54,437 nucleotides of DNA from contig FN649727.1 in NCBI GenBank assembly GCA_000310025.1, forward strand, positions 6,975,069 to 7,029,505, written 5' to 3'. The stretch's first letter is position 1. Each line of letters begins with the position of its first letter. This document shows positions 1-54,437 of the stretch, piece by piece. The notes below the pieces were generated by a model. It did no database searches. It saw only the letters and a list, made by a program, of their open reading frames with translations, and had not been told where the DNA came from. This DNA is from Ectocarpus siliculosus (taxonomy: Eukaryota; Sar; Phaeophyceae; Ectocarpales; Ectocarpaceae). Position numbers and translations under genes: made by a program.

Positions 1-54
1 TTAGGAAAGTGTTTCCTGAACTTTTCCCCTTCCCCCCCCCCCCCCTACCCCCAC

Positions 55-3000
55 CCCCTGAAGTTTGCGAAGAAACGCTATCGGGCAGGAGACGTGCGAG
101 AGAATCCGTGTCGGTTGGAACAAGCGCAACGCCAAGAAGAGCATGCAGCTCCGACAACCTTGGCACGATGGCCTCTCCTTGCCCTTCTGACCAAGATTTT
201 GTCTCCAAGAACGTGAAACGGGGCGAACATGAACCACAAGAAAACTAGCAACTACCGGCGTTCGCGTGCTCAGCAGCCTTTCCCTCGTGGCCGTTCCTTG
301 CTGTCGTGCTATCCCCCCTCTGGGTCGTGTCACAAGGAGGCGTTTCTGCTCTTTCTCCGATGCTGTTGCTGTTGCAGTTCATGGCGTTGGTGGCGCGGTA
401 CAGTAGTTGTTGTTTTTGTGTAGGTGTTGCTGTTTTACTCTGACGCCGCCTTTAAACTACTGTAGTTCGCAGTCCTCTGGACAAAATTTAAGAACACCAC
501 CTCAGAGTATATCGTTCGAACGCCCGCTCTTCGAACCAAAATTCGCCACACGACCGGGTGTGTCCGCCGCCAGTCGGCGTCAAAGCTCGATTGTTGCCTA
601 GGGTCACTGGTTTATCTACTCCCGGCATTGTTCAGAGAGGGCTTGCTTCCTCTCAGTTGTCACCCAAGGTCCAGTCGCGTGCAGCGGGCAGTAAAGAATC
701 AACGAGGCCACACGATACCTCCTTCAATATTTTTCTGTTTTCAGAAGTTCGGGGTCGTTTGTCGCGCGTACGTTTCAGGAGCGTACCAGTTTGGCATCCT
801 GTTGGAAGTCGTCCACTTGCAACGAGAGGGAAAAGGACAGGCGGGGGGGGGGGAGGAACAGGGGGGAATGAGAGAGAGAGAGCGAAATATGAGACAGAGA
901 GGTTGTTTTGTTTGGCGTTCTGTTACAACTCGCCTGCCTCCACATGCTGTACTCGTGCAGAGCAAGAACTCTAGGTTTCACGCGTAAGGCGCATGGACGT
1001 CCTGCCGTGTCTAGCGACAAGGGTTGGGCGCCGCCGTTACGCGTGCGTGAGTTTACCCCGCGCTGAAAGAATCGCAGTCCATTCTGCCGGATCAAGGCTG
1101 TTCAGTATTCCGCTGCTGCCGCAGTGCACCCACTTGTCGTTTAACAGCTTTCTCTTCCAACTTTCTCAGCCCACAAAGAAAGTCACAGGTATCCATATCA
1201 ACGTTCTCATTCTTCGCCTTCCTAAAATATTCATCCACAAGTACACACGCAATTTTGATGGGATCTACAACTCTTCAAGCGGTGGCGGCACGTACAAGGT
1301 TCTCCGCGGCTGGATCTCCGAGTTCGATACTCGAGAATCGAGGGTCCTGCTTGGTTCTCGCGTTGAAGCCGGGCTCCATCTTGCTCGTCGCCTCCACTAT
1401 CTCGTCCATCGAGTCGTGTTGGGATGTTGTCAGCGTCTGCGAGTCAAGGCATGTACACCAACCGACGGAGGAAGGCAGGAACAATCGAACAACAATGAGA
1501 GGAATCAGGGGCAGACATGGGTGTTGCCCCTTCAACTAGCAAATATTGCCGTTCCCAGCGTTTACACGCAAAGTCGTCTCTGGTAAAAACAATGAGAAGG
1601 AGGTATGCGATCGGCAGGGTCAAACGAGGATAGAACCAACCCACAGGACCGCAGGACCAAACACACTCGTTTCAAGATCAATCGCAGCTGCAGCGGGACA
1701 GGGATACCGGGCGGAACACGACCACAACATTCCATTGTGCAGCAAGCGTTGCCACGGTCAGAAGGCGGCAAGAGCACGAGAGATGACGCGGTATAGTATA
1801 GCCCCCTTCGAGAGGCGAGGACACACACAACAGAGCGCGTTCAGGTTCCGATTTTTCATCATTCTAAACCTTCTGATGTGAGGAAGTCCTCGTGCTTTTA
1901 CACGGCTTCGAAAAGGGGGTCCAGAGTTGAGTGTGCGTCGAGTACACGTATGGAAAGGCAACATTAGTTGTACATCCAACGGCCCCAAACACAAAAAAAG
2001 CTGAACAGTGAAAACAACACATACATCCCCACCCCGTTCCATCCCATCACCTTGATCCGGCCGTCCCCGAGCTGGACGTTCGAACGCCGGATTCTCAGCA
2101 TCAGTTCCCGGTTTGCCTCCGGCGAAGAATTGGCCTCACGCATCCGGCTTCTCAGATCGGGCATGATGTTGCTGCTTTGGTACCGCCCACCCTCCCCATG
2201 GGGATGGATTATTCGTGTTGTTCGTCCCGCTGGTGTGTGTGGGGGGGGGGGGGGGGAGGGCGTGCTCGCTTCATGCTGTTTTTCTGGGCTTAACCACACC
2301 GACGACACATCATGGGGAAGATAGATTCCCAGTCCCTATTTCTCGTGGAACCAGCTCCAAAGTCGTGACATGGTACTTCTTGCAGGTAAGAAGCTCGGTG
2401 AACAGAATGCCTAAGAACCTAAGATATTCTTGGGAGATAAACCCCTGGTTTTCTCCTAGTGGTTCAGGTGCCTGAGCGGTAAGGGCACGGACAAGGCTTT
2501 TCTCCATGTATCATGACCTACAGCGTAATAACGTGCTATTTCCAGCCACTATGCAGCATGTTGTGGGTTGGTGATGACACAGCAACAAAATGGACTTTTG
2601 TTAGCAAGCTAACGCATGGACGTACGCACCAATCGAAACGAACAGACACGCAACACTGGTGTGTGGGAAAATCGACGGCACCTAGATTAAGCGCTCGTAG
2701 GTTTGGAGCCGTGGTCAACGCGTCACCTTCGCGTAGCCTGTTGTGGAGAGATCTGTTGCTCTTGAAGAGCTCGACCGAGGCGTCGTAGTCGGGAACCTTC
2801 AACCCTTCTCTTGACATGGATGTTGTGAATTGAGAGCCCGGGTGTGACGAGCCCATTTTCAAGCTTGTGAAGGGAGTCGGGGGGGTTCGGAGAGGGGGGG
2901 GGGGGGGGTGCGTCGGTACACGGTAGGTGTGCCCAGCGAGGTACCTGAGCAGCTTTTATCCATCCAGGAAAGGCACGGATAAAGATTCGGTGCCTCACGC

Positions 3001-4830
3001 AAGAACAGATCAGCAGCAGCCTCATCCAGGGACAAAAACCCTTGAAGCGGAATGTTGTCTAGATTGAGCCTCCGGGTCTCTGGGAGGTGCGTCTGCTCCG
3101 CAATAAACCGTACCGTTGCGCGCTGGTCAACCGAGCGGGCGTTTCAGTTCCAGAAAGGGGTGTTGTTGAGGTCTGAAAAGGGCATTTGTGGGGGCTAGTA
3201 GTCTTCTCGCATAACCACATACTGATTCAACCTTTTTGAACTTCTCTATTGTTTTCAAGTGGTGTGACCCGCCGGGACTCAAAACGAGAAGACGTTGAGT
3301 TTACGGGTGGGGTTTATCACGTGACCTGGGCTGTGCTTCAAGGTTTGCTGTAAACTGCACCCCACCCCTTCGCCCACCTGGAGGTCTTGATAAAATTTGC
3401 AGTCTCGGTACTAAGCCTCCCCCTATAGCGAGAAACATCGCCAGTTGGTGCCGGCATGGTGTTTGACGATCCCCACTCGGCGCGATCTTCCCCTAACACA
3501 ATTTGAGCTGTTTGCAACGCTGCAAAATAGGAGTGGTGCGTGCGGTGATGAGCAGGCAAGGCCCGAAATAATCGTTCAGGGAGGGCGGCCGGGGACAAGG
3601 TGTGAAGACATGCGACGACATCATTCACGTGTGGAGAGTCATTCACGAGAAGAGGTGACCACCCTTCCTTTCAGTGTGTTTCGTTGTCCTTTCGTCCCAT
3701 CTATTTGTTAACCGTCACCTTCAGTTTCCTTCCGAAGTACAACCTAAGCCGGTTTCCGTCACTGAAAACCTCCCGTCCGTGGCACCCAAACTTAGGAGCA
3801 TAAGTTTATCCCCACCACCCGTTTGTGGAAACGATTCAAATACCCATCATTTCGAGAGTCTGGTAAAAAGAGGTGCCTCGACAAGATGACCCACCATATC
3901 AAGGGTGCACAGCTCCAGATCACAAGTATCCCGCAGCAACCTCGCACGGGCAGCCAGACTGGCACAGTAGCTGAGAACAAACTGCCTACGTGACGTTGTT
4001 GGGACACCTTTTTTCATTGCCAAGTTATTTTCTCGCTGGGATCTATCTAGTGCTCCGGCACCCGGCCGCTGCTGCGTGCTCGAGAGACTCCAGTCCCTTG
4101 TCTCGGGGCCCACATCGCCGAGGACCAACGACGACGAAGACAACCTTATCTTCATTTCCTTGTTGCGGGCAGCGAGCACGCTCGGCCCTAGTGGTGGCTC
4201 CAACTTTCTCCTGTAGGCGTTGCGCATCCTACCCTTTCGGGAAGATACGCTATTGCACCGACAGCAAACGTTGATCTCACTGGACGTAGAGCTACAGCAG
4301 CTGCATGTAACACACACGCTCTGTCCCGTGTTCACAATGCATCAGGTTACCAGCGAGAGAGGTAGCCCCGAACAACCCCCCAAAACTCCTTGCTGCTCTT
4401 CACCCTCTCTTTCGAGTATGGGACAAAGGAGAGAAAACACGACGAGCTGTTCTCGCTCGTCGCCTTCTCGTGCGTCGAACCGTCACGGATCATCCCGTAG
4501 ATCTCCCGCCCACATATGGACGGTTTCGAATGCCCCCCCCCCTCACATGTTTTGTTGTTGGAAAACAGTCTGCGGAACCCCCATCATCTGTTCCACCTTT
4601 CAGCCAGCTTGTTCACGATCCCGTTTTGGTCAGCACGCGTGCGCTGGGCATCACACCATCTCACCGCCCGGGAGGAATGATAGGTGAAGTCTTGCGCTTC
4701 CCGTACGTTGCTGATATATGTTGAGGTGTTGAACACACGACTATGATTTCACTCAGTATCATGCCACTGATTTTACTTACAGCAGTCATGCCGCACTCTG
4801 TGTCCCTCATCACCGGTAGTGCTATCTCCT
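55..4830 (-). CDS. Unrecognised multi-exon gene, possibly running off the left edge
   Basis: I do not recognise the product. On the minus strand I see a series of short open segments bounded by good splice sites: 4830-4781 (donor GTAAGT), 3981-3891, 3519-3378, 3092-2945, 2804-2727, 2171-2051, 1436-1296 and 186-55. Phases agree across 3981-3891 to 3519-3378, 3092-2945 to 2804-2727, and 2171-2051 to 1436-1296; elsewhere small exons must be missing from my model. The segments are soluble, charged and helix-prone, for example LDEAAADLFLREAPNLYPCL, ANRELMLRIRRSNVQLGDGR and DEIVEATSKMEPGFNARTKQ. No membrane segments or catalytic motif stand out. The 3' end may lie before base 1. It is divergent from the DJ-1 gene. 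Existence of a gene is fairly likely; exact exons are tentative and I give no function. Confidence 0.42.
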
Positions 4831-5520
4831 CTGTGCATGTAGTGCGTGCATATGCGTAGTCTACCCTGCCAAGACCATAGCTAGGAGTCGTTCCGGAACT
4901 GCAAATACATGATATCGCTGGCAGCAAGACGGAAAATTGAGTTGAAGAAAATTTGGTACCTACCTAAATTACCCCGCTTCTCTTCCTCAAATTGTAGTGA
5001 CTGGTGTGGATCATCGCCTAATCGGCGGTGAGCTCTACAAACCATGTACGGTAGTCTCCACTAGCGGCAGAAAGTAGTCATGGCAAGCCGTGTGGGCATG
5101 GCACATTTGTAATCTCTCTTGTGCTTATGCCCCGATTCATCACATCGCGTGCGTATGACGTTGTGTGTATTGATGCGTGTTGACAACCTCTCTGGCAACG
5201 GGAAAGAAGGCCGCGAAAAGTACGCCGGCGCATTGGGGCTTCTCTTAGGACTCACAGGATTTTTGTGCTATCTCCTTCTGTCCCCGCCGACTGGAAGCGG
5301 GCGGTCCCTGGCCTGGGTTCCAGGTATGCACCACTACACATCGCAAATCGTGACCTCTTTAACAATCCGCGTTTCGCTGTTGCTGTTGGATCTCTCCGCC
5401 CCTCCCTCCCGCCCACTATGCCCCTCTGTCCGTTGTCTCTCTTGCTCTGTCTGTCCCCGGGGGTGGTACACTCACCACACGTGTTGTGCACCACCTTCAA
5501 CACGCCTGTGCACCACATTC

Positions 5521-5565
5521 GAACAACAACAAACAACAACAAACAACAACAACAACAACAAAAAC
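5521..5565 (+). repeat. (CAA)n-rich tract in the presumed 5' leader of the DJ-1 gene
   Basis: A purine-rich run of ACAAC/CAA units ends about 22 nt before the ATG at 5588. Such unstructured A-rich leaders are common just upstream of eukaryotic start codons. It also creates long shadow reading frames rich in Gln, Asn and Thr. Confidence 0.7.
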
Positions 5566-5587
5566 AGCGAAAGCAGTTGTAGCGGCG

Positions 5588-8500
5588 ATGGCGTGTTTGG
5601 TGTCGCTGAGAGGGTCTCTACCCGGAGCCCAAGCGTTCGTAACAGCTGCGACTGGTCGGGGGTTCGCCACCACCACCACCACCGCCTTCACCCGCCGTCA
5701 CCACCACCTTGGCCGTCACACGGCGGCGGCGGCAACAACCGCGCGCCCGCCAACAGAGAGAAGTATGACAGGCTCCCCGGCAACCCTCATGTTCTCGTCG
5801 GTAGGCGGCCCGGCGGAGGCGGCGATGGCGGCGGCGGCGCCGGCGGGGGCGAAGCACGTGCTGGTGCCGGTGGCGGACGGCAGCGAGGAGATCGAGAGCG
5901 TGACCATCATCGACACCCTCGTGAGGGCCGGGGCCTTGGTGACCGTTGCCAGCGTCGGACCAGAGGTGGAGGTACGCGAGAGAAAACCGGTTGCAATCAC
6001 GGAGCCCCCCCTCAATGGTCAAACGACTACGGCATGCACGACTATGAGTACACCCCCCCCCCCGTTGTTGGCTTTTGAGGTACACCCGCGGGTGACTGGT
6101 TGTTTGGCGCGAAGAAAACGACAGCTCAAACTGCAAGGGGTTTCCTTCTTTCTTGGAGTGGCAACAAAATTGTGTTGGCAGGTGGATAATCACTGCTGGT
6201 GGTTATGGATGAGATATCCTTTTTTCTTTCTGACACTTGTCTGAACGCAATGTGGCCAAGTCGCATCACGGCGGTGCGTCCAGGGTTCGTCTGTAGTTGT
6301 TTACCGAAGGGTTCGAGTCGACGAGGGGGGGGGAAGGGAAAATCAATTGTTTTCGTGTTTGCCTCGCTGGTCCGTTTCGTGTCGGAGCGACGTCCGTTCT
6401 TACTGCCAAGAGTCACATCCTCTTCCTCTCTAGAAAACTTGTCTTTTTAAATCTCTTCCTTTCTGGCTCATGACCATTACCCCGAGATAAGCGACCATGT
6501 TGGCACTCCTGCCTAACGAATGGGTGTGACGTTCAGGGGTCTCCACCATCTGGGTGACCAACAGCAGCAGCAGTACTTGAAAATCTCGGAACGCTCGCGC
6601 GTGTTTGTCCAACGTTACCCGCAGGTGACGTGCTCGCGAGGGGTGAAGATCAAAGCGGACTGCAAGATCGCCGAGTGCGAGGCTCGCGACTGGGACGCCG
6701 TCGTGTGCCCGGGAGGCATGCCTGGCGCCGTGAGCCTCAAGGAGAACGAGACCCTTGAGGCCATCCTCAGGAAACAGGTTCGGCACATTTTGAGAACAGT
6801 TATACCCTCTCCCTTTGCCACGGGCACCCACGCGCCGACATGCGCACTGCGCACTGCAACAGGGTGGCATGGCTTACAACAGTACCCCCGTGGAAGCCGC
6901 ACGTGAGGTGCCACAACGATAGAACCATGCTGCTGCTGCTGCAGGCGCGCCAAACGGAATTGTGTTTTTTTTTATATGCTGGTATTTCTGTGCGCATGTC
7001 AACAAGGAGAGCGGCCGATCTGAAACACGTGAACGATCTTCGCAGGCGTGTGGCAAGCAAGAAGGCGTTTCGCGCCGTGTGAGAACGAGACGTGTAGCCC
7101 GGGAAGGAGCCTCCTTCTTGATGTTTGCTGGATGCCAGCCACCTCTCTGCTTGTCCTTTCGCCCCTGACATAGCTTTTGCCGGCGTCGCGTTGACGTTGA
7201 CAAAAAAAAAAAACAGAACTCGGAGGGGAGGATCGTTGGCGCTATTTGCGCCGCTCCCGCCGTGGTTCTAGCCTCGCACGGACTGCTGGAAGGAAAACAG
7301 GCAACGTGCTATCCCGCGAGCGTCTTCCAATGTAGGTGTTTTATCTGATTTTATTCTACCGCTGGTTTTTGCTTGCTGTCGTCGTTCTGGCACGAATAGC
7401 TGCTGCTGTGTGGGTCCGCTGAGTGTAACTAATTTCTAATTTCGAGGCCACGGTGACGCCAGAACCGCTGTGCTCGTCGTTCGTTGCGGATTCTAGAGTG
7501 CGGTCTGACAGTGCGGGTTCGTTTGTTGTTGCGCTCTATCACTCCTCCCGGAGTTATTCTCTCGCTTTGCCCCCCCCACACCAATGGCTATTCGGGTATC
7601 CGTGGTCGTGTTTGATGCACCCCGAACACCTGGTGGCGGCACGACCGATGTCGCTTGAATCGGTAGCAGGCAACACGTGCGGTAGCAGCATGTCCCAACT
7701 CATGACAATCATCCAACACATTCCCCGAATCAGCACAGTTTCAGACACCGTGGATGGAAGGTTTGTGCGGGGGAAGGAACAATATGAGAATTCCCCGTGG
7801 CCAATATTCTCAACCGGAATCTCGTTTTTCTTGATCGGCCAATTAGACAAGTCTTCCTATTTCCATTTTCCCTCTTTCTTTATTTTTCCAGGCGGTAAGT
7901 CCACACCTCAAGATAGTAACCATTCCCAAACCTATTCGCTGAGCGTATCTGTGTACACGGGCAACCACGTAAACATATCAATCTTGCACGGAGCCGGGCC
8001 TACCCCAGATGACGCGCATCGCTCTTTTCTTCATTTCAACGTCCGTGCTCTTCGTCCCTTGCTCACGTCAGGATATCCGCCACGGATGTACCTACAGCAG
8101 ACGGCCCTCGGTTTTTCTTTTACTCAATCACGAATGATTATGCCAAGTTATCCCTCCGGACCGTGCTCATGAGAGCACCGTGTCCTTAAAAAGAGGCGAC
8201 ACAGTGAAAATCAGGCAACAGGAACACCAGTCCACAGCTGGCGGCCAGCTGCCAGTTGGTGTTGAAGTTCCCCAAGCTCATCAACAGCTCCGACAGCTGT
8301 TGACGTATTTTGACTCGCGAAGAGCCAAGCGCACCTCAACCAAGCAAGAACGATAAATTGACAAAACTGACGCTATGGATTCATTGCTAATCCATCCCAG
8401 TATGGATCCATTGCTAGTCTATCCCATAAAATCTTTTCTGTGGAGGGGATGGATTTGTTGTGTCATATGTATGAAAAAAAGAAAGAATAACTGCTGTATG

Positions 8501-9496
8501 CTGTCTTACGTACGTCATTTCGGTGGCCGTGACCAAGCGTAACCACGGCCTGCTGCTGTTTCCCTCTCCTCTGGCGGACCCGCGCGCTCGAAACCCCGCA
8601 GCCAAAATCCCACAACTTGTCTCCGAGAAGGTCGTGGTCGACCAGAACTTGATCACCAGCCAGGGCCCCGCGACTTCCATGGCTTTCGCTCTGCAGGTAA
8701 GACTATTTTTGCGGTAGAAATACCACGGCGGTCTAGCCGCATTTTTTTCTCCGAGACCGGGCCGGGTTGTAGCTGTGCCGCATGGATGCCTCTCAGGCGG
8801 GCTATTGTACGTCGTTGTGAAGGATCCGATTTGCGGTGGCGCTTTTGGGTCTCGCCAACGTTTCGGCGAAACGACGGAAGCAACTCAAGCGACAGGTGGA
8901 TTTCTATGTAACCGTACATAGCCATCAGCTCTGCCTGCGCTTTGCGGGGAGCTTGGATGAAGGGGCCGCGGTTCAAGTTGTTTGGTACGGCAATACCGCA
9001 GGAGGGTGGGCCGGTTGAATGTTGTTGAGATATGCGTTGATCGAAAACCAGAGGCCCAGATTAGCGGGCGGATGTTGATCCCGGCCCTTGGTGGCGGCAA
9101 CGATCCGGAAGTGGCCCTGCAGCTCGGTTTTGGTTTTGGCTGTTCTGGACGAGAGAAAAGATTGCTCCAAGTATCGCGGCCAGCTGGTGCAGCTGCCGGC
9201 TTTGACGCGGAGAAGACAAGCCAGGCTGTTTCGTGTGGACATTCCGTTCATTGATGTGTCAACCGGTATGGCCACTCCGTTCATTTGTGTGTCAACCCGC
9301 GTATGTATGCTCGTTCCGATCATTTGTATTTGAAACCGTATGCATACCCGGAATATATAACTTACTGCGCCCCCCCCCCCCCCCCCTGTACGTTTATCTT
9401 CATGCCGTCTGTTGTCCCTACGCGTGCCAGCTGGTGGGCTCTCTTTTTGGCCAGGAGAAATCGGACGAAGTTGCCAAAGGCCTGCTATTCAACTGA
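5588..9496 (+). CDS. DJ-1/PfpI (ThiJ) family protein with N-terminal organelle-type leader
   Basis: Five exons: 5588-5971, 6625-6777, 7217-7331, 8602-8696, 9431-9496, phases 0,0,1,0, giving 270 residues. The DJ-1 domain starts near Lys89. KHVLVPVADGSEEIES matches the first strand and its acidic residue; Glu103 aligns with DJ-1 Glu18. DAVVCPGGMPGA is the second signature, and AICAAP carries the nucleophile Cys190 (Cys106 in human DJ-1). The TCYP segment places Tyr where human DJ-1 has His126, as in bacterial YajL and plant homologues. VVVDQNLITSQGPATSMAFA is the C-terminal signature. Family members are redox-sensing or protein/nucleotide deglycase-type proteins; the substrate here cannot be told. 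Residues 1-85 are rich in Ala, Thr, Arg and poor in acids, with GAQAF resembling the stramenopile plastid-cleavage motif ASAF, so plastid or mitochondrial import is likely. The hydrophobic signal is weak, so plastid targeting is uncertain. Confidence 0.9.
6012..6058 (+). repeat. 47-nt dispersed repeat, copy 1 (DJ-1 intron 1)
   Basis: This segment, 40 nt past the donor of DJ-1 exon 1, matches the reverse complement of 44116-44162 with two A/T mismatches by eye. The core is ACGACTACGGCATGCACGAC. The second copy lies in the large bactofilin intron next to GCACC-motif repeats, which suggests both are pieces of a mobile or dispersed element. Confidence 0.8.
8367..8490 (+). repeat. Short A-tailed dispersed repeat, copy 1 (DJ-1 intron 3)
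   Basis: Begins CTGACGCTATGGATTCATTG and ends with ATGGATTTGTTGTGTCATAT followed by an A-rich run (8472-8490). Two more copies occur at 10907-10973 (+) and 19605-19697 (-). The head and the ATGGATTYGTTGT block are shared by all three while the middle varies in length. Here the middle carries an internal partial duplication of the ATGGATYCATTGCTA unit. A fixed 5' head and A-rich 3' end suggest a SINE-like retroposed sequence. Confidence 0.65.
9235..9345 (+). repeat. Degenerate tandem repeat of about 36 nt in DJ-1 intron 4
   Basis: Three imperfect copies built on CCGTTCATTTGTGTGTCAAC lie end to end, about 90 nt before the last DJ-1 exon. No coding capacity is seen. It looks like a decaying minisatellite. 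Confidence 0.6.
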
Positions 9497-11427
9497 CGCG
9501 GGAGCAAAATGAAACTGGCGCGAGTTTCCTTTGTATGCGGGCCACAACCCCGCTCCCCCCTCCCCCGTGCGGGACCCCGCGAACGAAAGAACAAAAAATA
9601 TGTAATTATTGGTATACGATTCGTTGCAGGTTGGTTGGGTTTGTCGAACGGCATGTATGTCAAGAGTCTTCCTTGAACGTCCTGGTGTCAAAGGTATGAA
9701 TTACAAGAGGATGTCAGGTGTTGTGTGTTGAATGGTCATGAGGCCGCGCCTTGAGAGGCAGGCGTGGCCTAACGATTCCGTGGGATGGGGTAGGGGGGTG
9801 GGGCCCGTTTGATTGGTCTTTTGTTTTGGTTCCAGAACTGAAGGCATTTAAGCTTTCTCGTTTGAGTGACCTACTTATTATTATTCTTCCGGCTGAGTGT
9901 ATTGTTCAGTTTTCGACCTTCAACAAAAGGCTATTGTTGCTGCAAGACGAGATCCGAGAGGGTATTTGAACTCCACATTGAGCCGATGGACGTGAGCGCA
10001 ACGTTGTACAACATTCGGTTCTGATTTGATTCCTATTTCCTAATGATTTGGTACTGCTGTACAGACAGATTTGTTCCGCCGCCGCTCCCTGCCGCTGCCT
10101 TTTAAACGAAGAGCTCCGGGATTCTGTTGTGATGCACTTCGTTTCATCAAGTGTGTGCTCACGGCGAACACGCAAACTTTTCGCCGGCGCGAATGTCTTA
10201 TGACCGGGACGTGCACAGAGTAGAGTAGAAAAACACCTCTTCCAAGAACGAAACAACACTGCTTTCCGTCTGTGTACAACTACAGCAGCGGTATTTAGTG
10301 ATAATGCTGCTCGTGCAGGAATAAGCAGGAAGTACCACGGTGTGTCCACGCGATGAGTTCATTGCTTTTTCATCCCCGGGACTGTTACAAGTACATGATT
10401 GGTAGTAGAGATTCAATCCTTGTGTGTGTTTAGCAAGAAACGAATGAACGGTCTGAAACAAAAATGATATTTTATTGCCTCTCCGTACATTTTTTTGGGA
10501 TGACAGCGCTGACTGAAACCCCAACTTTGCGATTTGGGAACAAATGAGGAAAAAATGAGGGGAAAAAACTTAGACTATTACAATCTGAGACACGTTGTGT
10601 AACACAGACAGACGAGGCACGTGATGGCAACAAGCTACATGTCTAGAAGCAAGAGGCTTCGAACACAATCAGAGACTGCTGTGCTACGTAGCTGCCTGTG
10701 GGTCAGATCCCACGTGAATATATATCCACATATCCACATCTTTCACTCGATCCGATTTATACAACCCTTCAATCGTTTTGTTTAGTCGACACAGTCGACA
10801 ACACACCGCTGCTAGCTGCGGTATCGGGTGCGGCGTGTTTTTGGGGTCCCTTCGCCGGCTAACTTTTTTCTGCTCGGGAAATCGTGGAAATACAGGTAGC
10901 CTTCCTCTGACGCTATGGATTCATTGCTAATCTATCCAAGATATGTAGAGATGGATTCGTTGTATAAAAAACTGTTCGTGCCAACGAAGCGCTTCCGAGC
11001 TTCGAGCTTCCGAGACCGCGTTTGTTCCATGTTACTTTCACACACTGGCCCACCGTCTGTAAAACCATTTATGGCGTATACACATGCTATGTTTTTGGCT
11101 GCATCCCGTCTCTTGCTTACACCCCGCGTCCGGTTAGCAGCGTACAGTTTGGTCCTGGAAAAGCGTACATATCACGCCACGCGCGTACGTACGTGTTCTT
11201 GAGCTCGGCGAGTTTTGTGCCGCCTCACAGGTTGAATAGCACCTGTGGTCCGGAGAAGTTTTTTAACGACCAGTCGCAGAGAGAGCCAATCAGCAGCGCC
11301 CAAAGAGGACCCAAAAACGTGTCAGGTCCCCTGCCTGTAAGTACCTGCCTGGCAGGGGGGTGCGCATCTCAACCAACGAGCAACACACGTACTTTTGGCT
11401 TTGCCAAGTTCAAGGAGACACGTGTGC
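9497..11427. other. Intergenic region between DJ-1 and aureochrome genes
   Basis: No exon with convincing conservation is visible on either strand. It should hold the DJ-1 3' UTR and the aureochrome promoter. It contains one SINE-like repeat (10907-10973) and one exact TACTGCTGTA decamer (10052-10061). Reading frames here are short and of random composition. Confidence 0.6.
10907..10973 (+). repeat. Short A-tailed dispersed repeat, copy 2
   Basis: Shares the head CTGACGCTATGGATTCATTG and the block GAGATGGATTCGTTGT with copies at 8367 and 19697, then a short A-rich end (TATAAAAAACT). This is the most compact copy and lies about 450 nt upstream of the aureochrome start codon. Confidence 0.65.
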
Positions 11428-14400
11428 ATGGCAGCACCGGCAACAGGCGAAGGACGCAAAGACCAGATGGACGCACCCGCGAAGCGAACAGAGCAGCCGC
11501 CCTCGTCTTCGCCGAATGTCGGTAGGGTGGCATCATCATCAGACTCGAATTTGGCGTTCCCCAGCTACGCGCCAGGTGAGGACGAGACCGCCCTCTGGTT
11601 GGGGGAGGGCGGCGGGGGCGTGGGCGGCGACGGGGGAGGCTTGATGGCGCCCCTCGAGCCTGGCGGGGCCCTCATGAGCGCGGGTGGGGGTTGGAGCTTC
11701 TCCACGCTACCGGGGGACGAGGGCCTGCGGTGGAGCGGCGTGAAAACGGAGCAGGTTTTTGACGAGTGGGCGGCTTCCGGGAGAGGAAAACATCAGGCCG
11801 CCATGATGCAGCCTTCGCTGCTTCTGACATCGACAGCAGCAGGGGGAGACAACGGCAGCACCAAGGGTGGTGGAAGCCTGGCCAAGTCGGACACGGAGGA
11901 GGGCTGGAAGACTTTCGTCGGCCCCGCTCCCACCCCTCCTTGTTCCAACGCAACGAAGCCCCACGGCGGCGAAACGGACACCTCCTGTAATTTTCCACCG
12001 TCATCACGCCATCAGCAGCTGGCAACAGTTGCAACAAAAGGTGTGTGTCTGTTGTACAGCAGTAGCACCCTTTGCTTGTGTCGCCCGCCTTGGAGTGGAG
12101 CACTGCCTGGGAGAGGTTCTTTCATTCTCACTTCGGCGAATCAGGGCTGCCTCTAGCTGCAACCCGAGTGCGGATCCCTATTCCCGCTCGATCCTGTTCA
12201 AGATGCAAATCTGCTGACGTTCTCAAAATTTCTCGACTTTTCAGAAAATTGTTTCAGTGCAAAGGAGGGTACATGTGGTACAACAATAGAAGCGTGTCGC
12301 ATGTGTCTTGTCACAGCAAAGCAGCAAGCAGTTCGCGTGCCTACGTATGCGTTGGTGTGTTTCTTGGTATTTGCTTTACAGCAGTGCTGCTGTTGCAGTA
12401 CAAGAAATCAAAAGAAATTACGCTTAAGGTAGCGAGAGGTCGTTGGTGCTACGGACGGTGCTCTTCCAGCTGTGGGGGTGGTGCTCATCCCATCAACACT
12501 ACAATATCCATGCTGCTGCTACGCTGCTGCTGTTGCGCTGCGCTGCCGCTGCTGTGTAGCATGTATGCATAATTTCCCTGGAAACGAATTTCCTTCTCTC
12601 GTCTGGTACTGCTGTACCACAACATTTGCTTGCGTACGTGTGACAGCAACCGATTCGCTTTTAGGCCCTTGGCCGGGGCGTTGAGCCGCATGTTTCAAGA
12701 GAAATTAAGGAATAATAAAAACACACAATCCTTTCTCGCAGCCTCTAGCACATGTAACCTCTATCATCGACCGGGCGGTTTTGACATGATCAGCTTCGTG
12801 TAGTTATTGCCGCGGCGGGGGAAGGAAGCCAGAAGAAGACATAGTTCTATTTTCGGGCAGAAAGGAGTCAAATACCACCCACAACGCTGCCGTTACACAT
12901 TAAGTCTATCTTGCATACGCGTCTCCTGTCTGCTTGTTGATGATGATCTGTTGCCGTGGGCTGCTGAGACCAAGCGGGAACTCAAAATCGATGCAGTGAT
13001 CGGGTCTTCCCGTACATTTCGCCATCATCATTGCTGCAGTCAGTGTGTTCGGTTTCCGGCCGCCGTGATGTCAGAGATTAACGGTTGGTGGTGAAACTGC
13101 TCTTGTAATGTACGTTTTGTTGATGCGATGTGTATGCTTACGGTGTTTTCTTCTCTTTCAGCAGCAGTGCATACATTTTTTTATTATTCCTTAATGCATT
13201 TTCTACAATTCCAGCGTAAGATCGCGATGAATACACAGCTGTGTGGTTCTGCTCGCGAATTTAGCCTTGGTTTTATTTCTTGGTCCCCCACTACGTCATC
13301 ATGCCACCCCGAGCGTACATTTAGTCTTGTCTTGGTGTCCGACTGAGCCGCTCTGGAGACTGCACCGTATCTGCTATTATAGCATTGCTACTGCCAATAC
13401 CCCCTAGGCTTTACAGCGGGTCGATCGCCCCTTCGCCTGACGGGAGCACAGCCGCAGTGTGAACTCTGCTGTTGCCACGTGGTCGATCGCCGCTGCTCCT
13501 CCTTTTCCCCGCTGAAACGATTTCGCAAGTGCCGGTGCTGTACGGTTCAGTCCCGCTCCGCAAACCCCAAAACTCCTCCGGTTACTATTGCACAAATATT
13601 GCACAGTTTATTATCGCCCAAAGCACCGAAGCCCAAGGGATTTGTTTGGGATTTTGTCATTCGCTGAGCTGAAATACCTCCCGAAAACATAGAACAGGAC
13701 CAGGTTGGTGGTGCCGATTTTGTTTTCTTTAGGAACAGCAGTTGCCTAGTGGCGCGACGCCCCCTGAGATGCGCTGTGGAGCTTCATGCGGCCTCGTGGG
13801 TGCGCTCCAGAGAGAGCGCAATCACGAGGCGGAAGGATGAGAGTAGGATGCAGAGGGTGACGAAAGAAGTCTGTTGGCTCACCACATGTGTTGCTCGTCG
13901 GGACAGCACCTGACAACACCTTGTTGCAGACTATCAACAGTTCCAAACGGCCCGTCACCCCACCCACCCCGCCTTACTCTCCGCCGATTTCAACGAACCG
14001 TTTAGAGAAATCCGCTCTCTTGCACTCCTTTGAGCTGGCCATGGCGGAGTTGAGTTGGCGATAGGCCTTGAGCTGGGAGCTGAGTGCCTCTGACGTGTGA
14101 TGTGTCGTTTATTGGGCCTCTGTTTCGAGCGGTCATGTTTTTGTTGTGGGAGGAAAAATGGACCTCCCGGAAAGACAAGCTCGCGCGTTACAGCAGTATA
14201 CGCAGCACACGCACACTTTTTCAGTATCAGGCTACCGCCAGCAACCAAACATGGAAGTGATTAGCTCAGAGATGTGCAGGGGGCGTCTGTCTCCAAGAGT
14301 GTTCGCGGCGATCTTCGTTTACAGCAGCGTGAATTGATGAAGTACAGGTGCTTGATCCGACAGCAAGGCTGCTACATTCCGTCGTTTTATCTCATCCCTG

Positions 14401-14729
14401 TCCTCCTCTCTGCCCCGTCATTATCCTACGCTCCAGGCGTGGCCGAGATCCGACCCACCGCCAACCACTGCGCTAGCTCGTCCACCAAGGACAACATTGA
14501 GGCGTTTGCCAAGCCGGGTTCTTCTCCCGCCACCGCGCGGGCCCCCGCCGCCGAATTAGCGACCACTGCGCCGCCGACACCGCCACATTCGCGGGCCGCA
14601 AGCAAAGCGTCAGCACCACCACGGCCACCGCGCGCCGCGACTACGAAACGGGCGGAAGCGGCACCAGCACAGCAGGACGCATCATCCCCCACCTCCGCGA
14701 CGGCGGTGACAAGACGCACACGCAAGGCC

Positions 14730-14777
<48 letters not shown>

Positions 14778-14863
14778 GCTGCCGCTGGGGCTGCCGGCGA
14801 CAGCTTGGTCGAGGCCGAACAACCGGCCAACGAATACGAGGACGATAAGGACGAGGACGACAA

Positions 14864-14897
<34 letters not shown>

Positions 14898-16915
14898 AAT
14901 GACGACGACAACAACAACAACAACAACGATAAAGATGGCGCCGGCAGCAGAAGTAGCAGCCGCGCAGCCGCCGCCAAACCCAAGCGCGCGACGACGAGGG
15001 ACAAGAGCTACGACGAGGACGACCTCGACGCGGACGACGACGACGACCCGGCCGGGACCGAGCTCACCGACAAGCGGCGGCGCAACCGCGAGCACGCCAA
15101 GCGCAGCCGCCTCCGGAAACGGGTCCGCCTCGGGGGCCTGGAGGAGCTGGTGCTGGGCCTACGCAGGGAGAACGTCCGCCTTCGGAAGATGATCATGCGC
15201 GGCATCCCGGACCGCGCCGGCGCCATCATCCGCAACTGCGCCAAGGACAACACCAACGCCGACGTCGTCGCCAAGCAGGACGTGATCCAGGGCATGCGGC
15301 CCGGCATGTCGGTGGGGTCCTCCTCCTCGAGTTGGACCGCTCGCGGCGGGACGCGAACGCGGCCGAAGCCCGCCGGGGGCGGCGGGGGCGGCGGCGGCAG
15401 CGGAAAGGGCCGTTATGTGCCGTCGGCCCTCAAGCTCATGTCGCCCTGCTACCAGACCGTGAAGGCCCTGGCGGACAGCCAGGCGAACTTCGTCCTCACC
15501 AACCCAAACCTCCCGGACTGCCCGATCATCTTCGCGAGCCAGGGCTTCCTCGACCTGACGGGGTACGACGGCAACGACGTGATCGGCAAGAACTGCCGCT
15601 TCCTCCAGGGCCGCGGGACCGACCCGGTGACGCTGTCCATCATCCGGAACAACGTCGCCGCCGGCCTGGACACGAGCGTCTGCATCCTCAACTACAAGAA
15701 GGACAAGACGCCGTTCTGGTGAGTCGTGTAGCACGTTTTATCTTTCTCACACCACCGCCCCGCTGCCGCAAGAAATTCGACACACGTGCGTGTCTGCGCC
15801 GGCCGAACACCTTATTTGTTTTGCCAACGTGTTTTAATTGAACCGTGTGTTTCGGGGAGTTGTGTGGTCTCTGGTTGACACCGTTGTTGACCGCTGTTCC
15901 TGTGCGTTCGTGTTGGTTGTGCGCTCGCCGCACGCGAGTGATGCCTCGTCGAATCCTCGCGGCTTCTTGACTGATAATATATCGTCTCACTTTGCTCCGG
16001 ATTCGCTGTCTTCTGCCCGCCTTTGCCTTCCCTCGAATATCCTCTCCTGTGCCCCTCCCAGGAACCAGCTGTCCATCGGCGTGTTGCTGGATTCGCACGG
16101 GCAAGCCGCAAACCACGTGGGCGTCATGTGCGAGGTCAACCAGATGCCACCCGCGGTCTTCCACCGCCTGTTGCACAGGTGAACAGAGATAGCGCAGTTC
16201 GTCGAGAAATCGAGAAATAGCTCTTGCACTCGGTCACATTAGCTCCTTCTTGTCTGACGGATATCATTTTCTTCCCAATGGCGATTCGTATTGCTCTCTT
16301 TCGTGTTTGTCGGAGCTTGTCTTTCCTCTTTCGTCCCCGCGCTCGCCGAAAGAAGGCTGACCAGGCGCCTCTGAGCGAACATCAAATCCCAGAGCCATCG
16401 ACCGACCGACATCGCGTAACTATGGCAGTGGCTTCCTGTACGGCTGCGTGTCCCAACGCACTTTCTGACCCGACTGCGCCATGGCCATCGCGGAGGCGAT
16501 CCGTCACACGCCATTTCGCTCTTGCCCTCCCTTGCATTTCGAAGAGCGTCAGATATGCAGGATCCCCGTGTTGAGCGCTCTCTCGGTCTTTGCCCCGCCC
16601 CCCTCCCTCCTCTCTTGCGTTGTCCCTAGGGTACCCCTCCCGGAGAGCCTTCTGCACGACGACTCGGACTCCGACAACGATGGACACGACAACCACCGCG
16701 TCTCGCGCGCCGAGGTTGCGGCGGGTTCTGCGGGACACTCGTCGTCGAGCGGCGGCGCCGGCGGCCGTCGCCGCTCTTCCCCGGTCTCGGGGGACGTCCC
16801 TGACAAGGGGGCGGGGGCGGCAGCGGCTTCCCCAAGGATTGTAGATCGACTGCACCGAACCCGCGCGGCGGCGGCGATCTGCAACAGCAACAACGGCCCC
16901 GCTGCTTCGTCTTGA
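11428..16915 (+). CDS. AUREO: Aureochrome: bZIP-LOV blue-light-regulated transcription factor
   Basis: Four exons, 11428-12040, 14437-15718, 16062-16178 and 16630-16915, with agreeing phases (1, 2, 2), encode 765 residues. A long low-complexity N-terminus (Gly, Ser, Ala/Thr runs, then a poly-Asp tract) precedes a basic region near residues 416-435 (DKRRRNREHAKRSRLRKRVR) and a short leucine zipper to about 460. A LOV domain spans about 554-670: NFVLTNPNLPDCPIIFASQG, then GKNCRFLQG with the flavin-adduct Cys591, NYKKDKTPFW across the exon 2/3 junction, and GVMCEV. Aureochromes bind FMN; light forms a Cys-flavin adduct that alters dimerisation and DNA binding in the nucleus. The bZIP-LOV order separates it from phototropins. 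The tail after the LOV domain is acidic, then Ser/Gly/Ala-rich. Small extra exons in the 2.4-kb intron 1 cannot be excluded. Which aureochrome paralogue it is cannot be told. Confidence 0.95.
14727..14935 (+). repeat. In-frame trinucleotide tracts in aureochrome exon 2
   Basis: GCC/ACC repeats (14727-14787) encode an Ala/Thr run, and GAC/AAC repeats (14855-14935) encode a long Asp/Asn run just upstream of the bZIP. They are coding but slippage-prone, and probably vary in length between strains. They also generate artificial Val, Ser or Gly reading frames on the other strand. Confidence 0.85.
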
Positions 16916-19455
16916 GATGCGACAAATCAGGGGCGAGGGGGGGAGGGTTTCCTTCTTTTCATCAAGGAGGAGAAGGAGGGGTGGTTTGGCTAAGTAAAAT
17001 ACGTGTAGGCGGCGAGAAAACTTGTTGTCTCGCTTGCGATCCTGCTGCCGTGCGCTTTTTTTCTGGCGTGCACTATGCTCATGGCAGAGTCGCACCCCCT
17101 CTTCTTCTGGAACCAGGGTGGGGAGGGACTTTTGTCCTACTGAGTATATTTACTGCACACAAGTCAGTTATTGTTTTGTCGGTGCGTAAGTGTTCCATGC
17201 AGGGGTGCAAGGTCTCGGGGGGTGATCACAATCATAGCTAGAACTCTCGGTACGCCGTTGGCGCAGCAATAGGGTCGACTATAGGCCACTGTTGGGGGGG
17301 AGTGGTTGAATACATGCATGCGCTTGTTTAGTTTCGCACACAACTTGCTACTGCCGGAGGTTTCAAGGGTTTTTATGTTCTGGGCGTTTTTCGATGCTTG
17401 GCGGCCGGGGTATGGCAATCGCCGAACCCTCCTAGACGGTCTGTACATACTCTTTTTGTCAGTAGTGCTGCCTTCAGACATGCATCATGTCCACCGGTGT
17501 CCCTTACTTGCCTGCCCGTTTCGACAACTAGTTTGTCGTAGAAATCGAGCTGTAAGGGAGGGAGAGGATTCACAGCAACGGTGGTTGTGATGGTGATGGT
17601 GATGGTAAACGAAAGTTCCACAGCGTTTTTTTCGTGTGTGCGTGCGTGTGATGTGTTGGTCTCTTCCGCCTGCTCTGTCGTGGCGGTCGGCTAACGCGAC
17701 GCTCGAAGAGTCAGTTCTCTGTGGCGCTTTTTTCTTTTTTTTTGTTGTTTTCCTAGGAGGAACCCTAATCACAATCACTTACATGTCGCTGACAGATACC
17801 TCAAAGGGGTTGTGTCCTTTGCTCGGGTAGAGGATGGATTGAGTGGGGAGGAACCGCCGTGTTTCACGTCACGACCTACGCCTTGAACATCTTTACTTCC
17901 TCGCGCATGTAAATTAGCGAAGGTGCGGAGTAGAGACGCGAGGCGGCGAAAACCTGCGTGGTTCTTCTTGCGTCGTCGGGTGTATTCTTGGGCAGAAGAA
18001 GTGAGTAGGATTCGACGCAAGCGCTCGAGGTGGCGTCACAGGCGCCCGAATACCCTCCTCGAGTCATGCTTAATTAATTTACATCTAAGACCTTTCTCCC
18101 GCGGGGCGGGATGCTGGTGGGTTCGGTGGCGTGAGCCGGATCCATACGATACAAGCGGATATGTTTTGTGTAATTGTTTACATACGGGTTTGACGGTAAG
18201 CCGTATGAGGTCTCACTGTTCGTACTATGAAGGGTGTGTGTGTTAGTACGAGTAACGTGTCATGCGGGGGGTGCCAGTAGTGCAAGTAAAGTGTATGCCA
18301 ACGGTGCCGCTCGGCTTTGATTCGAATCAAGATAATCGTTGAATTGATTCGTTGCGGGATGTTGTTGTGTCTACATTTGTTCTGTAGGCTAAGCCGGAAG
18401 CGGGGGAGAACTGCTGTGGAATGAAATCTCTTCCTTTGCTTCATGACTAACAGAGAGGACCCACCCGCCTCACTCGCGTACAGAGAGAGTCGTGGTGGAT
18501 TGTTGCGCCTGAAGTCGGTGACAGTGAGCAGGGAGGGGGCGGGGCGAGAACAAGTTGTACTACTGGCGACCGGCCACACACACCAAATGGTAGTAAGGCA
18601 GTTTCGATATTAAGCTAAATGAAATTTGTTTCTTTTCATCATGTGGCCGGTTGCTGGGGAGTCAAAATTACAAGCAAGGTCAATTATTACAAGCAAGGGG
18701 GAAGGTGACCGTATGCCCATGCACATTTCGCCACAGCTATTAGGTACCCCAAGGCCAGGAGGGGAGGGGGGCGGGGGGGGGTGCTCTATTCTTGGAGTGA
18801 AAAATGAAAATCGAACTGATTTCACTGACTTTTTACTGGCACAAATCCTTGCAAGGGGTGGTTTGTTTATTTTGTTCTCTATCTCGTGTTTGTTAGTTTC
18901 TGGTGACGATGCACATATCGATAGATAGCCGTCCAATCAAAACGAACGCAAAGTTTGGACCCTGTTTGTTGTGATGCTGACAGGCGTAAAAAAAGTGTGT
19001 CCGCTTTATTCCCTCTCGTTCTGCTCACCGCGGGACTTGTATCTATCTTGTGTGTTTGCACCTACTTCGCTGTTTTTGGTTGCTTGTTTGTGACTTTGTA
19101 TGTATGTAACCCATCCACTCATCATTATCTGCTCGCGTGACAATACATACTTGCACTAATATAGCGTGGCACGAAAAGATTACCGTACTGTTATTATTGT
19201 CATCACACCTAAACCACAGATCAATGACCTTTTAGAATCACCTCTCTCTATTTATAATTGTTTTAGCCAAACACCAAAACTTCTGGGCCAGAAGTTGTAG
19301 GGCGTGTTTCATTGGTCAGCCCGTTAGCGCGGTGGATGCTAACAATGAAGATAATCATATATGAGGCAAGGAAAATTGAACCTCCTGCTCCTCAACTCCA
19401 TCCAAACATTTCGTACCAGCCCTACATATATATCTGTGCTGCGGTCGCTCGGGGA

Positions 19456-19493
19456 ATACAGAACGCGCCCGCACTTACGGGCGCATTCTGTAT
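19456..19493. other. 38-nt near-perfect hairpin
   Basis: The arms ATACAGAACGCGCCCG and CGGGCGCATTCTGTAT pair over 16 bp with one mismatch around a 6-nt loop. It lies 110 nt from a SINE-like repeat and 480 nt upstream of the SEC61 alpha start. There is no T-run after it. Role unknown: fold-back element, small RNA precursor or chance are all possible. Confidence 0.6.
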
Positions 19494-19604
19494 CATCATA
19501 GGAAAGATAACCCGTACACCCTAAGAAGCCGGATTTTTGCCCATCCTGAATATAAGTGAAGCTTTTTGGGAAAGAAAGGAATCCAGGAATGAATCCACAG
19601 GTGC

Positions 19605-19697
19605 ATTTTTTTTTTTTTTTCTTAATATGACACAACGAATCCATCTCTATCATAGAAAAGAGTCTGAGACAGATTAGCAATGAATTCATAGCGTCAG
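19605..19697 (-). repeat. Short A-tailed dispersed repeat, copy 3, with clear poly(A)
   Basis: On the minus strand it starts CTGACGCTATGAATTCATTG at 19697 and passes GAGATGGATTCGTTGTGTC. It ends in AATATTAAG-type sequence followed by about 15 A (plus-strand T run 19606-19620). The long A tail is the best support for spread by reverse transcription. Confidence 0.7.
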
Positions 19698-19973
19698 AAA
19701 GTACCTGTATGTCTACGGTTTCCGTTTTGTTCGACTGTGGGTATATATATCTCGAATGGGTGGTCTTTCTGTGTGTATATTTATTATTCCTTAAAATTTT
19801 TTGGCTTAACGAACGTGGGGGGGTGCGTCATGTGATACTGTATCAGCGGACTCCCCCCTTCCCAACCGCGGGGTCCTGCGTGTGTGTCCTCTGTGCCGGG
19901 CAGCAGCAGCAGGGTGACAGACGAGCGATCACCGACAGAGCTCTCTGCACTTCCCCAGGGCCCAGCCTACACC

Positions 19974-22900
19974 ATGAGGTAGGCAGTCAAGGATGGTAAC
20001 GATTTTCTCGAGAGAGAGAGAGAGAGAGAGCCTAGTGGCCACAATCAGGTGGGAAACTTGTGTGTGAAGCAGCGAGCGGTAGGCGAACAAGCTCTCACAT
20101 TACATTCGGTTCTAGGAGGGAACAACGGCGGCGGGCCACAGGGGCGCTCGTTGTTCCACACAGGCCGACAACGGTGGGGAGCAGTACTTGCGCTGCTGCC
20201 ATTTTCTCTCGGCGAATCATTCGACTGTCTCGGTTGGACGGGAAAATGGATCCAGAAACAGTGCACGTAGTCTCACCGTCACACACACACATCGGTTCCG
20301 CGTCGTGGTTAGCAGTAGCAGTACAGCAGCAGTATTTTGTCGTTTTCGAATCTACACAACAGCAGCAGCAGCCGTGCTGTAGCGACAACAGACGAGTTGG
20401 CGGCCAGTGTGTGGCCAGTGCCCAAGCGTGCGTCCTTGAAGCTACCCCACCGCTGCTCGCTCTACATTAGCCTTTTGCCCTCACCCAGAAATGTTTGTAA
20501 TAATACCCGTCAATGACCCGAAACGCCACCTTGCACATATTCTCCGGTGGACAGCGCCGCTTGACAATACAGAAGGCAAGTAGACAACACAGCAGTTGGG
20601 GACCATTATTAGAGTGCGGATGTTACCATGATAGCAAAGATCGGAACGGTTTTTAATGTGAAGTGAACAACAACGTCTTGCCCCGAATCGATTTTTTTCC
20701 CGACAGGTTCCTCCATCTGATGAGACCAATAATGTGTGTGCTGCCGGAGGTCTCCGCGCCTGACCGGAAGGTGAACGCCGGGTATTACAAAGACCGTCCT
20801 TTGGTGATAGTGCTGTACCGCTTGTCTTCGGAGCACACCGCCTGGCGTTTGCATGGAAAGTTGCCGCCCGCGGAACTGCGAACACGTCTGGCAAAGAGGC
20901 CGTCGTCCGCGGCGTCGTATTTCCTAGCTCGACCGTGGCTGCCTTGGGTGTTGAGCTTCTTGTGTTGTTGATCCGGTTAAAGGCAGCTATGATACCCGTT
21001 CCTGCACTGTTGCTTGTTGCTAAGTAGCTAGGTCAGGCAGCATCTGTCTGAGTTGGGTATGGGGCTGTACCTTTTGCTGCAGCCAATACTCATCCTCGGT
21101 AACCTTGATATCTTGATATATATCGATATTTCTGTTAGGGTGGACAGCATAGATCCGTCGATTTTCTTGGCGCATTCCGCTGGCTTCGCAAGCACCGCTG
21201 TATCACAACTGAAGATGTTTGTTAACGCCACGTCCTATATCGGAAAGATTGGACGGGTAGATACGTGTGGCAGCACGTGTAGAATCCCGGCTGTTCGAGC
21301 TCAATCCAGCCTCTCTGCCGTTAGCACTACACGGGGTTTTGTCGTTGCTCCCGGATTTCGTTATGCCCGAGTGTTTTTTGTCACGCTGTGAACAGCCTCC
21401 CCCGGGCTCCGCACGTCTGGCGACACGTCGGACACCCGTCCGTAAGCCACACAGAGCAACACGTCTTTTGCAACAATCACAAAAGCAAAACGATCGTACG
21501 TTTACAGCAGTAGCTTTTAAACTCTTTGGCCCCCCTGCCCGCCCATCCTTCCTTGCCCACGAATCCGATCGACGTCTAGGTTAACTTTAAGGAAAGGATG
21601 GGCTGGACGCTCGGCATGATGATCCTCTTCGTGTGGGCGAGCAACACGCGTTTGTACGGCGTCCCCTCCGGCTTGGCGTCTTCGATGCCATCGGACATCA
21701 TGCGCATCGTGTTGGCTTCAGGCCACGGCACCGTCATGGACTTGGGTAAGCGAGAGAGGAGGGATGCGAGCGGTGGGGAGTAAAGGATTGGGGGGGGGGG
21801 GGGCATCGAGTTCGCTCGGCCGTGGTTTGCCGCAGACGTAGACCTTCACACAAAGCTCGCGCCAAAAGCGATTCAAAGCCTTCCGTTAACCTTGCTGTTT
21901 CGGGGGGTCATGGTCGACTATCGGGATGGCGTGGGCGGCCGGTCGTGGGTTACCATCGCCCACGGTGTCAGGTAGTCACCGCCCAGACATGCTTCAGGTT
22001 CCGTAACAGGTAGCCGAGATGAACTCCTTGCGTCCTTCCCCAAGTTTTCGGGACACCGCTACATAGGTGTTGGAGGAGTGCCCAAAGGTATAATATTACG
22101 CTTGGCCTTGACAGCGTTGTGGCAAGTAGTGCTGGGCGGCGGATAAGGTGCACTCCCGTCTTGGTTCGCCCATCCCGTTATTCGTCCTCCCATCGCGAAG
22201 GCAACAGGCATTCTGCGTGGTAAGGATTTTGCAGGTTTTCACCCGCTGCTCGTGTTGTAGCCAGACAGCATTTCGCGGCCAGCCCCCTGTAAACCGCCCT
22301 ACATATCAAACGGAACAACAGCAGGATCATGAACTATCGAGCAGCCAGTCTGCCGCCGCCCCTGCACCAACACCATTTGGGTCTCGTCTTCGGTTTTTTG
22401 TATTCTGGCAAACTGAATGGCGCTTCTTTTTTGTGTACATATTTCGTGCCCGTCCCACCAAATAATCCTACGTTGCTTGTAGGCATCACTCCCATCATCA
22501 CGTCCTCGATGGCGATGCAGCTCTTGGCGGGAGCGCACATAATCGACGTGAACCAGAGCATGAAGGAGGACAGAGCTCTCTTTGGCGGGGCACAGAAGGT
22601 GAGGACGAGGGGGGGGGGGGGGGGGGAGGTGGGGAGCGGTCTCGAGCGGTCATAGCAGCAGCTCTGTTTCTGCAACGGACGGTGATCTCTGTCCCAACGA
22701 AAAGCTGCGAACTGTCGGGGAGGGGAGAACCAACCGATCGGAGCATAAAGAGTATCCGGTTCTCTTTGATGATGATGGTCGTGTGTTCCTGTGGCAGCCG
22801 GAGCACACTGTAAGGTATTGGCAGAGCACGGACGACTAATTAACAGCAGGCCTTTCCATGCCGTCGATTATCTTAGGAGTGGGGCGGGGGGTTCTTGCTT

Positions 22901-25900
22901 CTCCTTCCTTGATAGATGACATTGGCCGCAACAGGCGAGAAAGGAAGACGTTCTCAACACAACTCGCACGACTTTTGCACGTTTCTGGATCGTAAGTAAG
23001 GCGGGAAATACTGCGAAGCTACCGCCCTCCCTGCGGGAAATTTGTCGGGGGGGGGTTGTGCTTCCATGTTTTTTTTCAATGCTTGTAAGGACAACGAGCT
23101 TATTTTTTTTCCGCGTGCTGCAGCATGTGCGAATGGCCGAAAGACCAACACGAGTAACGAATTAGCAGCTCCCCCCCCCCCCCCCCCCCTTCCCCGTTCC
23201 CCCCCCCGCCCCCCTAATTTNNNNNNNNNNNNNNNNNNNNNNNNNNNNNNNNNNNNNNNNNNNNNNNNNNNNNNNNNNNNNNNNNNNNNNNNNNNNNNNN
23301 NNNNNNNNNNNNNNNNNNNNTGACCACCCGGGTTAAGGATTTAGCTGTTCCCCCCCCCCCCCCCGCCTTCCCCGTTCCCTCACCCAGCCCCTCGATTCTA
23401 CGCGCGTTCCTTCCAATTCGCGCTATCGTCGTGCGTGGTGCTCTCCCTCCCTCCCCCCCCGGCCCCCCCTCTGTCCTAGCTCTTCGGCATACTGCTGACC
23501 CTAGCCGAGGCTGTCGCCTTCGTGGTGTCGGGGATGTACGGCCCCCTGTCGGCCCTCGGGGCGGGGAACGCCATCCTCATCGTGTGCCAGCTGTTCCTCA
23601 TGGGCGTGATGCTGATTCTCATGGACCAGGTCCTCCAGAAAGGGTGAGAGCGAGGTGGATGGACGCCGGTGTCGGCTGTTATCGGCTCGCAAGGCGGCAG
23701 CAGCGGCGGAGGTGGCTAGGGGTATGCCCTGTGGTGTGGAGAGGAAAGAAAGTGGCCTTCGAAAAGAGGAGGATATTTAGCATACGGGAATGAGTCGAGG
23801 GGGTTTGATTCCTAAATCTCGGCTTACATGTCGTTAAAAACCCTGGTGGGCGCGCTCCATGGCTATGTTGTATCTGCTGCTGTACGGCGACTCACCGATG
23901 CATTCTAGACCGGTCCGTGTGTCCAGCGTCTCTTTTCCCCGTGATGCTGCTGCCACCGCCACTACCGCTGCCGATGCTTCTTCATCGCGATGCGACCTTT
24001 CTCGCGCCTTTCTTGTGATGCGTACACCGCTGCCGGTGTTGATGCCTGACTTGCCTCCTCCCCCGCCCCCCTGCAGGTGGGGGATAGGCTCGGGCGTGTC
24101 GCTCTTCATGTGCGCCAATATCTGCTCGACCGTCTGGTGGAAGACGTTCAGCTGGGTGTCGGTGACCACGGCGAGGGGGGTGGAGAAGGAGGGGGCCTTC
24201 TTCGCCATCTTCCACCTCCTCCTCACGAGGCCCGATAAGGTGTTGTTCGGTCCGCCGCGGGATGAGGAGCTGTATGTGTGGGGGGTTGGAGCACGTTCCG
24301 AGGTTGTTCCGGAGGCGTTGGAACGACCTCACCTCCACGTTCACGTTTTGCTTGTCGTAGTCGTAGGTACTTTCTGTAGGCCCACGCGTTGATGTTTGTG
24401 CTGCTGTTGGCGGTGGACAAGACACACCGTGAGGCATGCCAACAGTGTTGGATTCAGGCTTTCCTCTCTCCCTGCCTTCGGGTGATCCTGCCGTTCCCCC
24501 CCGCCCCCTCCCCTCAACGAATCATCCCTCCCCTTGCTGTTCCTGTTCCTCCTCCCGCCCCCCCCAACAGTTGAGGGCACTCAAGGATGTGTTCTTCAGG
24601 ACCGGGCTGCCGAACCTTGTGAACCTGGCGGCCACTGCGGCTGTGGCGATGGCGGTTATTTACTTCCAAAAGTGGCGGATAGAACTGCCGGTGGGTGTGA
24701 CAGACACTTGGTGGTGTGATATTTTCCGTTTGATAGAGAGAGAGTGCGTGCCTTTTGGCTGACATGGACCGTGCTGGTGGGTCGCCAACGAACGAGAACA
24801 AAACACGTCAGTCTCAGCGGGTTCGAAAGATCGTACTTCTAGAAAGGTTTTTCTTTAGTCAGCGGAATTGTGTCTCTGTGGTGAGAGCAGCGTAAGGTAG
24901 TTAGGTTGTCATCCCGTCCACGGTCTCTCTGTCTTGCTTTGTTTCGCCTTTCCTTTTCATAGGGTGTCGTTTTGTTCTCAGATTGGGACCTGTTGCGGGG
25001 GGTGGGGTGGGTGGGTGGAAGGATGTAGCTTGCCTCATAACTTCTAGCTTGCGGAATAAAATGATCATGAGGCGTGCAGGTTGTGGGAGTTGCGGCCGCC
25101 TTCCGGGGACTGTCGCGAAGATTCCTCGATTCTCGTAGGTACTGTTGGGCCTTCCAAGAGGACACGTGATGTGACGCTCTCTCTCTCTCTGACTGGTCAG
25201 TTCGATTTCAAGAGGAGAAGCGCGGGATGCACGCAGCAGTCCTGAAAAAATGGGTATTATTTGTTGGCAGCGATTTAGGGCTGAGAAGTAAACATAGACA
25301 GTTTGTGGGGGTATTCGACCCCCCCTCGAGTCTGGTTCGGGCGGTGAGATCATGCGATACGAACGCAAGAGGTTGTCCACCGCAGCTGGGCACCGCTGGG
25401 ATGATCCACTCCACCACACCACACGCTCAACGATATGGCGCACTCTCAACCGTGTTCCTTGCCGCTCGCCAATGATTCAGAGCAACCGTAATCTGATCAC
25501 CGCTTGCTTGGTTTCCTCTGCTTTCGTGTTCTTTGCCGGGGGGGGGGAATAGGTCAAGTCCCAGAAGTACAGGGGCCAGGAAGGGAGGTTCCCCATTAAG
25601 CTGTTCTACACGTCCAACATGCCGCTCATCCTGCAGTCTGCGCTGGTGGCGAACCTCTACATGATCAGCCAGTTGGTCAACGACCGCTCCTCCAGCAGCA
25701 TATTGGTACGTTTTACCGTTGTACTCTTATTTGCTTGCTGTTGTCTCATGGTAAAGGTTTGTGAAATTGGTCCCCACGATTAACGGGCATGCGGGGATGG
25801 TTTTGACACGGACGATACCCATTTTGGTGTTTGTGTGTGCATGCTCCCCGGGCCTGCCCGCCTGCTTTTGGCGAGAGACAGACGGACAGAGAGAGGGAGA

Positions 25901-27219
25901 GAGAGAGAAATTAGCTTCGTTGACCAGAGAGAGAGAGAAATAATTATGGTTTCGTTGGCCTCATACCCGACAAAGGCAACGAGCGCATCACGCAGTCCTG
26001 CAATTACTCGTCCCTCCTTACACACGGGTTGCTTGTGTGCCTACGTGGTGTGTGTCTTGGCGATGATCTTCACTTTGTGGTAAGGAAGCACAAGGTTAAA
26101 TCGGCTTCTCTTCGGCTATACTGGCGCCCCTTTTTTGCGAACGTCACAACGCTTACACAGATTCGACTGCTGGGCCAGTGGGAGGAGATGGACGGGTACC
26201 CGGGGAAGAGCGTTCCCGTGGGCGGCATCGCCTACTACATCACGCCCCCGGCCACCCTGTCCAACGTCTTCACGGACCCCTTCCACTCCATCTTCTACCT
26301 GACTTTCGTCCTCATGTCGTGCGCGATTTTTTCGAAGGCCTGGATGGAGGTGTCTGGGTCTGCGTCTCTGGTACGTCTTCTTCGCGGATGGATCTGTCAA
26401 GGAAACAGGAGGGGTTCATGTGGATGGTCGGGGATGGGAGGGGCGGGCGCAGGAGACCGTCATGTTTTTGTTTATAGTTTCAAATCTTCAGGCACTGAAT
26501 TAACCTAGGTGGAGCATATTTTTGAGAGCCGTTTCCGACATGTACTTGCCGCGTCCCAGAGGGGAGGTGAGGATGGCAAGATGTTCGCAGTCACTCTCAC
26601 CGTTCAGCTGTTGTACGTTATCCTGTCAGAGACCAACATGTGCTGGGTTCTGGCGGACGAAACTGAAAACGAATGCGTCCATGGAACCCCTCTGTTGTGA
26701 TGCCGAAGGTTGGCGCGTTGTGTTCCTTCCACCCCTTGCCCTCCACCCCACTCTGCCCGAAAACAAGCTCATCACGTATGTAAGCACGTCGCTTGTTTTT
26801 GCGCCTGGGTCAAACGTGTCGCTTCTGTTTTTGTTCGGAAAAAATTGGTGTGTTTCGTCTCTTGCTGACGATGTAGGCAATATTGCATCCGACGAAACTT
26901 AAGCCCTGCCTCCCGTTCCGGCCCTTCCCTTCTCCTGTTTTTCCATCCCCAAATTCAGGACGTGGCGAGGCAGTTGCGGGAGCAGCAGATGGTCATGAAG
27001 GGGCACCGGGACACGGCGTTGCACCACGTGCTGGACCGTTACATCCCCCCGGCGGCTGCGTTTGGGGGCATGTGCATCGGGGCGCTAACGGTCGCGGCCG
27101 ACCTCTTCGGGGCTGTGGGGTCGGGGACGGGCATCATCATGGCCGTCACCATCATACACCAGTACACGGAAATATTCATGCAGGAGCAGAAAGAGTTGAT
27201 GGGGGCGTCAGCTTTTTAG
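19974..27219 (+). CDS. SEC61A: SEC61 alpha, channel subunit of the ER protein translocon
   Basis: Ten exons: 19974-19978, 20707-20770, 21580-21745, 22483-22598, 23480-23643, 24077-24239, 24571-24690, 25553-25705, 26161-26370, 26959-27219. Joined, they give 473 residues, close to the usual 475 or so. The product is the SecY-type, ten-helix membrane channel that passes nascent proteins into the ER with the beta and gamma subunits. Signatures follow family order: [135 protein letters not shown]. Start choice: ATGAG at 19974 has a consensus donor and supplies exactly the phase needed by exon 2, giving MRFLHLM; this 5-nt exon is the weakest part. Intron 4 contains 100 N. All other junctions follow family alignment without gaps. 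Confidence 0.95.
20010..20030. repeat. (GA)n microsatellite in SEC61 alpha intron 1
   Basis: Ten AG dinucleotides follow TTTTCTCG about 30 nt past the donor of the 5-nt first exon. Purely simple sequence; length is likely polymorphic. Confidence 0.85.
23221..23320. other. Assembly gap of 100 N
   Basis: Exactly 100 unknown bases, flanked on both sides by long poly-C runs (23171-23214 and 23350-23363). A run of exactly 100 N is the conventional placeholder for a gap of unknown size. It lies in SEC61 alpha intron 4; the encoded protein is complete without it. Confidence 0.95.
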
Positions 27220-29133
27220 TTGCTTGAGCAAAAGTAGTAGTATTAATAGTACAGCGTGCGTCCAGCATTCCTATGTCGTGCAGAATTTTGGGGGCTTAGG
27301 ACGGGGAGGCGTATACCAGGGTAAGGGGGAGTCGAGTGAGAACGAACGGAGCGATTGGAACAGCGACGGTGGGACGCAGTGTGTGTGCTTGGGGTACAGT
27401 TGAGAGATGGGTTTTACGCAGTATTTGTGTTCGTGAGCGAAGTGTGCACCTGTCGCGCACGTGTCCGCCTGGTTGTGTCCCGGTTGTGTCCTGTAAGTCG
27501 TAGTCGGGGAGGCAAGCATCCAGTTGGGCTCCTATTTGGGCGAGGCCGCTGTATGAGGTACGTGTGTGTGCGATGATCACGAAAGGCTGGGGCGCGCAGT
27601 GCCAGTCTAGAGAGTCGGAAGTTATGAAGTTACCGCAAAACACGCGAGTCAGGGTAGGCGAAACCTTCGGCCTCGAGAGAGAGAGAGAGCGAGAGGGAGA
27701 AATCGGAAAACTCGTGGTTGATGCTTTGGTCAATTTGTTGGGGAGCGAAAGCGGCAACGCCGCAAGGATGCTGTCATGAGAAATCAGCTGAGCCCGCACG
27801 GCAGTCCTGGTGCGCGCCAACGCTTTCTGCCCACCTCGAGGTACAGTGAGGGGGGGCTCAGTAGTGCCGGTACGGGCCAAACCAACATATACCGGCACTA
27901 TTCAGAGGGACCCGACCGGCACTGTTCACAGAACTGAATGACTTGGTGATTCAGTCTGTGCCCGCCCAAAACACCGGCACTATACCGGGCGTCGGCACTA
28001 TTCACCTTACTGAGGGCCCTTGTCTGTATGGTATTTTTTGACGTGCGTTGCATTTTCTACTCGCCCGGTTTGGTTTACTCAGGTACAGACTTGACAAGAG
28101 TTTCTGTGTGGAGGTCCACAGACAACACACAGTCTGACATTACTCCTTACGACCACATACGGAGGAGAGTAAAGATGCGCGAATATTTGGAGTCGATCCG
28201 CCGATCTATCGTAAGGTGGACCCTCACCAGCCTTTGTCTGAAACCCAAACGCCTCATTCTTGCGTTGGGCGGGGCATGGAGCACGAGCGTCTATCGTTTG
28301 GGCGGGGGGCGCAAAGAAACCACCTCGGTGCCTGATGTAGAGGTTGTTCTGTTCTTTGCTGTTGGTCGCGACGGTGTACTGATGGATTCTAGGCCAGCTG
28401 CATCCTGCTTCACGCTGTATTTCGGCTTTCTCCCCTGAAGTCACATTCAGCGCGAACACGTGTACACTCAGATCTGGTGTGGGCACACCTGAATCGCTTC
28501 CAGTACAAAGAAGACCGTTGGGAAAAAACACCCGTGTATAGTCGCCGTGTGGTTTGCCGACCTAGCCATCTGATCTCATGTACGTGAGTACTGTAGGTTA
28601 TACGCCGAAATACATACTACAAGCGATCATGACCATGGCATGCGGACGACATGTATCCGTAAGAATGTGCTGCACTGGCAAGTTGGACACAATTTCGTGC
28701 TACTCAACCCCGGACACAGCAGAATATCCCGACAAGAACGAGGTGCAAGTGACCAGCTTTTGAACACACAAACAGGTGCGGGCGCACAGTACTGCCGAAC
28801 TCTTAGACCCGCTGCCCGGCAGAGTCAGTAATGTCGCGTAGAACAGATCGAAAAATCAAGTGGTGATGGTGGTTCCAAACAGGAACGGTTTGCTGGTCGG
28901 GCACACGTCGGTCATGTTGCGGGAAATTAGTGCTTTAACTACAGCCCCATTGGCCGTATTGCAGGAAATCTTGCTATCTATGTAGGTCATATATAAATGT
29001 TGCATAACCGGCAAACTGCGAATGGCAAGTAAGTGAGGTTCCAACACTAACTTACGTACGAAACAACGAGAGCCGCAGGTAGTTCAAGGCCCGCGACTGT
29101 CGTCCATCCATTCTATATTTTGTTTCAGAACCC
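27220..29133. other. Intergenic region between convergent SEC61 alpha and ankyrin genes
   Basis: Holds both 3' flanks. Apart from the inverted-repeat element at 27852-28020 and a short GA run at 27676-27691, I see only open frames of 130-150 codons on both strands around 28030-28530 that resemble no family I know and are not bounded by convincing splice sites. Confidence 0.5.
27852..28020. mobile_element. Candidate small inverted-repeat element with CCGGCACTA motifs
   Basis: The left end GGGGGCTCAGTAGTGCCGG and the right end (reverse complement AGGGCCCTCAGTAAGG, then TAGTGCCG) are imperfect inverted repeats. Between them CCGGCACTAT or CCGGCACTGT recurs at about 27894, 27914 and 27973. There is no coding capacity and no obvious target-site duplication. 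A related TCGGCACTATTTTCCCC occurs at 35297. This is best read as a MITE or fold-back remnant. Confidence 0.45.
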
Positions 29134-30568
29134 TCATACTGCCTCGACTCTAGGCTTTCCGTCCGGGCCGAGTACCATGCTATCCGGCAATTCCTGCAAG
29201 ATTTCGCTCCTGCAGAAGTAGTAGTGACGACCCTTCGTGGCTGAGCAAGCTATACACGGCCCCGTGTCTGCGTCTTGATGCTCCTCTGTTCGATGAAACC
29301 GGTGTCAATGTTACAAAGGAGACACGGATAGCATGGAGGGTTCAAGCGCTCGGTATGTGTTTGGTTGTAATTATTGTATCAAGATATGGAGAAAAAATTG
29401 AAAAATAAACACTGAGTATTACCATCGTGAACCACCGGGTTCATCTTGTAGTCTGGTGCAAGCGTGCCCGCAAGTTCCCCCCAGCAATTTTTCGCCCCCG
29501 GATCAGCCCCGGCGCTCTCCAGCAGACTCATCGCGAGGCTCTGTCTCTCCCGCGTAGCTCGATGAAGGGGGGTGTCCAACTCTCGATCTACCACCGACAC
29601 GTCGCCGCCGAAGCCTAGCAAAACGGTGATCACGTCCCGCCGGCCGTTCGAGGCTGCGTGATGAACGGGTGTTCGGCCATCGTCATCCCCCACGTTCGGC
29701 TCGGCGCCTGCCATAAATAAACGTCGTCGTGATATTGGCGCCGACGAATTTGCTTACATCATTCATGTGGCTGTGGCTACCTTGTGGTGAAGAGTGCTCA
29801 GGTTTTGGTGCTTGCTTTCTTTGTGGCTGCGCCTGTTGTTGACGTCACGTTGTAACGGGGGTCCAGCTTGCTAGCTATTGATCCGTCGCCAGCTGGAAGG
29901 GAAATTTCTTGAAGGGTTGGCTGAAAAACAGCGCCACTTCATGTCAATCGATCATAATTGATGCCACACACTGCAGTACTTTTACTTCCATACCGTACAG
30001 GAACCGATTACAACCTACTACGCCTACCTGCCTCCAACAGAGCGAGCGCGACGGCGGCGGAACCTTTCGAGCAGGCGAGATGCAACGGAGTCCGCCCGTA
30101 AAAATCCGTGGCGTCGACCTCCCCGTGGTTTGCGACCAGCGTCGTAACTAACTTAGCCGCCGCAGCAGCTGCGGCGGTACCGCGGCAAGGCCCGTTGCAG
30201 GCGTAGTGGAGCGGCGTCCAAAAGCCTCCGCCGGAGACGTTGGCGGCGGCGCCCCGCTCGAGAAGCAAGTCGATCACCTTGGTGGCGCGGAAGCGGCAGG
30301 CCTCAGTCAGTAGAGTGGAGTGAAACCGCCCCCCGACTGTTTCCACGTTCCCACCTTCGTCGAGGAATCGCTTCACCTCGGCCAGGTTTCCTCTTCGGAT
30401 GGCCCTGGTGCGGTTGGTGGCATTTTCCGAGGCGGCACAAATTGGACATACCAGTAAAAAAGGTGCGATGTACAAGATTTGGACTATTGACCGAGGGCTC
30501 AAACGCCGGCGGGCGGTTCGATAGAAAACTTGCTGTGTACACAAACAGGCAGCTGCTGGCACACACAC
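29134..30568 (-). CDS. Ankyrin-repeat protein with Cys/His-containing C-terminus
   Basis: Three exons on the minus strand: up to 30568-30028, 29707-29423 and 29285-29134 (stop TGA), with matching phase-1 junctions. About four to five ankyrin repeats are visible: RAIRRGNLAEVKRFLDEGGN, then FHSTLLTEACRFRATKVIDL, GFWTPLHYACN, FYGRTPLHLACSKGSAAVAL, DGRTPVHHAASNGRRDVITV and LDTPLHRATRERQSLAMSLL. Such repeats are protein-binding scaffolds. The last exon adds CIACSATKGRHYYFCRSEIL and ends PDGKPRVEAV; its C-x2-C plus H/C spacing could bind zinc, but I know no matching family. The 5' end is not settled: the frame is open to 30568 but has no ATG, so at least one upstream exon is missing, and reliable coding starts near 30445. 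An Ala run (eight codons, near 30150) interrupts one repeat. Confidence 0.8.
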
Positions 30569-30985
30569 GATAAACCCGATCCAAGCAACGGAACCCGCTC
30601 CAAGAGATTGGACAATCGTGCGAGAATGCCTTTGCCCGCACTTTGATCATCATGTTCAGAAAGTTATTGCGTTTGCTTTTTATGAAGAAACCTGAAAATG
30701 TCTCGAACATCCTCACGAGGAGTGCCACCACCGGCAGACATTCGCACAAGGGGTAGGCCTCACCACGACACCTTTCCCGCGCAAGGAAGATAAGGAAAGA
30801 GGTTGGAAATAAGGATGAAACATGTAGAGGGCTCTCGTTCTTAGTCCATACGTATCTCTCTCTCTCTCTCGCTCTGACCGCTTTTAGCTACTTTCCACCG
30901 CTCGGAACCTCACCATTCCGAGCCAAGTGAGGCGAGTGTCTTTTTAGGAAAGACAAGAACGATAAGTACGACAGAGAGAGAGAGA

Positions 30986-31048
<63 letters not shown>

Positions 31049-31364
31049 GCGGGGTCCCGTTGTTCGCCACAGATCGTAGTTGGGAAACAGGAATTCGATT
31101 GAGTTGTACAGAAATCGACGCCCCCTCTCTGCAATCTCATCTGTTTGCTCCGCTGGTTGTCCCGATAAGATACGAGCAAACGAGACTGAACCAAATCCCG
31201 AACCACATCCCAGCGTCACGATTTGGGGTCACGCGCTGCACGTAATTCAGCTTGCTTCCAGCTGGAGTACACACCGCTTGTACCGTTGCTGGCCGCACCC
31301 CGCACCCCGTCTCTCCATTTAGTTCATCCACGGCAGTGCCTAAAGGCTGAGCACGAAACCAGAC
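30569..31364. promoter_or_regulatory. Head-to-head spacer between ankyrin and sulfotransferase genes
   Basis: About 800 nt separate two divergent genes, so both promoters should lie here, together with the missing first exon of the ankyrin gene. It contains a (CT)n run (30854-30870) and a long (GA)n run (30972-31046). I see no clear TATA box at a fixed distance from either start. Confidence 0.4.
30972..31046. repeat. (GA)n microsatellite, about 75 nt
   Basis: Nearly pure AG dinucleotides with one GGG interruption. The longest simple repeat in the window, located between two divergent genes. Expected to vary between strains. Confidence 0.95.
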
Positions 31365-34300
31365 ATGTCTACTTCCACTCCGTTCAGAGAGTTGGCGGGG
31401 CGGGCAAAGGTCGTCTTGCCGACGTGGGAGCTGCGCAAGGAAAAGGAGGAGGTCAAGTACGTCCTCAACGTCTGCCGGGGTGTGCCGCAGAACGACGCCC
31501 ACGACGTGAGTGTGTGCCTGACACCGATGACGAAAGAGATATGTCGTGTGATGGATTCGCGCGTGTGCAAAAAGAGAAAGAGAGAAAGGTGTGTTTTTGC
31601 CGTGCACTTTGTCCGGAGAGACTGATGATCCACGGTAGCACTGGTTCTCTCTATTTATACAGCGGTTACTGTATGTAGATCGCGTTCAGCAGCCCGTGTA
31701 TCGGCGGAACCTTGCTACAGCGGTGCATCATATTTGCTACGCGTCTTTGAGCGTAGCAGCGGCAGGTAGGGCTAAGTAGTCGTTGTGTTTTTGTTGTTTT
31801 GGAGACGTTTAAGCAGTCACAAAAAACATGTCGCGCCCATCACACGTTGTGTCACGCTCTTCACCACCAGAGAGCTTTCGCCGGCACACCTGTGACACGC
31901 CGGCAGTGCGTTGACCATGAATCCAACTTGGGCCTGCCGGGCCTGGTTCGTCCTTAAGCAACAGGCCCAATATTCCCTCAGGCAAACAAAGCCGGGCTTT
32001 CCTTCAAGAAGCTAGCTGGTGTATGCACCGATGTGTACATGTACGGTGTGTACGCGAGCATAATCTTCTCGCGCTAGAGCCCTACGTAGCACTGCTGCTG
32101 TGTTGCGAACACCCAAGATTCTGTACAAATAGAGCCAGCAGTGAAATTCGGGCCGACGGTCCGTTAATCGCCCCGACGGACTCAATCTCCGGCGTTGCTG
32201 TCTCCTGCGGGGTTGTCGCCTGCGGCGCCATTGCTGGAGATGAGGGCCCCGTCGGGGTGATTAACGGACCGGTGGCCCGGAGGGTTGTCACCAGCGCGAC
32301 CTCCCTCGGCCGCGGTATTCTCGTCTTGAGCAGACATACTGAGGTGTCTCGAACTCAGATGCAGGCAAGCACTGCCGGCTGACACCAGTAAGGGTTTAAA
32401 CTCAAGAACACCGCAGGGAGATGCGAATCTCCAACGCTGTATTCACAGGCGTTCCACTCAGGCAACGGCCACAGATATGGGGCGGTGTGTACGGTCACCG
32501 AAAAATATTCGATGCACCCATGGGGACGCACATAAGCCATGCACCCACACCTTTTCTTGCCGACAGAACCACCCAACCAAAAGCGACCTAGGCCCACACA
32601 ACCTAGCACCTACACAGGTCAACACCTAGCACCAATGCCGGCACCAATGCCAACCTAGCCCCAATGCCGGCACAACAACCTAGAACTGAGTCACCCAACG
32701 TCAACCTAGCACCTATTGGGTCGCTTTGGGGTTAGGGTTGGGGTTAGCGTTAGGGATTTATTTTAGCCGGTTTCATGTAAGTTGCTGCTTGGAGGGACAG
32801 AAAACTGCGCCTCCCTGTAGTAAAACGACAACGTGGAAGAAACAAGAAAACGCATACATGTTCGTGACGCTCGTTCCTCACACAGGATTTCCGTCGGTAA
32901 AAAGGGTGTGTGGGTACATGGCTTATATGCGTCCCTGTGGGTACATATAATTTTTCGGACGACCACCGGACAGACTGTGGTGCCTCGGTAAAGAGGCAGA
33001 ATCTCTAGATGAGATGGGGACAGAGGTGAAGAGGGCATCCCTCTCGGACAAAAGTCACGGTCAACGTGATCCGAGGAAGCTTCGTGGAAGACGTCTTAAG
33101 GTTCCTCGAAACGATGCACACTTCCACGTGGCCCGGAGCGTTGGCGACATCGACATCGCTCCGAGAGACGATCTCTCCGAGGAGAATGTGGGAAACGGTC
33201 TCCTCCAAGGTTTTAGGATTTGTGGTGAAACACGTGATGTAGTAGGTTGGGTTCGTAGAGTTGTGACAGACGTGGCCATTTTGGTCCCCCCCGTACCGCC
33301 TTCGAGAGAAGTTTATGAGGAAATAGAACGGGGAGGGGGTACGCAGACCGTATTCCCTAACCCTAACCCTAACCCAACTTCCCCGATTGATTGCCTCATC
33401 CATCATGTTTGCTTGATCGACAAACCCTGAGAAGGCTATGTACTACTGTCCCCTCCTCCTTCAACGACAGGGGTGATACTGTGTAGGTGAAAAAATCGAG
33501 CAAGTCCTGAACAAGACTATACGCTTGCTCGGCGGTTCTGCCGTCTGCTTTAAAGACCTAAATGTTTCCGGTCTCTCTCTTTTCTCTTGCCTCTCGGCTG
33601 TGCTCTCACCAGCCGATCCCCGAAACCTTCTGATTCTCACTGACTGGTGTCTAGTATCATGTACGTTCCCTAAATGCCGTGTACGCGTTCGCTAACCATG
33701 GATTCGAAACCTACCGAACCCTTTACCGAACCCTTTTCGCGAATCCTAATCACCCCGCGCAGCAACAGCAGTAGGCGCAAGGGGGATCTAGCATTAGGAA
33801 ATGGGTAACCCCCCCTTCCCCCCCCCCCCAACCCCCCCTATCTACCTTCCCGTATTCTTACTGGCCTTTACAATGTACTGCGCGGGCTATTTTACAGGAA
33901 GAGAGCCTGAACAATTTGATAGACACCTTCGAGACGCGGGACAGCGACGTGTTCGTGTGCACGTACGTCAAGTCCGGCACCACATGGACTCAGCAGATCA
34001 TCAACTTGGTGAGCGACACCGTCAGCTGCTGTACGTTCAGCTGGTGTTTGTCTTGGCGCACGGTAGCTGCAGTTCTCTTCGCAACTCGAATTTTTCGTTA
34101 TTGGATTTGGTGGACAAGGCAGATTCGTCATGGATTGGTTTCGGTTCCTGGGTCCTTGAGCGCGTGTTTATGTCGTGCACCCGCTGGCGCACACGTGTAT
34201 GTCGCGGTAAATGAACACTTGCTGGTCTTCTTGCTATCACCGAGTTCTCTTGCTGTGTTTGCCTTGCAAGTGGTGAAACCACCACGACCACTTCATCAAG

Positions 34301-35832
34301 CTCTGTAGAACTTACACGCTCCGTGTCCTCCCCACTGGCGTGGATCGGATCTATCGTGCCCGTTTCTCGCACTGACGTACTGCCCCAACAACTGTCCACC
34401 CATCACGACTTGCTGTCACCATCGTTGCAAGCAGCTGCGGAACAAGGGCGAGGACGGGGATGACACGTACGCAGAGGCGGTGCCTTGGCTAGAGGCGGCA
34501 CATTTCGGAGGGATGCTTGGGGAAAAAGAGGTGACCGGCTACTATGCTTTGCATGAACCATGTACATTCCCGCAAAGCACGTGGTGGCATTGATGCGGCG
34601 CCACGGCCCGTATCGCACGACGAAGCACGCGTGCCCTCGTAGGTGCTGATGCTCTTGTTGTCGTCATCGTCTTTGGTCTCCTCGCGTGGCGAAAGTGGGC
34701 GTGTTTGTAGACCGCACGACGAAGCACAGCCCTCTGCGTGGCGTCGCTGGAGCACCTCGTTCCCCCCCCTCCTCCTCTCCCTTCCTCCCCACTTGCCGAC
34801 GAACGCAGCAACTATTCCGGCAGTACAGTACGCCCAGCCGTGTGCTTATCTCGATAACCTTTGGCCCCCGTTGATCTTGGCACATGCACCCCCAACCTGC
34901 AGGCGACGAACTGGACCTTGGACAAGATCGTGGCCAACTCCGACAAGCGCTTCTTTAAGACGCACGCTAACCTCAAGGATTTGCCCTGCGGGAAGGCGCC
35001 AGGCGTGAAGGTAGGTAATTGTACCAACCTGCACCACCAGACCAACTGAGTGTGCATCGAATATGAGGGCGTTTGGTTTTGTATTCCTGGCCGGTGCCGC
35101 GAATTGTGGGCTGGTACAGTTTCGACCGTCAGACGGCTAAACACGCTGTATGAGTTTGGGTGCATAGCTTTTCGTACGTGTTACTACTCGAGTATCTCAC
35201 TTGAGTCACTCGATTTGGGGCAAGGGTTGCAAGCCGACATGTAGCTCGAGCAGCGACCAAGAAGCGAAGCCCTTGAAGAATTTTAGTCAATTTTAGTCGG
35301 CACTATTTTCCCCAACAGAGGTTTGTTGTGCAATGCAGAGTGGAATAAAGCTAGTTCTTGGCGAGATGTTCGATTTATGAAGTTCACGAACAATTGTGCG
35401 TCGTTGGCGAAGTCTGGCTGTGTTTGCGGCTGACGCACAGCTGCTGCTGCCGCGCTGCTGCTGTTGCATACGACTTTTGGATATTCAGCGCAGTAGCCGA
35501 CTGTCATGTCAAACAAGATAGATAAAGCGTCGTAAAAGGCACCCGAAGGTCTATTCTTGTCTCCTTTTTGCTTCCATGTTTTCTTACCTTTGTGTGGTTT
35601 CAACGCCTCGACTCCCCTGTGTCCCCCCTTTCTTCGCCCTGGTTGTATCTATCATGCCGCCTAAGGTGATCTACGTTTGTCGCAACCCTAAGGACGTTTG
35701 CGTCTCCCTTAAGCACCACGCCACCAACAAGCCCATGTTCCAGTACACGGGGGATTTGAGCGACATGCTCACCTTCTTCGCGGAGGGCAGGTGAGATCGC
35801 CAGCAGACGAGTACCGTGAAGCCACGCCCGCT

Positions 35833-35864
<32 letters not shown>

Positions 35865-37611
35865 GCGGCGGCGGCGGGATTCATGCCAAACAAACATGTT
35901 TTTGTGAATGAAGTGTTGCAGTTGAGGCTCGCAGGAGGCACTCGGCAATAAGTGGCGTCCTCTTCACCAGCGGGGGAGTTAACGCTTTCGCAGCCATGTT
36001 GACCCAGCCTGTCAACCGTGCTCGTCAAGAACGAGGTGTTTCAACGCGGGGGACAGCACCTTCCGCGTAGACTTGGTTACGAAGAGGCGAGCTTCGTGCG
36101 AGACGCACTCCACGGTACATTCAGGAAGGGGACTGCTTGTAGAGTTCTCTACCGCCAGCTCAAGCGTGAGTTTTCTTGCCTTTCGCGGCACACGCCTTTT
36201 CCCAACAAACCCAACCATCCGTCCGACCAACGACTCCCTTCCCACCCGACTGACTGACCCGGCCGAAAAGATGCGAGAACGGATCGTGGTTCGACCACGT
36301 GCTGGAGTGGTACGAGGCATCCAAGGCCGACCCGGAGCACGTTATCTTCCTCCGTTACGAGGACATCCTTGCCGACCCGCCGACCTACGTCAAGAAGATC
36401 GCCGACTTCGTGGGCATCGAAACGACCCCGGAAATCATCGAAAAGGTGTGCAAGGGAGGGGTAGGAAGGGGGCGGTCGTTTTGCTCTCAAGTATGTATTG
36501 ACCACCGACCACCCATCCCTTCCTCAAGAATGTTTTTGGCCACAGACTACCCGTCCCTTCCAAGACAGACATAAAGAGAGCACTGCCGTTGAGTACCACC
36601 AACACGGCGGCATGGCTAACGTTGGGGCGCCTTCTGCGCGTCTCTTTTTGTGCTTCATGGGCCGGCAGTTCCGGATGGCCCCATGAAATCAGCTTTTTTC
36701 TTACTGGTGTTGTTGCAGACGAGTACCCTCCTTGCAATCGCATCGTTTCCTCCTCTGTTTTGTAATTTCTCGAAGTTTTTTTCAGAGTTACCCCTTTCTC
36801 CAAGCGCACCTCAAACTCCAAAGTGTAGTGAGTTGTGTATCGCCCGCCTTGCCACGTGAGGCATGCCGGGCAGCCTCTCTCTCCCTCCGTATCCGAACCA
36901 CGGGCGTCTACTCCTGTTTCCTTTCTGGATTTTGGGGAAAATCCCTGGTCGAAAATTCCAGCCCAGAATTTCGCATCTTCTATCGCATCGTTCAGACCGG
37001 CCCGTTCCTGTCTTTCTCTTGTCACGGTTTGTTGTTTCTCTCCGAACGTTGCTTGCTCTTCGCGTTCATCCGATTTTGTCCTCTTTGGTTCCCTCCGATT
37101 TCATCCTACACTGCCGTTGTTCAGCTCGTGACACATAAGCATCCCATTACTCCAAACCATCCTTCTTTTCACTTCCACCCGTCGTCGATTTTCGTTTTTT
37201 CGTGTCCTCTTCGTTTGTGTTGTCCAACAGAAATGCTTGTTTTTTTTGCCTCGTAGTTGTTTCAGGTCTAATCTTTCGCTTGACCAGCGCCCTTGCTTCT
37301 CTTGCCGCCCTCCAGTCCCCACTCCCACCGTGTTGCTTTCCTACCTTGTGGCCCTTTTTCTGGCTTTTTTTGTTGTTCTTTTCCACCCCCGCCACCCGCA
37401 ACAGACGGTTGCCGCGTCCACGATCTCCGCGATGAAGAGCAGCGCCAAGGCCAACACGCAGAAGGAAGTCAACCACCTGCGAAAGGGGGGAGCCGGGGGC
37501 TGGCGCGACGTGTTCAAAGTGCGAGAGTCGGAGGCGTTTGATCGCCTCTACCGGGAGCAAATGAAGGGTTCCGGGCTAGAGATGGACTTCGGCGAAGGCC
37601 TGAGTATGTGA
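31365..37611 (+). CDS. PAPS-dependent sulfotransferase (Sulfotransfer_1, cytosolic type)
   Basis: Seven exons: 31365-31505, 33898-34008, 34435-34530, 34903-35010, 35666-35790, 36271-36445, 37405-37611, all phases agreeing, 320 residues, the normal size of soluble sulfotransferases. The enzyme moves a sulfuryl group from PAPS to a hydroxyl or amine. Visible motifs: 5'-phosphosulfate loop YVKSGTTWTQQIINL (Lys72); catalytic His137 in FFKTHANL; 3'-phosphate site VIYVCRNPKDVCVS (Arg158, Ser166); GSWFDHVLEWYEA; VIFLRYEDILADP; C-terminal PAPS-binding RKGGAGGW (residues 278-285). No signal peptide or membrane anchor is seen, so it is probably cytosolic and acts on small molecules rather than on Golgi polysaccharides. 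The acceptor cannot be told; phenolics or lipids are possible in brown algae. Intron 1 (2392 nt) is unusually repeat-rich. Confidence 0.95.
32150..32278. repeat. 129-nt fold-back (long stem-loop) in sulfotransferase intron 1
   Basis: Arms 32150-32179 and 32249-32278 are reverse complements over 30 nt with about three mismatches; the core is CGGTCCGTTAATCNCCCCGA. Pairing continues inward (CTCAATCTCC with GGAGATGAG). On the sense strand of the gene it would form a strong RNA hairpin. No protein is encoded. It could be a MITE-like fold-back element or a structured RNA. Confidence 0.7.
32498..32958. mobile_element. 461-bp element with 70-nt terminal inverted repeats
   Basis: The arm 32498-32568 (starting CCGAAAAATATTCG) is the reverse complement of 32889-32958 (ending AATTTTTCGG) at roughly 80-85% by eye over 70 nt. 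The shared core reads CATGGCTTATRTGCGTCCC. The interior has no plausible transposase. It contains repeated CAATGCCGGCAC and CAACCTAGCACC units and a telomere-like run. This looks like a non-autonomous inverted-repeat element. I see no certain target-site duplication. Confidence 0.65.
32725..32755 (+). repeat. Interstitial telomere-like repeat, G-rich strand
   Basis: Degenerate TTAGGG/TTGGGG units: TTTGGGGTTAGGGTTGGGGT, then TAGCGTTAGGG. Inside the 461-bp inverted-repeat element, within an intron, so not a chromosome end. Confidence 0.75.
33005..33430. other. Overlapping open frames in sulfotransferase intron 1, unassigned
   Basis: Both strands are open for more than 130 codons here: plus 33014-33430, minus 33406-33005. 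Neither product (plus: VGDIDIAPRDDLSEENVGNG; minus: PTYYITCFTTNPKTLEETVS) belongs to a family I recognise. The position inside an intron and next to repeats suggests a mobile-element remnant rather than a host gene. The strand that codes, if any, is unclear. Confidence 0.3.
33355..33375 (-). repeat. Interstitial telomere-like repeat, C-rich strand
   Basis: Three and a half exact CCCTAA units (TTAGGG on the minus strand). It lies 600 nt from the G-rich run at 32725 and in the opposite orientation, so the two form an inverted pair around 32.7-33.4 kb. Confidence 0.85.
35834..35877. repeat. (CAG)n-(CGG)n microsatellite in sulfotransferase intron 5
   Basis: Ten CAG units followed by five CGG units, 44 nt after the exon 5 donor. 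Non-coding. CAG-type triplets are common in this window. Confidence 0.9.
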
Positions 37612-40600
37612 AACGGGCATGCATGCAGACCCAGCAGAGCTCCCTGCGGGGAGAGCAGGGAAGGGAGCGAGGCTCTGTTTTGTCTTGTCTCGCTTCATTG
37701 GAAGCCTGCGCATGGTCGTTTTGGGAGTCTACAAGTTGGAGGTCGACAGGGATAGGTAGATGGGTAGTGTCGTATGCGACGATTCGGAGACTCGTGTGGT
37801 GTCATCATGTGTCCAAGAGTATTTGAAGTCGTGCCGTTGGACGATGACGATGAACAGGAGGGCTTGGGTTAGTGGTCGTCTAACATGTTCAACTCTGGCA
37901 GTGTTGCGATGTTTGTGTCGTCCTGAGGTCGCGTACAGGTTGGGCAGGAGTGGAGGCAAAGGGCTCTGCTTCGTGTTTCGGTGTGCGTACAACAGATTGT
38001 TATTGCAGGGAGGGGGAGGCACATGAACTTGCTTGTCTTCTTGAGCAAGAATAAAGGCCCACAGGCTGTGCGAGTGTGCCATTAGTTGTGGGGGATGCTC
38101 CCGAGCCATTAGTTGTGGGGGATGCTCCCGAGCCATTCGTTACGCTTGCTTGATGATGCAGTCGAGCACTAGGTATCCGTTGCTCTCTCCGGTTTTGAGT
38201 GAGTGAGGTGTTTTGTTGTCGGTACATCATAGCTGCGTTGTGTTCCACGTACAATGTGCTCTGTACGTCGTTTGTGCCTTGCCCGTCATTGTTTGTGCTT
38301 CTAATGGCAGATGTTAATGTTTGCACCATAAATTTTTCGCGAGCTGCTTCGTGGGGTCCGAGATTAGATCCACTTTCAGTGATCATAGGATACGGCGCCC
38401 TATTCCCAACTACAAAAACATGTTGTCAAACGGACGACGGCGACGCATGTTGACCATCCGTCCGGACGTTCTTCCTCCATTTTCAAGTCGATGAACCCAA
38501 GGCACGTTTACAATGGGCAACGCAGCTTGCCTCAGACAAGTCCTCCAAGAGATTCGCGTCAGGTGTCTCGTGTTGTCATCCATATGATGATGGAGGATGG
38601 TTGGTGCGTAACGATGGACCTCAAGTGCATTTGCATTTACAACAACACAACCTTTTTTTGCACATGGTGTCCTATGTGCATATGTACAGCACCCACGTAC
38701 ACACTGTTGATAGGCGTGACTGAGAGCTAAGGTTTTTCATCAGAGGTGTGATGGGTTGACCCGGGTCAAGGGCAAGATAAGAGGGAACTTGAAAGTTTCC
38801 TCGGCAGATAATAAATCTTGCTCATCTGCTGTCTTGAAGTCACAGCCAGGAGTTACTGATCCTCACATCTTACGTAGCTGCCGTACGCCGTATACGCTAC
38901 CTATGTAGGAAGGGAGAGGAGTTTGCTTCCCTTGTGCCCAGACAAATAGCAAAGGAAAGGGAAAGGCGTTGGACTGCTGTTGTATTTGTCTCTGCGTATG
39001 TAAACATGTCATCTACATCTTTGAGAGAGGTGAGGACCACGACCGAGTTATTGAGGTCCCGCCGCTCATCAAGTATGTCTCCCTTCTTCCCCTCGCTGCC
39101 TCGGCAAGGTTTTGCTTAGGCATGACCCAAAGCGAGGGGGGGGGTCTTTCTAGCGAGCAGGGCTAGACTCACCCTCAAGGGACCGATACCTTCTTGCTAC
39201 GGCGCACCCGCCGCAAGGCGTGCGTAGTGGTGGAGTTGGGTCGGCACTGGTGCGTCAGGTACAAAGGTGCAGATGCGCGGGCCTCGACGGTGCAGGCAGC
39301 AATGCCCATCTCATCTTTGTGCGCGGAGGCAGACGCCATCAGAAAGGTGGACGGACACTATGTACACGGCCCTATGCTTGCTAGAGGGAGCTGTACTGTC
39401 TCAGTAACCTGGTTTTGCCATCAAATGAGGAGGGGACAGGTGGTGACGAGCTGACTGGGCTGGTTGACCCTTCGGCGCGAGAATTTTCAGACCAAGAACC
39501 CTAAGTGCAACGAGGGAGAAAGCGAGGAACCGACTGGGAAGGACAGCAACGAGAGCGTGTACGAAGCGGAGCGGGTCGAATTTGGTCGTGATAGGACTGG
39601 CCACAGCGACACCGGAGAAGCGGCACCGGAGCAGCGGCACCGGAGCAGCAGCGGAACCGGAGCATGCGGACGGCATCGAACCGTGTCGCACGGACAAACA
39701 TCTCTTGTGTTGTCAATTATTTTCCGTTTTTTTTCCTGAATATAGGTGTTAGGTGTGTGTAATGACGTCACTGGTTTTGTAGAGAGACACGGCAGAGATG
39801 GCGCGGATAACCCGGGTGCCTTAATTGTGTACCTGCATCGTGGAAGACCCCTTCAATGTGGAACGATTCCTAGTCAGTGCCGATGTTTACACTGCTGTGT
39901 CTAACACAGATGAACTGGATAGATTCGGGCGATTGTCAATTGCAATGATGGCTTTGGTTGGTTGTTCTTCTTCATTGATTGTATGTCCACGGGACCATTC
40001 TGACAGCACTTCAGACAGCAGCTGCATGCAATGCCCCGAGCTTGTTGTGCACCATACACCATGGTGTTATTTTGTACAGACAGCACTTCAGACAGCAGTA
40101 CGCTGTAGTCGACCAACATCCATTTTGGTGAAGTGCGGGACAAGGGGGGTGATGCCGCCTGCTGTAGTCGAATTGTAGTGTGTGGGCGTGTAGTTCAGTT
40201 GTGAGCACGCAAACGTGCTGCAGGGATTGTAGGTGTACCTCCTCGGGCTTGTGTACCCTTTTCTTGCTAATAGTGTGCGTGTTCTTTAGATCTTCTGACG
40301 GCTTTAGCATTTTTGTGACCACGGGCCGAGTCTTTGCTAGATTTTGGGATTGGCAACTGACACGAGTTTAATGTGAAGAAAAACAAACAAAAACAAAAAC
40401 AAAACAAACAAAGCATCTCGATAGATACGCAATAGATTCAGAAACGGCTGAGAGAGGGTAGCACACGTACGTTTTCGCGCACACACAAACCTCAGCCCTC
40501 AGCCAAGAAACCGGTTTCCATTTGCTGCACTCGAAGACCACCTCAACGGCGGACAAGGTATGACGCGTGCCGAGGCCCGTATGTGCGTGTGTCCGTGTTG

Positions 40601-40806
40601 TGTGGCCACGAACGCCCTCGATTGTTGTTTGGTCCGGTGGGCATGGGTGAGCAGTGAGCAGGGGAGCAGGGGGAGGGGGCCGGTTGCGGCGGAATCTGCT
40701 TGCACCAAAATAAAATAATATCAAAACCCGCCCAAAAGGTCGACAATCCACACGCCGCTCCCTCCCTCGCGAAGCACTGCAGACGGACACAGAATACACC
40801 GCAAAC
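37612..40806. other. Intergenic region between sulfotransferase and bactofilin genes
   Basis: About 3.2 kb without a defensible exon. It holds a tandem 27-mer (38078-38137), a short GGAGCAGCGGCACC-type tandem (39609-39671), a 20-nt direct repeat at 40002-40021 and 40079-40098 (GACAGCACTTCAGACAGCAG) and an A-rich tract (40377-40411). Confidence 0.55.
38078..38137. repeat. Tandem 27-mer, two full copies plus 6 nt
   Basis: The unit begins GCCATTAGTTGTGGGGGATG. Copies 38078-38104 and 38105-38131 are identical and a third copy breaks off after GCCATT. Perfect identity implies a recent duplication. Confidence 0.9.
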
Positions 40807-43800
40807 ATGTTGCAGAGCAAGCGCAGGTCCTTTTCGAGGAAATCATCTTCTCGGCACAGGTAATGGTTGGCGGCGGCGTTGTTTGCAAGTTGAACGGCAA
40901 GAACCGTTTTCAGCAAGGGGTTATTGACAAAATATGCGTACACTCGATCGACATGCTGGCTCGCTGCCTCGCTGCCTCTACAACCTCTCCGTCGCCCGTC
41001 CCCCCCTCCTTACAGCTCGACAAAGGACACCCGCAGCCTAGGTGGCATCACTCCCGAGTCCGTTACTCCCGAGATTCAGAGCGGGTCGGAGCGAGCAGGC
41101 ACGCCAAACCGGCTCGGAACGCTCCCGGAGCCAGCAGAGTTGGAGGAGGAGGAGCCAGCAGCAGAGGCCGAGCCTGTCATCGCCGCCTCCACGCCGCAGG
41201 AGGAGAAGATGCCGGACAAGGAAGACGTGTTGGCCGCGAAGCACGAGGAGCGAGTGCTGGTGGTCGGCAAAGGGGTCGTCCTTACCGCCAACGTGACCTC
41301 TTGCGACAAGGTCGTCGTTGAGGGCAACTTCCAGGGCAACATCAAGACCGGGACGTTCGTGCTCTCGGAAGGTAGGTGTGTGTTGTGTGGACCCACGGCA
41401 GCAGGTGGAAAATAGCCACACCATGTTCCGACACGTAAACATGCGCTCCCTTTTTCGGGTTACAATGTGACGATGAGCTTCGCCGATTTGCTCCTCACCG
41501 AGTACTTACACGCCCAAGCGGCTTGTTCGGCGGCGGTGCGCTTGCCTAGAGATGCCCTCGGTTTGCGGTACTGACTGCGGTTCGCTATTTCATTATGTTT
41601 TGTGGAGGTGGGTGTGGCGCGGTGTTTGGTCTCATGTTGCCGCCGGCATCGAGTTCCGCCTTGTTCCGACCACTACTCTGTGCCACCAGCGCAAGACACG
41701 CTCTTGCGCTACTGCCATTCATTGCAAGCGCTCGACCGTACTTTTCTGCGAATGAGACCGACCAGAAGCTACTGCTGGCTGTACAGTAGTTTTCCTCCGA
41801 ATCATGACAGAGAAAGCTCCCTTCTGTAAATAATAGCAAGCCTTTGTAAGAAACGCGGCACGAGTTGAGTCGGAATTCCTGCTGGAAAATAATCTCAGGC
41901 ACCCGAGGGCAGAAAAAAAGAAAAAAAGCCTTCATGCAGACACCTCTGGGATGAACGGATGCATGTGTCCCCCCTGCTGTTGGAGGAAATCATCAGCAAA
42001 ACACGTATTATTACATACGTGTGGGCGACAGAGGAGTAGATGATGTAATAGCAGGAAGGTATTTTGTTTGTATTATCTTTTTTTTGCCGGAAGTTTTGCC
42101 GTCGACCTAATTTACCTCTGCATTATTGTAAGAGTGTTGTTTTTCGCTCCGCTGGCGAAACTGCTGGCTTTTGAGCGCAACAACATTTTCGATTAATTCC
42201 CGACCGAGAGCATTCCCTCTGCGGCACGCGTTCTGCAGTCAATCGTAGACCAACACATCAACACGTCCATCTCCTTGATGACGGATCGGATGTGTCGGGG
42301 GGGGATGTCTTTTCTCTGTCTGGGAGAACCTTACTTCGCTGAGTTGATAGCAGATTGATCACACCGCGGGGAACCGCTAGGCGGGGGGATCAAGATCAAG
42401 ATTCTTGAGCAAGTGTCGTCTCTCGTTTCACCGCCATCGACCCGCGCTCTCATTGTAATCTGATTTTTTTTTTCGTCGAATGATATCTTCACTGCTGTAT
42501 CCATAGCGCCAAGAAAAAAAAAAATGCGCCAAGCACTCTGTACATAGAAGCATAGAAGCATGGGGTCATGGGTGGGGCCACAACAAACAATATTTATGTT
42601 TCCGCTCAAATCGCAGCAACTAAATCGATTTCTCTCGACACGCGACACGCAGGCGTTCTACCACACGTATGTGTATGGTTAGGGTTATTTACCATATATA
42701 CCGTAGATGACAAAAGATACCGCACGCCCTGAACCGTGTCGTCGAGAGCATTCCTAAAAACATATATCATTTCATGTTGGCATCCTCTTCGTTGTGGAGT
42801 ACTCGAGCTTTGAACGTCGGTCCGGGGGGTATGTCATCTCGTGTCGCCTACGGTAGGTATCACTGCATCAAGCAGCAGTGTACTTGGCAACCATGTCATG
42901 TGCGATCCGCCTTCCCCGCTCCATGCGGGCACAACCATGCGCGTTCGCGTGTGTTTTTTAGGAGGCGGTGCGTTGGCTCTCTGTCTCTCTTTCTCTCTCT
43001 CTCTCTCTCTCGCTTGCACTCTCGCCCTGAGTTCGCCAAGTAGACCCCCCCGAGAAAGGAAGTATTGAAGTCGCCGGACGATGCCACTGGTCGTGTTGCC
43101 GACGATGTCACATTGACATGCTGGCCGCCACGCTGCCGACCTCTTCTTCGCTCCCCAGACAAAGTAAACAAGATTCCGTGATCGTACATAGCGACGCCAA
43201 CGAGAGGTACTGACAAAAAAATATGAGAACAATATTGTACTCCGGAGACGATAGCTTGGTGGTCCTGGGAGCTACCGTAATTGTGCGTGTTATGGCACCC
43301 ATCGTTGATTCGCACCCATCGGTCTTATGGCACCGGGGTGCGCAAAAATATCGACAAGGGCATGGTTTAATGGCATTTCCGCGCACTGGTATCGGTGTTA
43401 ACGCACCCGGTACGATATCGACGATATATTACTTAAACCTGCTTAGGACGTAAATTTTCGTGCTTCCGCAAGGTTCCGGAACTCTCCGGGCCACGTGTCA
43501 AGCTGTATGTAACGAACGGCTGGGGCGCCATTCCCTTCATGTGTGTAAATCGTACCGTCGAGGTGCGGTAGAAATGATTGATGTTTTTTTCTACGGTAAT
43601 CCGTATATCGAATGCACTCACCATCACTCACTCAACTAAGCACACAGAACACACCCCGCACCTCCAACCAACCGAACAAGAAGGAGTTGGTAAACGCTAC
43701 TTCAACTGGACTGGTACCATGCCCCTTGAGCCAGACAAGTACAGATGGAAGCACCAGCCAACAAATGAGGGGCTTGCGACCGGTTGGAAGAAAAACAGAA

Positions 43801-45620
43801 CTACCGTACCGTATACCTTTCCCAGCAGGGAACCACAGCGTCTGTTGTCTTTGGCAATATGCTACCCCAAGTACCGTAACACGCACAATTGCAGTATTGT
43901 ACTCGCACCAGGAAACGCCTGTGTTCGTTTCTTGAGTATCGCACCTATCGGTGTCATCGCACCGGGGGGTGCGTTCACTCAGCCCCAAAATCGCCACAGT
44001 GTGATTTCTTCCGTATCGCACCCATCGGTGTCATCGCACCAAGGGTGCCCTGGAAATCCAGAACGAAATTATTTAATTGTATTTCCGCACCGGTATCGAT
44101 GTTATGGCACCGGGAGGGGGGTGAACTCATAGTCGTGCATGCCGTAGTCGTTAGACCATTGACCTCGCATCCCTACAAAGCCGGGACGGAGCACGCCGGG
44201 TTCTCACCGGACCAGGCTTGCACATCACCAAGCGCGAAGCACCGTGAGGTATTCGGCGAGTCGCGTGATGAAGGGTGAGCTGCATCCTGCTAAGGGTGTT
44301 CGGCATCTTGTCCTCACTTCCTTGCGTACGGAGGACAGCTGCGTATGACTTAATTTATTTTCTGGCGCTCTAACTTCCAGAGACAGTTATAAGCACCGTG
44401 TAACTGCCTCGAGGATGCTTGACCATTTTAACAAAACGTGGTGCGATCATCCCCCTTGCGCGGAGTGAGGGTTCTCGACCCCGCACAACATGATCTACAT
44501 GACCACCATTATGGTTACCGCAAGAAAAAAACACCAGAGGTAGAAAAACAAAAGGTAACCTGGTTGCCAAGTTCACGAAGTGAGTTGGCTTGTTCTACAA
44601 CGTCGTTGCCAAGCGACGAAAACCCAATCCCGATGGCAAACACCGGGGGGGGCGCACCGGGGTGCGATAAAAAACCAAGATACGAATGATTTATAAAACG
44701 ATCGCACCCCGGTGCCATAACACGCGCAATTACGGTACTCCAGCACACAAGCCGCTGAATAGTCTATCTAATGGTTTGATTCGGGTTCTGGAGAGCATCT
44801 CCTGGACTCGATCCTGACACGTCTATCGAACTACCGGGCCTGGCCCCAACGGATTCCCAGCTTTATGTTTTCCGTGGTAGGAGAGAGCCCGATGCCCAAG
44901 GTATCCGCCATTTTGACGTTGAACATGAACTGCTGTATGCATATTATTTGCTATTCGGTACGCCCTTCACCCCACGCGATGAACGATGAATCTCGAACAA
45001 CGCTGTTTCGTCCATACTTTTGGAGGGAATTGAAAGCGCTTGCTTCCAATGGCTCACATGATGAGAGAGACAGCTGAAGCGGCCGCGGGGGGGTGCTCCC
45101 TCTCGGCTTGCTTGATGGCAGGCGGCAGCACTCTCGGGATCGAGTGAAGAAACAGCCTCTCCGCCGCGCACCAACCGAACGAGTTTTGCCTAGCCAGGCC
45201 ATTTCCCAACCGTGCGGTCTCCCATCGTATCCATCGCTCGAAGCCGCCAGCCGTCGGGTGGGTGTGTCATCTCCTTCCTCTAAATAACAGTGTTTCCCCT
45301 TTCTCCGCCAACAACTCACTGCTGTCCCCCGTGGCATGTTGCCCTTCTTGCTGCATGTTGCTGCTCGCACAGGCGGACAAATGGAGGGGGAGGTGCGATG
45401 CTCGGACGGGTGCATCGGAGGCAACATGAAGGCGACCATCATCGCTTCCAAGACGCTGCTCATCGGCAAGGCGGCCGTAGTCACAGGGGACATGGTGTAC
45501 GACAGCCTGCAGGTGTTAGACGGCGGCCGGCTCCAGGGGAAGCTCACCCACTACTCTTCCACCACCGCCGGTGAAAATGGGAAGGAGGGCAGCAAGCCGG
45601 TTCAGGAGGCCGGGGCGTAA
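40807..45620 (+). CDS. Bactofilin-domain (polymer-forming beta-helix) protein
   Basis: Three exons, 40807-40859, 41016-41371 and 45373-45620, phases 2 and 1 agreeing, 218 residues. Residues 1-18 are basic and Ser-rich (MLQSKRRSFSRKSSSRHS). About 19-95 is an acidic, probably disordered linker. About 96-196 is a bactofilin-like right-handed beta-helix with the family's short hydrophobic repeats: RVLVVGKGVVLTANVTSCDK, VVVEGNFQGNIKTGTFVLSE, GEVRCSDGCIGGN, TLLIGKAAVVTGDMVYDSLQ and VLDGGRLQGKL. Bactofilins are small bacterial cytoskeletal proteins that polymerise without nucleotide and have variable tails. A copy split by spliceosomal introns is truly nuclear, not a contaminant. The role in the alga is unknown; a filament or membrane-associated scaffold is inference. 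Intron 2 is 4001 nt and carries a repeat cluster. The domain length matches bacterial members. Confidence 0.85.
43274..44740. mobile_element. Candidate repeat-bounded element in bactofilin intron 2
   Basis: ACCGTAATTGTGCGTGTTAT at 43274 on the plus strand recurs as an inverted copy ending near 44740 (minus: TACCGTAATTGCGCGTGTTA), each followed by GGCACC. A third related copy, also inverted, lies at about 43871-43912. Between them are several copies of a CGCACCNATCGGTGTCAT-GCACCGGGGTGCG motif: 43311-43342, 43380-43412, 43937-43973, 44014-44050, 44086-44123, 44651-44668, 44700-44718. No transposase is visible. The boundaries are tentative. Confidence 0.5.
44116..44162 (-). repeat. 47-nt dispersed repeat, copy 2 (bactofilin intron 2)
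   Basis: The reverse complement of 6012-6058 with two mismatches. It abuts the GCACC-motif copy at 44086-44123, so it probably belongs to the same repeat unit. Confidence 0.8.
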
Positions 45621-48011
45621 AAAACGGGCTCCTTCCTCGGCTGAGGGACGGGACGACTGCACGGGGAGAGGGGGGGTAGCGTCAAGGTGTCCCAGATGTA
45701 AGAGTTGAACGTATTTTGGTACGCTGTCGGGGGGGAAAGGAGCAGGATTTCGCAGCAAGGGAGGGGGGCAACGCCGATGTGGGGAGGATGAGGGGTACAA
45801 GGCGTTAAAGGAAGCATATGCTGGAGAGGTGTTGGTATGCTGGTAACTACTGTAGAAGCATAGCATTGACAAACGGAAGACTGGAGCTTTTTTTTCGTCT
45901 TTGGCCAGCCAGCCGCTTGGCTCCCCCCTTCCTACCCCCCCCCCCCCCGGCCTCCCCTGGGTGCTAGTCAGAACCAAACATCCTTGGGCCCAGGAGTCCG
46001 GAAGAAAACCTTGTGGGGGCGTCTGTCTCCAAAATGCATGTATTTTGTTTTGGGCACACAGCCAGTTTGGCGCCCGCAAAGCTCGCCTAGTTTAGTGTAT
46101 GTACCTTGTGAGCGGAGGTTTTGGGGGGGTTACGGTTGACGTCGAGGTATTCTAAGTGTGTAGTCGGTATTTTTTGTGCCTACCTACACACAGGCAGTGT
46201 AAATCGTCTTTTGCTGCGCTTGTGAGCGAGCCAGCCAGCCAGTGAAGAAGGGCACTTAGAAGAGAGAACTCGGTGACCGGCCTCTAGGTGTTGTTGGTGT
46301 TGTTGGTGATGACGTGGGTTGTTGTTGTCGCTTGTCTGGGAACAACCAGGTAAATACCCCGGCAGGAACGGCGACGAAGGGTTCAATACACGGCCACGAC
46401 CTTGAATTAAGAACAGGGCTTGTGTAATGCGATCTCAATGTAGTGTGGCAGTGTGTGTGTGTTTGCGTGCATCAAGTTCCATTTTTTTACGGATTAGGAT
46501 GCGAAACTGGGAGAATATTTAACGTTGAAATACCTTTTTGTGGTAGGACAAAGTGGTGATGAAAGCTTTGCCGGATGAGAAAGAGACAGCCCGGAAGGAA
46601 CAACGGAGAATAGAGAGAGAAGCGAGAGAGAGCGGCCTATTTTTTTTTATCAGTTTATTTCGGTGTTACTTTTTTCGAGAATCGAGCGGCATGTGTGTCT
46701 GCTCCCTCCGTTGGTATGCGGGAGCAACCCACGTCGTGTTAAGTGTTCACGTCGGGTCGGGAGATTGCGTTACAGACCTCGCTCTGGATACCGGTGTGAA
46801 GGATCGCCCCCTTCTGGGGATGGTTGTTTTACCAGTGTTTCCCCGTTACCAATACAGACAAGCAGCCATTCCCACACGAGATTGAAGTGCCTAGCTTTGG
46901 CGGGGGGGGGGGGGGTCGGAGGCGCCGCAGGATGCATTTTGTCTATCGCAGCGATTGCGGTGGTATACCTGTGATGTATTCCTGGAACAGAGCGGAGCGG
47001 GAGTGAAACATTTTTCACAGATAAACGACCTCTTAGTCACGCTTGTGTTTCCCCCTAAGTGTTTATTTTTCGATTGGGGTCCTCCACGGCGAGGTGGGCG
47101 GGGTGACTCATGTTGTCTGGAGCAGTTTTGTTTTTGGGGTTGCTAGACTATTTGTCTGCTTCTGTTGTAATGACTTGTTATCATTTGGTAGTTGTCTCAA
47201 TATGTAGTCTAGGAGATGTCGTGATGGTGCGGCTAAGCTTAAGCTTTTGCATTTCTTCCGGGAGTGGAAAGGTTTGTTTACATTTTGTCGGCGGCCCTAT
47301 TATCACTTTTCGAGCTCTAGGAGCAGACATCCGTCCGCGAGGGGCCCGTTGATGTTGTAACCGTAGTTCAGAACAGCTCAATCCGTAGGTAGGTGTTGTT
47401 CGTGATGATACGACTCAATTTCGGCATGCATGCGTCATGTTTGCTACGATCGTCTTGCCGTGGCCTTACTTTTTTCGGCTCTTCCAGCAATGATACATGG
47501 ATCGCCCGTGTGGGATCTCTTGCGCCTCTCTCTTTGCTATTTTTGGCACATACATGACGAGATCACGCCAGTTGTGTGTGTACATGCACTGTGCTACCAG
47601 AGAGAAACTTACGCCTGGTGAACCTTCTCGCAGAGCCGAGTGCATTGCGTAGTGCTGATGTGCCAACGTCAACCCATGTAGAAGAGTCATTTTCGTTCTT
47701 CAAACCGCCGGCTTGTGGCTACCCCGGTAGATTGTCGCTTCGAGGGGAAGCACGGTCTTCCCTCTGTTGCAGCTATTTACCTCCGCCATCAAACAGTTCG
47801 TTCTTCAAAACTTCCACCAAACGCTTTTTTGTTCGCCTGCCCAGCACACGCCGAAACAAACTGGGCTGTTCTCAACAAGTTGCCCGTTATCGGACGAAGC
47901 CACTCTGCACTACACACACCCAAGAGGCCATATATACACTTCAGGCGGAAGAGAACAACACTGAGCTCCGAACGTAACTCTAAAAAGGCCCGATGAAGCC
48001 AACATAGCGCA
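45621..48011. other. Intergenic region between convergent bactofilin and fusion genes
   Basis: Holds both 3' flanks. I see poly-C and poly-G runs (45937-45949, 46901-46915) and TTGTTGGTG microsatellite-like sequence (46289-46327). A purine-rich open stretch at 46550-46640 could encode DKVVMKALPDEKETARKEQR after a TAG acceptor, but I cannot link it to any other exon. Confidence 0.5.
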
Positions 48012-51000
48012 TCATCGACTTGGGCTAACTTCGCCTCCCTCGTCACCACTCCTTCCTTCCCCACCCCCGGCATCATCATCATCTGCGGCCGACGAAAACC
48101 TCGCGTCGCCGGATATCCCCTCGCAGCCCTTCGGCGTGAACCAAACCAGCGAGTATCTCTCGCCGGAGAACGGCCTCGTCCAGTGCCTTTGCGTCCACCC
48201 GTTGAACTCCAGGGGGCGGTACCGAATGTCCGCCTCCTCCCCTTCCACCACCAGCTCCCCGCGAACGTAGTCGCCTAGCCCGACGATCAGGCTCCTGCTC
48301 TGACCGGCCCCGCTCCCGCTGTCCACGTGTGGCTTGAACCTGGCATTCCTGTTGACGGCGATAGTGGTTGACGGGGGTCGTTCGGGAAGCAAGGCCGCCT
48401 CTAGCTCGAACGCCGCTCTCGCAAGCTCCGCGAATAGGCGGTTGCCGCGCGGGGGTGGGCAGGGCGGCGGGAAGGCGCCGAGGGTGAATGACCCGGACCC
48501 GCCGCCGTCGCCGCCGCCGCCGCGTTGCCGATCTTCCTGCTCTTGTTGCCCGTCGGGTTCCGTTGCCGCGGAGGCGTTCTCCTCGCCAACGGTTCTCGCC
48601 ATCGCCGGTGGTGCTTCCTCTGCTAGTGCCGTTTTGTCGGAATCACGGCCTTTTGCGCAGCCCGCCAAATCAGTCTGCTTGCTGCGCCCAGTACCGGAGC
48701 ACATCTCGTCTGCTCTGTCGCCCCTCTCCCCGAAGATGACCAAGCTTCGCGATGCCGTGCTCGTGGGCCACTGCCCCGAGGCGCTGGCTTCTCTCAGCAG
48801 GCCCAAAACCTTGGCGTAGAGCACGGGCGCCTCCTCAAGCGACGAGAGATCCTCGGCGGACAACGGCGCCCCGTCCGCGCCTGCGCCCCTGCGCGACTCG
48901 TCTCTCGAGCCGCTCCTCCCTCCACAACCGTCCTCCTCCCCCCTGCCTTCATTACTTCTATCCCCCTCCAGGTCCCCTGCTCGCATGTCGGAGACCTGGA
49001 CTTCCCGCCCAAGCTTGACGGCGCCCGGCTGGAGAACGTCCTTCAGCCAGCCAACCCCGCCATCCCGCTCCTCCCACCACCTCGCCGCGCTGTCGAGGAC
49101 CTGGCGCCGAAACCTGGCGCCCTCAGACCTCGAAGCCTCGTCGCTCCACCCCTCCAAGGGGCGGCAGCCCCGCTGCTCCGCGCCCGGCGACATGCAGACG
49201 CCTTGCCCTCCGACGCCGAGCCTCATCTGCCAGCCCGAGTAACCAACCTCGGCGAGCGAGCACGGGGCGGCGGGGGCCAGGGGGACCGGCAGGAGGTCTT
49301 CCTGCCGCGTCGGGTCGATCGTGGCCGCGATGCCCTCGGCTGAGATGAGGCCCCTCGCCCCGGCCACGGCGAGGGCTACCATGCCCCTAACCTGCGGGCA
49401 AAATAGCGGTGGCGGCAAGGGCTGATGCGTCATCATCGTTTTGCTTATATTCTGGCCGCAAATGTGACTTGTTTGATTCGTTGCTGTATCAACAAGACCA
49501 TGGAACTATATCGAACGGGTACTGTAGTCTTTTCAGTGGTTGCATGAATATTTTGCTGAAACCCTGGCGCACACTTTCAGGGTTCTTTCCTCGGTTCGTG
49601 ACGGAGGTCGACACACCCTCACCTGCTGGCTCATAAACGCGTCGCCGTTGATAGAGAGGCAGACGTAGTCCGCGCCGCTCGCGCCTGCGTCGCCCCCTTG
49701 CGATGATGATGGTGATGACTGGATGACCTCCATCGCGTAGAAGCGGAAAAGGCGGCGCAGGGAGGACGGGCTGTGGGGCAGCGCGCTCGCGCTGAAGTTG
49801 TGCCAAAGGGGACACCGCCGCCGCGTGCCGTCGTGTTCGCCGTTGCAGTGTCCGAAGGGCCTGAGCCCCCGCGCTCGTAGGCGTCTCAGCAAGGGGATGA
49901 GGTTCTCCTGTCCCCGGGGTGGCCCTTCCCAAGGGCCCTCCGCCGTCTCGTCGAGCATCCAGGCCGGCAGGAGGTACTCGTACCGCCGTCTCTTTGCGTG
50001 GATCTGTTAAGGGTTCGACATGCGCGTGAGCAAAGTGTTGGTACTTCGTTTCGACAGCAGTGCTGGCTGCAAACTGAAGCGTGATTGCGCAGAATATGCA
50101 CGTCAGAAGCGGTGTGGTCAATAACAAGGCTTGATTCCAGACATCGCGACATATCAGCGCCCCCCCCCGCTTTGCTCTATCCTCTTGCTTACGCTCATTG
50201 GACACCGACCAGTCATATTCTTCCACGTCATGCTTCCTGCGTCGTCTACACGGTTACACAGACGAAGCCGGCACGACAGAAGGAAGGGTATCCCTCAAGT
50301 GTTGCGCGACAGCCGCAAAACAAATGGATTCCTCACACGTTGCAATATAATTTACGACAAAGAGAGAACGGCTGCCAAGTAGGACATACCTCAGCGTGGA
50401 ACGTCGAAGGCACAGCCATCCGCCCGAGGAGCCGAATCGCTTCCCTCGCGTTCCCGTCGCTGTTGTCGAGGGCAGCGTTGGTGTCATCGAGCCACTTTCG
50501 TATACCCTCCTGGGGTACCGTCGTCGGTGCTCTGAGGCAGATGGTATCAGCTCTGGTAGCGGTGGTTCAGGGACGGGGGTCGTTGGCGGGGGGGTAGAGA
50601 ATAAGTTGGCGGCTTGGTGTGTCAACGGAAACTGCTGTTGTTGTTGGTTGTTTGTAGCATCAGAGGCTCCGAGGCATGTGTGTGTGGGGGGGGGGGCACG
50701 CCACGTCTCTCGTTCCAGGTGTTCCGGAACTACGTACTACTATTTACTAGAAATTTATCGTATGTTCGAACAGCTGCGTACCCCATACAAGTAGAACTTA
50801 AACGTATCGGCTGGGCTGCTTTCGGCGGTGATGTCTACTCGATCCGTGTATACGTGTGCCAGTAGTACAGGTGTATTCCACCTGGGCACCATCAGACAGC
50901 AGTATCAAGGCGTTCTTCCTTCGGGTTCCTCCCGCCGCAACGTAGCACAACAACGCCCACGACTGCTGCAATTTCTACTACCATCAAGTCCTTCGCTGAG

Positions 51001-51602
51001 CAGCAGGCGCACTCCCCCCCCTCCCCGATTTAACAATCGAATCAGGTCCAAACTCACGTAGCGCTGACCTCCTCCTCCTGCGCAAGCAGAGGGCACGTGC
51101 GGGAACCCACCGACGAGGCTTGACTGAAGCCCCCCGGTCGACTACAGTAGGACTGCTGCTGGGAGCTACCTCCGCCCTCGCCGCCTGCATCCCTCCGCCT
51201 CTCCACCTCGATGCCCATGGCCTTCAGCACAGAGCTTGCCGCGCTTGCTCCACCCACAGCAGCAGCAGTCCCACTACTCGTGCCTACCGGCGGCGTCGGC
51301 ATGTTATACGTGTCCGATGTTGGAGGTGTTACCGCTCCCTCGCCTCCTTTGTCGCCCGCCATGAGACGGGAGTCGTACCCTACGACGAGGAGGACCTTTT
51401 CGCCGTAGTCTTCGCGAGGGGCCGGGCAGGTCGCGCAGGGCCTCTCGAGGTGGCGGAACATCGCACTCCTCGTGGGGAACCGCTCCGAGCAGAAGCTGCA
51501 TGTCGTGACCGGCGGGGCGCGTTTGGGTGAAGGAGGTGTTTCCGAGGTTCGGTCTCCCGCTGCCGCCTCCGAAGGCGCTACCTCTGGGTCCAGAGGCGTC
51601 AT
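48012..51602 (-). CDS. Zinc finger-pseudouridine synthase-like-2OG/Fe(II) oxygenase-like fusion protein
   Basis: Four exons: 51602-51058, 50531-50390, 50003-49623 and 49391-48012, phases 2,0,0, 815 residues. A C2HC finger (Cys35, Cys38, His51, Cys56) leads. A TruA/PUS1-type pseudouridine synthase fold follows: KVLLVVGYDSR, EVSATAPTTVPQ, KRRRYEYLLPAWML, PLWHNFSASALPHSPSSLRR, and FMSQQVRGMVALAVAGARGL with PVPLAP and VGYSGWQ. Such enzymes isomerise uridine to pseudouridine in tRNA and other RNAs. A long low-complexity linker leads to a 2OG/Fe(II) dioxygenase-like end with HVD (His711, Asp713), distal His759 in QRHWTRPF and Arg768 in GERYSLVWF. The catalytic (G/S)RTD motif of the synthase is not recognisable; LLAQEEEVSA occupies its place, putting Glu at the Asp position. 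The ATG at 51602 is the first in frame; an upstream exon is possible. The oxygenase assignment rests on the HxD...H...R pattern only. Confidence 0.82.
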
Positions 51603-52112
51603 TGAGCGGGGCGCTTGAGCCACTGATGAGTGAGATGTTGGTGGTGGTCTTCAGTTGTCGGTGGTGCTGCTGTGCGCAGTCGTGGCACAGCAGTAGTTTG
51701 GGTACTGCTGCTGTAGTACAGCCAGACTGCTGTGGTTGGTAAAGATGCCTCTCTGCGAGTACGTATAGTAGACGCAGGCGAAGGTTTCACAAGAGTCTTC
51801 TCCTTCACTATTGATCGTGCACAATCAGCAGGCGCTGTGTTTACAGAGTATGGCACAGAACAGCACGGCTATCACACTGCACTGCTCACTACACTGCCGT
51901 GGGTCGTGGCGGTGCTACCCTTGGCTCTGCCCTGTGGTCGAGCAAGGCAGCAGAGGACACATTATGGGGCCACGCAGATATCTTAGGGCAACATACAACA
52001 TAGGCATACACCGGAGCCAGAGTTTGAGTTTGTTGGACCCCTTAATTTCCGAGGCAGCGGCAACACAACACACCACAGCTGTTGCAGTGCGCGGCGCACT
52101 GACTGCGGTAGA
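51603..52112. promoter_or_regulatory. Bidirectional promoter region between two divergent genes
   Basis: Only 510 nt lie between the start codons of the fusion gene (-) and the acidic-protein gene (+), so both promoters and both 5' UTRs must share it. It contains CAGCAGTAGTTTGGGTACTG and GTACTGCTGCTGTAGTACAG (51690-51722), clusters of the CAG/CTG motif seen elsewhere. No clear TATA box. Confidence 0.5.
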
Positions 52113-52654
52113 ATGGAAGACGGAAAGGGCAACGTTGGAATGGACCCCGACATGGACGATGATTCAGACGACGAGGTGTCTCTGCTGGTCGTGGACGAGG
52201 ATGAACTCAACACCACCTTGAACGAGGCTGGTATTCAAGTCAAGGTGAGTTGTTGCATGACAGACAGGTAGGCATGGATTGTGCTGGAAATGTACCTCTA
52301 CCCCAGCCCATAGAGTCTCGCCTTTGGGGCGGCTATTTAGCTCTGTCTCTGGCATTTGAACTGCCCCGTTGTGCACATGTGATGTACAACGACTGCGTGT
52401 GGTGTGTGTACGAAGTGAGTGGCGCACTATTTTTTTTTTTTAGAACAAACTCCTCAACAGGCCTTTCGAATACGTTCCGAGTTCCGACGCCGCTACAAGT
52501 AAAGCTTTTGTCTTCCTTGCTTCCTTGCAAACCTTAATCTTCCCTTCCGCGCCAGGTGGATGCGGAAGGAAGCTCTGTAGAAGTGAGCGTCCTGAGCGAG
52601 GACGTCTCTACCTTCCTGATGTTTGCCCCGGAGGAGGAGTACCTCGGCGCCAAG
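52113..52654 (+). CDS. Acidic protein of unknown function, first two exons
   Basis: Exon 1 (52113-52244) starts at the ATG of MEDGKGNVGMDPDMDDDSDD and ends at a GTGAGT donor. Exon 2 (52556-52654) follows in phase 0 and ends at GTGAAT. Together they give 77 residues, very acidic, with an open DEDELNTTLNEAGIQVK / SSVEVSVLSEDVSTFLMFAP pattern that suggests a folded beta-rich segment. I do not recognise the family. Later exons are not resolved: an open frame at 52999-53184 ending VENFVKSYPAHPSR then TAG could be a terminal exon, but I cannot prove it. It is head-to-head with the fusion gene and may be co-regulated. Confidence 0.55.
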
Positions 52655-54437
52655 GTGAATCACGTTTTGCTCTATATTCATGAGCTTTCAACAGGACGGA
52701 ATCATACCGCGGCTGTAGTGCGCGAGCGTTGTAGTTGGGGCCTCGAGTAATTAGCACTTGTGCAACCAAGAGAGGTCTGTTTGGGTGTCTGTGTGATTGT
52801 GAGGATGGGTGATTGGGGAGTTTGAGGCGGGGCAGAGGAGAGGTAGGTGTCGCACACACCCGAGCAACGCAAGGTACTGTACACAACGAGAGCTTGTGCA
52901 TGTGTTTCATCTGGTTTCGTCAACAGCAGCGTAGTGCACGGTACGTAAGATACCTCAATTTAGAAGAAACTACCCGTAGGTGTACTCCAGGTGCGACTGA
53001 TCCCGTCTGCTCGGAACACCGACTGGAACGGTTGCCGAAAAATCACATCAGCTTGTATTCGGCTCCTATGTTCTCAAAGCCTCCAAACATCGCTCGTGCA
53101 TCCATCCCTTGTCGACCTGTCCGGACTCCGAGAAGAAAAATGAAGTGGAGAACTTCGTGAAAAGTTATCCCGCACACCCATCTAGGTAGAGCAAAGCGTG
53201 TTACACAGAGCGTGTTACATGTGCTCTTGATGTAGATCTGACAGGTCGTTCCTCGCGCATACATGCTGTACCCGGACGCAATGGGCCCTCTAAGATTTTA
53301 CGCTTTCCACACACAAGAGTTGTTCAGGGTACGTGTAGATACAGTACCCTCCCTCCGCTCCGAAATTCTCCAAGAAAAAAAAATGTGAGTCGGAGAGATG
53401 GCATCTGCGGGTTTCTTGGTGGTTTTTGTTGCACCCCGGCGCGATCTCTCCGGCCGGTGCCATCTCTCCGATCCCGTTGCCGAAATGAAAATTAATCATG
53501 CCATCTAGCTTCTTCGAGGCACCCCGGTGCAATCTCTCCGACCGGTGCGATGCCCAGTGAATTTTCACACAGCGGCTCAACTATTGTAGCACTACAATTA
53601 TTGTAGTGCTCCGACGGTGTTCTTTGCACACTGCATACACCCCGGTGCCATCTCCCCGACCGGTGCTGTCTCTCCGCCTCTGAAGTATTGGTACCAGGGC
53701 AGATATTCACAAGCAAACGAATGTGCGGCGTACCGCACTAAGAACGCAGGCTGGGTACGTAGAAGCTTTCTATGCAGCGAGTGGTCATGGGCTTGAAATC
53801 GAGTTGGTTGTTGCTTAACAAGGACAACAAACCATGTGGTTTCCATCTGCGATACCCGTAGATACGGTACAGCAGTATCAGGTTGTCTCCCGCTTTCGTT
53901 TCGGTCTTGCTCTACGAATACTAGAACGCAAGAAGCAGCCCATTAGATTTACTCGCCTAAGGTGGGGGTAGGTCATGGCTTGCACGTTGTGTACTTGGAT
54001 GGTGTACGGCTTGCACCTACCATACGGACTGAATGAAAGCAACAGGCATTTCCGCGTGAACTGCGCCGGCCGTATATGCATACATGAAGGTGGCGCTCCG
54101 CTGACACCGTCACCACATGCAAAAGGGGGGCACATGTAGCTGCTTACGGCAGCTCAGAAAAAGCTCAATGTTGGTGGGGAAGTACAATGAAAATCATGCT
54201 GTTCCTCTTGTTTTGTTTTCGTACCCCGGTGCCATCACTCCGACTCTTACGGCACACCAACGTACTGAAGAACTGTTCTTGCGTGCACCCTTGGGGGTTC
54301 TTCGCACGATAAGCATCTATCCCTGAATTCCCCTTCTATCGACCTAGAAAAACTGACACGATGCATTCGCCCGCGTGGCCGTCGTTGTCCTTGCTTGTGG
54401 TGCCTTTCCGATTAACCTTCCCCCCCTCCCCCCCCCA
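52655..54437. other. Right-hand region: possible 3' exons and repeats
   Basis: Beyond a possible terminal exon at about 52999-53184 I see no coding segment I can support. The stretch carries four copies of a CACCCCGGTGCCATC motif (listed separately), one exact TACAGCAGTA (53868-53877) and a poly-C run at the very end. Confidence 0.45.
53429..54251. repeat. GCACC-motif repeats, second cluster
   Basis: Copies at 53429-53475, 53518-53552, 53637-53681 and 54222-54251 share CACCCCGGTGCCATCTCTCC followed in most by GACCGGTGC. Their reverse complement resembles the GCACCGGT...ATGGCACCGGGGTGC motif of bactofilin intron 2. Because the motif length is near a multiple of three, translated frames repeat APVGEIAPG-like phrases; this is not evidence of a protein. 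Confidence 0.7.

What the first reader, a model, noticed from the sequence alone, without database searches (positions are those of the whole stretch)
48012..51602. Fusion of a C2HC zinc finger, a TruA/PUS1-like fold and a 2OG/Fe(II) oxygenase-like domain
Sequence: one phase-consistent four-exon model carries all three parts. Known: TruA/PUS1 enzymes make pseudouridine; 2OG/Fe(II) dioxygenases include RNA and DNA hydroxylases and demethylases (AlkB group, TYW5). Inference: a single protein that recognises an RNA and both isomerises and oxidises a base, or that uses the inactive synthase fold only as an RNA clamp for the oxygenase. I do not know a described protein of this layout.
Basis: partly seen in the sequence, partly recalled or inferred. 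Interest (0 to 1): 0.8.

Follow-up and report, generated by a model that had tools for sequence, protein, structure and literature searches.

The report
Dead pseudouridine synthase fused to oxygenase
One gene in this eukaryotic genome encodes an RNA-modifying enzyme fold that seems to have lost its own catalytic residue, joined to what looks like an iron-dependent oxygenase, suggesting that an old RNA-binding enzyme was reused to bring a different chemistry to RNA or to the ribosome.

Summary
The four-exon, phase-consistent minus-strand gene (51602-48012, 815 aa) stands as a sequence model; there is no transcript evidence. One open exon carries both the end of a TruA/PUS1-type pseudouridine-synthase domain and the C-terminal oxygenase-like domain. 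The synthase part is recognised by profile (PF01416 above cut-off; human PUS1). 'Isomerises and oxidises' is not supported: the required catalytic Asp is missing (SRTCPLLAQEEEVSA), while the four other TruA-type loci found in this genome keep RTDxGV. The libraries scanned do not recognise the C-terminal domain. It nevertheless scores above all 150 shuffles and 146 other ORF pieces against a profile of PF13640 2OG/Fe(II) proteins (hhalign probability only 48-60%), with H711, D713, H759 and R768 on the H, D, H and R columns. Single-sequence AlphaFold was uninformative. The C2HC finger is below Pfam's cut-off. Best reading: a synthase pseudoenzyme binds RNA and positions a 2OG oxygenase; substrate (RNA base or ribosomal protein) unknown. 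Titles and abstracts listed in eight paper searches described no such fusion.

The parts
51058..51602 (-). Exon 1: start codon, C2HC finger, synthase N-terminal part (residues 1-181 plus 2 nt)
   Evidence: donor TAC|GTGAGT
51426..51503 (-). C2HC zinc-finger-like motif (residues 34-59)
   Evidence: zf-C2H2_4 over residues 34-54, E 0.0025, 18.8 bits, below the cut-off of 27
51058..51104 (-). Place of the catalytic loop of TruA/PUS1 (residues 167-181, SRTCPLLAQEEEVSA); Thr169 or Cys170 stands where TruA has the nucleophile Asp, depending on a one-residue register
   Evidence: MAFFT alignment to 24 TruA rows; no RTD in any minus-strand frame of 51700-50390
50390..50531 (-). Exon 2: residues 182-229, leading into TruA motif IIa
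   Evidence: splice sites
49623..50003 (-). Exon 3: residues 230-356; Tyr motif (HAKRRRYEYLLP) and the first part of the PseudoU_synth_1 match
48012..49391 (-). Exon 4: residues 357-815 and stop; end of synthase part, linker and oxygenase-like domain in one open frame
49239..49670 (-). PF01416 PseudoU_synth_1 match, residues 341-407 (interrupted by the intron 49622-49392)
   Evidence: 26.5 bits against a cut-off of 23.3, E 9.7e-6, spliced protein
48444..49226 (-). Linker, residues 412-672; no Pfam domain recognised
48105..48443 (-). 2OG/Fe(II) oxygenase-like domain, residues 673-785; H711 (48329-48327), D713 (48323-48321), H759 (48185-48183), R768 (48158-48156)

Best explanation
The gene encodes one 815-aa protein with a probable N-terminal C2HC finger, a TruA/PUS1-type domain that has lost the catalytic aspartate but keeps the Tyr-bearing motif IIa and the motif III region, and a C-terminal 2OG/Fe(II) oxygenase-type domain with the HxD...H iron triad and the 2-oxoglutarate-binding Arg. 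Shown: the continuous gene model, the synthase homology, the missing Asp, the oxygenase signature. Inferred: the dead synthase fold (with the finger) binds a structured RNA, probably a tRNA- or rRNA-like stem, and holds the oxygenase over its substrate. Most likely that is a base of the bound RNA; a protein of the same RNP is the main alternative. The oxygenase would then hydroxylate or demethylate it using O2, Fe(II) and 2-oxoglutarate.
For: A single open exon joins both halves. Synthase homology: PF01416 above cut-off, PUS1 chain 4nz7 E 1.4e-4, TIGR00071 E 1.5e-9 though far below its own cut-off (37.9 against 142.85 bits); TruA profile 14.5 bits, best of 1000 shuffles 8.1. Missing Asp: no RTD in any minus-strand frame of 51700-50390. 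The four other TruA-type loci found in the genome keep it: C59 RTDTGVHS, C37 RTDRGVSA, C6 RTDKGVHA, C1 RTDKGVHA, so the cell need not depend on this copy for a TruA-type activity. Oxygenase: hhalign 29.0 against the 14-row PF13640 profile and 30.7 against the 18-row one; best of 150 shuffles 20.5 and 17.4, best of 146 viral-locus ORF pieces 18.1 and 18.7. H711, D713 and H759 fall on H, D and H columns in 18 of 18 rows, R768 on an R column in 17 of 18 (MAFFT). The motif H.D-x(25,75)-H-x3-P-x(2,3)-G-x-R occurs in 7 of 300,000 shuffles and in none of 1180 viral-locus ORFs (244,867 residues). RNA binding without catalysis has precedent: the supporting figure S4 of PMC10631681 is titled as wild type and D134A yeast PUS1 stably binding an RNA oligo; T. 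brucei mt-LAF3, a PUS orthologue, is needed but its catalysis is not (review passage).
Against: The curated libraries scanned do not recognise the C-terminal domain, and no relative was found in the viral, prokaryote, phage or plasmid collections, so conservation of the triad could not be tested. The hhalign probabilities are only 48% and 60%, and its default alignments cover 54 and 47 columns; 107 columns are aligned only at a permissive setting. With plain hmmsearch the 14-row profile was matched or beaten by 0 of 300, 6 of 5000 and 4 of 5000 shuffles, and a five-row subfamily profile by 125 of 5000 shuffles and 14 of 874 ORF pieces. Both AlphaFold jobs were low confidence (pLDDT 41.4, 37.5) and the fold search gave nothing usable. 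Human PUS1 D146A binds RNA about tenfold more weakly, so loss of the Asp may also weaken the proposed clamp. No transcript evidence.
Confidence: 0.45

Rival explanations
1. Same protein, but the oxygenase acts on a protein: the dead synthase docks on rRNA or a pre-ribosome and the P4H-like domain hydroxylates a ribosomal protein or translation factor, as OGFOD1/Tpa1 do (recalled).
For: The oxygenase domain aligns with a PF13640 (prolyl-4-hydroxylase-like) profile; the AlkB family was not hit; mt-LAF3, a PUS orthologue in T. brucei, is needed for mitochondrial rRNA levels without its catalysis (review passage).
Against: PF13640 is broad and its substrate class cannot be read from the signature; the Pfam model itself was not hit. 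No profile of real nucleic-acid oxygenases (TET/JBP, AlkB) was compared in the same way, so the P4H-like flavour is not a choice between profiles.
Confidence: 0.25
2. The C-terminal domain is a degenerate or non-enzymatic beta-sandwich, or the gene is decaying; resemblance to 2OG oxygenases is superficial.
For: No library hit, no relatives, low-confidence models, modest hhalign probability.
Against: All four catalytic positions aligned, 0 of 150 shuffles and 0 of 146 ORF pieces as good; open frame, with third-position GC the highest of the three positions in 3 of 4 blocks of exon 4.
Confidence: 0.15
3. Two transcripts or two genes: a synthase-like gene and a separate oxygenase gene lie in one frame by chance or by an unrecognised intron in the linker.
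For: No RNA-seq; a long linker; long antisense ORFs show that open frames are cheap in this GC-rich stretch.
Against: 459 codons open in the right frame, 0 of 3000 Markov sequences.
Confidence: 0.08
4. The synthase part is active with a displaced or different nucleophile, and the protein both isomerises and oxidises.
For: Motif IIa and motif III are kept.
Against: No Asp at the place and no RTD in any minus-strand frame there; the Asp is strictly required in PUS enzymes (PMC10631681 passages).
Confidence: 0.05

Closest known systems
TruA / PUS1 family pseudouridine synthases (PF01416, TIGR00071; human PUS1, yeast PUS1)
   Same: C-terminal half of the domain, motif IIa Tyr, motif III region
   Different: Catalytic Asp and the RTDxGV loop missing; extra finger-like motif and C-terminal oxygenase-like domain
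2OG-FeII_Oxy_3 / prolyl-4-hydroxylase-like oxygenases (PF13640)
   Same: HxD...H triad, downstream Arg, GEL strand, profile alignment
   Different: Not recognised by the Pfam model; fused to a synthase domain; shorter stretch between the GEL strand and the distal His
Trypanosoma brucei mt-LAF3
   Same: A pseudouridine-synthase orthologue whose catalysis is not needed for its role (review passage in PMC11469412; the original paper is not held)
   Different: No oxygenase mentioned in the passage seen
AlkB / ALKBH RNA and DNA demethylases (PF13532)
   Same: 2OG/Fe(II) chemistry, possible RNA substrate
   Different: No PF13532 match; no second Arg of RxxxxxR (recalled motif)
TET/JBP (PF12851)
   Same: HxD...H...R order of a nucleic-acid oxygenase (recalled)
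   Different: No PF12851 match; no real members could be obtained for a deeper test

Membership tests
TruA/PUS1 pseudouridine synthase | Family HMM match | tested here: met
   PF01416 26.5 bits against 23.3; TIGR00071 E 1.5e-9 but 37.9 bits against an equivalog cut-off of 142.85
TruA/PUS1 pseudouridine synthase | Catalytic Asp in the RTDxGV loop | tested here: not met
   SRTCPLLAQEEEVSA in its place; no RTD in any minus-strand frame of 51700-50390; so not filed as an active synthase
TruA/PUS1 pseudouridine synthase | Motif IIa Tyr and motif III region | tested here: met
   FHAEIHAKRRRYEYL and the FMSQQVRGMV stretch align with the 24-row TruA profile
2OG/Fe(II) oxygenase superfamily | HxD...H iron triad and downstream Arg in register | tested here: met
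   columns H, D, H in 18 of 18 rows and R in 17 of 18; controls
2OG/Fe(II) oxygenase superfamily | Double-stranded beta-helix fold | tested here: inconclusive
   AlphaFold without relatives: pLDDT 41.4 and 37.5; VIA-align rows uninformative
PF13640 (P4H-like) | Match to the Pfam model | tested here: not met
   No hit up to E 10 (HMMER filters drop most matches above about 0.1)
AlkB (PF13532) | Match to the Pfam model; RxxxxxR | tested here: not met
   No hit; the residue six after R768 is Phe; the motif is recalled
TET/JBP (PF12851) | Match to the Pfam model | tested here: not met
   No hit
C2H2/C2HC zinc finger | Match over the curated cut-off | tested here: not met
   18.8 bits against 27 for exon 1 alone, 16.3 for the whole protein; the Cys/His spacing itself is present

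The most novel reading that the evidence does not exclude
A new kind of RNA oxygenase in which a pseudouridine-synthase pseudoenzyme has become the targeting module: the dead TruA fold still flips or presents a uridine or neighbouring base of a tRNA/rRNA stem, and the fused 2OG domain oxidises it, giving an unknown hydroxylated or demethylated nucleoside.
Probability: 0.25. Interest if true: 0.78.

Novelty: new variant of a known kind. Interest (0 to 1): 0.55.

Why it matters
A pseudouridine synthase without its nucleophile, fused to an oxygenase, would show how an RNA-modification fold is turned into an RNA-targeting module. It would point to a nucleoside or ribosomal modification in this lineage that can be looked for directly by mass spectrometry of RNA and ribosomal proteins from a knock-out.

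Tried and rejected
Relatives of the C-terminal domain: viral contigs with the domain, with a relaxed alignment and with three DNA patterns; a tblastn of the domain against L010-L053 gave only short weak pieces, and the two loci are not relatives. Viral contigs with the synthase part: none. Genome contigs: one hit, L010, 48 residues resting on NGWTQRHW, in a stretch where a 278-aa ORF runs on the other strand; I judge it a chance match. Phages: none; plasmids: five records at E 2 to 9, not followed. I do not expect these collections to hold algal nuclear genomes, so this says nothing about absence in algae. Own genome: no second copy of the domain, one candidate scored; PF12851 no match; AlkB-type matches elsewhere. 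A weak synthase match on C18 (E 0.54) was not followed. PF12851 in 249 bacterial genomes: nothing, and no control rang, so uninformative.

Structure: both AlphaFold jobs had one sequence and failed in confidence. I draw nothing from it.

2OG profiles, rows kept and dropped: searches gave 33 different loci (L057-L089). A loose regular expression asking for H.D/E ... H ... R/K found a candidate in 19 of the 33. I dropped 5 by eye (L059, L060, L071, L084, L086, wrong-frame picks) and used 14; so these rows are themselves picked for the order of the residues. A stricter motif later added L059, L060, L085 and L089 in another frame (18 rows; L065 left out), so the 18-row profile is selected for the motif more strongly and the 14-row result is the fairer one. 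With plain hmmsearch the 14-row profile gave 0 of 300, 6 of 5000 and 4 of 5000 shuffles as good and 0 of 874 ORF pieces; the 18-row one 0 of 5000 and 0 of 874; the 5-row subfamily one 125 of 5000 and 14 of 874. The 146 pieces are every sixth of those 874, which come from ORFs of L011-L053 and include frames that need not be genes. TruA rows: each of the 24 loci cut out (30 genomes matched) held an open frame with the RTD motif, by which the rows were picked.

Rejected readings: active bifunctional synthase-oxygenase (Asp missing); AlkB member (no HMM match, no second Arg); split gene (one open exon).

Full report
What is in the sequence. On the minus strand four exons (51602-51058, 50531-50390, 50003-49623, 49391-48012) join without a frame break into an 815-residue protein. 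The three introns (526, 386 and 231 bases) are GT-AG and poorer in GC than the exons. Exon 4 is open for 459 codons and carries the last strands of the synthase domain, a linker of about 260 residues and the C-terminal domain, so the fusion of these two does not rest on a splice prediction; none of 3000 Markov sequences made from it was stop-free over that length. Caveat: antisense frames also run open for up to 238 aa in this 68% GC exon.

Synthase part. PF01416 is matched above its cut-off at residues 341-407 of the spliced protein; the exons given singly did not match it. phmmer aligns residues 192-398 to human PUS1 (4nz7) at E 1.4e-4. TIGR00071 gives E 1.5e-9 at 37.9 bits, far below its equivalog cut-off. 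A profile of 24 bacterial TruA proteins gives 14.5 bits, with 8.1 the best of 1000 shuffles, and aligns the motif IIa stretch (EAIRLL...FHAEIHAKRRRYEYL) and the motif III stretch (FMSQQVRGMV...). In the loop that carries the nucleophile the MAFFT alignment sets GSRTCPLLAQEEEVSA against GRTDTGVHALGQVVHL with Thr169 opposite the Asp; moved by one residue it would be Cys170. On either register no Asp is there, and no RTD occurs in any minus-strand frame from 51700 to 50390, so a missed exon in that stretch does not explain it.

Other TruA-type genes of this genome. Family searches of G000 (189 Mb, 492 contigs; matches come exon by exon and counts are lower bounds) found four other loci, on C59, C37, C6 and C1. 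Their frames read RTDTGVHS, RTDRGVSA, RTDKGVHA and RTDKGVHA. Of the five found, only the window gene lacks the Asp. The Asp is strictly required in PUS enzymes; yeast PUS1 D134A is inactive, and a supporting figure is titled as both forms stably binding an RNA oligo (passages of PMC10631681). Human D146A is inactive and binds about tenfold more weakly (passages of PMC3983220).

C-terminal domain. Pfam, NCBIfam, PHROGs and the PDB sequences do not recognise it. hhalign scores the window domain 29.0 (probability 48%) against the 14-row profile and 30.7 (60%) against the 18-row profile. The best of 150 shuffles scored 20.5 and 17.4, and the best of 146 pieces of viral-locus ORFs 18.1 and 18.7. 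The default alignments cover 54 and 47 columns, a permissive one 107. In a MAFFT alignment H711, D713 and H759 fall on H, D and H columns (18 of 18 rows) and R768 on an R column (17 of 18). The motif H.D-x(25,75)-H-x3-P-x(2,3)-G-x-R appears in 7 of 300,000 shuffles. Among six-frame ORFs of 100 aa or more it appears in the window only in this gene (and in L001 and L054, copies of the same place), in none of the 1180 viral-locus ORFs (244,867 residues), and otherwise only in loci fetched for PF13640. I wrote that motif after seeing both the query and the bacterial rows, so it is a consistency check rather than a blind test. A five-row subfamily profile did not separate the query from shuffles (125 of 5000 as good). 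The fold itself remains unshown.

Zinc finger. C35-x2-C38-x12-H51-x4-C56 is present; the best Pfam model is below its cut-off.

How it most likely works. The synthase fold has kept motifs that lie at the RNA-binding cleft (recalled) and lost what makes pseudouridine; an oxygenase with an intact iron and 2OG signature follows after a long linker. The simplest mechanism is RNA-directed oxidation: the dead synthase and the finger bind a structured RNA, and the oxygenase modifies a base of that RNA or a neighbouring protein of the same particle. The first is my leading reading. The second (a ribosomal-protein hydroxylase in the manner of OGFOD1/Tpa1, recalled) is a serious rival, because the domain resembles the P4H-like group, the only one for which I had real sequences to compare. 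RNA binding, enzyme activity and substrate are inferences.

What is known. Dispensable catalysis in a pseudouridine-synthase orthologue has precedent in T. brucei mt-LAF3 (passage of the review PMC11469412; original paper not held). Eight paper searches for a synthase-oxygenase fusion or an algal context: the titles and abstract beginnings listed (15 of 120 papers listed; 10 of 31 listed), 77 and 78 describe none, and searches found no papers. The library holds open-licence papers only and I saw listings, not texts. I know of none either (recall).

Verdict. A well-formed gene model with an unusual, apparently undescribed layout: a pseudoenzyme plus a probable oxygenase. New variant of known parts; interesting, not proven in function.

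Noticed in passing
window 52113-52750, + strand: A divergent reading frame (starting MEDGKGNVGMDPDMDDDSDDEV..., followed by a second exon-like frame) begins about 510 bases from this gene's start codon, so the two may share a promoter region; no Pfam match for the frames given.
   Followed up: partly
G000 contigs C59, C37, C6, C1 (L006-L009): Four other TruA/PUS-type loci in the same genome, each with an intact RTDxGV catalytic motif.
   Followed up: yes
G000 contigs C13, C16, C19, C26, C459: Separate AlkB-type (PF13532) 2OG oxygenase matches; on C13, C26 and C459 over the family's cut-off.
   Followed up: no
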